DNA of 53,565 nucleotides from Polynucleobacter meluiroseus. GTDB taxonomy: Bacteria > Pseudomonadota > Gammaproteobacteria > Burkholderiales > Burkholderiaceae. A program made the translations under genes and the position numbers. The notes beneath the pieces are model-generated. The model saw only the letters and a list, made by a program, of their open reading frames with translations, searched no databases and was not told the DNA's origin. Where the stretch lies: positions 1 through 53,565 of the forward strand of contig CAMEXM010000005.1 of the NCBI GenBank assembly GCA_945947155.1. Direction: 5' to 3'. Below are positions 1-53,565 of this stretch, in pieces; positions within the stretch are counted from its first letter, which is position 1, and each line of letters begins with the position of its first letter.

Positions 1-516
1 GTAGTTCATGAAGCTATAGTGCAGCATATGGTTTTTCAGCTTCACTACAGGACCCCCTGGAATAAGCCGCTCATGCACTAAGTCATCGGAAAACCGAGCA
101 GTACCCCGCTGAAATAATCGATCTACGTAGTCGGGATTCCAGCCCGAATGGCGAATGAAGCGGCCGCAATACCAAGATAGTCTAGGGATCGCAAAACAGG
201 TCACATTGCCGGGTTTTTCTAAGATCCCTGTAATTTCCGCCTGTAGTTCTGGGGTTAAGCGCTCGTCGGCGTCAATAGACAGGACCCAATCGCTAGTAGC
301 AAGGTCCAGTGCCCGGTTCTTTTGGGGGCCAAAACCAGGCCAATCAGGGGGCTGGGCAATGGTGGCGCCAAATTCCTGGGCGATCGCAACCGTCCCGTCC
401 GTACTGGCTGTATCGACGACAACCACTTGCTGCGGTAACCCGCCCAAGGAGGCAAGGCAGTCCCGAAGATTGGCCTCTTCATTGCGAGTAATGAGGATCA
501 CGGATAAGGTGGGCAT
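1..516 (-). CDS. Partial LPS-core-type family 2 glycosyltransferase (WaaE/KdtX-like)
   Basis: The first 172 codons of a minus-strand gene are present; the 3' end lies outside the window. The protein opens MPTLSVILITRNEEANLRDC, then VVVVDTASTDGT, GFGPQKNRAL and WVLSIDADERL. This is a GT-A fold family 2 transferase with a DAD-type nucleotide-sugar/metal site at about residues 90-95. The GFGPQKN and IDADERL combination is typical of the WaaE/KdtX group, which adds a sugar to the lipopolysaccharide inner core at the cytoplasmic face of the inner membrane. The acceptor cannot be told from sequence. The ATG at 516-514 is the only sensible start, because the N-terminal beta strand begins directly there. 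The gene diverges from msbA, the lipid A-core flippase, with only 10 bases between start codons, which fits a shared LPS role. Confidence 0.85.
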   Translation of the reverse strand, partial: MPTLSVILITRNEEANLRDCLASLGGLPQQVVVVDTASTDGTVAIAQEFGATIAQPPDWPGFGPQKNRALDLATSDWVLSIDADERLTPELQAEITGILEKPGNVTCFAIPRLSWYCGRFIRHSGWNPDYVDRLFQRGTARFSDDLVHERLIPGGPVVKLKNHMLHYSFMNY

Positions 517-526
517 AATTCATTAT

Positions 527-2290
527 ATGAATGCCGACGACAGAATTGCCTTAAACCGCCTAATCCAGTACCTTAAACCCCATACCAAGACGATTATTGG
601 GTCGGTTTTGGCTATGGCGCTGGTGGCTGCCGCTGAGACGTCGATCCCTGCGCTGATGAAGCCCTTGCTCGATCGTGGTTTTACCGGTGAGCTTGATGGT
701 AGGTTATGGCTGGTTCCGATCTTCTTAGTCGGGCTGGCGTTTATTCGAGGTGGCGCTCAATTTCTGTCGAATTATTTGTTATCCAGAGTCATCAATGCAG
801 TATTACTGAAACTGCGTGAGCAGATGTTCCAAACATTACTTCATGCCAAGACCGAGTTTTATCAAAAGAGTTCTGCATCCAGTTTGATTAATGCAGTTGT
901 GTTTGAGGTCAATAATGTTCTGAGCATCATGGGAACGATGTTGATTAGTTTGGTACGTGATTCATTAACGGTGCTGGGTTTATTGGGCTACCTGATTTAC
1001 CTTAACTGGAAATTAACCTTAGTTGTCTTGATCATTTTTCCGATCATTGCTTACATCATGAGCCTGATTAATCGCCGCTTGCGTGGCCTAAATCGGGAAC
1101 AGCAGGCCATGACGAGCGAGCTTGCCTACATTGTTGAGGAGGCGGTCTCAGGACATAAGATTGTTAAGGTCCATGGCGGCGAAACTTACGAGTTGGGCCG
1201 GTTTACTGAGAAGGCTGATCGCCTACGGCGCTTTGCCCTTAAAACGGCAGTAGTAGGCGGTCTTAATCAGCCCATGACCCAGCTGGTTGCCTCAATGGCG
1301 CTCTCCGTCGTGCTCGTGATTGCGCTCTTGCAGTCCTCCACTGAAGGGACGACCGTTGGCGGCTTTGCTGCATTTATCACGGCCATGCTGTTGATAATTT
1401 CCCCCATTAAACATTTGGCCGATATCAATCAGCCATTGCAGCGCGGCCTTACTGCGGCCGAGATGATTTTTGGTTTAATGGATCAGCCGATTGAGGAAGA
1501 TGACTCCCGTAAGGTTGGAGTCAAACGCATTGAAAAAGCAAAAGGTGCCATCGCCTTCAAAGACGTTTCTTTTTCGTATCAGCAAGATGTCGATCGGCAA
1601 GATGCCTTAAAGCATGTCAGTTTATCCATCCAAGCGGGCGAGGTAGTTGCCTTTGTGGGGCCATCTGGCGGTGGTAAGTCGACGCTAGTGAATTTGTTGC
1701 CGCGCTTTTTTAGGCCTACTTCAGGCGCAATTGAGCTCGATGGCGTGAATCTGGAAGAGCTTTCATTGTTTGATTTGCGACGCCAGATTGCATTTGTTAG
1801 CCAAGATGTCATCTTGTTTAACGACTCGATCGCAGCAAACGTGGCCTACGGTAGCGATGCTGTCAGCGGAATCGATCGAGGCCGTGTGATTGAGGCCCTA
1901 GAGGCAGCCAACTTGAGTAATCTAATGAGTGAGCTGCCACAAGGCATCGATACCCTGATTGGTGATAACGGCAACCGACTCTCTGGTGGTCAGCGGCAGC
2001 GCTTAGCGATTGCTAGGGCCATTTATAAAGACGCCCCGATCTTGATCCTAGATGAAGCCACGTCGGCTCTCGATTCTGAATCCGAGCGTCAAGTTCAAGA
2101 AGCGCTGGATCGACTGATGGCTGGCCGAACTACTTTAGTGATTGCCCATCGCCTGTCTACGATTGAGCACGCGAGCCGCATTGTGGTGCTAGAGCATGGG
2201 CAGGTTGTTGAAAACGGATCCCATGCTGAGCTGATTGAAAAAGGTGGCTTGTATAGCAATCTGCATCGACTGCAATTTGCCAATGCGTAA
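527..2290 (+). CDS. msbA: Lipid A export ABC transporter, permease and ATPase fused (MsbA)
   Basis: A half-size ABC exporter of 587 residues (E. coli MsbA has 582). It flips lipid A-core across the inner membrane using ATP and works as a homodimer. An N-terminal block of about six membrane helices (residues ~20-310) is followed by a nucleotide-binding domain. That domain has Walker A GPSGGGKST with the lysine near residue 384, the signature LSGGQRQRLAIARA near 485, Walker B LILDEATSALD near 505 and an H-loop in VIAHRLS. The open frame extends further upstream, but that part overlaps the oppositely oriented glycosyltransferase. The start MNADDRIALNRL at 527 matches the family N-terminus. Its promoter must therefore lie inside the neighbouring glycosyltransferase gene. 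It converges with rng, with 15 bases between the stops. Confidence 0.93.
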   Translation: MNADDRIALNRLIQYLKPHTKTIIGSVLAMALVAAAETSIPALMKPLLDRGFTGELDGRLWLVPIFLVGLAFIRGGAQFLSNYLLSRVINAVLLKLREQMFQTLLHAKTEFYQKSSASSLINAVVFEVNNVLSIMGTMLISLVRDSLTVLGLLGYLIYLNWKLTLVVLIIFPIIAYIMSLINRRLRGLNREQQAMTSELAYIVEEAVSGHKIVKVHGGETYELGRFTEKADRLRRFALKTAVVGGLNQPMTQLVASMALSVVLVIALLQSSTEGTTVGGFAAFITAMLLIISPIKHLADINQPLQRGLTAAEMIFGLMDQPIEEDDSRKVGVKRIEKAKGAIAFKDVSFSYQQDVDRQDALKHVSLSIQAGEVVAFVGPSGGGKSTLVNLLPRFFRPTSGAIELDGVNLEELSLFDLRRQIAFVSQDVILFNDSIAANVAYGSDAVSGIDRGRVIEALEAANLSNLMSELPQGIDTLIGDNGNRLSGGQRQRLAIARAIYKDAPILILDEATSALDSESERQVQEALDRLMAGRTTLVIAHRLSTIEHASRIVVLEHGQVVENGSHAELIEKGGLYSNLHRLQFANA

Positions 2291-2305
2291 TTACATAGTA
2301 GAACG

Positions 2306-3769
2306 TTAACTCAAGACAATATCGTATTGTTCCTGTTTGAACGAGCCTTCTGCTTGCAGGCGAATAGGCTTCGCAACAAAATCCCCTAGCATGGCCAAAT
2401 ACTGATTTTCTTCTTCCAGAAAGAGATCAATGACGTCGGGTGCTGCCACAATACGGAACTCTCTCGGATTGAATTGGCGATGCTCACGGACAATCTCCCG
2501 CAGGATTTCGTAGCAAATCGTTTGGGCTGTTTTGATTTCGCCTTTGCCGCTGCAGGTAGCGCAAGGCTCACACAAAATGTGGGCGATGGATTCGCGCGTA
2601 CGTTTGCGTGTCATTTCAACTAAGCCTAATGCGGAGAATTGGCTGACCGTGCTGCGGGCATGATCTCGCTCTAGGTTGCGCTTGAGTTCACTTAATACAG
2701 CCTCTTGGTGTTCACGGTTGAGCATATCAATAAAATCAATAATGATGATGCCGCCCAAATTGCGCAAACGCAGCTGCCGTGCAATGGCTTGCGCAGCCTC
2801 CAAATTGGTCTTAAAGACCGTGTCATCTAAATTACGCGCGCCCACAAAACTGCCCGTGTTGACATCAACGGTCGTCATCGATTCGGTTTGATCAATCATC
2901 AAGTAACCGCCCGATTTGAGATCGACGCGGCGTCCCAAGGCTTTATTGATTTCCGCATCGACATCAAATAAATCAAACAAGGCACGCTCGCCGCGATGCA
3001 GGGTTAGCTTACCAACGAGGTTAGGCGCATATGTCTCCGCAAAGCGATTTAAGCGCTCAAAGTTTTCTGCCGAATCAACCCGTATTTGCATGGTCTTATC
3101 GCTTGCTAGATCTCGCAATACGCGCTCTGCCAAGCTCAAATCCTGAAAGAGCAGAGCAGGCGCGGATTTCTGATTCACCGCGGCCAAGATGGTTTCCCAG
3201 GTTTTTTTAAGGTAGTGGAGATCGAGTGTTAGTTCAGCATCCGTGGCATCTTGCGCAATGGTGCGCACAATAATGCCGCCGGTTTGATTGCTCGGTAGCA
3301 GTCCGGCGATACGGGCTTTGATTACCTCGCGCTCATCTTGATTTTCGATGCGTTGCGAGATGCCGATGTAGGGCTCAGCGCCAGATTCTTTTTGCGATTG
3401 TGGCAAATAAACTAAATTGCGACCCGCAATACTGATCTGGGTTGTCAGGCGCGCACCTTTGGTGCCAAGCGGATCTTTTAAGACTTGCACAATTAAGGTT
3501 TGACCTTCGTAGAGGACTTTTTCAATTTGGGTCTGCTGGTTCTGTTGAGCAATATCAGCCACATGCATGAATGCCGTGCGCTCGAGCCCCATCTCAATAA
3601 AGGCCGATTGCATCCCCGGCAGAACCCGAACTACTTTAGCCAAGTAAATATTGCCCACAATTCCCCGCTGGCGGGTACGCTCAATTTGCAGTTCTTGCAC
3701 CGCTGCTTGTTGAATCAATGCAACCCGTGTTTCTTGGGGGGTAATGTTGATCAGAATCTCTTCGTTCAT
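2306..3769 (-). CDS. rng: Ribonuclease G
   Basis: A 487-residue protein close to the 489 of E. coli RNase G, which trims the 5' end of 16S rRNA and degrades some mRNAs in the cytoplasm. It begins MNEEILINITPQETRVAL, followed by the S1-like RNA-binding segment (GNIYLAKVVRVLPGMQSAFI) at about residues 35-60. The catalytic RNase E/G core contains the metal-binding DVNTGSFVG and IIIIDFIDM motifs. A zinc-link Cys pair (CEPCATCSGKG) near residue 405 fits tetramer formation. It lacks the long C-terminal scaffold of RNase E, so RNase G is the better name. The ATG at 3769 was chosen because upstream codons are inside maf. The gap to the maf stop is one base, so the two are translationally coupled. Confidence 0.95.
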   Translation of the reverse strand: MNEEILINITPQETRVALIQQAAVQELQIERTRQRGIVGNIYLAKVVRVLPGMQSAFIEMGLERTAFMHVADIAQQNQQTQIEKVLYEGQTLIVQVLKDPLGTKGARLTTQISIAGRNLVYLPQSQKESGAEPYIGISQRIENQDEREVIKARIAGLLPSNQTGGIIVRTIAQDATDAELTLDLHYLKKTWETILAAVNQKSAPALLFQDLSLAERVLRDLASDKTMQIRVDSAENFERLNRFAETYAPNLVGKLTLHRGERALFDLFDVDAEINKALGRRVDLKSGGYLMIDQTESMTTVDVNTGSFVGARNLDDTVFKTNLEAAQAIARQLRLRNLGGIIIIDFIDMLNREHQEAVLSELKRNLERDHARSTVSQFSALGLVEMTRKRTRESIAHILCEPCATCSGKGEIKTAQTICYEILREIVREHRQFNPREFRIVAAPDVIDLFLEEENQYLAMLGDFVAKPIRLQAEGSFKQEQYDIVLS

Positions 3770-3770
3770 A

Positions 3771-4421
3771 TTAGCTTTGGTTTGCAATCTCTGGCGTGAG
3801 CGTAAAGGATACGCCAGCCTGTTGGAGTAGGGTAGCCATTTCAAATAGGGGTAGCCCCATGATGCCGCTATAACTCCCGACAATTTTGCGGATAAATGCA
3901 CCGCCTAGGCCTTGGATGCCGTAAGCTCCCGCCTTGCCGTAGGGTTCTTGGCTGGCAATGTAGGCCGTAATAAGGGGATCGCTGAGCAGCATAAATTCCA
4001 CTTCCGATACCTGCACCAGGCTAATGGGTTTTGCGGACTGCTGCGGAATCAGGGCAATCGCTGTCAGCACGTGGTGGGTTTGGCCGCTGAGCAAGCGTAA
4101 GATGCGCTCCGCATCGGCAGCATCTGCGGGCTTCCCCAGGATCTGGGCAGCATCGCTGTTGGGAAGACTCACGGTGGTATCGGCGCATAAAATTGGCGAC
4201 CAATGGAGATTTCTTTTTGTCCAGCGCTGTAGTGCAGCATCGCATTTCGCGAGCGTCACGCGCTGAACGTAGGCCTTGGCATTTTCATTGGGGAGTGGTG
4301 CCTCGATTGCTTCTACATTCTCATCACTATCCGGTAAGAGTAATTCAAAACGCACACCTAATTGCGTCAACAATTCTTGGCGGCGTGGGCTCTGGGATGC
4401 GAGGTAGAGAAAAGAATGCAT
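3771..4421 (-). CDS. maf: Maf-family nucleotide pyrophosphatase (YhdE type, dTTP/UTP)
   Basis: This 216-residue protein begins MHSFLYLASQSPRRQELL, and the SQSPRR loop is the Maf phosphate-binding signature. It also has the acidic CADTTVSL site, ILGKP, LSGQTHHVLTA and EPYGKAGAYGIQG. This set of motifs fits the YhdE subgroup, which hydrolyses dTTP, UTP and modified pyrimidine nucleotides to monophosphates (house-cleaning or septum-related role). The assignment to YhdE rather than YceF rests on the KAGAYGIQG segment. An in-frame extension upstream runs into rlmH; ATG 4421 places the start 17 bases after the rlmH stop. It belongs to the minus-strand run from yebC to rng. Confidence 0.92.
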   Translation of the reverse strand: MHSFLYLASQSPRRQELLTQLGVRFELLLPDSDENVEAIEAPLPNENAKAYVQRVTLAKCDAALQRWTKRNLHWSPILCADTTVSLPNSDAAQILGKPADAADAERILRLLSGQTHHVLTAIALIPQQSAKPISLVQVSEVEFMLLSDPLITAYIASQEPYGKAGAYGIQGLGGAFIRKIVGSYSGIMGLPLFEMATLLQQAGVSFTLTPEIANQS

Positions 4422-4438
4422 TGTTAAAGGAAGGGCAA

Positions 4439-4882
4439 TTATTCGCGGTGGTAAGGGTGGCCTTGCAAAATCGTCCATGCCCTGTAGAGTTGTTCGGTTA
4501 ATAAGACCCGCGCCATCGCATGCGGCAAGGTTAGACTCGATAAACGCCAAATGGCATCGGCCTTTTGCTTGATGCTGCTATCTAAGCCATCCGCACCGCC
4601 AATCACAAAAGCAACATCACCGCCATCTTGGCGCCATTGGGCTAATTGATTAGCAAGGGCTTGGGTACTGAGATCCTTACCGCGTTCATCCAGTGCAATC
4701 AAGCGCACTCCTTTAGGAATAGCTGCATTGATCTTGATTGCTTCCTTGGCGGGAGAGAGGTCAGGTTTGATTTCTTTGAGCTCGATGCTACAGTCGGCTG
4801 GCATGCGCTTGAGGTAGTCGTTGCAAGCGCTTGATACCCAGTCTGGCATCTTATGGCCTACTGCAATGATGATGAGTCGCAT
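4439..4882 (-). CDS. rlmH: 23S rRNA pseudouridine-1915 N3-methyltransferase
   Basis: A 147-residue SPOUT-class methyltransferase (E. coli RlmH has 155). It methylates pseudouridine 1915 in helix 69 of 23S rRNA on assembled 70S ribosomes, using S-adenosylmethionine. The trefoil-knot SAM site is visible as [12 protein letters not shown] at about residues 90-101, followed by [20 protein letters not shown]. The C-terminus ends in HPYHRE, the conserved tail that reaches the active site. The gene lies between rsfS and maf, the order common in proteobacteria, so it is probably co-transcribed with other ribosome-related genes. Confidence 0.96.
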
Positions 4883-4921
4883 GCTTGGCTAGAGGACGGC
4901 TATGCAGCCAGGCACGCTGAC

Positions 4922-5317
4922 TTAGTCCTCGTCCTCATCGGAAAATTCACTGGCTTTCGCAAGGCCCTTAGCGCTCGCTAATTTAACGCGCACTGGTTTG
5001 GCTCCCCACATGCCTTCGAGTTGATAGTAGGAGCGCAGCATAGGCTGCAAAATATGCACAACGATGTCACCGCAATCAACCAAGACCCATTCGCCTGTCT
5101 CCAGCCCTTCGATGGAAATCACTTCGCCACCTTTGCTGTTGACTTCTTCCTTCACTGACATCGCCAGCGAGCGGGTTTGGCGGTTACTCGAGCCGGTTGC
5201 GATAATCACGCGGTCGAATAACTCGCTGAGTTTGGTGGTGTCATAGACGCGAATGTCCTGTGCCTTGACATCCTCTAGGGCATCAATAATGGTGCGTTGT
5301 AATTTACGTAGGTCCAT
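4922..5317 (-). CDS. rsfS: Ribosome silencing factor RsfS
   Basis: A 131-residue member of the RsfS/Iojap family. It binds ribosomal protein uL14 on the large subunit and blocks joining of subunits when nutrients are short. Family motifs are DIRVYDTTKLSELFDRVIIA, ATGSSNRQTRSLA near residues 41-53, GEWVLVDCGDIVVHI and RSYYQLEGMW near residues 93-102. The C-terminal tail is rich in Glu and Asp (SDEDED). It lies 28 bases downstream of nadD, the usual partner of this family across bacteria. Confidence 0.96.
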   Translation of the reverse strand: MDLRKLQRTIIDALEDVKAQDIRVYDTTKLSELFDRVIIATGSSNRQTRSLAMSVKEEVNSKGGEVISIEGLETGEWVLVDCGDIVVHILQPMLRSYYQLEGMWGAKPVRVKLASAKGLAKASEFSDEDED

Positions 5318-5345
5318 AGTGTCTTTTAATAATTAGAGAGAGATC

Positions 5346-6050
5346 TTATCTCGATTGGGAATAAAGACCTAACTTCTCAACTAGATCCAATACTTCGCTG
5401 GGTATTTGTTCGGCCAATGGGGTGTTTGGGTTAATGCCACCAGTAGCCAGTTGTTTGCGGATGGCAATCGAAGAGAGGTACATGTCTAGCATTTGGTCCA
5501 AGTAAATCGACCCACAAGGTGCCAGATCTAGTAATCGCGCATCACTGGTTTGATGTACTTGAATGAAGCGACCCAGTTCAGAAGCGGGGTCGATCGTGAG
5601 GGTAAATTCAGGGCGCCGTGCCACGGCCAAATGGACCTCTTTCAGTAAATACTGCCAGTCTTGCCAGGTATCGATTTGCATCAGGCTATCGGCACCCATC
5701 AACCAGATTAAGTGCGTTGCTTTGCCATAACGCTGCCGCAGGGCAATCGCGGTATCGATCGTGTAGCTTGGCCCTTGGCGGTCGAGCTCAATGCGATCAA
5801 CTTCAATTGGAATCCCAATGCCCTCATCGCCCAATAACCGATTGAGGGCAATGGCAGCAGCCTGCGTTAATTGATAGCGCGTTTCCGGCGGGGTAATAAA
5901 AGCGGATTTTTGCCAAGGGTTGCCGCTAGGGATCAGCAGCAAACGATCGAGCTGAAATAACCTTGCAAAGTGCGCTGCAACCCGCAAATGTGCCCAATGG
6001 GGGGGATCAAAGGTGCCGCCTAAGATGCCAATTTTTTCTGGTGCAGTCAA
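5346..6050 (-). CDS. nadD: Nicotinate-nucleotide adenylyltransferase
   Basis: A 234-residue nucleotidyltransferase that converts nicotinate mononucleotide and ATP to deamido-NAD. The N-terminus IGILGGTFDPPHWAHL holds the (T/G)FDPxHxxH ATP-binding motif, here with the second His in WAH. Later motifs are LIPSGNPWQK, TIDTAIALRQRYG, LIWLMGADSL and the C-terminal ISSTxxR-like segment LSSIAIRKQL. The start appears to be TTG, directly after the TAA stop of hemF with no spacer, which points to translational coupling. No in-frame ATG or GTG exists before the essential GGTFDP loop, so the TTG is well supported. Confidence 0.94.
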   Translation of the reverse strand: MTAPEKIGILGGTFDPPHWAHLRVAAHFARLFQLDRLLLIPSGNPWQKSAFITPPETRYQLTQAAAIALNRLLGDEGIGIPIEVDRIELDRQGPSYTIDTAIALRQRYGKATHLIWLMGADSLMQIDTWQDWQYLLKEVHLAVARRPEFTLTIDPASELGRFIQVHQTSDARLLDLAPCGSIYLDQMLDMYLSSIAIRKQLATGGINPNTPLAEQIPSEVLDLVEKLGLYSQSR

Positions 6051-6968
6051 TTAGGCTAACCAGTCGCGGGGCTTTAAGTAGTAATCGTAGAGTTTTGCCT
6101 CGGGAGTATTCGGTTCGGGCGTCCAGTTATAGCGCCACGTCACAACCGGTGGCATGGACATCAGGATGGATTCCGATCGCCCGCCCGACTGCAGGCCAAA
6201 AATCGTGCCACGGTCAAAAATGAGGTTGTATTCAACATAACGTCCACGGCGGTATTCTTGAAAATCCCGCTCGGCCTGGGTATACGGCTCTTGATAGCGA
6301 CGCTCTAAGATCGGTAAATAGGCCTCAATGAATGCATCACCCACAGCGCGGGTCATCGCAAAACTACGCTCAAACCCGAGCTCATTAAAGTCATCAAAAA
6401 AGACGCCCCCAATGCCCCGTGGTTCATTGCGGTGCTTTAAATAAAAATACTCGTCACACCATTTTTTAAATCTAGGATGCAGATCACTTCCAAAGGGATC
6501 AAGCGCATTCTTCGCTGTTTGGTGAAAGTGTTTGCAGTCCTCATCAACACCATAGTAGGGAGTGAGATCAAAGCCACCGCCAAACCACCATACCGGGTCT
6601 TTATCCGGCGCTTGCGCAATAAAACAGCGCACATTCATATGGGCGGTGGGTGCTTTTGGATTGCGCGGATGAAACACCAATGAGACACCCATGGCCTCAA
6701 AACTACGGCCTGCCATCTCAGGGCGATTTTGGGTAGCAGTACTTGGCATTTTGTCACCGCGGACATGTGAAAAACCGACGCCACCCTTTTCGAGGATGTT
6801 GCCATTTTCTAAAATGCAGGTTCGCCCCGATCCACGCAATGGACTGTCTTCTGGTTTTTGCCAACTATCCGCAACAAATGCCTTGCCATCAAGCAGGCTG
6901 GTAGCAGAAATGATGCGGTCCTGTAGGCCTAGGAAGTAGTCTTGAAGTGCTTGTATGTCGATTTGCAA
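6051..6968 (-). CDS. hemF: Oxygen-dependent coproporphyrinogen-III oxidase
   Basis: A 305-residue enzyme (E. coli HemF 299) that decarboxylates coproporphyrinogen III to protoporphyrinogen IX with O2, in heme synthesis. Signature segments are [55 protein letters not shown] and the C-terminal [19 protein letters not shown]. The start is a TTG at 6968. No in-frame ATG or GTG lies between it and the first conserved helix. The use of HemF implies an oxygen-respiring host. hemC and hemD, earlier steps of the same pathway, lie at 43850-45669. Confidence 0.96.
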
Positions 6969-7003
6969 ATTGAGCTCACTGGTGGGGAAATGGGATGCTA
7001 AGC

Positions 7004-8281
7004 TTATTTTAGAGCGCGATGGCCAATATCTTGCCGATATTGCATGCCATCAAACTGGATTTGTTCAATGGTTTGGTAAGCCTCTTTTTGAGCTCCCCGC
7101 ACTGTATCAGCAAGGCCAACAACGCAGAGCACGCGGCCCCCGTTGGTATGCAATGTGCCGTCGGTCATGGTGGTGCCTGCATGAAAGGTAATGGCGCTAA
7201 CGCTATCTTCTGGAATACCAGTAATGGCATCGCCTTTGCGTGGCGCATCTGGGTATTGGTGCGCTGCCAGCACAACCCCAAGGGCGGTACGGCGATCCCA
7301 TTCCAGCTCCACTTCATTGAGCTTGCCATCGACCGCTTTATCTAAGGCGTGAACCAAATCACTACGCAGGCGGGCCATGATTGGCTGGGTCTCTGGATCC
7401 CCCATGCGGCAGTTGAACTCCAGGGTCTTGATGTGGCCATCGGGGCTAATCATTAAGCCGGCATACAAAAAGCCAGTGTATGGAATGCCATCGGCTTTCA
7501 TGCCCACAATGGTGGGCATGATGACTTCACGCATGGCTTTGGCATGGATTTCAGGGGTGACTACTGGCGCTGGAGAATAGGCACCCATGCCGCCCGTATT
7601 GGGACCTTGGTCGCCATCCCGTAAACGCTTGTGATCTTGGCTCGTGGCGAGCGCTAAGGCATTTTTGCCATCGACCAGTACAATGAAACTCGCCTCTTCA
7701 CCCGCTAAAAATTCTTCAATGACGACGCGTGCTCCAGCATTGCCGAGCTTATTGTCAGCTAGCATCATATCGACGGCTGCGTGGGCTTCCGCTAAGTCGA
7801 TTGCTACTACGACACCTTTGCCAGCAGCCAGACCATCGGCTTTAATCACAATCGGTGCGCCCTTGAGATCAATGTAGGCGTGCGCCTCTTGGGCATTGGA
7901 AAAGGTTTGGTAATCCGCAGTCGGGATCCCATGGCGTTTCATGAAGGCCTTCGAAAAGTCCTTAGATGATTCCAGTTGGGCTGCTAACTGGGTTGGTCCA
8001 AAAATACGCAAACCGGCATTGCGAAAGACATCCACAATCCCTGCAGCAAGGGGTGCTTCGGGTCCTACCACCGTTAAATGTATGTGTTCGCGCTTAGCAA
8101 AATCAGCAAGCCCTTGCAAATCAGCGATGGGAAGATTTTCAATGCCAGCATGGGTTTGTTTTGCGCTAGCGGTGCCGCCATTACCTGGTGCGACAAAGAC
8201 TTTTTGAACCTGAGGGGATTGCGCCATCTTCCATGCCAAGGCGTGTTCGCGGCCGCCGGAGCCAATAAGGAGAATCTTCAT
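7004..8281 (-). CDS. purD: Phosphoribosylamine-glycine ligase (GARS)
   Basis: A 425-residue ATP-grasp enzyme that joins 5-phosphoribosylamine and glycine, the second step of purine synthesis. It opens [19 protein letters not shown]. The ATP-grasp part shows [18 protein letters not shown] at about residues 134-151, [13 protein letters not shown] and the typical GARS motif [14 protein letters not shown] near residues 230-245, followed by [11 protein letters not shown]. Length and motifs are those of an intact enzyme. It lies 30 bases downstream of yebC and 35 upstream of hemF. Confidence 0.97.
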
Positions 8282-8311
8282 GGGATTATTTTCTAAATGG
8301 TATGCGTGTTT

Positions 8312-9034
8312 TTATTGGATGGAGGCATTCGTAAATACATCTTGAACGTCGTCCAGATTTTCTAAGACGTCTAACAGTTTTTGCATGCTTTCGGCTTGGT
8401 CGCCTTCAAGGCTAATGTCGGTCTCTGGCCGCATCGTGATGGTGGCCAATTCAGATTGAAAGCCTGCTGCGCGTAAGGCGTCTTGTACTTTAGAAAAATC
8501 AGGCACTGCCGTCAGCACTTCAATTGCGCCATCGTCATGGGTGATTACGTCAATCGCCCCCGCATCGAGTGCACATTCCATTAATTGATCTTCATTGGTT
8601 CCGGGGGCAAATAGCAACTGACCACAGTGCTGGAACAAAAAAGCCACCGATCCTTCGGTACCCATATTGCCACCGTATTTAGTAAAAGCATGGCGTACTT
8701 CGGCAACGGTGCGCGTGCGGTTGTCGGTCATGCAATCCACAATCACCGCGGCACCATTGATACCGTAACCCTCGTAACGAATCTCTTCGTAGTTCACGCC
8801 TTCAAGCGAGCCAGTACCGCGCTGGATAGCCCGTTGCACGTTGTCGTTTGGCATATTCGAGTCTTTGGCTTTATCAATCGCTAAGCGTAAGCGGGGATTC
8901 GTGGCTAGGTCTCCACCACCCAATTTAGCGGCAACGGTAATTTCTTTAATGAGCTTGGTCCAAATCTTGCCGCGCTTTTCGTCCTGACGACCCTTGCGAT
9001 GCTGAATGTTGGCCCATTTTGAGTGACCGGCCAT
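8312..9034 (-). CDS. yebC: YebC/TACO1-family translation and transcription factor
   Basis: A 240-residue YebC protein. It begins [18 protein letters not shown] and contains the family signatures [21 protein letters not shown] and [20 protein letters not shown]. YebC-family proteins have been described both as DNA-binding regulators and as ribosome-associated factors that help translate proline-rich stretches; sequence alone does not choose between them. The ATG at 9034 has a good AAGGA Shine-Dalgarno 10 bases upstream. A longer frame to 9115 adds residues foreign to the family and is not used. It is the first gene of the minus-strand run, so the promoter lies in 9035-9228. Confidence 0.94.
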
Positions 9035-9228
9035 GCGGATTGATCCTTTTTGAGTAATTTTGCCTACAGACCCCAATTTTAGGCAAAATACGGGGTCTAA
9101 AGCTAAAAAGTTCAATTAATTTTATGGATTTAGCTTTGCAAGCCCAGTATCACGCTTTAGAACGAAAAAACGACCTGATGTAATGGGGCAATGAACCACC
9201 AAGACAACACACACTATTAGGAATCAAT
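9035..9228. promoter_or_regulatory. Divergent intergenic region between yebC and the oxidoreductase gene
   Basis: This 194-base gap must hold promoters for both directions. On the plus strand, TTGCAA (from about 9135) and TAGAAC are spaced 16 bases apart and form a weak sigma70-like pair. The Shine-Dalgarno for the plus gene is TAGGAA just before ATG 9229. On the minus strand only the AAGGA ribosome site of yebC is clear. The promoter call is tentative. Confidence 0.35.
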
Positions 9229-10215
9229 ATGAGTAAGGAAATCGTCAAAGCAATCCGCGTTACCGAAACAGGCGCCCCCGAGGTTATGAAATGGGTCGAT
9301 GTGGAGCTCGGCGAACCAGGTCCAGGCGAAGTTTTAATCCGTCACCATGCCTGTGGCCTGAACTACATTGATGTGTACTTTCGCTCGGGCTACTATGCCC
9401 AGCCACTGCCCGGTGGCATTGGCATGGAAGGTGCTGGCGTGATTGAAAAAGTGGGACCTGATGTTACCCACGTTAAGGTGGGCGATCGTGTGGCCTATGC
9501 TGGCCGGCCTACTGGCGCTTATGCACAAGCTCGCATCATGCCCGCCGATATCTTGGTCAAGTTACCCGATTCGATCTCCTTTGAGCAAGGCGCGGCCATG
9601 ATGTTGCAAGGCTTAACCGTGCAATACCTTTTGAACGACAGTTATAAGGTGCAAAAGGGCGATACCGTTTTATTCCATGCGATTGCTGGCGGCGTTGGCT
9701 TAATTGCGTGCCAGTGGCTTAAAGCGATTGGCGCCACCGTGATTGGTACGGTTGGTAGTCCTGAAAAAGCCGAGATTGCGAAAGCCTATGGTTGCGACCA
9801 CGTGATCCTGTACCGCGAGGAAGACTTTGTAAAACGCGTCAAGGAAATTACGAGCGGCAAAGGTGTTCCGGTGGCCTATGACGCGGTTGGCAAAGACACC
9901 TTCATGCAAACCCTCGATTGCGTCTCCCCCCGTGGCATGGCCGTTTCCTTTGGAGGCGCTTCAGGCTCACCTCCCTTGCTCGATCTTGGCTTTCTCGCAA
10001 GCAAGGGCTCGCTCAAGGTAACAAGACCTACCGTAAGCACTTATGTACTTAATCGCAGCTTGCTCGAGCCAATGGCCGCGGATTTATTCGATAAAGTCAG
10101 TTCGGGTAAGGTCAAGATCGAGATTAAGCAGCGCTATGCCTTGAAAGATGCGGTGCAGGCACACCACGATCTAGAAGGCCGCAAAACCACCGGATCGACC
10201 ATTCTGTTGCCTTAA
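9229..10215 (+). CDS. Zinc-less NADPH:quinone oxidoreductase (QOR family)
   Basis: A 328-residue medium-chain dehydrogenase/reductase similar to E. coli QorA. The catalytic-like domain occupies about residues 1-125 (HACGLNYIDVYFRSGYY, PGGIGMEGAGVIEKVG). A Rossmann fold follows with the nucleotide-binding motif HAIAGGVGLIACQWLKAIGA at about 145-165 and the quinone reductase loop TVGSPEKAEIAKAYGCD. The Cys and His zinc ligands of alcohol dehydrogenases are missing, as expected for the zeta-crystallin/QOR branch. It should reduce quinones or other electron-poor carbonyls with NADPH in the cytoplasm; the natural substrate is unknown. A tRNA gene follows 66 bases downstream. Confidence 0.88.
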   Translation: MSKEIVKAIRVTETGAPEVMKWVDVELGEPGPGEVLIRHHACGLNYIDVYFRSGYYAQPLPGGIGMEGAGVIEKVGPDVTHVKVGDRVAYAGRPTGAYAQARIMPADILVKLPDSISFEQGAAMMLQGLTVQYLLNDSYKVQKGDTVLFHAIAGGVGLIACQWLKAIGATVIGTVGSPEKAEIAKAYGCDHVILYREEDFVKRVKEITSGKGVPVAYDAVGKDTFMQTLDCVSPRGMAVSFGGASGSPPLLDLGFLASKGSLKVTRPTVSTYVLNRSLLEPMAADLFDKVSSGKVKIEIKQRYALKDAVQAHHDLEGRKTTGSTILLP

Positions 10216-10281
10216 TCGGATAGCAGCGCAGTATTTGTTACACTCACACCTCTCAGCGGTTTTGTGCCGCTGAGTTCATCC

Positions 10282-10366
10282 GCCTCGGTGATGGAATTGG
10301 TAGACGTGCCGGACTCAAAATCCGGTGCCGCAAGGCGTGTCGGTTCGAGTCCGACCCGAGGCACCA
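10282..10366 (+). tRNA. tRNA-Leu (anticodon CAA, reads UUG)
   Basis: An 85-base tRNA including an encoded CCA. The acceptor stem GCCTCGG pairs with CCGAGGC. The anticodon stem CCGGA/TCCGG encloses loop CTCAAAA, giving anticodon CAA. A long class II variable arm (GTGCCGCAAGGCGT) marks it as leucine, and the T arm GTCGGTTCGAGTCCGAC is perfect. Discriminator A and CCA follow at 10363-10366. Confidence 0.97.
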
Positions 10367-10392
10367 CAGCGCTGACATGCGCTGTTCTTTTT
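10366..10392 (+). terminator. Intrinsic terminator after tRNA-Leu
   Basis: A perfect 7-base stem ACAGCGC/GCGCTGT with loop TGACAT is followed by TTCTTTTT. The hairpin begins at the last base of the tRNA CCA end. The T tract reaches the end of the oppositely oriented cysB-like gene, so the terminator also separates these convergent genes. Confidence 0.88.
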
Positions 10393-11332
10393 AGATCTGA
10401 TAATTCTCTGGCGTATTCGACATCGCCTGTTCGACGATCTTTTTCGTCAAGGTGGGTGAGAATAATTCAATGAAGGTAAAGACAAAAGAGCGCAAGTAGG
10501 CACCTTGCTTCACTCCCAAGTGGGTGACGTTATTACCAAACAAATGCCCCACGGGGATGGCGCGTAAATTGCGATCGCGTTCTGCATCAAAAGCAACGCC
10601 TGCAACAATACCAATGCCCATGCCCACTTCGACATAGGTCTTAATTACATCTGCATCGATGGCCTCTAAAATAATGTCCGCTTGCACATTGCGCTGAGCA
10701 AACGCGGCGTCAATTTTATTGCGCCCCGCAAATGCTTTGTCATAGGTAATCAATGGGTACTTGCCGAGATCTTCGATCGTAATCGAGCGCGCACTGAGTA
10801 AGGGATGATTGACCGGAACGATCAGCAAGTGCTGCCATTGGTAACCTGGTAGCGCGATAACACCTTCACAATTGGCAATGCCTTCCGTTGCAATCGCAAT
10901 GTCCGCTGCATCGTGCAAGAGCATATCGGCGATTTGTGAGGGGCTACCTTGCGCAATGCTAACGCGGACCTTCGGAAAGCGCTTGGTAAATTCCGTTAAG
11001 ACTTTGGGCAGGGCGTAGCGGGCTTGCGTATGGGTGGTCGCAATTACAAAGCTGCCTTGGTCTTGGGTTGCAAAATCTTGCCCAACCCGCTTTAGGGTCT
11101 CGACCTCATCTAAGATCCGCTCAATGGAGAGCAGGATCCGCTTACCTGGTTCAGTCAATGAGCGTATGCGCTTACCGTGGCGACGAAAGATCTCGACGCC
11201 CAGCTCGTCTTCAAGCTCAATAATCGCCTTTGAAACCCCAGGTTGGGATGTGAAGAGGGCTTTCGCAGCAGAGGTCAGGTTAAATTGCTGGCGAACGGCT
11301 TCGCGTACAAAGCGAAATTGATGCAAATTCAT
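10391..11332 (-). CDS. CysB-type LysR-family transcriptional regulator
   Basis: A 313-residue LysR-family protein. The N-terminal winged helix-turn-helix (residues 1-60) reads FNLTSAAKALFTSQPGVSKA with the CysB-like continuation ELGVEIFRRHGKRI. The effector domain (about 90-295) has the CysB-family TTHTQARYALP and YVEVGMGIGIVAG segments. CysB activates sulfate and thiosulfate uptake and cysteine synthesis when O-acetylserine or N-acetylserine is bound. The close relatives Cbl and other paralogues cannot be excluded, so no symbol is given. The ATG at 11332 has AAGGA 8-12 bases upstream. A dyad in the 62-base upstream gap (11347-11364) is a candidate self-regulation site. Confidence 0.88.
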   Translation of the reverse strand: MNLHQFRFVREAVRQQFNLTSAAKALFTSQPGVSKAIIELEDELGVEIFRRHGKRIRSLTEPGKRILLSIERILDEVETLKRVGQDFATQDQGSFVIATTHTQARYALPKVLTEFTKRFPKVRVSIAQGSPSQIADMLLHDAADIAIATEGIANCEGVIALPGYQWQHLLIVPVNHPLLSARSITIEDLGKYPLITYDKAFAGRNKIDAAFAQRNVQADIILEAIDADVIKTYVEVGMGIGIVAGVAFDAERDRNLRAIPVGHLFGNNVTHLGVKQGAYLRSFVFTFIELFSPTLTKKIVEQAMSNTPENYQI

Positions 11333-11346
11333 GAAAGGCTTCCTTA

Positions 11347-11364
11347 TATATCTTGATCGATATA
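11347..11364. promoter_or_regulatory. Candidate LysR-type operator upstream of the cysB-like gene
   Basis: A perfect inverted repeat TATATC-TTGATC-GATATA in the gap between lptG and the cysB-like gene. LysR-family regulators commonly bind T-N11-A dyads of this kind and repress their own gene. The site lies 15-32 bases before the start codon, where binding would block transcription or initiation. Assignment is by position and symmetry only. Confidence 0.4.
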
Positions 11365-11394
11365 GGAACTCAATTCTAAATTATCTTTCGGTAT

Positions 11395-12549
11395 TTAAGA
11401 TCGTGAAACCCATTTCAGGCCAATCAGGGCAAGCAAGAAATACGCTAGCGGTGGGGTTAGGGCGGTGAGGTAGGCAGGCCATACCCCCAGAAGGCCAACA
11501 TTGGAAAAAAGGGCATTAAATAACTGAAAGCTCATGCCGAGCATGATGCCGCCAAAAATCTTAATGCCAATGCCACCCGCCCGCGCCTTTAAGTACGCAA
11601 ATGGTAAGGCAAGGGCCAGCATCACAAAGACGATGAAGGGGTAAATGAGTTTCTTCCAAAATGCAATCGCGTGGCGCTGCACATCTTGCTTGTTTTCATT
11701 GAGGTGGGCAATGAATTGCCCCAGACTAAAGATTGACATTCGCTCCGGGTTGACGAGTAAGACGCCCAGGATTTCTGGGGTGACTTTGGAGGCCAAGGTC
11801 ATCGATTGCTTGATGGAGGTAGTAGCAGAGTAGACTGGGTCCAAGGTATTCTTACTTTGCGCTTCCTTGAAGCGGGTCTCAGTCACATTATTCAGCTCCC
11901 ACGAACCCGCCTCATTAAAGCGACCCGACTCGGCATTACGAATCGAGAGCAGTCGGTAGGCATCATCAAACTCATACATGCGAACCTGCCTCACTTGCTT
12001 ATCCGGTTCAATTTTTCCAATATTGATGTAGCGCACACCCGGACGAACCAATCCAATTCCATCCTCGTTGCGAAGTTGGTCTTTTACCCATACCCCTGTT
12101 CGAAACTGCGATGAAAAACTGGAGCCCAAGGCTTTCATTTTGACGCGCTCAGAGAAGGACTCGGCCATCGGGCCAAGCCACTCGCTGAGCAGTAATGTGG
12201 CCGCCACAATCGGTAAGGAAATTTTCCCTAGCATCACAAGGCCGCGGCGAATATCTAGGCCGGCAATGCGAAGAATGGTGAATTCAGATTGGCTAGCCAA
12301 CATGGCAAAGACATAGATGCTGCCAATTAAGCCTGCAATCGGGATGATTTCAACGATGCGAATCGGCGCCTTTAGGAGAACATGACCTAGCGCAAGCAAG
12401 AGAGTGTATTGCTGATTGACCGAGCCCAGCTCTGCCAGCACATCAAAAAATAAAAAGAGCGCAACCAGCGCAAAGAGAATAAAGCCAAACGCAGCATAAA
12501 TCTGCTTGGCTAAGTAACGCTCATAAATATAAGGAAAGAGAAAATTCAT
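11395..12549 (-). CDS. lptG: LPS export ABC transporter permease LptG
   Basis: A 384-residue inner-membrane protein of the YjgP/YjgQ family. With LptF and the LptB ATPase it extracts lipopolysaccharide from the inner membrane and passes it to the LptC-LptA bridge. Three N-terminal membrane helices are followed by a periplasmic beta-jellyroll (about residues 125-265) and three C-terminal helices. It begins MNFLFPYIYERYLAKQIY; a longer frame adds 13 residues that lie within lptF. The start overlaps the lptF stop as ATGA, so lptF and lptG are translationally coupled, lptF first. LptG rather than LptF is inferred from order and from the QSEFTILRIAGLD segment. Confidence 0.93.
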   Translation of the reverse strand: MNFLFPYIYERYLAKQIYAAFGFILFALVALFLFFDVLAELGSVNQQYTLLLALGHVLLKAPIRIVEIIPIAGLIGSIYVFAMLASQSEFTILRIAGLDIRRGLVMLGKISLPIVAATLLLSEWLGPMAESFSERVKMKALGSSFSSQFRTGVWVKDQLRNEDGIGLVRPGVRYINIGKIEPDKQVRQVRMYEFDDAYRLLSIRNAESGRFNEAGSWELNNVTETRFKEAQSKNTLDPVYSATTSIKQSMTLASKVTPEILGVLLVNPERMSIFSLGQFIAHLNENKQDVQRHAIAFWKKLIYPFIVFVMLALALPFAYLKARAGGIGIKIFGGIMLGMSFQLFNALFSNVGLLGVWPAYLTALTPPLAYFLLALIGLKWVSRS

Positions 12550-13649
12550 GGGCGCGTCAGAAAAGCCGGCAACTGCCGCTTCCACCATTTGAGGGAGGGA
12601 TTAATTCGGTTACGAATCAACACTGCGGCAATCAATAAGGCAAGTAAATGAATCGGCCAAATAGCCATAAAAAAATCAAGACGGCTTTGCGAGACAAAAT
12701 TTTGGGCCAGATTAAGGAGGTTGCTATAAATCAAGTAAACCAGCACGGCATAAAACATGGCAGTGTAATTGCCCAGACGTGGATTGACATAGGCCAGTGG
12801 AATTGCAATAAAGACTAAACCTAAGGCCATGATTGGTAAACCGATACGCCACAATAGTTCCCCGAGGTTAGAGGGCGATGGATCCATCAGAAGTTCTTGA
12901 ACGCTGCGTTCACGATCGCGCGGAGGTGGCTCCGTTAACTCTTTATTACGCAGTTTGGTTTCGTATTGATCAAACTCTAGGATACGGAAGTCGGGCTGGG
13001 TAGGTGAGCCTTCATAGCGACGTCCATCTTTCAGAATAATGTTCTTTTCACCACTCGGGGTATTTTCAATAAAACCGCTTGCTGCCACGGCGATGCTAAG
13101 GCGCTGATTCTTAGAATCGGCAACGAAGATATTTTTTACTTCGCGATTATCGACGTCCAACTCTTCAATAAAGAAGACCCGTTCCGCTTTGGCGGACTCT
13201 CGAAACTGACCGGCTGTGACCATCGATACATCATCGCGTTGCTGAAAACGCTGGCTGATAAGGGCTGATTCGCGATTTGCCCAGGGCCAAGCAAAGAGGG
13301 CGAGCAAAGCAATAATGATAATGAGCGGAATGGCAAACCGCAGAATAGGCCGAATTAAACTGACGATGCTCAGGCCGCTTGCAAACCACACAATCATTTC
13401 GGAGTCTTTGTACCAGCGAACCAATACGATCAGAACAGCAATAAACAGCGAAACGGTTAGGAGCACAGCCAGGTAACCGATCGTCGCTAAGGCAATCAAT
13501 ACCAAGGCATCTTCTGGGCTTACTACGCCGTTTGCGGCAAAGCCCAAAATACGGATGACTAAGGTGGTGATCATGATCGTTACCAACACCAAAAACACCC
13601 CCCCAGTAGTGAGGCTTAGTTCGCGGCGAAGGGCTTGGTCAAAAATCAT
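12546..13649 (-). CDS. lptF: LPS export ABC transporter permease LptF
   Basis: A 367-residue partner of LptG with the same architecture. Three N-terminal helices begin MIFDQALRRELSLTTGGVF, a periplasmic domain covers about residues 130-265, and three C-terminal helices end before NPSLKWWKRQLP. The segment RWYKDSEMIVWFASGLS corresponds to the coupling-helix region that contacts LptB. It diverges from pepA with 103 bases between starts; this lptFG versus pepA-holC arrangement is the same as in E. coli and supports both names. Confidence 0.94.
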   Translation of the reverse strand: MIFDQALRRELSLTTGGVFLVLVTIMITTLVIRILGFAANGVVSPEDALVLIALATIGYLAVLLTVSLFIAVLIVLVRWYKDSEMIVWFASGLSIVSLIRPILRFAIPLIIIIALLALFAWPWANRESALISQRFQQRDDVSMVTAGQFRESAKAERVFFIEELDVDNREVKNIFVADSKNQRLSIAVAASGFIENTPSGEKNIILKDGRRYEGSPTQPDFRILEFDQYETKLRNKELTEPPPRDRERSVQELLMDPSPSNLGELLWRIGLPIMALGLVFIAIPLAYVNPRLGNYTAMFYAVLVYLIYSNLLNLAQNFVSQSRLDFFMAIWPIHLLALLIAAVLIRNRINPSLKWWKRQLPAFLTRP

Positions 13650-13752
13650 GCGTTCTATGCAATGGGGTTGGCAGAAAAGTCTAGTTTAGTAGGGAAATGC
13701 AGCACTAATCGGAGGGAAAACCGCAGCTCGGAGGATAATAGAACAAACCACT

Positions 13753-15351
13753 ATGAATGACTTCCTTATGCAAATTCAATTTAGCACGAAAACATTGCCG
13801 CAAGCCGATTTTGATTTTGTAAAAAAGGCAAAACCAGCCATTGCCAGCCTGTTGGCGCTCGCCACAGATTGCGTGATTTTGGCTTACAGCAAAGCAGATT
13901 TAAACAAAAAAACGCCAGGCAGCCTTTTGCTTGAATTGGATGCCTTATTGGGCGGCTCGGTTACGCGGGCTAAGGTCGCTGGCGATCTGAATGGAAAAGA
14001 GGCCAGTCAGTGCCTGTTAAGGGCGGAGGCAAATTGGTTAAAGGCGGGTGTAAAGGCCAAGCGGGTGTTGCTCGTTGGCCTAGGTGATCCGAGCCCTAAA
14101 GAGGGTTTGTCCTTGCAGTCCTATGCCAAGCTAGCCAAGGCAACCCTCAAGACCCTGAGTGGCGGCGCCATTGAGTCGGCATCGTGGTTTGTGCCCAGCT
14201 TTGGGGCGAATGCGGATGCCGTGGTGAAGCAAGTCCGCCTGACAGCGCAATTGGCGGGTGAACAAACCTATCGCTTTGGGGTGCGTCAGCCCACCATGAA
14301 GTTCAAGGCAGTGGAGCACGTCGATCCGTTTCAAGAACTCCTGTTTGTTGCCTGCAAAGATACTGCGAAGGCAGTGCAAGCAGCAGTGCATCAAGGCGAG
14401 GCATTGGTAGAGGGCATGAACCTTGCCAAAGACTTAGGTAATTTGCCGCCCAATGTCTGTACTCCAACCTACCTGGCAAAAACAGCACAGGGTTTGATGA
14501 AGAAAACCAAGCTCAAGGTGGAACTGCTGACAAAAAAGCAAATGGAGGCATTGGGCATGGGCTCCTTTCTATCTGTTGCGCAGGGCTCAGAAACCCCGCC
14601 GCAATTTATCATCATGCGTCACAACGGTGGCAAGGCGAGTGAGGCTCCAACGGTATTGGTAGGCAAAGGCATTACCTTCGATACGGGTGGAATCTCCCTT
14701 AAGCCTGGTGAGGCAATGGATGAGATGAAGTACGACATGTGTGGAGCAGCATCCGTTGTCGGCACGATGCTCTCAGCGGCATTGCTGGGCCTCAAACAGA
14801 ATGTCATCGGCGTCATTCCGACCTGCGAAAACATGCCCTCGGGCAAAGCAACGCGACCAGGCGACATTGTGAAAAGTATGTCGGGTCAAACCATTGAGAT
14901 TTTGAATACCGACGCCGAAGGCCGTTTGATTCTCTGCGATGCGCTGACCTACGTGGAGCGTTTCAAGCCCAAGGCTGTGATTGATATTGCAACCTTAACG
15001 GGCGCCTGTGTGATTGCGCTGGGCGCGGTTCACAGCGGCATGTTCTCTGACGATAGCCACTTGCTGGCGGATTTAACCCAAGCCGGCCACGACTCCCTTG
15101 ATACCGTCTGGCGCATGCCGCTCGATGCAGCCTATCAAGAGCAACTCAAATCTAACTTTGCTGATATGGCCAATATCGGTGGGCGTCCTGCTGGCAGCGT
15201 TACGGCTGCTTGCTTCTTAAAACGCTTTACTGAAAAGTACCCTTGGGCGCACTTGGATATTGCGGGTACCGCATGGAAAGGTGGAGCAGCTAAAGGATCT
15301 ACTGGTAGACCAGTACCCCTTTTGGTGAACTACTTGCTGGCCCAGTCTTAA
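13753..15351 (+). CDS. pepA: Leucyl aminopeptidase (cytosol aminopeptidase)
   Basis: A 532-residue M17-family metallopeptidase that removes N-terminal residues, preferring leucine, and acts as a hexamer with two metal ions. The C-terminal catalytic domain shows VGKGITFDTGGISLKP, MKYDMCGAASVVG and the family signature NTDAEGRL from residue 385, plus ATLTGACVIALG. The N-terminal domain is diverged, as usual. ATG 13753 is used; MQIQFSTKTL at 13768 is an equally plausible start and fits E. coli PepA (MEFSVK) better. Downstream holC follows after 6 bases, so pepA-holC-lgt are probably one transcript. Confidence 0.94.
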   Translation: MNDFLMQIQFSTKTLPQADFDFVKKAKPAIASLLALATDCVILAYSKADLNKKTPGSLLLELDALLGGSVTRAKVAGDLNGKEASQCLLRAEANWLKAGVKAKRVLLVGLGDPSPKEGLSLQSYAKLAKATLKTLSGGAIESASWFVPSFGANADAVVKQVRLTAQLAGEQTYRFGVRQPTMKFKAVEHVDPFQELLFVACKDTAKAVQAAVHQGEALVEGMNLAKDLGNLPPNVCTPTYLAKTAQGLMKKTKLKVELLTKKQMEALGMGSFLSVAQGSETPPQFIIMRHNGGKASEAPTVLVGKGITFDTGGISLKPGEAMDEMKYDMCGAASVVGTMLSAALLGLKQNVIGVIPTCENMPSGKATRPGDIVKSMSGQTIEILNTDAEGRLILCDALTYVERFKPKAVIDIATLTGACVIALGAVHSGMFSDDSHLLADLTQAGHDSLDTVWRMPLDAAYQEQLKSNFADMANIGGRPAGSVTAACFLKRFTEKYPWAHLDIAGTAWKGGAAKGSTGRPVPLLVNYLLAQS

Positions 15352-15357
15352 GTTGAT

Positions 15358-15822
15358 ATGGCACGCATCGACTTTCACAGCAATGTTAGTGACAAGCTGG
15401 AATATGCCTGCAGGCTGACGCGAAAGATTTGGAGCGCTACGGCCGAAGGGGAGCCTGTTCGCAACATCGTGATGGTGGCAGAAAAAGTCGATCTCAAGCG
15501 CCTCGATGAGTTGCTGTGGACATTTAGTAAGACCGATTTTTTGCCCCACTGCTTTGGCGATCATGAGACTGCGTTCGAAACGCCGATCGTTCTCGTAGGC
15601 GATACAGCAGCGCCAGACCTAGTGAACTTGCCGCATGCCGATGTGCTCATTCATTTGAGCATGCGTATGCCAAATGATGTGGCGGCATTGGTTGCCCGAT
15701 TTCCGCGAATTGTTGAGGTGGTTACCGTCAATGATGCAGAGCGCCTTGCCGGGCGCGAGCGTTATAAAGCCTACCGCGATCTGGGGCATGAGCTCCATAA
15801 TTTTGATCAAGCAAAAAGCTAA
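15358..15822 (+). CDS. holC: DNA polymerase III chi subunit
   Basis: A 154-residue HolC protein, slightly longer than E. coli chi (147). Chi links the clamp loader to single-stranded DNA-binding protein at the replication fork. Recognisable features are IDFHSNVSDKLEYACRLTRK at the N-terminus, the central LLWTFSKTDFLPHC and the end segment RYKAYRDLGHELHNFDQAK, which is typical of chi. It lies between pepA and lgt with 6-base gaps on each side. Confidence 0.92.
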   Translation: MARIDFHSNVSDKLEYACRLTRKIWSATAEGEPVRNIVMVAEKVDLKRLDELLWTFSKTDFLPHCFGDHETAFETPIVLVGDTAAPDLVNLPHADVLIHLSMRMPNDVAALVARFPRIVEVVTVNDAERLAGRERYKAYRDLGHELHNFDQAKS

Positions 15823-15828
15823 GCCACC

Positions 15829-16602
15829 ATGCTGATTCACCCACAAATCGATCCAGTAGCCATTCAGATTGGGTCCTTTGGAATCCATTGGTATGGACTA
15901 ATGTACTTACTGGCCTTTGCGCAGTTTATTGTGCTGGGCCGGCTATGCATCAAGCGACCCTACTACCAAGCCTTGGGGTGGACCGCTAAAGATTTAGAGG
16001 ATCTTCTCTTTGCAGGCGTCCTGGGTGTGGTGCTGGGCGGGCGCATCGGCTACTCCCTGTTTTACATGCCTGAATTTTATTTGGCTAATCCGCTCAGCAT
16101 CCTTAAGGTATGGGAAGGTGGAATGTCCTTTCATGGCGGACTGCTGGGCGTCATTCTGGCCATGGTTTGGTTTGCACGCCGCCAAAAAACCTCGTTTTGG
16201 ACGGTGAGTGATTTGGTTGCCCCTTTGGTGCCCTTTGGTTTAGCTTTTGGGCGCTTGGGTAACTTTATCAATGGTGAATTGTGGGGCAGGCCAACCGACG
16301 TCCCATGGGCTATGGTGTTTCCACTGGTCGATGCCATTCCCCGTCATCCGTCGCAAATTTACCAATTGCTCTTTGAAGGCATCCTTCTTGGTGTGGTCTT
16401 ATGGGTCTATGCCCGAAAACCGCGTCGCCTCGGTCAAGTTTCAGGCCTATTTTTGCTTGGCTACGGCACTTGCCGTTTCTTGGTTGAGTTTGCGCGCGAG
16501 CCAGATGCTTTCTTAGGCCTACTTGGATTAGGCCTTTCAATGGGGCAATGGCTATCTATCCCCATGATTTTATTCGGTATTTATTTGCTAAAGCGCAAAT
16601 AA
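15829..16602 (+). CDS. lgt: Prolipoprotein diacylglyceryl transferase
   Basis: A 257-residue polytopic membrane enzyme that moves diacylglycerol from phosphatidylglycerol to the lipobox Cys of prelipoproteins, the first step of lipoprotein maturation. About seven membrane helices are predicted. The essential motifs are present: [18 protein letters not shown] near residues 100-117 and the Lgt signature [16 protein letters not shown] from about residue 141, followed by HPSQIYQ. The end REPDAFLG...[11 protein letters not shown] matches the conserved final loop. The start [15 protein letters not shown] is the usual one. Confidence 0.97.
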
Positions 16603-16761
16603 GTCGATAATTTTCGCTAACTGTGTCTAAAAATATCTTTTTTTCGATCATTTGTTGCTAACATCTTAAAAAGTCGCTTATTTCACCTAAATACTTGCTG
16701 TTTGAGTGAATTAATCCGAAAAAATCCATTTTATTGACCTTGTGCAACCTGAGGACGTTTC
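16603..16761 (+). promoter_or_regulatory. AT-rich upstream region of the malonate genes
   Basis: This 159-base gap is distinctly A+T-rich with several T and A tracts, as expected of an upstream promoter region. No -35/-10 pair stands out, and no GntR-type operator (as used by MatR in rhizobia) could be picked by eye. The TGAGGA ribosome site sits just before ATG 16762. Confidence 0.3.
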
Positions 16762-18066
16762 ATGCTGGAATTAATCACTAAAACCCGCCATTTATCCAAA
16801 GCGCTGAGCGCAGTGCAGCGTTTAACGTCCGAGCGCGGGGAATCCAATGCGGTGAGCATGGCCAATGAAGTGATCGATAACTACCGCAAGCTCACCAAAG
16901 ACCAGCACCTTAAATTCTTTACCGCCTTGATTGAAAAACTCAGCCCTAATCCGGTGGAGGTCATGGCAGCATCGCAAGCCTTTGCAGCAGAGGCCAGCGC
17001 TCGTAATTACATTCGCTTACAAAAAGTATCGGAGTCACCCCGTCAAGAGTTTATGCGTCGCCTGAATCGGGGTCTTAATGGCACGGCTGCCGTTGTAGAA
17101 ATGCGCCGCGATTTGTTGCAACTGCTCGATAAAAAACCCGAACTGGCTGCAGTGGATTTTGATATGCGCCATTTACTCTCATCGTGGTTTAATCCCGGTT
17201 TTTTAAAAATGCACCGAGTCGACTGGAAGTCCCCTGCCGAAGTATTAGAAAAGCTGATCCACCACGAGGCAGTGCATGCCATTGACGGCTGGGATGACTT
17301 GCGCCGCCGTTTGCAGCCCGACCGGCGCTGCTTCGCATTCTTTCATCCCCAATTGCCTAATGAACCGTTGATCTTTGTGGAGGTAGCGCTGCTACCAGAA
17401 GTGCCGTTAGCCATTGCTCCGTTGGTGGATAAAAAAGCCGAGACAGTGACTCAAGCGCAGCAGTACAAAGTGGCTGTTTTTTACTCCATCAGCAACTGCG
17501 AGCCCGGTCTGCGCGGCGTCTCGATGGGTAACTTTTTGATCAAGCGGGTTGCCGAGCAGTTACACCAAGAGTTTCCAAGCCTAAAAACCTTTATTACGCT
17601 TTCGCCCGTTCCTGGATTAATCGAATGGATTGCTGCCGGGGCCAATTTAGGTGAGGGCGTGCCGCTAGATCGCCTCAAGCCGGCTTTGAAGATCAAGCGA
17701 GATCAGGCTTTGCAGGTTTTGGGCCTTGATGCCCAATCCTGGGCCGAGCGCTTAAGCGGTGGCTGGCACCCTGACACTGCCTCAGTAAAGGAGAAGGAGG
17801 CATTGCTCTGCCTTACGGCCATTTACTTGGGGCTGGCATCTACTGGGCGCGCAGGTAATCCCGTTGCCAAGTTCCATTTGGGCAATGGCGCCAAGCTGCA
17901 CCTGATTAATTGGGCTGGGGATTTATCACGCAAGGGCTTACGTCAATCTGCCGGCATTATGGTCAATTACCTATATGACCTATCGAGCGTGGAAGAGAAT
18001 CATGAGCGTTTTGTGAATGGGGAAATCATGTATTCCAGGGCGGTAGCAAAGCTCATGAGTGTTTAG
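16762..18066 (+). CDS. Malonyl-CoA decarboxylase
   Basis: A 434-residue MCD-family enzyme that converts malonyl-CoA to acetyl-CoA and CO2. An N-terminal helical oligomerisation domain is followed by a GNAT-like catalytic domain. Family motifs include HHEAVHAIDGWDDLRRRL, RRCFAFFHPQLPNEPLIFVE and SISNCEPGLRGVSMGNFLI. The catalytic Ser-His pair seen in the human enzyme has counterparts here: TLSPVPGL (Ser281) and NPVAKFHLGNGA (His372). It has its own Shine-Dalgarno (TGAGGA) behind a 159-base AT-rich promoter region. The malonyl-CoA synthetase gene follows, the gene pair known as matA-matB in rhizobia. Confidence 0.95.
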   Translation: MLELITKTRHLSKALSAVQRLTSERGESNAVSMANEVIDNYRKLTKDQHLKFFTALIEKLSPNPVEVMAASQAFAAEASARNYIRLQKVSESPRQEFMRRLNRGLNGTAAVVEMRRDLLQLLDKKPELAAVDFDMRHLLSSWFNPGFLKMHRVDWKSPAEVLEKLIHHEAVHAIDGWDDLRRRLQPDRRCFAFFHPQLPNEPLIFVEVALLPEVPLAIAPLVDKKAETVTQAQQYKVAVFYSISNCEPGLRGVSMGNFLIKRVAEQLHQEFPSLKTFITLSPVPGLIEWIAAGANLGEGVPLDRLKPALKIKRDQALQVLGLDAQSWAERLSGGWHPDTASVKEKEALLCLTAIYLGLASTGRAGNPVAKFHLGNGAKLHLINWAGDLSRKGLRQSAGIMVNYLYDLSSVEENHERFVNGEIMYSRAVAKLMSV

Positions 18067-18165
18067 GCTCATCACCGCTCGCTAGACCGTAAAATGGAGT
18101 ATTAGTCACCCAAAAAAACCTGGGTTAACGCGTTGTACCAATCAATTGTTTGTTGTGGGGTTGCC

Positions 18166-19692
18166 ATGAATTTGTATTCGGTATTAGAAAACGGATTTCC
18201 AAAAGATCGCCAGTCTTGCGCCCTAGAAACGCACGATGGTTTGTACTACTCCTGGAATGATCTGGAGCGCGCCACTGCGATGATGGCGAACTTACTCCAG
18301 GGTTTGGGTATACCAGCGGGCTCCCGCGTTGCAGTTCAAGTAGAAAAATCACCTGAGGCCCTGTTCTTGTATTTGGCTACCATCAAAGCGGGCTATGTTT
18401 ACCTCCCACTAAACACTGCCTACCAAGCTGCCGAGATCGAATACTTTATCCAAAATGCCGAACCCGCAGTCATGATTTGCAGCAGTAAGAATTTTTCTTG
18501 GGTATCGAAGATTGCATTTAAGTCAGGAACTCGCCATGTCTTTGCGCTCGATGACAACCGTACCGGAACCCTTTTAGAGCGGGCTGCAGTGCAAAGCGAT
18601 CGCTTTAAAACCATCGCCTGTAGCGACGATGATCTGGCTGCGATTCTGTATACCTCGGGCACTACCGGCCGTAGTAAAGGCGCTATGCTCACGCACAAAA
18701 ACCTGAGTAGTAATGCCTTAGTCTTGCAGAAATTTTGGGGCTGGAAAAAAGGCGATGTGTTGTTACATGCCTTGCCGATCTTTCATGTGCATGGACTGTT
18801 TGTTGCGGCCCATGGTGCTCTAATCAACGGCAGCAAAATGATTTGGCTACCCCGACTTGATACCGCCGCATTAATTGAGGGCCTGCCGCGCTCAACCGTG
18901 ATGATGGGTGTACCAACCTTCTATGTTCGTCTCTTAGCGGATAAAAACTTTACGAAGGCTGTATGCCGCAATATGCGCCTCTTTGTATCTGGATCAGCAC
19001 CGCTCCTAACCGAGACCTTCAATACTTTTAAAGAGTTAACCGGCGAAACTATTCTTGAGCGTTACGGCATGAGCGAAACCGTGATGTTGGTTTCAAATCC
19101 ATATAAGGGCGCCCGGGTTGGGGGTTCGGTTGGCTTGCCACTCACGGACGTGAAAGTCCGCGTGGTCGATGAAAACAATAAGCCATGTGCAGTTAATGCG
19201 ATTGGCAGCATTCAGGTAAAAGGACCCAATGTGTTTAAGGGTTACTGGCGCATGCCAGAAAAAACAGCTGAAGAATTCACCACCGATGGCTGGTTTAAAA
19301 CTGGCGATGTCGGCCGTTTCGGCGGCGTGGCCAACGGCGCTAAAGTGCCAGAAAACTATTTGTGCATCGTGGGGCGTAGCAAGGACTTAATTATCTCGGG
19401 TGGATACAACGTCTATCCAAAAGAAATTGAGAGCTTTATTGACGACATGGATGGCGTGGATGAGAGTGCTGTGATTGGTGTGCCGCATCCTGATTTTGGT
19501 GAGGCAGTGATGGCTATTGTGGTTGCAAAGCCAGGCGCCAAGCTGGATTCGAAAGCTATGATTGATGTGCTGAAGGGACAAATTGCGAACTTCAAAGTAC
19601 CGAAGCGCATTGAAATCGTTACTGACTTGCCACGCAATGCAATGGGTAAGGTGCAGAAGAATATTTTGCGTCAGCAATACACCGCCAAATAA
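18166..19692 (+). CDS. matB: Malonyl-CoA synthetase (MatB-like acyl-CoA ligase)
   Basis: A 508-residue member of the adenylate-forming ligase family that should make malonyl-CoA from malonate, CoA and ATP. It begins MNLYSVLENGFPKD. The AMP-binding P-loop is YTSGTTGRSKGAMLTH at about residues 162-177. Later come ERYGMSETVML, DGWFKTGDVG and the C-terminal hinge GRSKDLIISGGYNVYPKEIE with the catalytic Lys region near LPRNAMGKVQKN. Malonate specificity is inferred from similarity to MatB and from the malonyl-CoA decarboxylase directly upstream. ATG 18166 has GTGGGG in front; a TTG start further upstream is less likely. Confidence 0.92.
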   Translation: MNLYSVLENGFPKDRQSCALETHDGLYYSWNDLERATAMMANLLQGLGIPAGSRVAVQVEKSPEALFLYLATIKAGYVYLPLNTAYQAAEIEYFIQNAEPAVMICSSKNFSWVSKIAFKSGTRHVFALDDNRTGTLLERAAVQSDRFKTIACSDDDLAAILYTSGTTGRSKGAMLTHKNLSSNALVLQKFWGWKKGDVLLHALPIFHVHGLFVAAHGALINGSKMIWLPRLDTAALIEGLPRSTVMMGVPTFYVRLLADKNFTKAVCRNMRLFVSGSAPLLTETFNTFKELTGETILERYGMSETVMLVSNPYKGARVGGSVGLPLTDVKVRVVDENNKPCAVNAIGSIQVKGPNVFKGYWRMPEKTAEEFTTDGWFKTGDVGRFGGVANGAKVPENYLCIVGRSKDLIISGGYNVYPKEIESFIDDMDGVDESAVIGVPHPDFGEAVMAIVVAKPGAKLDSKAMIDVLKGQIANFKVPKRIEIVTDLPRNAMGKVQKNILRQQYTAK

Positions 19693-19704
19693 GGCGTCAG
19701 TTAG

Positions 19705-20523
19705 TTAAAGCCCAAAGGCCTTGCGACTCTCATTAAACATGAAGGCCGCTAGGAAAAATAACATTCCACCAAAGACGCGCTTGAGGTTGGCGGTATTCAT
19801 GCTGCGTGCAATTTTTGCTCCAAGCGGTGCTGTAAAAATACTTGCTGCCACGATACAGGCAACGGCTGGTAAGTAGATATAGCCCAGAGAGCCAGGGGGT
19901 AGGCCAGGCTGGTTCCAGCTACCTATCACGTAACCGATAGTAGCGGCGACTGCGATCGGAAAACCAAGGCCAGAAGCAGACGCCATCGCGGTATGCGTAG
20001 TCACGTTACACCAAATCATGAAGGGCACCGTGACGAATGCGCCGCCCGCACCTAGAAGGCTGGATAAGGCTCCCGTTAAAGCGCCAAATGAAAATAAACC
20101 AAGCTTTCCGGGTAGTTGACGTCCTGGCTTCGGCTTTTTGTTGATAAACATCTGGACCGAGGTGTAAACAATAAAGAGGGCAAAAAACAAAGAGAGCCAA
20201 CTGGTTGCAAAGGCATCAAATAATTCGCTGCCACCAATGAGGCCGCCCGCAATAATGCCTGGGCTTAGCGCAGTGACGAGTTTCCAGTCAATCGTGCCGT
20301 GCTTGTGGTGCGCCCGAATTGCAGAGAGTGATGTAAATAAAATGGTAGCCATGCCAGTGGCAATCGCCATGTGAACAATAATGCTCTGATCAAATTGCTG
20401 GTGATTAAATACAATAATCATGAAGGGCACAAGGATCATGCCGCCCCCAATGCCGAGCATGCCAGCCAATACGCCAGACACTGCCCCACATGCAAGCAAA
20501 ATTAAAATATCAATTAGTTCCAA
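19705..20523 (-). CDS. TauE/SafE-family membrane permease
   Basis: A 272-residue membrane protein with about eight helices arranged as two repeats. Each repeat carries a glycine-rich motif (GMLGIGGGMILVPF near residues 22-35 and SLLGAGGAFVTVPFM near residues 157-171), diagnostic of the TauE/SafE family of anion or sulfite/sulfonate exporters. The substrate cannot be deduced; being next to malonate genes makes an organic-acid role conceivable but not shown. The start seems to be TTG at 20523 with GGGGA 8 bases upstream. That ribosome site lies in the 3' end of the 6S RNA. It converges with matB. Confidence 0.85.
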   Translation of the reverse strand: MELIDILILLACGAVSGVLAGMLGIGGGMILVPFMIIVFNHQQFDQSIIVHMAIATGMATILFTSLSAIRAHHKHGTIDWKLVTALSPGIIAGGLIGGSELFDAFATSWLSLFFALFIVYTSVQMFINKKPKPGRQLPGKLGLFSFGALTGALSSLLGAGGAFVTVPFMIWCNVTTHTAMASASGLGFPIAVAATIGYVIGSWNQPGLPPGSLGYIYLPAVACIVAASIFTAPLGAKIARSMNTANLKRVFGGMLFFLAAFMFNESRKAFGL

Positions 20524-20526
20524 ACT

Positions 20527-20700
20527 GAATTCCCCGCCTTAGCCGCTAGGCCCTTATCCTGAACCCTCGGGTTCAAGGTGGAGCGGCCGCCATGCTTCGG
20601 GTGCACTAAGCAGCGCAGGGAGTGAACAGCTCGAGGCTGCCACTGTACGGTTGCGAAACGCTCACGCCCACATTGCAAAGATCGCTCCGTATGCTTGCGC
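20527..20700 (-). ncRNA. ssrS: 6S RNA
   Basis: The minus strand carries CACCTTGAACCCGAGGGTTC at about 20562-20583, nearly identical to the conserved 3' stem of E. coli 6S RNA (CACCUUGAACCAAGGGUUCA). Upstream TTTGCAATGTGGGCG fits the 5' arm. The position directly after zapA is the classic location of ssrS. 6S RNA binds sigma70 RNA polymerase and lowers transcription in stationary phase by mimicking an open promoter. Ends are estimated to about 10 bases. A small open frame here, spanning 20514-20702, has no protein-like features. Confidence 0.88.
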
Positions 20701-20706
20701 ATCGGT

Positions 20707-21081
20707 TCAAAGATCTATTGGCCTTGGCGAGCCAGGCAGGGAAAGAGTTTGCAGCAATGCATCCACTTGCAACTCGAGGCCTTTGATTTCAGCTTCGAGT
20801 CGCGCTACCTCATCCGGATGGATTGCAGCGGACTGCGTTGATAACTGCGCTACAGCATCTACAGCTAGACGTTTACTTGAAATCAGATCGCCGGCAAGCT
20901 TAAGCGCGGCCATCATAGTTGCACGCTCGATGCTGCGGTTACCTCCCGTAATCGCCAGCTGAATTTGTTCGTCAACCAAAGTGCAGGCCTCGCGTAAAAG
21001 GGGCTCATGCTCGGCGGAAGTAGCCAGCGTAATTTTTTGGCCTGCGAGCGTGACCTCAATGCGTTGTTGGCTCATGATCAT
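20707..21081 (-). CDS. zapA: Cell division protein ZapA
   Basis: A 124-residue ZapA that binds FtsZ filaments and stabilises the Z ring. The N-terminal globular part has IEVTLAGQKITLAT; the middle has REACTLVDEQIQLA and ERATMMAALKLAGDLI, followed by a coiled coil from about residue 75. Two start codons are possible, ATG 21081 and ATG 21075 (MSQQRIEV); the second matches other ZapA proteins. It overlaps the upstream ZapB-like gene by about 26 bases and is followed by 6S RNA. Confidence 0.93.
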   Translation of the reverse strand: MIMSQQRIEVTLAGQKITLATSAEHEPLLREACTLVDEQIQLAITGGNRSIERATMMAALKLAGDLISSKRLAVDAVAQLSTQSAAIHPDEVARLEAEIKGLELQVDALLQTLSLPGSPRPIDL

Positions 21082-21334
21082 CGCCTGAAATAGTAGGGTT
21101 AGGTTCGTCAGCAGTTAGCAAGTTCAGTTGCCGTGTATCAGTTTGCTCGGGCAGTCGACTCAAAATGTGTTGGATACGATTTTGTGCATCCGCTATCTTG
21201 GTTTCGAGCCGCGCGCGATCTTGGTGCGCCTCATCAATGGCTTTGCTAGCCAGCGTGAGTTTGTCTTTCAGTCGAGCTATTGCTCGGTTTAAATTACCTA
21301 AGGAAGACTCTGAAGAGGGGAACGAATCGCTCAT
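21056..21334 (-). CDS. Small coiled-coil protein, ZapB-like, upstream of zapA
   Basis: A 92-residue acidic protein. After a short Ser-rich N-terminus, residues 12-60 form a continuous heptad-like helix (LNRAIARLKDKLTLASKAID, then RLETKIADAQNRIQHILSRL). The rest is polar and unordered. A short coiled-coil protein coupled to zapA is typical of Burkholderiales and resembles ZapB (DUF904), which layers over the Z ring through ZapA. Overlap with zapA supports coupled translation. Homology to ZapB is inferred from context and heptads, not from a diagnostic motif. Confidence 0.7.
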   Translation of the reverse strand: MSDSFPSSESSLGNLNRAIARLKDKLTLASKAIDEAHQDRARLETKIADAQNRIQHILSRLPEQTDTRQLNLLTADEPNPTISGDDHEPTTH

Positions 21335-21389
21335 TGCTACATTGTAGCCTCTGAATTAGGCTTTGAGCAGCACTGGCATACCTGGTTTA

Positions 21390-22160
21390 TTACCGAGCCA
21401 GGACAATCCACCGCTTGTCTATCTTGGTTAGCTCAATGCGTCCATCAAATAGATCAATGAGGGCCTGATGGGTTAGTGGATCATTACTTTTACCCTGGTG
21501 ATGGATCCCTTTCTTGCCCAAAAGAATCAGGTTCTCTGCCTGCAAGGCAAACTGAATTTCATGCATGACCGTGATGCTGGTTTTACCCTGATCAGACAGT
21601 GCGGTTTGCCATTGAAGCCAATCCGCCTGATGCGGTGGGTCTAGATTGGCGATCGGCTCATCCATCAGGACGATGCTGGCTTGAACGGCAAAGAGCCTAG
21701 CAAGCAAAACGCGCTGACGCTCGCCCCCCGACAGTTGATTAAAAAAGCGCTCACGCAAGCCCCAGACATCGGTTTGCCGCATGGCGTGTTCCACAATGCC
21801 GCAATCTTCCTCGCTTGGAATGCAGAGCCAGTTTTGATGGGGAAGGCGACCCAGCATAGCAATCTCGTATACCCGCAGAGCGAAATCAAGGCTATCTAGG
21901 GTTGCCGTTGCCTGCTCAAGCCAAGCAATTTGTTGCGCACGCGCCTTGATTGCAATCGAGCGAAGCTCTGCTCCCCCAATCTGAATCGAACCCTCATAGG
22001 ATAAGAGTCCAGCTAAAGCTTGCACTAGGGTGGACTTACCTGCTCCGTTCGGGCCGACAATGCTAGTCCACTCACCCCCGGGAATAGTGAGATCGATATT
22101 TTGTAAAACAATGGTGTTACCGCGGGATAGCGACACATTACGCAACTCTATTGGGCTCAT
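21390..22160 (-). CDS. btuD: ABC transporter ATPase for cobalamin uptake (BtuD)
   Basis: A 256-residue FepC/BtuD-type ATPase. Walker A is GPNGAGKSTLVQAL at about residues 36-49, the signature LSGGERQRVLLARLF near 141-155 and Walker B VLMDEPIANLD near 161-171, followed by the switch His in VMHEIQFAL. It drives import of vitamin B12 from the periplasm through BtuC. The substrate is assigned from the linked btuB/btuF genes and cobalamin riboswitch. It overlaps btuC by 4 bases and ends the operon; weak similarity to heme or iron ATPases is a property of the whole family. Confidence 0.9.
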   Translation of the reverse strand: MSPIELRNVSLSRGNTIVLQNIDLTIPGGEWTSIVGPNGAGKSTLVQALAGLLSYEGSIQIGGAELRSIAIKARAQQIAWLEQATATLDSLDFALRVYEIAMLGRLPHQNWLCIPSEEDCGIVEHAMRQTDVWGLRERFFNQLSGGERQRVLLARLFAVQASIVLMDEPIANLDPPHQADWLQWQTALSDQGKTSITVMHEIQFALQAENLILLGKKGIHHQGKSNDPLTHQALIDLFDGRIELTKIDKRWIVLAR

Positions 22161-23125
22161 ACGCTTATCCCATAGGTCTGACGCCGGAGTAGTAACAGTA
22201 AATAAGAGCCACCGAGCACTGCGGTCACAATTCCGACCGGAAGTTCAAGGGGTGCCATGATCGTACGCGCCAGTAAATCCGAGGCCAGTAATAGGATGCC
22301 ACCAGCCAAGCTGGACATCAGCAGATGCATGCGTTGGGAGCCGTTAGCAAAGCGCCGAACCAGGTGGGGCGCTGCAAGACCGATAAATGCAATGAGTCCG
22401 GTTTGGGCTACCGCCGCGCCAGTAGCCAGGGCAAGAACGGCAATCAAACCAAGGCGCATTTGATCAATCGGAAGACCAAGGGTTTTGGCAGTACTTTCAC
22501 CAAGGCTGAGGGCATTCAAGGCTGCACTCAAGAATAGCGCTACTGCAATAGAGAAAATCCAAACGAGTAGCATAAGGTAGACGCTGTGCCAATCCAGTAG
22601 GCTAGTGTTGCCGAGCATGAATGCCTGAAAGCGCTGATAGAGATCGGGGCGAACAAAAGTAAAGAGGGCATTACCTGCACCAAGAATGACACTAATTACT
22701 ACACCCGATAGTAAAAGGCGTAGGGAGCTGCGATAACCACCAGCCAGAATTAGCGCCGCAAAAACACCCAGTAGCGCACCAATAAACGCACCGCTGTTGA
22801 GTCCAATTAATGCAAGCCCAGTATTAGCAATCGCGTGGGAAAAGCCTAGAACAAGTGCGACACCCATTAAGGCGCCCGATGCACTGCCAAGTAAATAGGG
22901 ATCGGCCAACGGATTACGAAAAACACCCTGCGCAATCGCACCAGCTAAGCCCAGCAGAGCGCCTGCCAGCCATGCTCCCGCTGAACGCGGTAAGCGGATG
23001 TCCAATACGATTGCAGCGTCAGCGTTCCAAGCAATCCCACCGCTACCCAGCAATGCACCCAAGCACAGCAATGCGATGCTCAGAACCAATAAGGCGAACA
23101 CACGGGGAAATAAAGTAGGGCGCAT
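22157..23125 (-). CDS. btuC: Cobalamin ABC transporter permease (BtuC)
   Basis: A 322-residue FecCD-family permease with about ten membrane helices. Characteristic stretches are DIRLPRSAGAWLAGALLGLA, GSASGALMGVALV and the coupling region GLAAPHLVRRFANGSQRMH, then a C-terminal ELPVGIVTAVLGGSYLLLLL. Two copies should pair with two BtuD subunits and the periplasmic BtuF. ATG 23125 (MRPTLFPRVFALL) is preferred, leaving 11 bases after the btuF stop; a longer frame begins inside btuF at 23164. Confidence 0.92.
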   Translation of the reverse strand: MRPTLFPRVFALLVLSIALLCLGALLGSGGIAWNADAAIVLDIRLPRSAGAWLAGALLGLAGAIAQGVFRNPLADPYLLGSASGALMGVALVLGFSHAIANTGLALIGLNSGAFIGALLGVFAALILAGGYRSSLRLLLSGVVISVILGAGNALFTFVRPDLYQRFQAFMLGNTSLLDWHSVYLMLLVWIFSIAVALFLSAALNALSLGESTAKTLGLPIDQMRLGLIAVLALATGAAVAQTGLIAFIGLAAPHLVRRFANGSQRMHLLMSSLAGGILLLASDLLARTIMAPLELPVGIVTAVLGGSYLLLLLRRQTYGISV

Positions 23126-23136
23126 ACCGCAGACTA

Positions 23137-24045
23137 TCACTTGGGCAGTGAGCGCATCGCGCAATCAGCAATCAGAGCAGCTGCTTCACCCATGCGTGGG
23201 CCGGGACGAACTAGTACGTCGGCTTGCGCTGCCGAAAAGAAGCAGACCCGATTACCCTGAATTGCCGGAATGGATTTCCAGCCGGGGCGCTGCGCCAACT
23301 GTTTTGGTGATGCTTCAGTACTCATAATCAAGTCTGGCTTTGACTGCACTACGAATTCTGGGTTGATCTTCGGAAATGCGCCCATCTTTTCCGTAGCAAT
23401 GTTTTGCATGTCCAGTCGATCAAGTAACTCGCCGATAAAGGAGGTTTTGCCAGCCGCAAAGGGCGCAGCGTTCACTTCAAAGTAAACCCGCGCTGCTTTT
23501 TGTGAGGGTGATAGCGCGCGATTGGCCCGAGCAATGTCAAGTTGGATACGATCCCATACTGCGCCGGATTCAGTAGAGCCCAAGACTACATCCAGCTGCC
23601 GTAAAGTGCGCTGTACATCGGCGAGGGACTGCACATCAAATGCAGCAACTGAAAGACCCAATGACTGCAGGCGCGCAATGAGTGGCGATGATTTTTCAAC
23701 CAAGACCAAGTCTGGCTTTAAGCGAACAATGCCCTCAATATTGGCATCGGCAATGCCGCCCAGGCGCGGCAAAGCATCAAGCGATTTTGGCCAGTTGGAG
23801 AAGCGATCGACCCCCACTAAAGCAGAACACTTGCCCAGTGCGCAAACAGACTCGGTCAGAGAGGGAAGCATACTAACTACGCGCTGGGCAGGACTAGCGA
23901 GGCGAACCTCACTTCCCCGATCATCTTTGATAGCAATGCTTGCCGATGCACAAGCGCTAACAAATGAAAAGCACATTGCAATACTAAGCAGTACATTCTT
24001 GTTTGAAGCCTTGCTTGGCTGTTGTCGCGTGCTGATCATATGCAA
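23137..24045 (-). CDS. btuF: Periplasmic cobalamin-binding protein (BtuF)
   Basis: A 302-residue substrate-binding protein. An N-terminal hydrophobic stretch (NVLLSIAMCFSFVSACASAS, about residues 17-36) is a signal peptide. The mature part starts with IAIKDDRGSEVRLASPAQRV, then SMLPSLTESVCALG and VGVDRFSNWP, typical of BtuF (Pfam periplasmic binding protein 2). KPDLVLVEKSSP and KPDLIMSTEASP are the paired lobes' core strands. It delivers B12 to BtuCD. It lies 6 bases after the btuB stop. Confidence 0.9.
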   Translation of the reverse strand: MHMISTRQQPSKASNKNVLLSIAMCFSFVSACASASIAIKDDRGSEVRLASPAQRVVSMLPSLTESVCALGKCSALVGVDRFSNWPKSLDALPRLGGIADANIEGIVRLKPDLVLVEKSSPLIARLQSLGLSVAAFDVQSLADVQRTLRQLDVVLGSTESGAVWDRIQLDIARANRALSPSQKAARVYFEVNAAPFAAGKTSFIGELLDRLDMQNIATEKMGAFPKINPEFVVQSKPDLIMSTEASPKQLAQRPGWKSIPAIQGNRVCFFSAAQADVLVRPGPRMGEAAALIADCAMRSLPK

Positions 24046-24051
24046 AAATTA

Positions 24052-26004
24052 CTACATGGCATAACGTAAGCCAACAAAGACATTTGAACCTGGGGTGTTG
24101 TAGCCGTAGCTTAATTGGTAGTCTTTGTTGAGTACATTATTCCAGCGACCAAATAGGCTTACATTCTTTTCGAGTTGATAGCTAGCGTATAGGTTTAATA
24201 GTGCATAACCGCCCATATTGCCTGTATTGTCAAAATCAGTTCTACGTCCTTGTAAGGTACTTTCAACACCGGTTACTAGCTTATTGAGCTGGCGTTCAAC
24301 CCCTACATTACCAAACTGTTTTGCACGCTTTGCCAGTACATATCCCGTACTTTGATCTATTGGATTTTGCTGATCAAATGATGCCTTGAGGGCGTAATTC
24401 CAAACTCGCGCAGTCGATCCAATAGAGACTCCATTTATCTTTGCATTGGCTACGTTACCGGCACACCCGAATGCATACCCTGCAGGACAGCCGCTCGATG
24501 TGTATTGGATGAGATTGGTAATCGTATTGCTATAGGCAATAACTCTGGCGTCAAACGATTTGGTTTCATAAAAAATACCGGCCTCTGTATTCTTACTTTT
24601 TTCTGGTAGAAGGCTGGATACCCCATACCCTGGGTAATAGAGATCAAAAAAGGATGGCGCCTTGAACGCAGTTCCATGATTTACATTGACTCGCCATTCT
24701 TTTGTAAAAAAATACCCATAAGCAATACTTCCAGTACTTTGAGGTCCATAGCCGGTTATGTTGTCATTCCGAAAGCTAATGCTAGCTAAATTTGATCCGC
24801 GTTTGAGCTGGTAAGCCGCCGCTACCGAATTTGTATTTTGCTCTTGACTAATGTTTCCGGAGGTTGCGAATGCAGATTGAGTCCTTCGTTCCGCAACCAA
24901 TTGCAGCAAGTCTGAACCCAGCTTGATGTCATTCTGCCAGGTATAGATATTTTGCTTGCTATTGGCAACTGCGTTAGAGCTAGGCGCAAGAGTTTGTCCA
25001 TTATCAGCAGAGACCGCAACCTGAAGCAGGCTATTCCAAATACGCGTAACTTGATTTTTAGAATACGCAGCAAGCGTGTTCAGTGTTGTGACACGATTAC
25101 TGATGACAGCGTAGTCAGAGAAATCAGGTTTGTATGCTGTTGCAGGATATTGGTTGTTGAGTCGGCTAGTGAGAAACTGCGCGCCTATCTCTTGTCCGGG
25201 CGCCCATAGCTGACTTAGTTGTCCGGTAGCACTGTCTTTTACATACCCTGTCCTGTTGGTAGGCCAGCCTGCAGAGCAATATGCATTTGAGCGGACGGAG
25301 CTTGGCTGGCTTGGGCTACAGGGATTGTTATTGGCGACACTATTAAACCCGGTTGATAGCTCCTGACTGGCACTGAACGAATAACGCGTCTTATTTTCAC
25401 CATCAATCGAGCCATAAATGCTGCCCTCAACAATGCTGGTGCCGTAGCTTCCATAGCCCGCAGAGCCCCCCGCTTGAAATGGGCCGCTTCCCTTTTTAGT
25501 AAAAATCTGAATTACGCCACCGATGGCCTCGGAGCCGTAAATACTACTTTGCGGCCCAAAAATAATTTCAATATGGTCAATCAGAGAGAGGGGTATTGCC
25601 GCCCATGCACTTGTACCGCTTAAGCTTGATTGAGTGCGGACACCATCAATTAAGACTAAGCTTTGACCGCCGCTAGTGCCCCTTAAAAATACGCTTGCAT
25701 TTGAGCCGGCTCCACCCTGTGTCGATATCTCGACACCACGCTGCCTTTGTAGTAATTCCACTAAGCTAGTTTGACCTGCTTGCGCAATCTCCTCGGCCCC
25801 AATGTAAATGTTATCCGCTAGGACATCACTTGTCTTGGTGGGCGTTCGTGTTGCGGTGACAATGATTGGGTTTAGGGAGTCGGCCGTGTTGGATACCGAT
25901 ACCGATGGAGTTTGTGCTACAGCATGTTGGAAGGGAATGATGCTAGATAAAAGCGCTGCTAACAATGCGGATACGCACTGTTTATTACTGAACTGCTGTT
26001 TCAT
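24052..26004 (-). CDS. btuB: TonB-dependent cobalamin receptor (BtuB)
   Basis: A 650-residue outer-membrane receptor (E. coli BtuB 614). A signal peptide (residues 1-30, ending in AVAQ) is followed by a TonB box-like NPIIVTATRTP near residues 44-54. The plug domain reads RQRGVEISTQGGAGSNASVF, LVLIDGVRTQSS and GPQSSIYGSEAIGGVIQIFT. A 22-strand barrel ends in the aromatic-flanked VFVGLRYAM. The cobalamin substrate is inferred from the riboswitch in its leader and from the downstream btuFCD genes. It is the first gene of the operon. Confidence 0.93.
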   Translation of the reverse strand: MKQQFSNKQCVSALLAALLSSIIPFQHAVAQTPSVSVSNTADSLNPIIVTATRTPTKTSDVLADNIYIGAEEIAQAGQTSLVELLQRQRGVEISTQGGAGSNASVFLRGTSGGQSLVLIDGVRTQSSLSGTSAWAAIPLSLIDHIEIIFGPQSSIYGSEAIGGVIQIFTKKGSGPFQAGGSAGYGSYGTSIVEGSIYGSIDGENKTRYSFSASQELSTGFNSVANNNPCSPSQPSSVRSNAYCSAGWPTNRTGYVKDSATGQLSQLWAPGQEIGAQFLTSRLNNQYPATAYKPDFSDYAVISNRVTTLNTLAAYSKNQVTRIWNSLLQVAVSADNGQTLAPSSNAVANSKQNIYTWQNDIKLGSDLLQLVAERRTQSAFATSGNISQEQNTNSVAAAYQLKRGSNLASISFRNDNITGYGPQSTGSIAYGYFFTKEWRVNVNHGTAFKAPSFFDLYYPGYGVSSLLPEKSKNTEAGIFYETKSFDARVIAYSNTITNLIQYTSSGCPAGYAFGCAGNVANAKINGVSIGSTARVWNYALKASFDQQNPIDQSTGYVLAKRAKQFGNVGVERQLNKLVTGVESTLQGRRTDFDNTGNMGGYALLNLYASYQLEKNVSLFGRWNNVLNKDYQLSYGYNTPGSNVFVGLRYAM

Positions 26005-26169
26005 GATGAACCTTCTGCCGTCGAATCACCAAGCCAACTTCCCCGTTAGCCGAGTCGAACAGAACTTCATGGGCGCGAGTCCAGAACGTCAATATGTACG
26101 GCACATGGAATCCATGCGAACGCTTCTATCGGCGCGCGAAGGATCCCCGTCCGCAAAATTCCACCTGTT
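26005..26169 (-). promoter_or_regulatory. btuB leader between riboswitch and start codon
   Basis: This 165-base untranslated stretch holds no gene. On the minus strand it runs from just after the B12 box to the ribosome site AGAAGG in front of ATG 26004. It probably carries the switching structure. I could not resolve whether control is by terminator or by hiding the ribosome site; no T-rich terminator tail is seen, which favours translational control. Confidence 0.5.
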
Positions 26170-26335
26170 TTGGCCGGTATCCGGGCTGGCAAATTCAAGA
26201 GCTTGACCTTCCCATGCGATTGACGCGCACAGTGGCTATATCCAAGTTCTCCGTACCAAGCTACAAGGTACATTTGCTTACCGTTGCGGGGGCAGCACAC
26301 GTTTAAATAGTGTTTCCCGTTTAACTTCATTGCAA
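26170..26335 (-). promoter_or_regulatory. Cobalamin (adenosylcobalamin) riboswitch
   Basis: The minus strand shows the ordered core of a B12 riboswitch. ACGGGAAACAC (GGGAA at 26318-26314) leads into GTGCTGCCCCCGCAACGGTAA, followed by GCCACTGTGCG, GGGAAGGTCAA and the B12 box GCCAGCCCGGATACCGGCC at 26190-26172. These are the conserved joints of the class. The 165-base leader that follows up to the btuB start holds the expression platform. When B12 is plentiful, btuB and the linked btuFCD should be shut off. Outer boundaries are estimated. Confidence 0.95.
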
Positions 26336-26375
26336 CGCAATAAAGCACCATAACCCTTCAATAATACTGCATTTA

Positions 26376-26400
26376 AGACCCCCAAATATTGGGGTTTTTA
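26376..26400 (+). terminator. Terminator-like hairpin upstream of the Crp/Fnr gene
   Basis: The sequence ACCCCCAAATATTGGGGTTTTT forms a stem CCCCAA/TTGGGG with a 3-base loop and a T5 tail on the plus strand. No plus-strand gene ends here, so it may stop antisense transcripts into the regulator or serve as an operator for the gene starting at 26433. Its function is unproven. Confidence 0.45.
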
Positions 26401-26432
26401 CTAACTACGCCTACAATGGCATAGTAAAAACA

Positions 26433-27059
26433 ATGATAAATATGACAGTACTAGACAAACACACTGAAAAGAATCTGATTCGCTTGCAGTTGAGTCAGAA
26501 CATCGTCTTGCAGCATCTAGATCAGGCAAGTATGGCGGAGCTTGAGCGCCATTTAGTGATCTCAGACCTTAAAAAATCGGAGATTTTGTTGCACCAAGGC
26601 GATCACCAAATGGAGCAGTATTTTGTTTTGGATGGCATTTTGAAGCGGATCGTATCCAGCTCGGATGCAAAGGAAATGATCTTGCGCTTTACCATCGAAA
26701 AGGACATCGAGACCAGCTATGCCGCCTGGCGCCTTAAGAAATCAGCTCCTTACAGCATTGCTTGCGTGACCAAGGCTAGGGTTGCGCGCCTACCCATGAA
26801 AAAATGGACTGAGTTTTTGGAGAGCCATCCCCCTCTTAAAGAGAGTTTTGAGTTTGAGGTAATGCGCTTAATGAGCGAAATCATGGCCCATACCATTACC
26901 TTGCATATGCTCGATGCACCCGGCCGCGTGGAGCGTTTTGTGCGTAAGTACGAGAGCCTATTTGGGCTTTTGCCAAAAAAAGAGCTGGCAGCCTATTTGA
27001 ATTTATCGCCCGAGACCCTAAGTCGTCTAAAAACAAAGCACAACGACCTATTTGTCTAG
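26433..27059 (+). CDS. Crp/Fnr-family transcriptional regulator of the oxalate block
   Basis: A 208-residue regulator. A cyclic-nucleotide-binding-like beta roll covers about residues 15-130 (ILLHQGDHQMEQYFVLDGIL), then a dimerisation helix and a C-terminal helix-turn-helix KKELAAYLNLSPETLSRLK. The recognition helix carries E-T-L-S-R, the arrangement used by FNR to read TTGAT half-sites. The FNR iron-sulfur cysteines are absent, and so is the cAMP-binding GE...RSA motif of CRP, so the signal is unknown. The protein stops soon after the recognition helix, giving a short DNA-binding domain. It precedes oxc by 229 bases, and a matching dyad lies between them. MINMTVL may start at 26433 or 26442. 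Confidence 0.85.
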   Translation: MINMTVLDKHTEKNLIRLQLSQNIVLQHLDQASMAELERHLVISDLKKSEILLHQGDHQMEQYFVLDGILKRIVSSSDAKEMILRFTIEKDIETSYAAWRLKKSAPYSIACVTKARVARLPMKKWTEFLESHPPLKESFEFEVMRLMSEIMAHTITLHMLDAPGRVERFVRKYESLFGLLPKKELAAYLNLSPETLSRLKTKHNDLFV

Positions 27060-27125
27060 TTTTAATGGATTTGAGTTTGCTTCTAGCAGACTCTAAGCCT
27101 TGTTTTCATTGGAATTAAAGGGAAA

Positions 27126-27174
27126 TTGACGCAAGTCAATGCTGATCCACACCCCCAAGCCTAAGATGCATCCA
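27126..27174 (+). promoter_or_regulatory. Predicted class II Crp/Fnr-activated promoter of oxc-frc
   Basis: A perfect dyad TTGAC-GCAA-GTCAA lies at 27126-27139 and is an FNR-type box. A -10 element TAAGAT lies at 27162-27167, which puts the start of transcription near 27174. The dyad centre is then 41.5 bases upstream, the exact class II activator geometry. No good -35 hexamer is seen, as expected when an activator overlaps that place. The Crp/Fnr gene just upstream is the most likely activator. Confidence 0.75.
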
Positions 27175-27288
27175 CCTAACTGCAGTTTGTTCATTTCCTG
27201 GGTTTAGGTGCATTTTTAACTGGAGATACAAGACACAAGCTAAATTGCCTTGCCAACGGAGCGAAGCAATCTAACCAATACAACTTTT

Positions 27289-28998
27289 ATGACAAACGAC
27301 AATCAAAACCACGAACTCACCGACGGATTCCATCTCGTTATCGATGCCCTCAAGGCCAATGACATTGACACCATTTATGGTTTAGTGGGGATTCCCATTA
27401 CGGACTTGTGCCGCTTGGCTCAAGCGGAAGGTATGCGCTTTATTGGTTTCCGCCATGAGCAGCACGCTGGAAATGCCGCAGCCATTGCCGGTTATATGAC
27501 ACAAAAGCCTGGTATCTGCATGACGGTTTCCGCGCCTGGTTTTTTGAATGGTTTAACTGCCTTAGCCAATGCAACGGTGAACTGCTTCCCAATGATTCTG
27601 ATCAGCGGCTCAAGCGAGCGCGAGATCGTTGACTTGCAGCAGGGCGATTACGAAGAGATGGATCAGCTCAATGCAGCTAAGCCATACGCAAAAGCGGCTT
27701 ACCGTATTAATCATGCTGAAGACATTGGCATTGGTATTGCGCGCGCGATTCGTGCCGCGGTATCTGGCCGTCCAGGCGGCGTGTACTTGGACTTGCCAGC
27801 ACAACTTTTATCGCAGACTTTGTCGGTAGCCGATGCCAAGAAATCCATCTTCAAAGTAATCGACCCAGTGCCCCGTCAGATTCCAGCAGCCGATGCGGTA
27901 GCCCGTGCATTAAACGTGCTCAAGGATGCTAAACGCCCATTAATTCTGCTGGGTAAAGGCGCTGCATACGCGCAGGCTGATGCAGACATCAAAGCCCTGA
28001 TTGAAAAATCCGGCATTCCGTATTTACCAATGTCGATGGCAAAAGGGTTGTTGCCAGATGATCATCCGCAAACTGCATCCCCAGCCCGCTCATTTGTTTT
28101 GGCAGAGGCTGACACAGTCTTATTAATTGGCGCCCGCCTGAATTGGTTGCTTGCCCACGGTAAGGGCAAGACTTGGGGCAAGGAGCCTAAGAAATTTATT
28201 CAGATCGATATTCAGGCAAACGAAGTTGATAGCAACGTACAAATTGCCGCACCATTGATTGGTGATATTGGTTCATGCGTTGGTGAACTCTTGAAAGGCA
28301 TTGCTTCTGTTCCGAAGCCAAGCGCTGAATGGATTGCAGCAATCAACGAGAAAAAAGACAAGAACATGGCGAAGATGGCAGAAACACTTGCCAATGATGC
28401 TGTGCCAATGAACTTCCATAGTGCATTGCGCGTGATTCGCGATGTTGTGAAGAAAAATCCCGATATCAACCTGGTTAACGAAGGCGCTAATACGCTCGAC
28501 TATTGCCGTGCCATTGTGAATATGTACAAGCCACGTAAGCGTTTTGACTCCGGTACATGGGGCATTATGGGTATTGGCATGGGCTATTCGATTGGCGCAG
28601 CGGTTACCAGCGGTTTGCCCGTCATTGCAGTGGAGGGTGATAGCGCATTTGGTTTTAGCGGCATGGAGCTCGAGACCATTTGCCGTTACAACTTGCCAAT
28701 CACCACCGTGATTTTTAATAACAATGGCGTTTACCGCGGCACTGACGTAAACCCAACTGGCGGCGCTGATGTTGCCCCAACCGTATTCGTGAAAAACGCA
28801 CGCTATGACAAGATGATGGAAGCGTTTGGTGGAATCGGTTACAACGTCACCACCCCACAGGAATTAGAGAAGGCGTTGACTGAGGCAATAGCCGCAGGCA
28901 AGCCAGCACTAATCAATGCTGTCATTGATGAAGCGGCAGGTACCGAAAGTGGTCGTCTGACGAATCTCAACCCAGCAAGTACTGCCACCAAGAAGTAA
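27289..28998 (+). CDS. oxc: Oxalyl-CoA decarboxylase
   Basis: A 569-residue thiamine-diphosphate enzyme (Oxalobacter formigenes OXC has 568) that converts oxalyl-CoA to formyl-CoA and CO2. It begins [20 protein letters not shown]. Motifs include the catalytic-Glu region [51 protein letters not shown] and the ThDP/Mg motif [20 protein letters not shown]. Similarity to the Oxalobacter protein is strong along the full length. A TTG upstream gives a longer frame but lacks family residues. No Shine-Dalgarno sits near ATG 27289, and the leader from the predicted start site is about 115 bases. The formyl-CoA transferase gene follows after 40 bases. Confidence 0.96.
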
Positions 28999-29038
28999 TT
29001 GACGAATTAAGTCGTACGTAACCCTAAGGAGATTTAAT

Positions 29039-30289
29039 ATGAGTAAGCCATTAGATGGAATCCGCATTATCGATTTCACCCACGTACAAGCAGGCCCTGC
29101 CTGTACCCAGTTGTTGGCATGGTATGGCGCGGACGTAATCAAAGTAGAGCGCCCTGGATCTGGCGACGTAACCCGTAGCCAGTTACGCGATATTCCGGAT
29201 GCCGATGCCTTGTATTTCACGATGCTCAACGGCAATAAGCGCTCGTTGACCTTAGATACCAAGACAGCAGAAGGCAAAGAAGTGTTGGAGAAGTTGATTA
29301 AAGTTTCTGATGTGATGGTCGAGAACTTTGGCCCTGGCGCCTTAGATCGCATGGGTTTCTCATGGGAGCGCATCACAGAACTCAACCCACGCATGATCAT
29401 GGCGTCGGTAAAGGGCTTTAGCGATGGCCACTCTTACGAAGATTTAAAAGTGTATGAGAACGTAGCCCAGTGTGCTGGCGGCGCAGCGTCCACCACCGGC
29501 TTTTGGGATGGTCCTCCAACCGTATCCGCTGCTGCTTTGGGCGATAGCAATACCGGTATGCACTTGGCAATTGGTATTTTGACTGCACTGATGCACCGTG
29601 AAAAGACTGGCCGCGGTCAAAAAGTGGCTTGCTCGATGCAAGACGCTGTCTTGAATTTATGCCGCGTGAAGTTGCGCGACCAACAGCGCCTGGATCGCAT
29701 TGGTTATTTGGAAGAGTACCCACAATACCCCCACGGCACATTCTCTGACGTAGTTCCACGCGGCGGTAATGCTGGCGGTGGTGGTCAACCAGGTTGGGTT
29801 TTAAAGTGTAAGGGATGGGAAACCGATCCCAATGCCTACATTTATTTCACGATTCAAGGCCATGCCTGGAAGCCAATTACAGAGGCTTTAGGTCGTCCAG
29901 AGTGGGCAACCGATCCAGCCTACATGACTGCTGAAGCGCGTCAAGACAAAATTTTTGACATCTTCGCAACCATTGAAGAGTGGCTCAAAGACAAGACTAA
30001 GTACGAAGCAGTGGATATCTTGCGTAAGTTCGATATTCCATGCGCACCTGTGCTTTCGATGAAAGAACTCGCCGCATCACCCGATTTGCGTGCAAGCGGT
30101 TCGATTGTGGAAGTGGATCACAAGGTACGCGGTAAGTACCTGACGATTGGTAGCCCAATCAAGTTCTCTGATTTAGAGATTGAGGTAAAGCCATCGCCCG
30201 TTTTAGGTGAGCACACAGATGAAGTATTGGCTGACCTTGGCTACGGCAAGGACGATATTGCTAAGTTACATGCGGCAAAAGCAGTGTAA
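29039..30289 (+). CDS. frc: Formyl-CoA:oxalate CoA-transferase
   Basis: A 416-residue class III CoA-transferase (Oxalobacter Frc 428) that moves CoA from formyl-CoA to oxalate, releasing formate and giving oxalyl-CoA for OXC. The catalytic Asp is at residue 169 in [10 protein letters not shown]. Other conserved parts are [13 protein letters not shown] (Gln17 region), the flexible tetraglycine loop [11 protein letters not shown] and LGEHTDEVL at the C-terminus. A perfect AAGGAG ribosome site stands 8 bases before the ATG. It forms a two-gene unit with oxc, closed by the terminator at 30315. Confidence 0.96.
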
Positions 30290-30314
30290 TAACACTAAAT
30301 TAGTTTGATCCTTT

Positions 30315-30341
30315 AAGGCGCTCCGAGTGAGCGCCTTTTTT
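30315..30341 (+). terminator. Strong intrinsic terminator after oxc-frc
   Basis: A perfect 9-base stem AAGGCGCTC/GAGCGCCTT with a 5-base loop CGAGT, merging into a run of six T. It separates oxc-frc from the second frc paralogue, so the latter needs its own promoter. Confidence 0.93.
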
Positions 30342-30508
30342 ATTGACTCGTTTAGCCCGCAATCGGCTCAAATCGCATAATGCGAAATCAAGTTTCAGCG
30401 CTTGATAATAAGAGGGCGCTTAGCCTCTAGGTCACCTCGGATTCAGGGTGGCGACGACTGGTAGAATTTGCATAATTCAAAATTTCAATATTTATTAGGA
30501 CTACTGTC
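30342..30508 (+). promoter_or_regulatory. Upstream region of the second frc gene
   Basis: An extended -10 box TGGTAGAAT (30459-30467) is the best promoter element; its -35 partner is poor. An inverted repeat ATCAAG-N8-CTTGAT lies at about 30387-30406. TTAGGA sits 9 bases before ATG 30509 as ribosome site. No TTGAC-N4-GTCAA dyad like that of oxc is present, so regulation probably differs. Confidence 0.4.
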
Positions 30509-31756
30509 ATGGCAAAAGCACTCGAAGGAGTAAAAATCCTCGATTTCACGCACGTTCAATCGGGACCAACCTGTACTCAATTATTGGCTTGGTTCGGCGC
30601 TGATGTGATTAAAGTGGAGCGTTCTGGCGAGGGTGATGCTACCCGCGGTCAATTGCGCGACATACCCGATGCGGATAGTTTGTATTTCACCATGCTGAAC
30701 CACAATAAACGCTCGATTACAGTCAATACCAAAACCCCAGAGGGGAAAGATATTCTTGAGCGCTTAATTAAAGAGTGCGACGTCTTGGTTGAAAACTTCG
30801 CGCCGGGCGCCTTAGATCGTATGGGTTTTACATGGGAGCACATTCAGCATCTCAATCCGCGCATGATCATGGCATCGATCAAGGGCTTTGGACCAGGGCC
30901 TTATGAAGATTGCAAGGTATACGAAAACGTAGCCCAGTGTGCTGGTGGTTCAGCATCCACCACCGGTTTTGACGATGGCCCTCCAATGGTAACGGGCGCG
31001 CAAATTGGCGATAGCGGAACAGGCTTGCATTTGGCCTTGGGTATCGTGACTGCCTTGTACCAGCGTACCCATTCGGGTCGTGGTCAACGAGTGCAAGCAG
31101 CGATGCAAGACGCAGTATTAAATCTATGCCGTGTGAAGTTGCGCGACCAACAACGCCTTGATCGCAACGGTACGATGCAAGAGTATCCGCAGTTCCCCAA
31201 CGGTCATTTCGGTGAGGCAGTTCCTCGCGCTGGAAATGCCTCTGGTGGCGGACAGCCCGGCTGGATTCTGAAATGCAAAGGCTGGGAAACCGATCCTAAC
31301 TCCTACATTTATGTTGTCGTTCAGGCTGCGGTTTGGGAGGCGATTTGTAAGGTAATTGGTAAAGAGGAGTGGATTACTGACCATGACTTTTCATCGCCGA
31401 TGGCGCGCTTACCAAGACTGATGCAAATCTTTGGTGAGATCGAAAAATGGACTATGACCAAAAGCAAGTTTGAGGTAATGGACATATTGAATAAGTACGA
31501 TGTACCATGCGGCCCGATTCTGTCGATGAAAGAAATTGCCGAAGAGCCAGCACTGCGCGCTACCGGTACGATTGTTGAAGTTGATCACCCAATTCGTGGT
31601 AAGTATCTGACGGTTGGTAATCCAATTAAGTTATCCGATAGCGAAACCGACGTCACGCGCTCGCCATTGCTCGGCGAGCATACCGATGAGATCTTGCAAG
31701 AATTGGGATTCAATATCGACGATCTCATCTATTTACGCCACCGGAAAGTCATCTAA
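30509..31756 (+). CDS. Second formyl-CoA transferase paralogue (class III CoA-transferase)
   Basis: A 415-residue protein closely similar to the upstream frc along its whole length. The catalytic Asp is at residue 168 in [10 protein letters not shown], and [13 protein letters not shown] and the C-terminal LGEHTDEIL are kept. Two changes stand out: a residue is lost before the active site ([10 protein letters not shown] against [11 protein letters not shown]) and the glycine loop reads [11 protein letters not shown], with Ser replacing the first Gly of the mobile tetraglycine loop. It could be an isoenzyme, or use another acyl acceptor. It ends directly at the ATG of the formyltransferase-like gene, so the two products are expected to be made together. 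Confidence 0.88.
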
Positions 31757-32689
31757 ATGAAAGTCGCCCTGATTGGCAGTCAAGATTTTGGTAAGGCTGC
31801 GCTTGAGGCCTTTTTAGAGCGTGGCGACGAGGTGGTTGCGGTATTTTGTCCGCCCGATAATCCCAAAGCTACTAAGCCTGAGATTCTGAAAGAGGCTGCC
31901 TTAGCAAAGGGCCTTATGCCCTTGCAATTTGCCTCCCTTAAGAGCCCTGAAGCGGCGGATGCGATGCGCAACAGTGGCGCAGACATTTGTGTGATGGCGT
32001 ATGTCTTGCAATTTGTGCCGCAAGAGCTTGCCAAGATACCGCGTTTGGGCACGATTCAATACCATCCCTCGTTGCTGCCGAAGTACCGTGGCCCCAGCGC
32101 AATTAACTGGGCCATTGCTTTGGGCGAGACTAAGACAGGCCTAACCATTTTCCGACCATCGGATGGCCTCGATGAAGGTGAAGTGATTTTGCAAAAAGAG
32201 GTAGTCATTGGCGCAAACGATACCCTGGGATCGGTTTATTTTGATCACCTCTTTCCGCTTGGGGTTCAAGCGCTATTAGAGGCTGCTGATCTGGTTGCGG
32301 CGGGCAAGCACCAGGAGGCGGTGCAAGACGAGGCATTAGCGAATTACGAAGGGTGGTTCGATCAGGCAGCAGCACGCATTCATTGGTCAAGCCACATAAC
32401 GCAGATTCATAATCTGATTCGGGCCTGCAATCCGGCCCCTGGCGCTTGGACCATGGTTGGCGAACAAAAAGTGCAGATTTACGACGTCAAAAAACACATC
32501 ACAGCCACCTATGGTGTCGTCAAAGGCAAGCCAGGTCAAATCACAGCGATTGGTCCCGAATCCTTTTTCGTGGCCTGCCATGGCGGTCAGATTGAGGTAT
32601 TGAAGGCGAAAGGCTCGGCTGGCAAAGTAAGCGGCGCAGAGCATGCAAAAAGCCTTGGTTTGACGGTAGATCAATTTTTTACTGCTTAA
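31757..32689 (+). CDS. Stand-alone formyl-THF hydrolase-domain protein (FMT/ALDH1L1 N-domain family)
   Basis: A 310-residue folate-formyl enzyme. It matches methionyl-tRNA formyltransferase folds but has the motif YHPSLLPKYRG (His103) in place of the NxHxSLLP of Fmt. With GPSAINWAIALGETKTGLTI, SDGLDEGEVILQKE (Asp139) and IHNLIRACNPAPGAWT it resembles the N-terminal hydrolase domain of 10-formyl-THF dehydrogenase (ALDH1L1). No aldehyde dehydrogenase domain is attached. The domain in animals releases formate from 10-formyl-THF. Its ATG follows the TAA of the frc paralogue with no spacer. It may link folate-bound and CoA-bound formyl groups; that role is inference. Confidence 0.85.
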   Translation: MKVALIGSQDFGKAALEAFLERGDEVVAVFCPPDNPKATKPEILKEAALAKGLMPLQFASLKSPEAADAMRNSGADICVMAYVLQFVPQELAKIPRLGTIQYHPSLLPKYRGPSAINWAIALGETKTGLTIFRPSDGLDEGEVILQKEVVIGANDTLGSVYFDHLFPLGVQALLEAADLVAAGKHQEAVQDEALANYEGWFDQAAARIHWSSHITQIHNLIRACNPAPGAWTMVGEQKVQIYDVKKHITATYGVVKGKPGQITAIGPESFFVACHGGQIEVLKAKGSAGKVSGAEHAKSLGLTVDQFFTA

Positions 32690-32719
32690 GAAAAAAACGC
32701 CTAGCTGGTAGTACCTGCT

Positions 32720-34423
<1,704 letters not shown>

Positions 34424-34431
<8 letters not shown>

Positions 34432-34612
34432 TGGAATAAACGTAGGCCCGTTGCTTTACTTTGGCAGCATTTAAGCGGCGCTGCTCATCCATGCTGATTG
34501 GCTCTTTGTCCCAGAGTAGGGCGCGACCAGCCTGCTGGTCTTGCTCCAAGTTGGGTTTAGCCGCTTTGAGTTTTTCAAGAAATACGGTGACATCGGACTG
34601 GTATTTACGCAT
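34424..34612 (-). CDS. Small DUF3460 protein
   Basis: A 62-residue protein, MRKYQSDVTVFLEKLKAAKP and so on, ending RVYVYSNE-like KQRAYVYSNE. It is basic-acidic, mainly helical, with no membrane segment. It belongs to DUF3460, a small family of betaproteobacteria normally found beside scpA/panC. The function is unknown. It overlaps the scpA start by 8 bases, so the three genes form one coupled unit with it as leader. Confidence 0.85.
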
Positions 34613-34727
34613 ATCGATACTTAATTCTCAATAAATTCAATAACTTATAAAATGCCGCGAAACTGGGCAACCCTCATTATTAACGATTTTGTATGGCCCA
34701 AGTCAGATTTGTGTCGGCATCCCGTGT

Positions 34728-36398
34728 TTAGGTATTTAATGCAACTAGGACGTCAATTTGAGCCGGCTCTACGCGACTCATGAGATGGGTATAGGGCTGG
34801 ATGGGGTGCTGACTAGAGAGGTACGTATTAATGTCGCTCCAAGCCATCGGCGCTAAACATAAAAAGCGTTCAACACCAGCAGCAACCTGTGGCAACACGG
34901 GTTTTAGGTACAGGCTTAAGCACCGAAATGCTTCCAATGTCACGCTGCAAATCGCTTGAAGATCGGCTGCGCGCTCAGGATCTTTGGCGATGTCCCACGG
35001 TTTGTTTTCGTCGACAAAAGCGTTGACATGATCTGCTAATTCCATGATCGTACGAAGCGCTTTTGCATACTCGCGTCCTTCATACAATTCAGCTATTTTG
35101 GTATTGGCTGCTCGAATCGAAATCAGCAAGGGATTTTGCATCGCATCGTCCGCAACTGCGCCGCCAAAGCGCTTTACCAAAAAGCCGGCGCTGCGGCTCG
35201 CAATATTAATGTACTTGCCAATCAAATCACTGTTCACGCGGGCAACGAAGTCGCTCAGATTGAGGTCAAGGTCCTCCATGCTGTCGTTTAACTTGGTTGC
35301 AAAATAGTAGCGGAACCATTCGGGATTAAAGCCCGACTCAATCACGCTGTTGGCTGAAATGAGAGTGCCACGTGACTTACTCATCTTTTCGCCATCGACC
35401 GTCAGAAAGCCGTGCGCAAATACATTGGTAGGGGTGCGGTAGCCAGCGAAATGCAGGGTAGCAGGCCAAAACAAAGTATGAAAATATAAAATGTCTTTAC
35501 CGATAAAGTGGTATTGCTCGGTCGTGCTATCTGGTTTAACCCACTCCTCAAAATCGAGACCTTTGTCTGTGCAGTACTTTAAGAAACTGGCGTAATAGCC
35601 AATCGGCGCATCGAGCCAAACATAAAAATACTTGCCAGGGGCATCGGGGATTTCAAAGCCAAAGTATGGGGCGTCACGGGAAATATCCCAGTCACCCAAT
35701 TTACTTTCGCCAGCCTGTCCAACCCATTCTTTCATTTTGTTACGGGCTTCGGGTTGTAGCGGCGTACGAACCTGAGTCCAGTCGCGCAAAAAGGTTTCAC
35801 AACGGGGATCGGATAACTTAAAGAAATAGTGATCAGAAACTTTACGAATCGGTGCCGCGCCACTGACGACCGAGAAGGGGTCAATTAAATCGGTTGGCAC
35901 ATAAGTGGCTCCGCATTTTTCACAGGAGTCTCCGTACTGATCAGGCGCTTTGCATTTAGGACACTTGCCCTTAATAAAGCGATCCGGGAGGAACATTTCT
36001 TTTACGGGATCATAGGCCTGCTCGATGGCACGCTTTTCAATTAGGCCGGCGTCGCGTAGCTTAAGGTAGATGTCCCCTGCTAACTTTTCATTTTCAGGGC
36101 TATCGGTGGTGTAGTAGTGATCAAAGGAAATCAGAAAGGCATCAAAGTCGCGCTTATGTTCTTCCCAGACCTTGGCAATCAGCTCTTTAGGAGTGAGCCC
36201 CTCTTTCTCTGCGCGCAGCATGATGGGAGTGCCATGGGTATCATCTGCCCCCATGTAATGCACTTCGTGACCCTGCATCCGTTGATACCGAACCCAAATA
36301 TCGGTTTGAATGTATTCCACCAAATGGCCAATGTGAATCTGCCCATTGGCATAAGGCAGGGCAGATGTTACTAAAAGGCGGCGTGGTGAGCGACTCAT
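34728..36398 (-). CDS. metG: Methionyl-tRNA synthetase, short form
   Basis: A 556-residue class I synthetase that charges tRNA-Met. The HIGH motif is [12 protein letters not shown] near residue 22, and the KMSKS loop is [12 protein letters not shown] near residue 335. A zinc knuckle CPKC...CEKC (about 143-161) is present. The anticodon-binding helical domain ends at [19 protein letters not shown]. coli MetG (677) continues from here into an OB-fold tRNA-binding/dimerisation domain, which is absent. Translation of the 115 bases downstream shows no remnant. The protein is expected to be monomeric yet active, as truncated E. coli MetG is. Confidence 0.95.
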
Positions 36399-36538
36399 GC
36401 TGTGGGCGGGGTGCAGTTTTGGTATAAAGGCAAAATTGGGCTTCTAGGGTGAATTATGCTGGTAGTGCATGGATTTTAGACTGCGGTTAAAGTAAGACTC
36501 GCATTTAAAATAGTCAGAATGAATCAAGGAACGCGTGT

Positions 36539-37381
36539 ATGGCAGTAAATCCCCGAATTGCGATGTCAAATGCCTCTGTGCCGCTGATCCATGCTGTGCA
36601 GGTTATTAACGAGGCTGGACGCCATAAAACCGTCCATGTGCCGGGAGAGCGCTCGCTGACGATTTATTTGGATAAGCGTGAACTCGTAACCCTGATGACC
36701 TTGGGTAGTGCCCCTGAGGCTCTGGTGCTGGGTTATTTGCGTAACCAGCGTCTGGTGGAATCGCCAGACGATATCGAAAGCATCCAGGTTGACTGGGAAA
36801 CCGATTCAGCCGCAGTCAAAACCCGGCGCAGCACCGTCGATATCGATCAAATGACCAGCAAGCGCATTGTCACCACCGGTTGTGGACAGGGCACGATGTT
36901 TGGCGGATTAATCGAGGAAATGGAGCAGATTCGCTTGGCAGATGGCCCCACCCTGAATCAGGTGGCGATTGTGGACCTCATCGACCAAATTCGCCAACAC
37001 GACACCATTTATAAAAAATCAGGCTCCGTCCATGCTTGCGCCGTATTTGAGCGTAAGGGCGGGGACCGGGTTGAATTGCTTCACTTTATTGAGGATGTGG
37101 GTCGCCATAATGCAGTGGACTCGATTTCTGGGCTCATGTGGCTTGCGGACAAGGCAGGTCGGGATTTGGTGTTTTTTACGACCGGGCGCTTAACCTCAGA
37201 GATGGTCATTAAGGGCGCGCAGATGGGCATCCCCTTTTTGTTGACGCGTTCAGGCGTAACCCAGATGGGCCTCGAGCTTGCTCAAAAGACCCACCTGACA
37301 CTTCTGTCACGCTGCTCTGGAACCCATTTTGAGATTTACAACGCTCCAGAGCGGGTTGTTTTTAGTCTGCCCAAGCAGTAA
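36539..37381 (+). CDS. fdhD: Formate dehydrogenase accessory sulfurtransferase FdhD, variant
   Basis: A 280-residue FdhD-family protein. FdhD passes sulfur from IscS to the molybdopterin cofactor of formate dehydrogenase. Family segments are FIEDVGRHNAVDSISGLM, TTGRLTSEMVIKGAQMGIPF and LTRSGVTQMGLELA. In E. coli FdhD the sulfur loop is Cys121-Gly-Val-Cys124; here it is TTGCGQGTMFGG with a single Cys at residue 115. The CxxC is thus not kept. The gene implies a molybdenum or tungsten formate dehydrogenase elsewhere, which would burn the formate from oxalate. AAGGAA gives a good ribosome site. Confidence 0.88.
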   Translation: MAVNPRIAMSNASVPLIHAVQVINEAGRHKTVHVPGERSLTIYLDKRELVTLMTLGSAPEALVLGYLRNQRLVESPDDIESIQVDWETDSAAVKTRRSTVDIDQMTSKRIVTTGCGQGTMFGGLIEEMEQIRLADGPTLNQVAIVDLIDQIRQHDTIYKKSGSVHACAVFERKGGDRVELLHFIEDVGRHNAVDSISGLMWLADKAGRDLVFFTTGRLTSEMVIKGAQMGIPFLLTRSGVTQMGLELAQKTHLTLLSRCSGTHFEIYNAPERVVFSLPKQ

Positions 37382-37422
37382 ATAGGTAGTCTTCCGAGCC
37401 GGGTTGGTTTTACAATTCCGCC

Positions 37423-37989
37423 ATGACTATTAAATCCGACCACTGGATACGCCGCATGGCTGAGCAGGGCATGATCAGCCCGTTTGAGCCTGGCCAAATC
37501 CGCCAAGACGCCACTGGACAAAAAATCGTGAGCTACGGTACCTCGAGCTACGGTTATGACATTCGCTGTGCGAACGAATTCAAGATCTTCACGAATATCA
37601 ATAGCACGATTGTGGACCCTAAGCATTTCGATGAAAAATCCTTTGTGGATTTTCACGGGGACGTATGCATTATTCCGCCAAACTCCTTTGCATTGGCGCG
37701 CACGGTGGAATACTTCAAGATCCCACGCAGTGTTCTGACGATTTGCGTTGGCAAGAGCACCTATGCGCGTTGCGGCATTATTGTCAACGTTACGCCATTT
37801 GAACCCGAGTGGGAAGGGTATGTCACCCTCGAGTTTTCAAACACTACGCCATTACCAGCAAAAATTTATGCAGGCGAGGGATGTGCTCAAGTCCTCTTTT
37901 TTGAAAGCGATGAAGTTTGCGGCACCTCGTATAAGGACCGCGGCGGCAAGTACCAAGGGCAGCAGGGCGTTACGCTACCTAAGACCTAA
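37423..37989 (+). CDS. dcd: dCTP deaminase
   Basis: A 188-residue trimeric deaminase that makes dUTP from dCTP for thymidylate synthesis. Family motifs include [16 protein letters not shown] near residues 43-58, the catalytic and substrate segments [28 protein letters not shown] near residues 108-135 and the C-terminal [17 protein letters not shown], which closes on the nucleotide. The length is normal. It precedes the Orn/Lys/Arg decarboxylase by 29 bases, probably on the same transcript. Confidence 0.96.
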
Positions 37990-38018
37990 TTGCATCAGGC
38001 AATTTTCCAAAGGCACAC

Positions 38019-40274
38019 ATGAAATTTCGTTTCCCAATCATCATTATTGATGAGGACTTTCGCTCTGAAAATATTTCAGGCTCCGGTATCCGCGACCTGG
38101 CTTTAGCCATCGAAGGTGAGGGCATCGAGGTGATTGGCCTAACCAGCTATGGCGACTTAACATCATTTGCGCAGCAAGCCTCGCGCGCCTCTTGTTTTGT
38201 CTTATCGATTGACGATGAAGAATTCATTAGCGATACCGAAGACAATGATTTGCCCGCTTTAAATAACCTGCGCGCTTTTGTTGCCGAAGTACGTAAGCGC
38301 AATGAAGATATTCCGATTTTCTTATATGGCGAGACCCGTACCTCACGCCATATGCCCAATGATATTTTGCGCGAGTTGCACGGCTTCATCCACATGAACG
38401 AAGACACTCCGGAGTTTGTAGCGCGCCACATCATCCGTGAAGCGAAGGTATACCTCGACTCATTGGCACCCCCCTTCTTTCGTGCCCTGACGCATTACGC
38501 CTCTGAAGGCTCGTATTCATGGCATTGCCCAGGCCACTCGGGTGGTGTTGCCTTCCTCAAAAGCCCAGTAGGCCGAATGTTCCATCAATTCTTTGGTGAG
38601 AATATGTTGCGTGCCGACGTCTGTAATGCGGTTGAAGAGTTAGGTCAGTTGCTCGACCACACCGGCCCAGTTCTGGCCAGCGAACGCAATGCCGCGCGGA
38701 TCTTTAATGCCGATCACTTGTTTTTTGTCACCAATGGCACATCCACTTCCAATAAGATTGTTTGGCACTCCACAGTTGCCCCGGGCGACATTGTTTTGGT
38801 TGATCGCAATTGCCATAAATCGGTGATTCATTCCATCACGATGATGGGCGCGATTCCGATTTTCTTGATGCCAACACGCAACCACTTAGGCATCATTGGC
38901 CCCATTCCGAAAGAAGAGTTCGAGTGGGCTAATATCAAAAAGAAAATTGATGCCAACCCCTTTATTAAAGATAAAAACGCCATACCCCGCGTGATGACGC
39001 TGACGCAAAGTACCTACGACGGCATCATCTACAACGTCGAAATGATTAAAGAAATGCTCGACGGCAAGGTTGATTCATTGCATTTCGATGAGGCATGGTT
39101 ACCGCATGCAGCCTTCCACCCATTTTATAAAGACATGCATGCAATTGGCGCTGATCGTAAGCGTACTAAGAAAAGCTTGATGTTTGCTACCCAATCCACC
39201 CACAAACTGTTGGCTGGCTTATCGCAAGCATCGCAAGTTTTGGTGCAAGATGCGGATGAGCATAAATTGGATCGCGATTGCTTTAATGAGGCGTATTTGA
39301 TGCACACCTCCACTAGCCCACAGTACGCCATCATTGCGTCTTGTGACGTATCGGCTGCGATGATGGAAGCCCCGGGTGGAACTACCTTAGTCGAGGAGTC
39401 GATTGCCGAGGCGATGGATTTCCGTAGGGCCATGCGCGAGGTGGATGAACAGTTTGGCGCTGACTGGTGGTTTAAGGTATGGGGCCCAGATCATTTGACC
39501 GAAGACGGCATTGGTGAGCGCAGTGATTGGGTATTAGAACCCAATGCCAGCTGGCATGATTTTGGAAAGCTAGCGAACGACTTCAATATGCTCGATCCCA
39601 TCAAGGCAACTATTGTTACTCCTGGCCTTGACATTGAAGGGAACTTTGGCGCAACCGGCATACCAGCCAGCATCGTCACCAAGTATTTGGCCGAGCACGG
39701 CATTATTGTTGAAAAATGCGGGCTCTATTCCTTCTTCATCATGTTCACGATTGGCATTACCAAGGGCCGCTGGAATACCTTGGTAACCGAGTTGCAGCAG
39801 TTTAAAGATCACTTTGATAAAAATGCCCCGCTCTGGAAAGTGTTGCCCGAGTTTGTGGCAAAGCACCCTCGATATGAGCGGGTTGGCTTGAATGATATTT
39901 GCCAACAAATTCATGCCTTCTACAAAGGCCGTGATGTTGCGCGCATGACAACGGAGATGTATACCTCCGACATGGTACCGGCGATGATGCCCTCGGATGC
40001 ATGGGCGCAAATGGCCCATAAAAAAGTCGATCGCGTGCCATTGGATCAGTTAGAGGGACGTGTTACCGCCATGCTGGTGACGCCGTATCCGCCCGGCATT
40101 CCATTACTTATTCCAGGCGAGCGTTTCAATAAACGCATCGTCGACTATCTGTACTTTGCTCGCGACTTTAATGCGCAGTTTCCTGGCTTTGAGACCGACA
40201 TCCATGGTTTAGTAAAAACCGAGGTGGATGGACGTAGCGAATACTACGTCGATTGCGTGCGCTCAGAAAAATAA
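38019..40274 (+). CDS. Orn/Lys/Arg decarboxylase, class I (AdiA/LdcC type)
   Basis: A 751-residue PLP enzyme. The N-terminal ~125 residues form a receiver-like wing domain (IIIIDEDFRSENISGSGIRD). The PLP core follows, with YSWHCPGHSGG near residue 165, HKSVIHSITM, DEAWLPHA and the Schiff-base lysine Lys396 in STHKLLAGLSQAS. The C-terminal domain holds PPGIPLLIPGE. Length is nearer biodegradative arginine decarboxylase AdiA (755) than CadA (715), but the substrate (arginine, lysine or ornithine) cannot be settled by eye. It would consume protons or make polyamine precursors. It ends two bases before the end of dctM on the other strand. Confidence 0.88.
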   Translation: MKFRFPIIIIDEDFRSENISGSGIRDLALAIEGEGIEVIGLTSYGDLTSFAQQASRASCFVLSIDDEEFISDTEDNDLPALNNLRAFVAEVRKRNEDIPIFLYGETRTSRHMPNDILRELHGFIHMNEDTPEFVARHIIREAKVYLDSLAPPFFRALTHYASEGSYSWHCPGHSGGVAFLKSPVGRMFHQFFGENMLRADVCNAVEELGQLLDHTGPVLASERNAARIFNADHLFFVTNGTSTSNKIVWHSTVAPGDIVLVDRNCHKSVIHSITMMGAIPIFLMPTRNHLGIIGPIPKEEFEWANIKKKIDANPFIKDKNAIPRVMTLTQSTYDGIIYNVEMIKEMLDGKVDSLHFDEAWLPHAAFHPFYKDMHAIGADRKRTKKSLMFATQSTHKLLAGLSQASQVLVQDADEHKLDRDCFNEAYLMHTSTSPQYAIIASCDVSAAMMEAPGGTTLVEESIAEAMDFRRAMREVDEQFGADWWFKVWGPDHLTEDGIGERSDWVLEPNASWHDFGKLANDFNMLDPIKATIVTPGLDIEGNFGATGIPASIVTKYLAEHGIIVEKCGLYSFFIMFTIGITKGRWNTLVTELQQFKDHFDKNAPLWKVLPEFVAKHPRYERVGLNDICQQIHAFYKGRDVARMTTEMYTSDMVPAMMPSDAWAQMAHKKVDRVPLDQLEGRVTAMLVTPYPPGIPLLIPGERFNKRIVDYLYFARDFNAQFPGFETDIHGLVKTEVDGRSEYYVDCVRSEK

Positions 40275-40276
40275 GA

Positions 40277-41809
40277 TTATCGACTGGGTTTTTCAAGCTC
40301 AAAACGAACTGGCACATCCTCATCCGCTTTAGGTGGGGACTTGTCTCCCTCTCCGCTTTGCCCGCTTGTAAAGTCAAATTCTTGGCTCATCGCAGTTGGC
40401 GCAGGCTTATCCAAGAAAGTAGTGACCATTGCCGGAAAGGCAATCACGAGACCAACCATAATGAGTTGCAAGCCAACCCACGGTAGAGCGCCCCAGTAGA
40501 TGTCACTGCTCTTAACTTCTTTGGGAGCAACCCCGCGCAGATAAAAGAGGGCAAAACCAAAAGGCGGGTGCATAAACGAGGTTTGCATATTGACGCATAG
40601 CATGACGCCAAACCACACTAGGGCTGCGTTGCCAGCAGCCTGCAAATTGCCACCCATGGCTTCGAGCAAAACCGGCGCAAGCATTTTTTCAGCAACGGGC
40701 GCTAGTAATGGAACGATGATGAAGGCAATCTCAAAGAAGTCCAAAAAGAAGGCCAAGAAAAAGACCAAGATATTTACCACAATCAAAAAGCCAATCCAGC
40801 CCCCGGGGATATTGGCAAAGAGGTGTTCTACCCACGCGCCGCCATCGACTCCCTGAAAAACCACCGAGAAGCAGGTGGAGCCAATTAAGATAAAGATCAC
40901 CATGGATGTCAGGCGCATGGTGTTTTGATAGGACTCGGTAATTTGTTTTTTGAGATTAGTAATTTTTGCGCGCCGCAGCCAAGCCAGTAGCAGAGCCCCC
41001 ATCGCCCCCATTGCGCCTGACTCGGTCGGGGTGGCAATGCCGAGCAAAATGGTACCCAAGACGAGAAAGATCAAAAAGGCAGATGGAATAATGCCCAGCA
41101 GGCATTTTTTCCACAGCACCCAGCCCCTGGTCCGCACGTCACTGATGGGCGCTGCCGGAAGCCAATCTGGTTTAAGGTGAGTGAGTACAAAGGTATACAG
41201 CGCAAAAAGCCCAATCTGAATCAAGGATGGCCCCCAGGCGCCTAAGTACATGCTGCCGACATCAGCACTGCCGGTTTGCGTTTTGAGTTGATCGGCAAGC
41301 ACAATCAAGACGAGGGAGGGCGGTACCAGTTGGGTAATCGTCCCAGAGGCGGCTAATACGCCAGTGGCGTAGCGCATGTTGTAGCCATGGCGGATCATGA
41401 TCGGCAAGGAGATCATGGCCATCGCAATCACTTGCGCTGCGACGGTTCCGGTAATCGCACCCAATACAAAGCCGACAATGATCACCGAATATCCTAATCC
41501 GCCTCGGATGCGCCCAAACAGCTGACTCATCGACTCGAGCATTTCTTCAGCAAGGCCGCAGCGCTCTAAAATGGCGCCCATAAAGGTGAAGAAAGGGATA
41601 GCTAGCAATAAGTCGTTTGCTAAAACGCCACCAAAAATACGCTGCGGTATGGCTTGCAGAAAGACGAGATCAAAAAAACCTTGGCTAATGGCAATTGCGC
41701 CAAAGAAAAGTCCGGCAGCCATCAAGGAAAATGCCACTGGAAAGCCGACCAACATAAATACAATAAGGCCAGCAAACATCAGAGGCGGCATCCACTCTAG
41801 CGGAATCAT
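40277..41809 (-). CDS. dctM: TRAP transporter large permease subunit (DctM)
   Basis: A 510-residue membrane protein with about 12-14 helices. The DctM family is shown by FPVAFSLMAAGLFFGA, AIPFFTFMGAILERCGLAEEML, RIRGGLGYSVIIVG and PTESGAMGAMGALLLAWL. It is longer than typical DctM (~430), with an extra central segment and a polar C-terminal tail of about 40 residues, as seen in the long DctM subgroup. It imports organic acids using the sodium or proton gradient and needs DctQ and a periplasmic DctP. The start overlaps dctQ by 4 bases. No dctP lies next to it. Confidence 0.92.
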   Translation of the reverse strand: MIPLEWMPPLMFAGLIVFMLVGFPVAFSLMAAGLFFGAIAISQGFFDLVFLQAIPQRIFGGVLANDLLLAIPFFTFMGAILERCGLAEEMLESMSQLFGRIRGGLGYSVIIVGFVLGAITGTVAAQVIAMAMISLPIMIRHGYNMRYATGVLAASGTITQLVPPSLVLIVLADQLKTQTGSADVGSMYLGAWGPSLIQIGLFALYTFVLTHLKPDWLPAAPISDVRTRGWVLWKKCLLGIIPSAFLIFLVLGTILLGIATPTESGAMGAMGALLLAWLRRAKITNLKKQITESYQNTMRLTSMVIFILIGSTCFSVVFQGVDGGAWVEHLFANIPGGWIGFLIVVNILVFFLAFFLDFFEIAFIIVPLLAPVAEKMLAPVLLEAMGGNLQAAGNAALVWFGVMLCVNMQTSFMHPPFGFALFYLRGVAPKEVKSSDIYWGALPWVGLQLIMVGLVIAFPAMVTTFLDKPAPTAMSQEFDFTSGQSGEGDKSPPKADEDVPVRFELEKPSR

Positions 41810-42357
41810 TGTTTCGGCTTTTCGTAAGCAGTAATGGCAGGAGCACCCAGTGCATTAGCTTGCAGTAAAGCAATGCGTTTGATGATTTCTGAGAGGCCTT
41901 GTAAGCACAGCATGAAAAAACTCAGCGGCACGACAAACTTAATCGGGTAGCGCAAGAGCCCACCCGAATTAATCGAATGCTCGAGGGATAGGAATGAAGG
42001 GTAAAACAGGGAAGTCCAGGACAGCCAAGTAAACAGGATGCAGGCCGGCATCAAAAAGAGGCTCAAACCAAATAGATCAACCCAGATGCGGCCGCGCTCT
42101 GAGAGCCGAGCGTAAATCAGGTCAACTCGGACATGCTCGTTGCGCTTGAGGGTATAGGAGGCGCCGAGCATGACGGCTGCGGCAAATAAATACCATTGCA
42201 ATTCCAAAGGCCAGTTATCGCTGAGATCAAAGCCGTAGCGCATGATCGCATTGGCTGCTGAAATAACACACGATAGCAAAATGAAGATGCTCGCAGCCTT
42301 CCCAAACCACGCATTGATGCTATCGATACTGGATGCGATGCGCTGCCAGAAGGCCAT
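41806..42357 (-). CDS. dctQ: TRAP transporter small permease subunit (DctQ)
   Basis: A 183-residue protein with four membrane helices. It starts MAFWQRIASSIDSINAWFGK and shows NWPLELQWYLFAAAVMLGASYTLKRNEHVRVDLIYARLS, typical of DctQ, whose role is to support the large permease DctM. ATG 42357 is chosen because it has AGGAA at good spacing; the longer frame from 42408 runs into argH. It follows argH by 25 bases and may be read from that transcript. A 4-base overlap couples it to dctM. Confidence 0.9.
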   Translation of the reverse strand: MAFWQRIASSIDSINAWFGKAASIFILLSCVISAANAIMRYGFDLSDNWPLELQWYLFAAAVMLGASYTLKRNEHVRVDLIYARLSERGRIWVDLFGLSLFLMPACILFTWLSWTSLFYPSFLSLEHSINSGGLLRYPIKFVVPLSFFMLCLQGLSEIIKRIALLQANALGAPAITAYEKPKQ

Positions 42358-42382
42358 CACCGTTCCTAAAGAAGGGGAATGG

Positions 42383-43807
42383 TTAGACCTTGAGTTCGGC
42401 TCGGCCACGTTGAACAGCCGCCAACACTTGTTGTGGTGCAGTACCGCCAGAGTGCTGACGCGACTGTACCGATCCGGTGACGGTCAATAAGGGAAATACA
42501 TCCTCGCTGATGAGTTCAGGCCTAGCATCTAAACCGCAGGCAAGGCGTAGCTCCGCTAGGTTTAGATCAGTAAGGGTACATTTGCGACCAACGCAGGCTT
42601 TGACAGCATGGGCTACCGCCTCATGCGCATCCCGAAACGCCAGGCCCTTTTTGACTAAGTAGTCGGCTAAGTCAGTGGCAGTGGCAAAACCTTCTTCAGC
42701 CGCCGCTTGCATCACTGCCTTTTGAACTGCAATGTGCGGAATCATGTCCGCAAAAATACGCAAGGTATCTTGGACGGTATCGACCGCATCGAACAAGGGT
42801 TCTTTATCTTCTTGATTGTCTTTGTTGTAAGCCAAGGGTTGGCTTTTCATGAGGGTCAGCAAAGCAATCAAATCGCCATATACCCGACCCGTTTTGCCAC
42901 GGGCAAGCTCGGGCACATCGGGATTTTTCTTTTGCGGCATGATCGAGCTACCCGTACAGAACCGGTCTGGCAAGTCAATGAAACCAAAACGCGGGCTAAG
43001 CCACAAGATTAGTTCTTCCGATAGGCGCGAGATGTGCATCATCAGCGTCGCCGAAAAGGCGCAAAACTCAATGGCAAAATCGCGATCCGATACGGCATCC
43101 AAGGAGTTGGTGCAGATGCCATCAAAGCCTAGCTTCTGCGCTACCCACTCGCGGTCAATTGGGTAGCTGGTTCCAGCCAGAGCGGCAGCACCGAGCGGCA
43201 GGCGATTCATGCGCTTGCGGCAATCGGCTAGGCGGCTGGCATCGCGGCTAAACATTTCAAAATAGGCCATCAGGTGATGACCAAAGGTGATCGGCTGCGC
43301 CACTTGCAAATGGGTGTGACCCGGCATGATGGTGGCTGCATGCGTCTCTGCGAGATTTAATAGGGCAGAACGCAATGCAGTTAAGGAAACCTGAATGCCA
43401 TCGATGTTGCTACGTAGCCATAAACGCAAGTCGGTGGCCACTTGGTCGTTGCGTGAGCGGCCAGTGTGAAGGCGCTTACCCGCATCGCCAATTAAGGCGG
43501 TCAGGCGTGCTTCGATATTGAGGTGAACATCCTCGAGTGCCAGCTGCCACTCAAACTGCCCGGCTTCGATTTCCCCTTTGATTTGCGCCATTCCCTTTTG
43601 AATGTCCGCTAAATCGGAGGCGCTAATGATTTTTTGGGTAGCCAGCATTTCGGCGTGGGCCAATGAACCCTCGATATCGACCAGGGCAAAGCGGTGGTCA
43701 AACCCAATGGAGGCGGTATAGCGCTGGACCAGTTCATCGACCGGCTCGGCAAAGCGCGCCGACCATGCTTGGGCCTTATTGGCCAGGGAATTTTTAGAGG
43801 AGCTCAT
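42383..43807 (-). CDS. argH: Argininosuccinate lyase
   Basis: A 474-residue lyase of the fumarase superfamily that splits argininosuccinate into arginine and fumarate. Motifs are [19 protein letters not shown] near residues 115-133, [19 protein letters not shown] and the signature [20 protein letters not shown] near residues 285-305. Length is slightly above E. coli (457), mainly at the N-terminus. It diverges from hemC with 42 bases between starts, so promoters overlap. Confidence 0.97.
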
Positions 43808-43849
43808 AAAGGCAGTATATTGGTGTCAGTCATCTCTATTTTAAATGTT

Positions 43850-44806
43850 ATGTCCCAACACTCGAATTCCACCCCTTTCCCCCTCGCCCCAGCGCGTTTA
43901 GTCATTGCCTCCCGAGAAAGCCGCCTCGCCATGTGGCAGGCCGAGCACCTACGTGATTGCCTAAAAGGCCTTTATCCCGACTGCCAGGTCGAGATTTTAG
44001 GAATGACCACCCGCGGTGACCAAATTTTGGACCGTGCGCTATCTAAAGTAGGCGGTAAAGGTCTATTTGTAAAAGAGCTGGAAACTGCTTTAGCGGATGG
44101 ACGAGCCGATTTGGCGGTCCATTCCCTCAAAGATATGCCGATGGACATGCCAGACGGCTTTGCTTTAACTTGCGTCATGAGCCGTGAAGATGCGCGCGAC
44201 GCCTTTGTGTCCAAGGATTTTGCTTCACTGGATGAGTTGCCACAGGGGGCAGTTGTCGGTACATCAAGCCTGCGCCGTGAGGCTATCCTGCGCAAGCATT
44301 TCCCCCACCTGCAGATTCAACCCTTGCGCGGCAACTTAGATACCCGGATGGGCAAATTAGACCGCGGTGAATACCAAGCCATTATTTTGGCCGCTGCTGG
44401 TCTAAAGCGCCTTGGCCTGGCCAGTCGCATCAAAGCCTTTTTACCACTCGACCCCTACACGCCGGCAGCGGGTCAAGGCGCCCTCGGCATTGAAACCCTC
44501 AGTTATCGGGCAGATATGCATGCCTGGCTCGCGCCACTCAATGACCTGCCTACCTTACTTGCCGTCACGGCAGAGCGGATGGTGTCGCGGCAGTTGGGTG
44601 GGTCTTGTGAAGTTCCGCTGGCAGCCCATGGCGAGTGGAATGGCTCTCAATTGGGCATTCGTTCCTTTGTGGCGAGCGTGGACGGCACTCAGATTTGTTT
44701 AGCCAGTGCTGCAGGGGCGATTAAGACGGTTGCCGATGCAGAAGCCCTAGGGCTATCTGTGGCGCAGGACCTAATGTCCCAAGGCGCGAGCGCTTTACTG
44801 CCGTAA
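43850..44806 (+). CDS. hemC: Porphobilinogen deaminase (hydroxymethylbilane synthase)
   Basis: A 318-residue enzyme that joins four porphobilinogens into hydroxymethylbilane. The dipyrromethane cofactor is attached to Cys253 in [12 protein letters not shown]. Further motifs are [34 protein letters not shown] [30 protein letters not shown] and [13 protein letters not shown]. The ATG at 43850 gives [14 protein letters not shown]; a longer frame would overlap the divergent argH. hemD follows after 5 bases. Confidence 0.97.
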
Positions 44807-44811
44807 TCATC

Positions 44812-45669
44812 ATGAAATCCACTGCGCTGGTTGTCACTCGGCCAAGTGGTCAGGCAAGCGCCTTAATGGAGGCGCTCCAAGCAGCAATAGAAAGCATAGC
44901 TGCACGTAGCGGGCAGGATTGGCAAACGCCACAGATTCTTGCTCTGCCGCTCTTAACGATTGTTCCAAAATCCGATCCGAAGGTTGCTGCAACAATACGA
45001 ACAGCATTGCAGGCTGCCGACTTAGCGGTGTTTGTGAGTCCGAATGCCATCGAGTGCACCATGCGATTATTGGGCGACGATTGGCAGTCGATCGCACAGC
45101 GCCCGATTCCGATTGGGGTAGTAGGCCAAAGCAGTTACCATGCCCTCGAGCGCCACGGTATCGGCGCAGAAGTTAATTTACCAACCCCCATTTGGATGCC
45201 AAGTAATCCTGCGCAGTGGGATTCCGAAGGACTATGGGCTGCGATTCAAAACCGCTTTCCGAGCTGGGCAGGTCGACGGGTTGTGGTATTTCGGGGGGAT
45301 GGTGGTCGTGAGTGGCTAGCCGATCAAATGCAGTCGGTCGGAGCACAGGTCGAAGCGATTGCGGTGTACTCGCGGATACCCCTGAGTGAGTCTAGCCCAC
45401 AGTGGGAGAAGGTCCTCCATGCGAATACGGATGATGCCCTTTGGATCCTCACCTCATCGGAGGCGGTACGGCATTTAGGTACTGTTTTAAAGCAACAGGG
45501 ACGCCAAGATTATTTAGCTAGCGCAAGCGCCCTATGTCCACATCACAATATAGCCCGTAGTGCAAAAGAGATTGGTTTTGCGACGGTACTGGAGTGCCAC
45601 TCCGGTGATGCTGCCTTAGTCAGCGCGGCGATGACTTGGCTGGAGGCTGCGTCAAAAAAACCTCATTAA
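44812..45669 (+). CDS. hemD: Uroporphyrinogen-III synthase
   Basis: A 285-residue HemD that closes hydroxymethylbilane to uroporphyrinogen III. The family is poorly conserved. The visible landmarks are LVVTRPSGQASALMEAL at the N-terminus, DLAVFVSPNAIECTM near residues 73-87, VVGQSSYHALERHG and WILTSSEAVRHLG near residues 205-218. Its position after hemC supports the call. Its 3' end overlaps the end of ubiC by 50 bases in convergent orientation. Confidence 0.9.
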   Translation: MKSTALVVTRPSGQASALMEALQAAIESIAARSGQDWQTPQILALPLLTIVPKSDPKVAATIRTALQAADLAVFVSPNAIECTMRLLGDDWQSIAQRPIPIGVVGQSSYHALERHGIGAEVNLPTPIWMPSNPAQWDSEGLWAAIQNRFPSWAGRRVVVFRGDGGREWLADQMQSVGAQVEAIAVYSRIPLSESSPQWEKVLHANTDDALWILTSSEAVRHLGTVLKQQGRQDYLASASALCPHHNIARSAKEIGFATVLECHSGDAALVSAAMTWLEAASKKPH

Positions 45670-46192
45670 CCAATAAGGGATGGCCCTTTAAGTAATAGAG
45701 GGTTCTTCTGGCCCATGAGCCGCTCGGCATTTCAGGATAGCGGCGGTGACAGTCTTTCCATAAGGGATGGCGACGATCCAATTGAGTAATCTCGCGATGG
45801 GCTTTGAGCCGGTTGCGATTGCGGCCCTGAAACAAAACAGCGCCAAGCGGCTTTTTACCTAATTTCAGGATGGCATGATTGCTACCGCTTGCTGTGAATG
45901 TGGGGATGATGCTCCGTGCGATAACGATTGGCTGTTGGTCGATCAGTAAGAGGACTTCTCGAACACGGCAGCGTTTGGTTCGGCTATGAAAAAAGCGACT
46001 TTCGTCGCTATGGATGGTTTGAAGATGATCTGCTAATACCAGCACCTCGATGCGACTTTCAAAAGCCGCTTCGAGTTTGCGCGTTAAAGAGCCGGTATCA
46101 CGAAGCCACGTTTGCCACTGCCGCGGGGCAAGGTGAATTCCACCGGAACCGACTCGATTCCAAACAGAACGGAGGCGATTGCGGTGGAGCAT
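45620..46192 (-). CDS. ubiC: Chorismate-pyruvate lyase
   Basis: A 190-residue protein (E. coli UbiC 165) that makes 4-hydroxybenzoate and pyruvate from chorismate, the first step of ubiquinone synthesis. Family landmarks are APRQWQTWLRDTGSLTRKLEA, the central ARSIIPTF, LGKKPLGAVLF and the C-terminal SWARRTLYYLKGHPLLVNEVFL. It lies 2 bases downstream of rhlE on the same strand, and its 3' end overlaps hemD by 50 bases. The divergent N-terminus leaves the exact start open. Confidence 0.88.
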   Translation of the reverse strand: MLHRNRLRSVWNRVGSGGIHLAPRQWQTWLRDTGSLTRKLEAAFESRIEVLVLADHLQTIHSDESRFFHSRTKRCRVREVLLLIDQQPIVIARSIIPTFTASGSNHAILKLGKKPLGAVLFQGRNRNRLKAHREITQLDRRHPLWKDCHRRYPEMPSGSWARRTLYYLKGHPLLVNEVFLTQPPAKSSPR

Positions 46193-46194
46193 GC

Positions 46195-47886
46195 TTAGTT
46201 ACCGCTGAACGATCTCCGTTGGCTTCCCGCTGCTTTTGGTTTACCAAAGCGTGGGCCCGTTGGGCGCGAATCGCCAGAGCGAGCACCTGCTGGTTTGGAA
46301 TCAAATCGACCAGTAGGGCGTGAATCGCCAGAGCGTGCGCCGGATGGCTTGGAATCAAAACGATTGGCTGGACGGGGGTCTCCTGAGAAACCCGCTCGCT
46401 TCGCATCAAAGCGACCGGTTGGACGTGAATCGCCAGAGTAGCCACCCGCTGGTTTTGCATCGAAGCGCGGGGCTGGACGGGAATCACCACCACTGCGCTG
46501 CTCAAAATGACTACCACCCGAGCGCGATTCAAAACGACCACCTGAACGGTTGCCAGGACGCGCGTCGGAACGTGCGCCAGGACGACCACCAGAACGGCTA
46601 CCAGGACGTCCGCCACCACCACCAAAGCTAGGCTTGGCTTGTGGCTCAAGGCCAGGAATCACGGAAGCAACGATGTCTTGCTGGGTAAAGCGCTCGATAT
46701 TCCGAATCTTGGCGCGATCGCGATGCTCGACTAAGGTAATGGCAATACCGTTGCGACCAGCGCGTCCAGTACGGCCAATGCGGTGCGTGTAGTCTTCTGG
46801 CTTCATGGGTAAGCCAAAGTTAATAACGTGACTGATGCGGGGCACATCAATGCCGCGCGCAGCAACGTCAGTGGCAACCAAAATCTTAGTGTGGCCTTTG
46901 CGCAGGGATTCAAGGCGACGCATGCGCACGGCTTGTGGCATTGCGCCGTGCAGCGCAGTTGCTTCGTAACCATTCGCACGCAAGGCGTCCGCAATTTTTT
47001 CGCTTTCTACTTGGGTGCTCGCAAATACGACCGCTTGGTCCACAGTAGGATCGGTTAAGAGGTGCTCTAGCAAACGGTGCTTATGCGCCATGTTATCGGC
47101 CCAATGCAATTTTTGCTCAATGTTGGAATGCACATCACCTGCTTGTGCGAGTTCAATGCGCTTCGCATCATTGGTCAATTGGGTTGCCAAGGACATCACT
47201 TTGGGCGCAAAGGTGGCAGAGAACATCAAGGTTTGGGTACGTTGCTTGCAACGCTGATCAATGGCTTCGAGATCGTCTGCAAAACCCATGTCTAACATGC
47301 GGTCCGCTTCATCAATTACGAGTTGCTTGACATCATCCAGGCGAATCGCACGGCTGTCGCTCAGATCCAGTAAACGACCTGGGGTCGCAACTACGAGCAA
47401 GGCACCTTTGAGTGCTTGGATTTGTTTGCCATAGGGCATGCCACCCATCACGGTTGCAATCCGAATACCTTTAAGGCCACGCGCCAAATTAATGGCATCG
47501 GCAGCCACCTGTTGGGCTAATTCACGAGTAGGGCACAACACCAAGACGGTTGGTTGTGCACGACCAGGAACCGGCGAATTGCTCGGATTACTTGCGATCA
47601 GTTGATTTAAGAGGGGTAATAAAAAGGCTGCGGTTTTACCGCTACCTGTTTGGCTGCTGACCAAGAGGTCGCCGCCAGCCAACGCCGCAGGAATAACCTG
47701 TGCTTGTACTGGAGTGGCTTGGGTAAAACCCAATTCAGCGACGTTTTGTAAGAGGGGGGCTGCTAACCCAAATGATGCAAATGCATTAGCGCTCGATGTA
47801 ACGACAGATACCGTTACTTTTTCGCCTGCAGGAACATCGGTATGCGAGTCAGTCGACTCAGTGTGGTTTTCATTTAAAAAAGTCAT
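46195..47886 (-). CDS. rhlE: DEAD-box ATP-dependent RNA helicase, RhlE type
   Basis: A 563-residue DEAD-box helicase. The core holds the Q motif FASFGLAAPL...ATPVQAQVIP, Walker A SQTGSGKTAAFLLPLL, PTRELAQQV, DEADRMLDMGF, MFSATFAP and the C-terminal HRIGRTGRAGR. From about residue 420 a low-complexity Gly/Arg/Ser tail runs to the end, including five repeats of about 18 residues (SGDSRPTGRFDSKPAGAR type). Such tails bind RNA without sequence preference. RhlE unwinds structured RNA in ribosome assembly and cold adaptation. ATG 47886 (MTFLNEN) is preferred over a GTG three codons upstream. ubiC follows 2 bases later. Confidence 0.9.
   Translation of the reverse strand: MTFLNENHTESTDSHTDVPAGEKVTVSVVTSSANAFASFGLAAPLLQNVAELGFTQATPVQAQVIPAALAGGDLLVSSQTGSGKTAAFLLPLLNQLIASNPSNSPVPGRAQPTVLVLCPTRELAQQVAADAINLARGLKGIRIATVMGGMPYGKQIQALKGALLVVATPGRLLDLSDSRAIRLDDVKQLVIDEADRMLDMGFADDLEAIDQRCKQRTQTLMFSATFAPKVMSLATQLTNDAKRIELAQAGDVHSNIEQKLHWADNMAHKHRLLEHLLTDPTVDQAVVFASTQVESEKIADALRANGYEATALHGAMPQAVRMRRLESLRKGHTKILVATDVAARGIDVPRISHVINFGLPMKPEDYTHRIGRTGRAGRNGIAITLVEHRDRAKIRNIERFTQQDIVASVIPGLEPQAKPSFGGGGGRPGSRSGGRPGARSDARPGNRSGGRFESRSGGSHFEQRSGGDSRPAPRFDAKPAGGYSGDSRPTGRFDAKRAGFSGDPRPANRFDSKPSGARSGDSRPTGRFDSKPAGARSGDSRPTGPRFGKPKAAGSQRRSFSGN
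46255..46500 (-). repeat. Tandem 51-54-base repeats in the rhlE tail
   Basis: GAATCGCCAGAG (plus strand) recurs at 46268, 46322 and 46427, with a diverged unit between the last two, and the whole tract repeats in steps of 54, 51 or so bases. At protein level this is five copies of an about 18-residue unit rich in Arg, Asp, Ser and Pro. The unit length is a multiple of three, so copy changes keep the frame. Confidence 0.85.
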
Positions 47887-48119
47887 GCAAATCACACCCC
47901 CATCGGGGATGTCTCCGGTTGTGCGCCTCAGTGTTTTAAAGGGCGCGATGGTCTAGGGCATCGACCATCAGACAAGCGGCAGCGGTGTGTTTATTGCTAC
48001 TAAACTGATTCGCTGAATATGTATATTGCTGGGGACGATGTTTCAAAAAGCCCTCCATTATGGCATGGTTCTACCCTAAGGGCAATCCCTAGGGTGCTTA
48101 ATCTGATTATCATCGTTTC
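47887..48119. promoter_or_regulatory. Divergent region between rhlE and the LysE-family gene
   Basis: The 233-base gap must hold promoters both ways. The most striking element is the hairpin at 48073-48095 (ACCCTA-AGGG-CAAT-CCC-TAGGGT with one bulged A). It is 25 bases before ATG 48120 and has no T tail. The LysE-family start has no Shine-Dalgarno. The long rhlE leader would suit cold-shock control, but no known cold-shock motif was seen. Confidence 0.4.
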
Positions 48120-48800
48120 ATGGGCTTTTTATCGCATTGGTCAGATTTTGGCGTCATTCACTTCCCCAGTTATCTGATGGGGGCAATCCTCATTATTTTG
48201 CTGCCAGGGCCGAATTCGCTCTACGTTTTAGCCCTCTCGGCAGAGCGTGGTTGGCAAAAAGGCGTGTGGGCATCGGCCGGGATTGTGGTGGGCGATGCCA
48301 TTATCATGCTGAGCATTGCTCTGGGGGCAGCAACCGTGCTCGCATCATCGCCACTAACCTACAGCCTACTGCGCCTTCTGGGTGCGGGGTATTTGGCGTG
48401 GCTGGGCCTAGGCATTATTCGAGTGGGGATCGCTCGTCTACAGACTAAAGAGCCTAGCGCAAAGGCGCCTCGCCTGATGCAGGCAAAGGCAATCATGCGC
48501 TTGCATCCCTTTTTAGCGGCATTGCTATTAGCCCTAACCAATCCCAAGGCCATTTTCTTTTTTATTTCCTTTTTTACGCAATTCGTGGATCCTGATTTCC
48601 ATCAGCCAGCCCTCGGTTTTTTCTATCTCGCCGTTGTGACCCAATTGATCAGCATGGCGTATTTGGCCATTCTGATTGGGGCAGGGCAGTATTGTTTAGG
48701 TTTAGTAAAGGCGCATCCCATGATTGCAGCCTACCTGTGGCTTGCAACCGGAGTACTTTTTATTGCCTTTAGTCTGCGCTTACTACTTGAGTTGCTTTAA
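48120..48800 (+). CDS. LysE/RhtB-family amino-acid exporter (LeuE-like)
   Basis: A 226-residue membrane protein with six predicted helices. The family signature ILIILLPGPNSLYVLALS lies near residues 23-40, followed by GVWASAGIVVGDAIIMLSIALG and LLGAGYLAWLGLGIIR, then FFLAL-type LTNPKAIFFFISFFTQF. The N-terminus and loop pattern resemble E. coli LeuE, an exporter of leucine and related amino acids. Substrate is unproven. Its 3' end overlaps the aldehyde dehydrogenase gene by 18 bases, in convergent orientation. Confidence 0.86.
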   Translation: MGFLSHWSDFGVIHFPSYLMGAILIILLPGPNSLYVLALSAERGWQKGVWASAGIVVGDAIIMLSIALGAATVLASSPLTYSLLRLLGAGYLAWLGLGIIRVGIARLQTKEPSAKAPRLMQAKAIMRLHPFLAALLLALTNPKAIFFFISFFTQFVDPDFHQPALGFFYLAVVTQLISMAYLAILIGAGQYCLGLVKAHPMIAAYLWLATGVLFIAFSLRLLLELL

Positions 48801-50219
48801 CAAGCGCGCTACTTTTTTTCCATAGGGCGGATGTACTACGCTGGTGCCGCGTAACCAGTTCAGCCCAAATAGGCCGCGAACCTGAAGCACCGGTTTGAGG
48901 TGGCTGAAGGCATCGAATCCTGCTTTGCCGTGATAAGAGCCCATGCCGCTAGACCCAATACCGCCAAAGGGAATGCCATCGCATGCCGCATGTAACAACA
49001 CATCATTTACGGTGATACCACCCGAGCGGGTATCGGCAATCACGCGATTCAGGTTCACCTTATTTTTTCCAAACCAGTACAGCGCAAGCGGCGTAGGCGA
49101 GCTGCCTCTGTTAATGAAATCAATCATGCTTGTTGTACTGCTTGTACCATTCGTAACCGTGACGATTGGCAGGATGGGGCCGAAGATTTCTTCCTGCATC
49201 ACCGCGGATTCAGGAGAAACATTGCTCAGTGCTACTGGTTCAAAAACCCGTTCTGATTTAGTACTTGGCTCTAGTAATGGCGTAGCGGTTGCACCATGGG
49301 CGATGGCATCTTCAACTAAAAAATGCCAGCGTGCCGTTTGCTCAGGATCAATTGGACCCGTTAGCATTTCGGGTGTGGCAAATTGACGTTGTGCCGCTTT
49401 CATGAGTTCCGCAAGAAGCGCATCGTGTTGTTGCTCCTCGACTAAAACATAGTCCGGCGCAATGCACGTTTGCCCGCTATTCAGCAATTTGCCATACACA
49501 ATGCTGCTCGCTACATCAAACAAATTGGCCGAAGTATCGACTAGAGCAGGAGACTTGCCGCCCAGCTCTAAGGTCACCGGCACCAGATTATCAGCAGCAG
49601 CGCGCATGACCTTTTTGCCGACGGCAGTGCTACCACTAAAAAAAAGGTGATCGAAGGGTAGGGCAGCAAAATCGGCTGCGGTGTTGGCATCACCAGTCGT
49701 CACACTGAATTCAGTGAAATGAAAATACTCCTGAATATGAGTCGCCAAAAAACCGGAAGTACGACTGCTGCGCTCCGATGGTTTGAGCCAAACCCGATTG
49801 CCGGCGGCCAAAGCGGCAATGGCAGGAGCCAGGGCCAACAAGATGGGGTAATTCCAGGGGCTCATAATGCCCACAATGCCCTTAGGCTGGGCTTGCATCC
49901 AAGCAGTCGAGCTCGACAGGTAAGCCGGCGTCTCTAAATGAACGGGCTTAAGCCATTCTTTGAGGTATTTTTTGGTATATCGGCAGGCCTGATAAATTTG
50001 ACTGAGTTCTGCCAGCTGGGTTTCAATTGGATGGCGGTGACCAAAGTCAGCAGCAACCGCCTTGCATAGCTTTTCTTCATTGGCACGCAGCATCGCCTCA
50101 ACTCGGCCAATCCGCTCCAGACGCTTCTTAATCGTGGAGTGCGGTTCCGCTGCCTGCGCTGCGCGGATTTCATCAAGCTGGATCGTAAGGCGATTCATAG
50201 GGGTAGTCGGCAAGGTCAT
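48783..50219 (-). CDS. NAD(P)-dependent aldehyde dehydrogenase (coniferyl-aldehyde-dehydrogenase type)
   Basis: A 478-residue aldehyde dehydrogenase. The catalytic Cys252 is in NSGQTCIAPDYV and the general base Glu in LELGGKSPALVD. The cofactor site includes SPWNYPILLALAPAIAALA, with LKPSERS and FFSGSTAVGKKVM. The short length and end segment LHAACDGIPFGGIGSSGMGSYHG place it with the fatty-aldehyde/coniferyl aldehyde dehydrogenase group (ALDH3-like) rather than the ALDH2 type. It would oxidise an aromatic or fatty aldehyde to the acid. The actual substrate is unknown. Confidence 0.87.
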   Translation of the reverse strand: MTLPTTPMNRLTIQLDEIRAAQAAEPHSTIKKRLERIGRVEAMLRANEEKLCKAVAADFGHRHPIETQLAELSQIYQACRYTKKYLKEWLKPVHLETPAYLSSSTAWMQAQPKGIVGIMSPWNYPILLALAPAIAALAAGNRVWLKPSERSSRTSGFLATHIQEYFHFTEFSVTTGDANTAADFAALPFDHLFFSGSTAVGKKVMRAAADNLVPVTLELGGKSPALVDTSANLFDVASSIVYGKLLNSGQTCIAPDYVLVEEQQHDALLAELMKAAQRQFATPEMLTGPIDPEQTARWHFLVEDAIAHGATATPLLEPSTKSERVFEPVALSNVSPESAVMQEEIFGPILPIVTVTNGTSSTTSMIDFINRGSSPTPLALYWFGKNKVNLNRVIADTRSGGITVNDVLLHAACDGIPFGGIGSSGMGSYHGKAGFDAFSHLKPVLQVRGLFGLNWLRGTSVVHPPYGKKVARLLKQLK

Positions 50220-50265
50220 TAAAAGGGCTTGTGCAAATATAGCAATAAGGCATTAGGATAAAGCC

Positions 50266-50826
50266 ATGAACGAAAAACAAATCACTTTTGAGATAGCAAC
50301 CCTCGGCGGCGGCTGCTTTTGGTGCTTAGAGGCGGTCTATCAGCAGGTGCGCGGAGTACATTCGGTTATCTCTGGCTATGCTGGCGGCCACGACGTAAAT
50401 CCAAACTACGAAGCCGTATGCTCAGAAACGACCGGCCATGCCGAGGTTGTGCAAATCCAGTTTGATCCAGCGATCATTTCCTATCGGGAAATTCTCACCA
50501 TCTTTTTTGTGATTCACGATCCCACTACCCTCAATTATCAAGGCCATGATGTGGGTGCGCGCTACCGCTCCGTTATCTTCACGCACTCGGATGCGCAAAT
50601 GGCTTCTGCACAGGCGATAGTGGCAGAGCTAAGCAGTGAAAAAATCTACCCAAGGCCGATCGTGACTGTCATTGCACCGGCCCCCATCTTTTATTCGGCA
50701 GAGGACTACCATCAGAATTATTTTGTGCAGCACCCGGGGCAAGGGTATTGCATGGCGGTTGTTGCTCCAAAGCTAGCTAAGTTCCGCGCTAGCTTAAAAA
50801 GCTTGATAAACCCCGCTTTTAATTAA
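50266..50826 (+). CDS. msrA: Peptide-methionine (S)-S-oxide reductase
   Basis: A 186-residue MsrA that repairs oxidised methionine (S form) using thioredoxin. The catalytic motif [18 protein letters not shown] is at residues 14-31, with the nucleophile Cys17 in GCFWC. Further: [48 protein letters not shown] and the C-terminal EDYHQNYF. It overlaps the pdxH end by 4 bases in convergent orientation. Confidence 0.97.
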
Positions 50827-51458
50827 GGCGCGAGGCGCGTAATCGACCAGCCGCTATCGCTGCGGCTGTAGCAAATGCGATCGTGCAAGCGGGAAGGCCT
50901 GCCTTGCCAAAATTCAATTTGGTTTGGAGTAAGGCGGTATCCGCCCCAATGGGGTGGGCGCGGCGGCGTATCACCGTACTCTACTTTGAACTGCCGCTCC
51001 TGCTCTTCTAGAAACGCACGGCTGGGAATGGCGGTACTTTGGGGGGAGGCCCAGGCACCAATGCGTGAGGCCGGCGGTCTGGAATGAAAGTAGGCATCGC
51101 TTTCGGCGCCGCTCACTCGATCAACGGTACCGCTGATGCGAACCTGCCGCTCCAGCTCATGCCAATGAAAGAGTAGGGATGCATGGGGCTGTGCAGCCAG
51201 ATCCTTCCCTTTTTGGCTATCGTAATTGGTAAAGAAAGTAAAACTACCGTGGTCGGCAGCCTTTAATAGGACAATACGTACAGATGGAATACCGGCCTGA
51301 TTTGCGGTTGCTAATGCCATTGCATTGGGTTCGGGGCATTGCGCCGCGACTGCTTGTTCGAACCAAGTCTGAAAAAGGCCGAATGGTTCCTGCGGCACGT
51401 CTTGTTCCGACAGTTCGCCACGGGTGTAGTTTTTTCGTAATTCAGCAATGGATTCCAT
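50823..51458 (-). CDS. pdxH: Pyridoxamine 5'-phosphate oxidase
   Basis: A 211-residue FMN enzyme that oxidises pyridoxine or pyridoxamine phosphate to pyridoxal phosphate. Motifs: [42 protein letters not shown] with FMN contacts, [28 protein letters not shown], and the C-terminal signature [26 protein letters not shown]. Its product is the cofactor needed by the Orn/Lys/Arg decarboxylase of this window. It diverges from tcdA with only 22 bases between starts. Confidence 0.97.
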
Positions 51459-51480
51459 GTTTTAAGTATAAAGAGATGCG

Positions 51481-52266
51481 ATGACGATGGAAAACTTTAA
51501 AAAACCGCCGCCAGATCAGGAGATAGGCTCACTAGATCGTCGTTTTGGCGGGGTGGCACGTTTATATGGTGATGCTGCTTTGGTGCAATTTCAGAAGGCT
51601 ACGGTAGTGGTGGCGGGCTTGGGTGGCGTCGGTTCTTGGGCTGCCGAAGCCCTCGCGCGATCAGCAATTGGCCATTTAGTCTTGATTGACTTTGACCACA
51701 TCGCCGAAAGCAACACCAATCGGCAATTGCATGCACTGGATGGTGCGTATGGCAAGGCCAAAGTGGATGCCATGGCACAGCGCATTATTCAAATCAATCC
51801 CCAAATCCAACTGACATGCCACGATGCTTTTTTAGAGCCAGACACGCTCGATGCATTGATTCCTGCGGACGCCATTGTGTTAGATGCAACCGATTCAGTG
51901 CAAGTCAAAATTGCCCTTGCTGTGTGGAGCGTGGCAAATCACCGTTTACTCGTCATGTGCGGTGCTTCCGGCGGTAAAGCAGACCCCACCCAATTGCGCT
52001 GCGATGATTTATCCAGAACCGAGCAAGATGCACTTCTAGCCAAGGTGCGCGTTGGTCTGCGAACCGATCATGGCTTCTCGCGCGATTTAAAAAAGAAGAT
52101 GGGCATTCGGGCGGTGTATTCAAAAGAACCCCGCGCAGGCTCTGCTACCGGGGGTTTGGCGTGTTCTGGTTACGGATCGGCGGTAACGGTTACGGCAGCA
52201 GCAGGGCTAGTAGCAGCAGCTGAAATTCTCACCCTCATACGGATTCAACCGAGCGCGTCGGAGTAA
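51481..52266 (+). CDS. tcdA: tRNA threonylcarbamoyladenosine dehydratase (TcdA/CsdL)
   Basis: A 261-residue E1-like enzyme that cyclises t6A37 of tRNA to ct6A with ATP. It has the Rossmann ATP motif VVAGLGGVGSWAAEALARSA at about residues 39-58, LIDFDHIAESNTNRQLHAL, LDATDSVQVKIAL and the C-terminal ACSGYGSAVTVTAAAGLVAA. It begins with MTMENFKKPPPDQEIGSLDRRFGGVARLYG, normal for TcdA. No ThiF-type partner genes (thiS, moaD) are nearby, which supports TcdA over ThiF or MoeB. Confidence 0.92.
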   Translation: MTMENFKKPPPDQEIGSLDRRFGGVARLYGDAALVQFQKATVVVAGLGGVGSWAAEALARSAIGHLVLIDFDHIAESNTNRQLHALDGAYGKAKVDAMAQRIIQINPQIQLTCHDAFLEPDTLDALIPADAIVLDATDSVQVKIALAVWSVANHRLLVMCGASGGKADPTQLRCDDLSRTEQDALLAKVRVGLRTDHGFSRDLKKKMGIRAVYSKEPRAGSATGGLACSGYGSAVTVTAAAGLVAAAEILTLIRIQPSASE

Positions 52267-52465
52267 AGCAGTTCCACTTCTTTCTCGAAGAGCGCAAAGA
52301 AGCCTAGGGAAAGCCCTGTAAGAAATTTCGTATTTTGTTGTAGGAAGCAATATTTATTTTGCTATCCACCTCCTGATTTAGGGGCTCTCCCTTTTATTCC
52401 TATGGCATTTTTTTAGCTTTGCTCATTTAATGAATTTTTAAGGGCTAGTACGGCACATTCGCCTC
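52267..52465 (+). promoter_or_regulatory. Region upstream of the permease, no gene
   Basis: This 199-base stretch between tcdA and the permease is AT-rich and holds no gene. A 7-base stem CTTCTTT/AAAGAAG at about 52277-52303 has no T tract, so it is a weak terminator candidate at most. No convincing promoter was found. It includes the sequence ATG AAT TTT TAA at 52430-52441, discussed under the permease. Confidence 0.4.
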
Positions 52466-53565
52466 ATGGCATTGGGTTCGACCATTGGCGTTGGACTTTT
52501 TCTAGGCTCGGCTAGTGCGATTCAGCTAGCAGGCCCCTCCATTCTCTTAGGGTATTTGTTAGCGGGGATTGTGGCTTTCATCGTCCTGCGCACGCTGGGT
52601 GAGATGGCAGTACATGAGCCCGTAGCCGGTTCCTTTGCTGCGTATGCCAATTCCTATGTTGGCCCACTTGCGGGGTATATGGTGGGCTGGGGCTATTGGA
52701 CCTATTGGATCGTGGTCAGCATTGCGGAAGTCACTGCCGTTGGAATCTACATGGGCATTTGGTTTCCGGATATGCCGCAATGGGTCTGGGCACTTTCTTC
52801 GATCATTTTGATGGGACTCATTAATCTGATTGCGGTTCGGCTGTTTGGGGAATTTGAGTTTTGGTTCTCCTTAATTAAAGTGGTCGCCATCATTGCCTTG
52901 ATTGCGATGGGAGCAGCGGTTATTTTCTTTGGCTTTACCAATAACTGGGTGCCACTGGGCTTTGATAACTTGTGGGTTCATGGCGGCTTCTTTCCCAATG
53001 GAATTAGCGGCCTCTTGATGTCTTTGCAGATGGTTCTATTTGCCTACGTCGGTATTGAGATGATTGGCCTCTCGGCTGGCGAAGCAGAGAATCCCAAGAA
53101 AACCATTCCGATGGCGATCGACTCCTTAGCATGGCGAATCCTGATCTTTTACATGGGCGCCATTTTGGTTATCTTGGCGATCTTCCCTTGGAATGAGGTG
53201 GGGCAGCAGGGCAGTCCATTTGTCGTGATGTTCGAGCGCTTGGGTTTACGCGAAGCCGCCGGCATTGTGAATTTCGTGGTGATCACAGCAGCGTTGTCTT
53301 CATACAATGCCGGTATTTTCAGTGGTGGACGTTTACTGTATTCCCTGTCCATCAATGGGTATGCCCCCGAAAAATTTGCCAACCTTTCTGAGAGCGGCGT
53401 GCCCTACCGAGCCGTGATGGCTGCAGTGATGGTGCCGATGATTGGCGTGGTCCTCAACTACTTTGTTCCGGATAAGGCATTTCAATACGTGATGGCGGCA
53501 GTGACCTTTATTGGACTGATGGTTTGGATTGCCATTCTATATACCCAAATGCGTTTCAGAAAATC
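52466..53565 (+). CDS. Amino-acid permease, ProY/AAT family (partial at 3' end)
   Basis: 366 codons of an amino-acid:proton symporter are present; the gene runs past the window edge. It begins MALGSTIGVGLFLGSASAIQ and continues AGPSILLGYLLAGIVAFIVL, RTLGEMAVHEPVAGSFAAYA and GISGLLMSLQMVLFAYVGIE, with AGEAENPKKTIPMAI. Similarity to E. coli ProY is strong along the whole piece; the substrate is unproven. The family normally has about 15-20 residues (LKRGLxxRHIRFMALGS) before this Met. Here GLVRHIRL is encoded directly upstream in frame, but a TAA stop (52439-52441) comes before it. Whether ATG 52466 is the true start is uncertain, and it has no ribosome site. Confidence 0.82.
   Translation, partial: MALGSTIGVGLFLGSASAIQLAGPSILLGYLLAGIVAFIVLRTLGEMAVHEPVAGSFAAYANSYVGPLAGYMVGWGYWTYWIVVSIAEVTAVGIYMGIWFPDMPQWVWALSSIILMGLINLIAVRLFGEFEFWFSLIKVVAIIALIAMGAAVIFFGFTNNWVPLGFDNLWVHGGFFPNGISGLLMSLQMVLFAYVGIEMIGLSAGEAENPKKTIPMAIDSLAWRILIFYMGAILVILAIFPWNEVGQQGSPFVVMFERLGLREAAGIVNFVVITAALSSYNAGIFSGGRLLYSLSINGYAPEKFANLSESGVPYRAVMAAVMVPMIGVVLNYFVPDKAFQYVMAAVTFIGLMVWIAILYTQMRFRK

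Follow-up and report, generated by a model that had tools for sequence, protein, structure and literature searches.

A putative pathway-specific Crp/Fnr-type activator and its predicted class II operator at the oxalate genes of Polynucleobacter and related bacteria

What switches on the oxalate operon of Polynucleobacter meluiroseus, and is the Crp/Fnr-type gene directly upstream of oxc its regulator? Oxalate is an acid commonly found in plants and fungi, and oxc-frc operons occur widely among bacteria; to our knowledge, little is known about their control beyond the acid-response system of E. coli. In the window, by which we mean the whole stretch of 53,565 nucleotides analysed here, a first-pass annotation had pointed to a perfect TTGAC-N4-GTCAA dyad whose centre precedes the predicted start of oxc by 41.5 bases, and both the dyad and a -10 box were located as described (Table 1). 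The -10 box, with the usual distance from such a box to the start, places the predicted start at 27174 and therefore the dyad centre at -41.5. The + strand between 26300 and 30520 was searched for two-box sigma-70-like sites, and none was found. The frc gene is probably carried on one transcript with oxc, and the formyltransferase-family protein, which adjoins frc under the same operator in the window and in L195, L205, L216 and L219, possibly takes part in the handling of formyl-CoA. At up to one mismatch, the dyad occurs twice in the window against 1.58 occurrences expected, which is not significant; the window alone is modest evidence, and the comparative data carry the case. A chance dyad, which this count alone would still allow, is ruled out by the comparison across loci.

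Table 1. Features of the regulator and oxalate gene region in the window
Feature	Position	Strand	Remarks
Crp/Fnr-type regulator gene, 208 aa	26433..27059	+	beta-roll domain of cNMP type, long C-helix and a short HTH that lacks the usual wing
Dyad TTGACGCAAGTCAA (TTGAC-N4-GTCAA), predicted operator of the regulator	27126..27139		zero mismatches; centre at -41.5
-10 box TAAGAT	27162..27167	+	22 bases past the dyad; predicted transcription start 27174
oxc, oxalyl-CoA decarboxylase, target gene (predicted)	27289..28998	+	ATG at 27289; NF006721 and TIGR03254 above cut-off
frc, formyl-CoA transferase	29039..30289	+	TIGR03253 above cut-off; 40 bases 3' of oxc
Terminator-like hairpin 3' of frc	30315..30337	+	consensus match only
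Second frc-type CoA transferase	30509..31756	+	without its own dyad in the window; family search and dyad scan
Formyltransferase-family gene	31757..32689	+	below the Fmt cut-off; adjoins frc in several related loci

The regulator may in fact start at 26442, because its fourth residue coincides with the first position of most aligned orthologues. PF00027 matched the protein with 32.7 bits (cut-off 27.5), which identifies a cNMP-type beta-roll sensor domain, and the Crp-type HTH profile PF13545 reached 18.1 bits (cut-off 27) with only positions 23–42 of its 70 aligned. An AlphaFold2 model (mean pLDDT 92.2) revealed a CRP fold, with GlxR and M. tuberculosis CRP as the best Foldseek matches (TM 0.81 by query length), and the chain stops shortly past the recognition helix, without wing strands. 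The best sequence match among solved structures was the cyclic nucleotide binding regulatory protein of Cytophaga hutchinsonii (PDB 3dn7, E=3e-8), whose chain also stops right past the matched recognition helix but which is only 19% identical in the fold match; we know of no function assigned to it. The regulator resembles E. coli CRP in fold, domain order, long C-helix and an LD.xGR hinge, but scores 29.4 bits against the CRP cut-off of 266 and differs at the cAMP-contact positions. These contacts, which we take to be CRP positions 71, 72, 82, 83, 127 and 128, are occupied by T94, S95, A105, P106, I150 and M151 in the register given by the sequence match to solved structures, and none of the 48 aligned orthologues has the CRP residue at 71, 72, 82, 127 or 128, or a serine at 83. 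No cysteine is conserved: the sole one, at position 111, is not kept, and 24 of the 48 orthologues have none at all. The annotated absence of the FNR cysteines and of the CRP cAMP motif thus stands, and these residues make binding of cAMP or of an Fe-S cluster unlikely. The recognition helix likewise bore out the E..SR motif read in it, as E194, S197 and R198, the residues that correspond to those of FNR, are invariant in all 48 orthologues together with T195, and L196 is nearly so. Around the pocket R72, R85, T94, P106 and I109 never vary, and S95, Y96 and Y107 hardly do, a conservation that would suit a small anionic ligand. A regulator 99.5% identical to that of the window is encoded in G176.

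Within Polynucleobacter the dyad goes together with the regulator. Of 186 genomes of the genus, 149 carry the regulator and 152 carry oxc (E<=1e-150); 145 genomes have both, 7 oxc only, 4 the regulator only and 30 neither. The four with the regulator only are G030, G031 and G032, in which it is broken or fragmentary, and G175, where the contig apparently ends soon past it. Scanning 159 loci, with some genomes reached twice, gave 126 distinct promoters after one locus in which the end of the regulator is absent (L080) was dropped and promoters identical over their first 200 bases were merged into one; loci such as L076–L079, in which the regulator copy is broken, stayed in. The dyad is exact in 124 of these 126 promoters, and the remaining two carry one mismatch, one of them being that of G034, whose oxc match spans residues 1–360 only. 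The four spacer bases take ten different sequences among the 124 exact dyads, and a TAnnnT box follows at a gap of 22 in 121, of 23 in two and of 21 in one. By comparison, none of the seven oxc genes of the genus without the regulator has the dyad at up to one mismatch in the approximately 1.3 kb read (approximately 350 bases in L070), and the same holds within 1 kb for the five oxc genes from sister genera, where the regulator is likewise absent. The link between the local Crp/Fnr protein and the dyad, which the first-pass annotation had proposed for a single locus, is thus seen as 124 exact dyads in 126 promoters against none at 12 regulator-less oxc genes.

The seven regulator-less genomes of the genus (L068–L074; 2.3–3.1 Mb) carry a more distant oxc, of 73–77% identity. 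One of them (L071) has two-mismatch matches at -388 and -120, the former being an FNR-like TTGAT-N4-ATCAA, and an ORF upstream of its oxc looks by eye like a LuxR-type HTH protein. In the sister genera, two-mismatch matches lie at -600 or further and a single one-mismatch match at -1459; one of these oxc genes (L261) also has a regulator gene upstream, which belongs to another family (Pfam GntR and FCD), and has no dyad. Among 398 genomes drawn from the family of Polynucleobacter, the regulator occurs in only one of 25 genera, while two of the five sister-genome oxc genes are 78–79% identical and the regulator-linked oxc genes of other families 69–75%, which suggests from the sequences that the oxc operon was rewired in Polynucleobacter. 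Decaying copies of the regulator, of oxc or of both were noticed in G030, G031, G033, G034 and G036, genomes of 1.7–1.9 Mb. The case of G036 speaks against control by the regulator: the latter has five stops there, yet oxc is intact and the dyad exact; the promoter may work without the regulator there, or the loss of the regulator may be recent.

Beyond the genus, an order-wide profile search found the regulator in 76 of 399 genomes and 29 of 158 genera, all at E<=6.5e-51 (limit 1e-9). A draw of 398 genomes across the phylum gave ten matches, eight in the same order and two marginal (approximately 4e-10 and 7e-10), and a search of plasmids found no relative. The order search had found 69 genomes outside the genus; from 38 of them we took 40 loci, covering 13 families, in which the regulator is 50–66% identical to that of the window. 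In the usual layout it is divergent from oxc, from a frc-formyltransferase pair, or from a different TPP enzyme followed by frc. This enzyme, found next to frc under the same operator in L184, L186, L192 and L193, is 25–27% identical to oxc, and three of the four (L184, L186 and L192) were scanned and reached no NCBIfam cut-off. The dyad with up to one mismatch was present in 34 of the 40 stretches, and within 300 bp upstream of the regulator in 31 of the 40 orthologues, compared with a mean of 0.36 and a maximum of 4 in 300 shuffles; ten further sites outside that interval lie ahead of oxc, frc or antiporter genes. The expected synteny, a dyad before oxc orthologues beside the regulator, was thus found in Polynucleobacter and in its relatives. 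Six stretches had no site (L199, L200, L212, L215, L217 and L218). Of these, L212 counts against the reading, because a frc-formyltransferase pair adjoins its regulator; the other five contain no oxc or frc within the stretch. Longer stretches of two of these five genomes (L272 and L271) do have sites, ahead of genes that looked by eye like frc-type and sucC-type ones.

The geometry of the promoter is conserved across families as well. Of 39 promoters outside the genus, 37 have a TAnnnT box on the side facing the oxalate gene, at a gap of 22 in 18 and of 23 in 19, the exceptions being L187 and L214, and just one of the 39 has a box on the opposite side at a gap of 21–23. This count left out two antiporter sites (L184:5570 and L205:4612) and used one of the two sites in each of L187 and L211. 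Five loci (L195, L196, L221, L222 and L223) have the regulator between a frc-formyltransferase pair and oxc, with a dyad for each promoter, and three (L214, L216 and L219) have it convergent, with the dyad ahead of oxc or frc; the site therefore goes with the target and not with the regulator gene. With the dyad near -41.5 of a predicted start, a fixed gap to the -10 box and, as checked in the window, no -35 hexamer, the arrangement is, judged from sequence, class II and points at the oxalate genes, in agreement with the class II promoter first proposed for oxc. Comparison across genomes thus establishes, as far as sequences go, the protein family, the site, its spacing and direction, and its linkage to the regulator.

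The combined signature (dyad, gap of 21–23 and TAnnnT) was further sought in genomes with and without the regulator. It gave 54 matches in 18 of 20 regulator-bearing genomes versus 9 in 4 of 10 regulator-less ones, and the reversed signature, as a control, gave 3 and 2, respectively; the matches in regulator-less genomes count against the reading. Sites with a -10 box lie ahead of a formate-THF ligase gene (L268:8151), of another such gene that is cut by the end of the stretch and below cut-off (L266:1018), of an operon of sucCD followed by formate dehydrogenase (L266:14785), and of a second copy of the TPP enzyme in G529 (L273:2088). Sites at oxalate/formate antiporter genes (L273:11669; L184:5570, the same as L273:15343; and L205:4612) have no -10 box at the right gap and are therefore weaker. 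Similar sites precede genes named by eye in L267, L269–L272, L274 and L275. Among L266–L275 eight proteins were family-searched (five in L266, one each in L268, L271 and L273), L035 supplied a ninth, and the other names were given by eye. The identified targets point to oxalate, formyl-CoA and formate metabolism. In the window's own genome (G000) the signature occurs once, at oxc. Fifteen of its 21 TTGAY-N4-RTCAA places, including all six exact TTGAC-N4-GTCAA ones, were opened; of the 14 examined besides oxc, 12 lie inside ORFs, and a site 93 bp before sucC (L035) was rejected as a target for want of a -10 box at the right gap.

Taken together, these results very probably describe a pathway-specific Crp/Fnr activator that has apparently not been described before, with TTGAC-N4-GTCAA as its predicted site. 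We infer that the regulator binds this site, that it activates rather than represses, and that a metabolite of the pathway controls it. In this model, a regulator dimer would bind the dyad through its FNR-like recognition helix and recruit sigma-70 RNA polymerase in class II geometry, centred at -41.5 without a -35 hexamer, which would switch on oxc and probably frc too. In relatives, the regulator would also serve frc/formyltransferase operons and probably the formate-THF ligase gene, the sucCD-formate dehydrogenase operon and oxalate/formate antiporters. The signal is proposed more tentatively: oxalate, oxalyl-CoA, formyl-CoA or formate may sit in the remodelled, non-cAMP pocket, and a ligand from the oxalate/formate pathway is a reasonable guess short of an even bet. 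With a likelihood again a little short of even, the cNMP pocket may have been rebuilt as a sensor of a C1/C2 acyl-CoA or its acid (formyl-CoA, oxalyl-CoA, oxalate or formate) that would tie together the uptake of oxalate, its decarboxylation and the oxidation of formate in Burkholderiales-type bacteria, which would make it, as far as the literature searched and our recall go, the first Crp/Fnr protein for this pathway.

Other readings of the same locus were weighed against this one. The same protein and site might belong to a DNR/heme-type sensor of gases or redox state (NO, CO or O2), so that the state of respiration switches the oxalate and formate genes. The FNR-like recognition helix, the TTGA-N6-TCAA-type site, a weak sequence match to DNR (3dkw, E=0.0035) and the lack of a conserved cysteine, with which heme is compatible, would all fit; the targets found, with part of the ORFs near sites family-searched, are nevertheless oxalate, formyl-CoA and formate genes, and the pocket is strongly conserved, as expected of a small-molecule site, so we consider such a sensor improbable. 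A repressor that is released by its ligand could occupy the same dyad, which at -41.5 overlies the -35 region. Such steric repression would not need the fixed gap (22–23 in 37 of 39 non-genus promoters; 21–23 in all 124 exact dyads of the genus), and in the window no -35 hexamer is available for activator-free transcription, which makes repression very improbable.

It is also conceivable, if barely, that another protein reads the dyad as a generic FNR/ANR/DNR site, the adjacent gene being a bystander. FNR has E..SR recognition residues, TTGA-N6-TCAA-type dyads and a class II position of -41.5, and the regulator shares the recognition residues, and its predicted site the dyad type and the position, with FNR/ANR; moreover, further cNMP-domain proteins occur in 23 of 25 genus genomes checked. 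The regulator, however, lacks the cluster cysteines, scores 19.5 bits against the NCBIfam FNR cut-off of 228, and has oxalate and formate genes as its predicted targets; the inner base pair of the half-site is T-A in FNR sites and C-G in the window dyad. None of the 12 regulator-less oxc genes has the dyad, and the window's own genome (assembly 93% complete) encodes only two cNMP-domain proteins, the regulator and a CBS-DUF294 protein in which no HTH was detected. In G067, whose genome is complete, the regulator is the sole cNMP-domain protein and the exact dyad is kept; among the 25 genomes checked, G011 likewise has the regulator as its only cNMP-domain match. A real FNR/ANR regulator, which the first-pass annotation had named as a competing explanation of oxc, was thus rejected where testable, the own genome and G067 offering no candidate protein.

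The pathway-specific activator that we favour has no counterpart that we recognised in a search of open-licence papers for a Crp/Fnr regulator of oxalate genes. In E. coli, EvgA controls yfdXWUVE, an operon that includes homologues of oxc and frc (PMC3720670); EvgA is the acid-response regulator of the EvgAS two-component system and not a Crp/Fnr protein. A point against the reading is that oxalate was not assimilated by one lineage of Polynucleobacter (PMC3308952), though its oxidation for energy might go unseen as assimilation. The conserved regulator, operator and spacing allow an oxalate/formate regulon to be provisionally defined in many uncultured relatives, and they make oxalate sensing in freshwater Polynucleobacter and many related bacteria directly testable. 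The regulator is also a compact candidate for an oxalate biosensor, and its pocket is new to a superfamily that has been studied extensively.

Some further elements were noticed alongside this analysis. Just upstream of the regulator, a cobalamin riboswitch (RF00174, 79.5 bits) lies at 26155–26367 on the - strand, before a divergent gene at 24052–26004 that was named TonB-receptor-like by eye, and a 6S RNA (RF00013, 59.7 bits) lies at 20527–20745, also on the - strand. In 7 of 47 genus genomes we found a very similar signature, TTGACTGCAGTCAA or TTGACTGCCGTCAA followed by TATGAT, which in the four loci opened (L276, L298, L299 and L300, around position 1501) precedes an AAA ATPase gene. The gene in L276 matched Pfam AAA and, weakly, IetA/TRIP13, and the signature possibly marks another target of the regulator or the site of another one.
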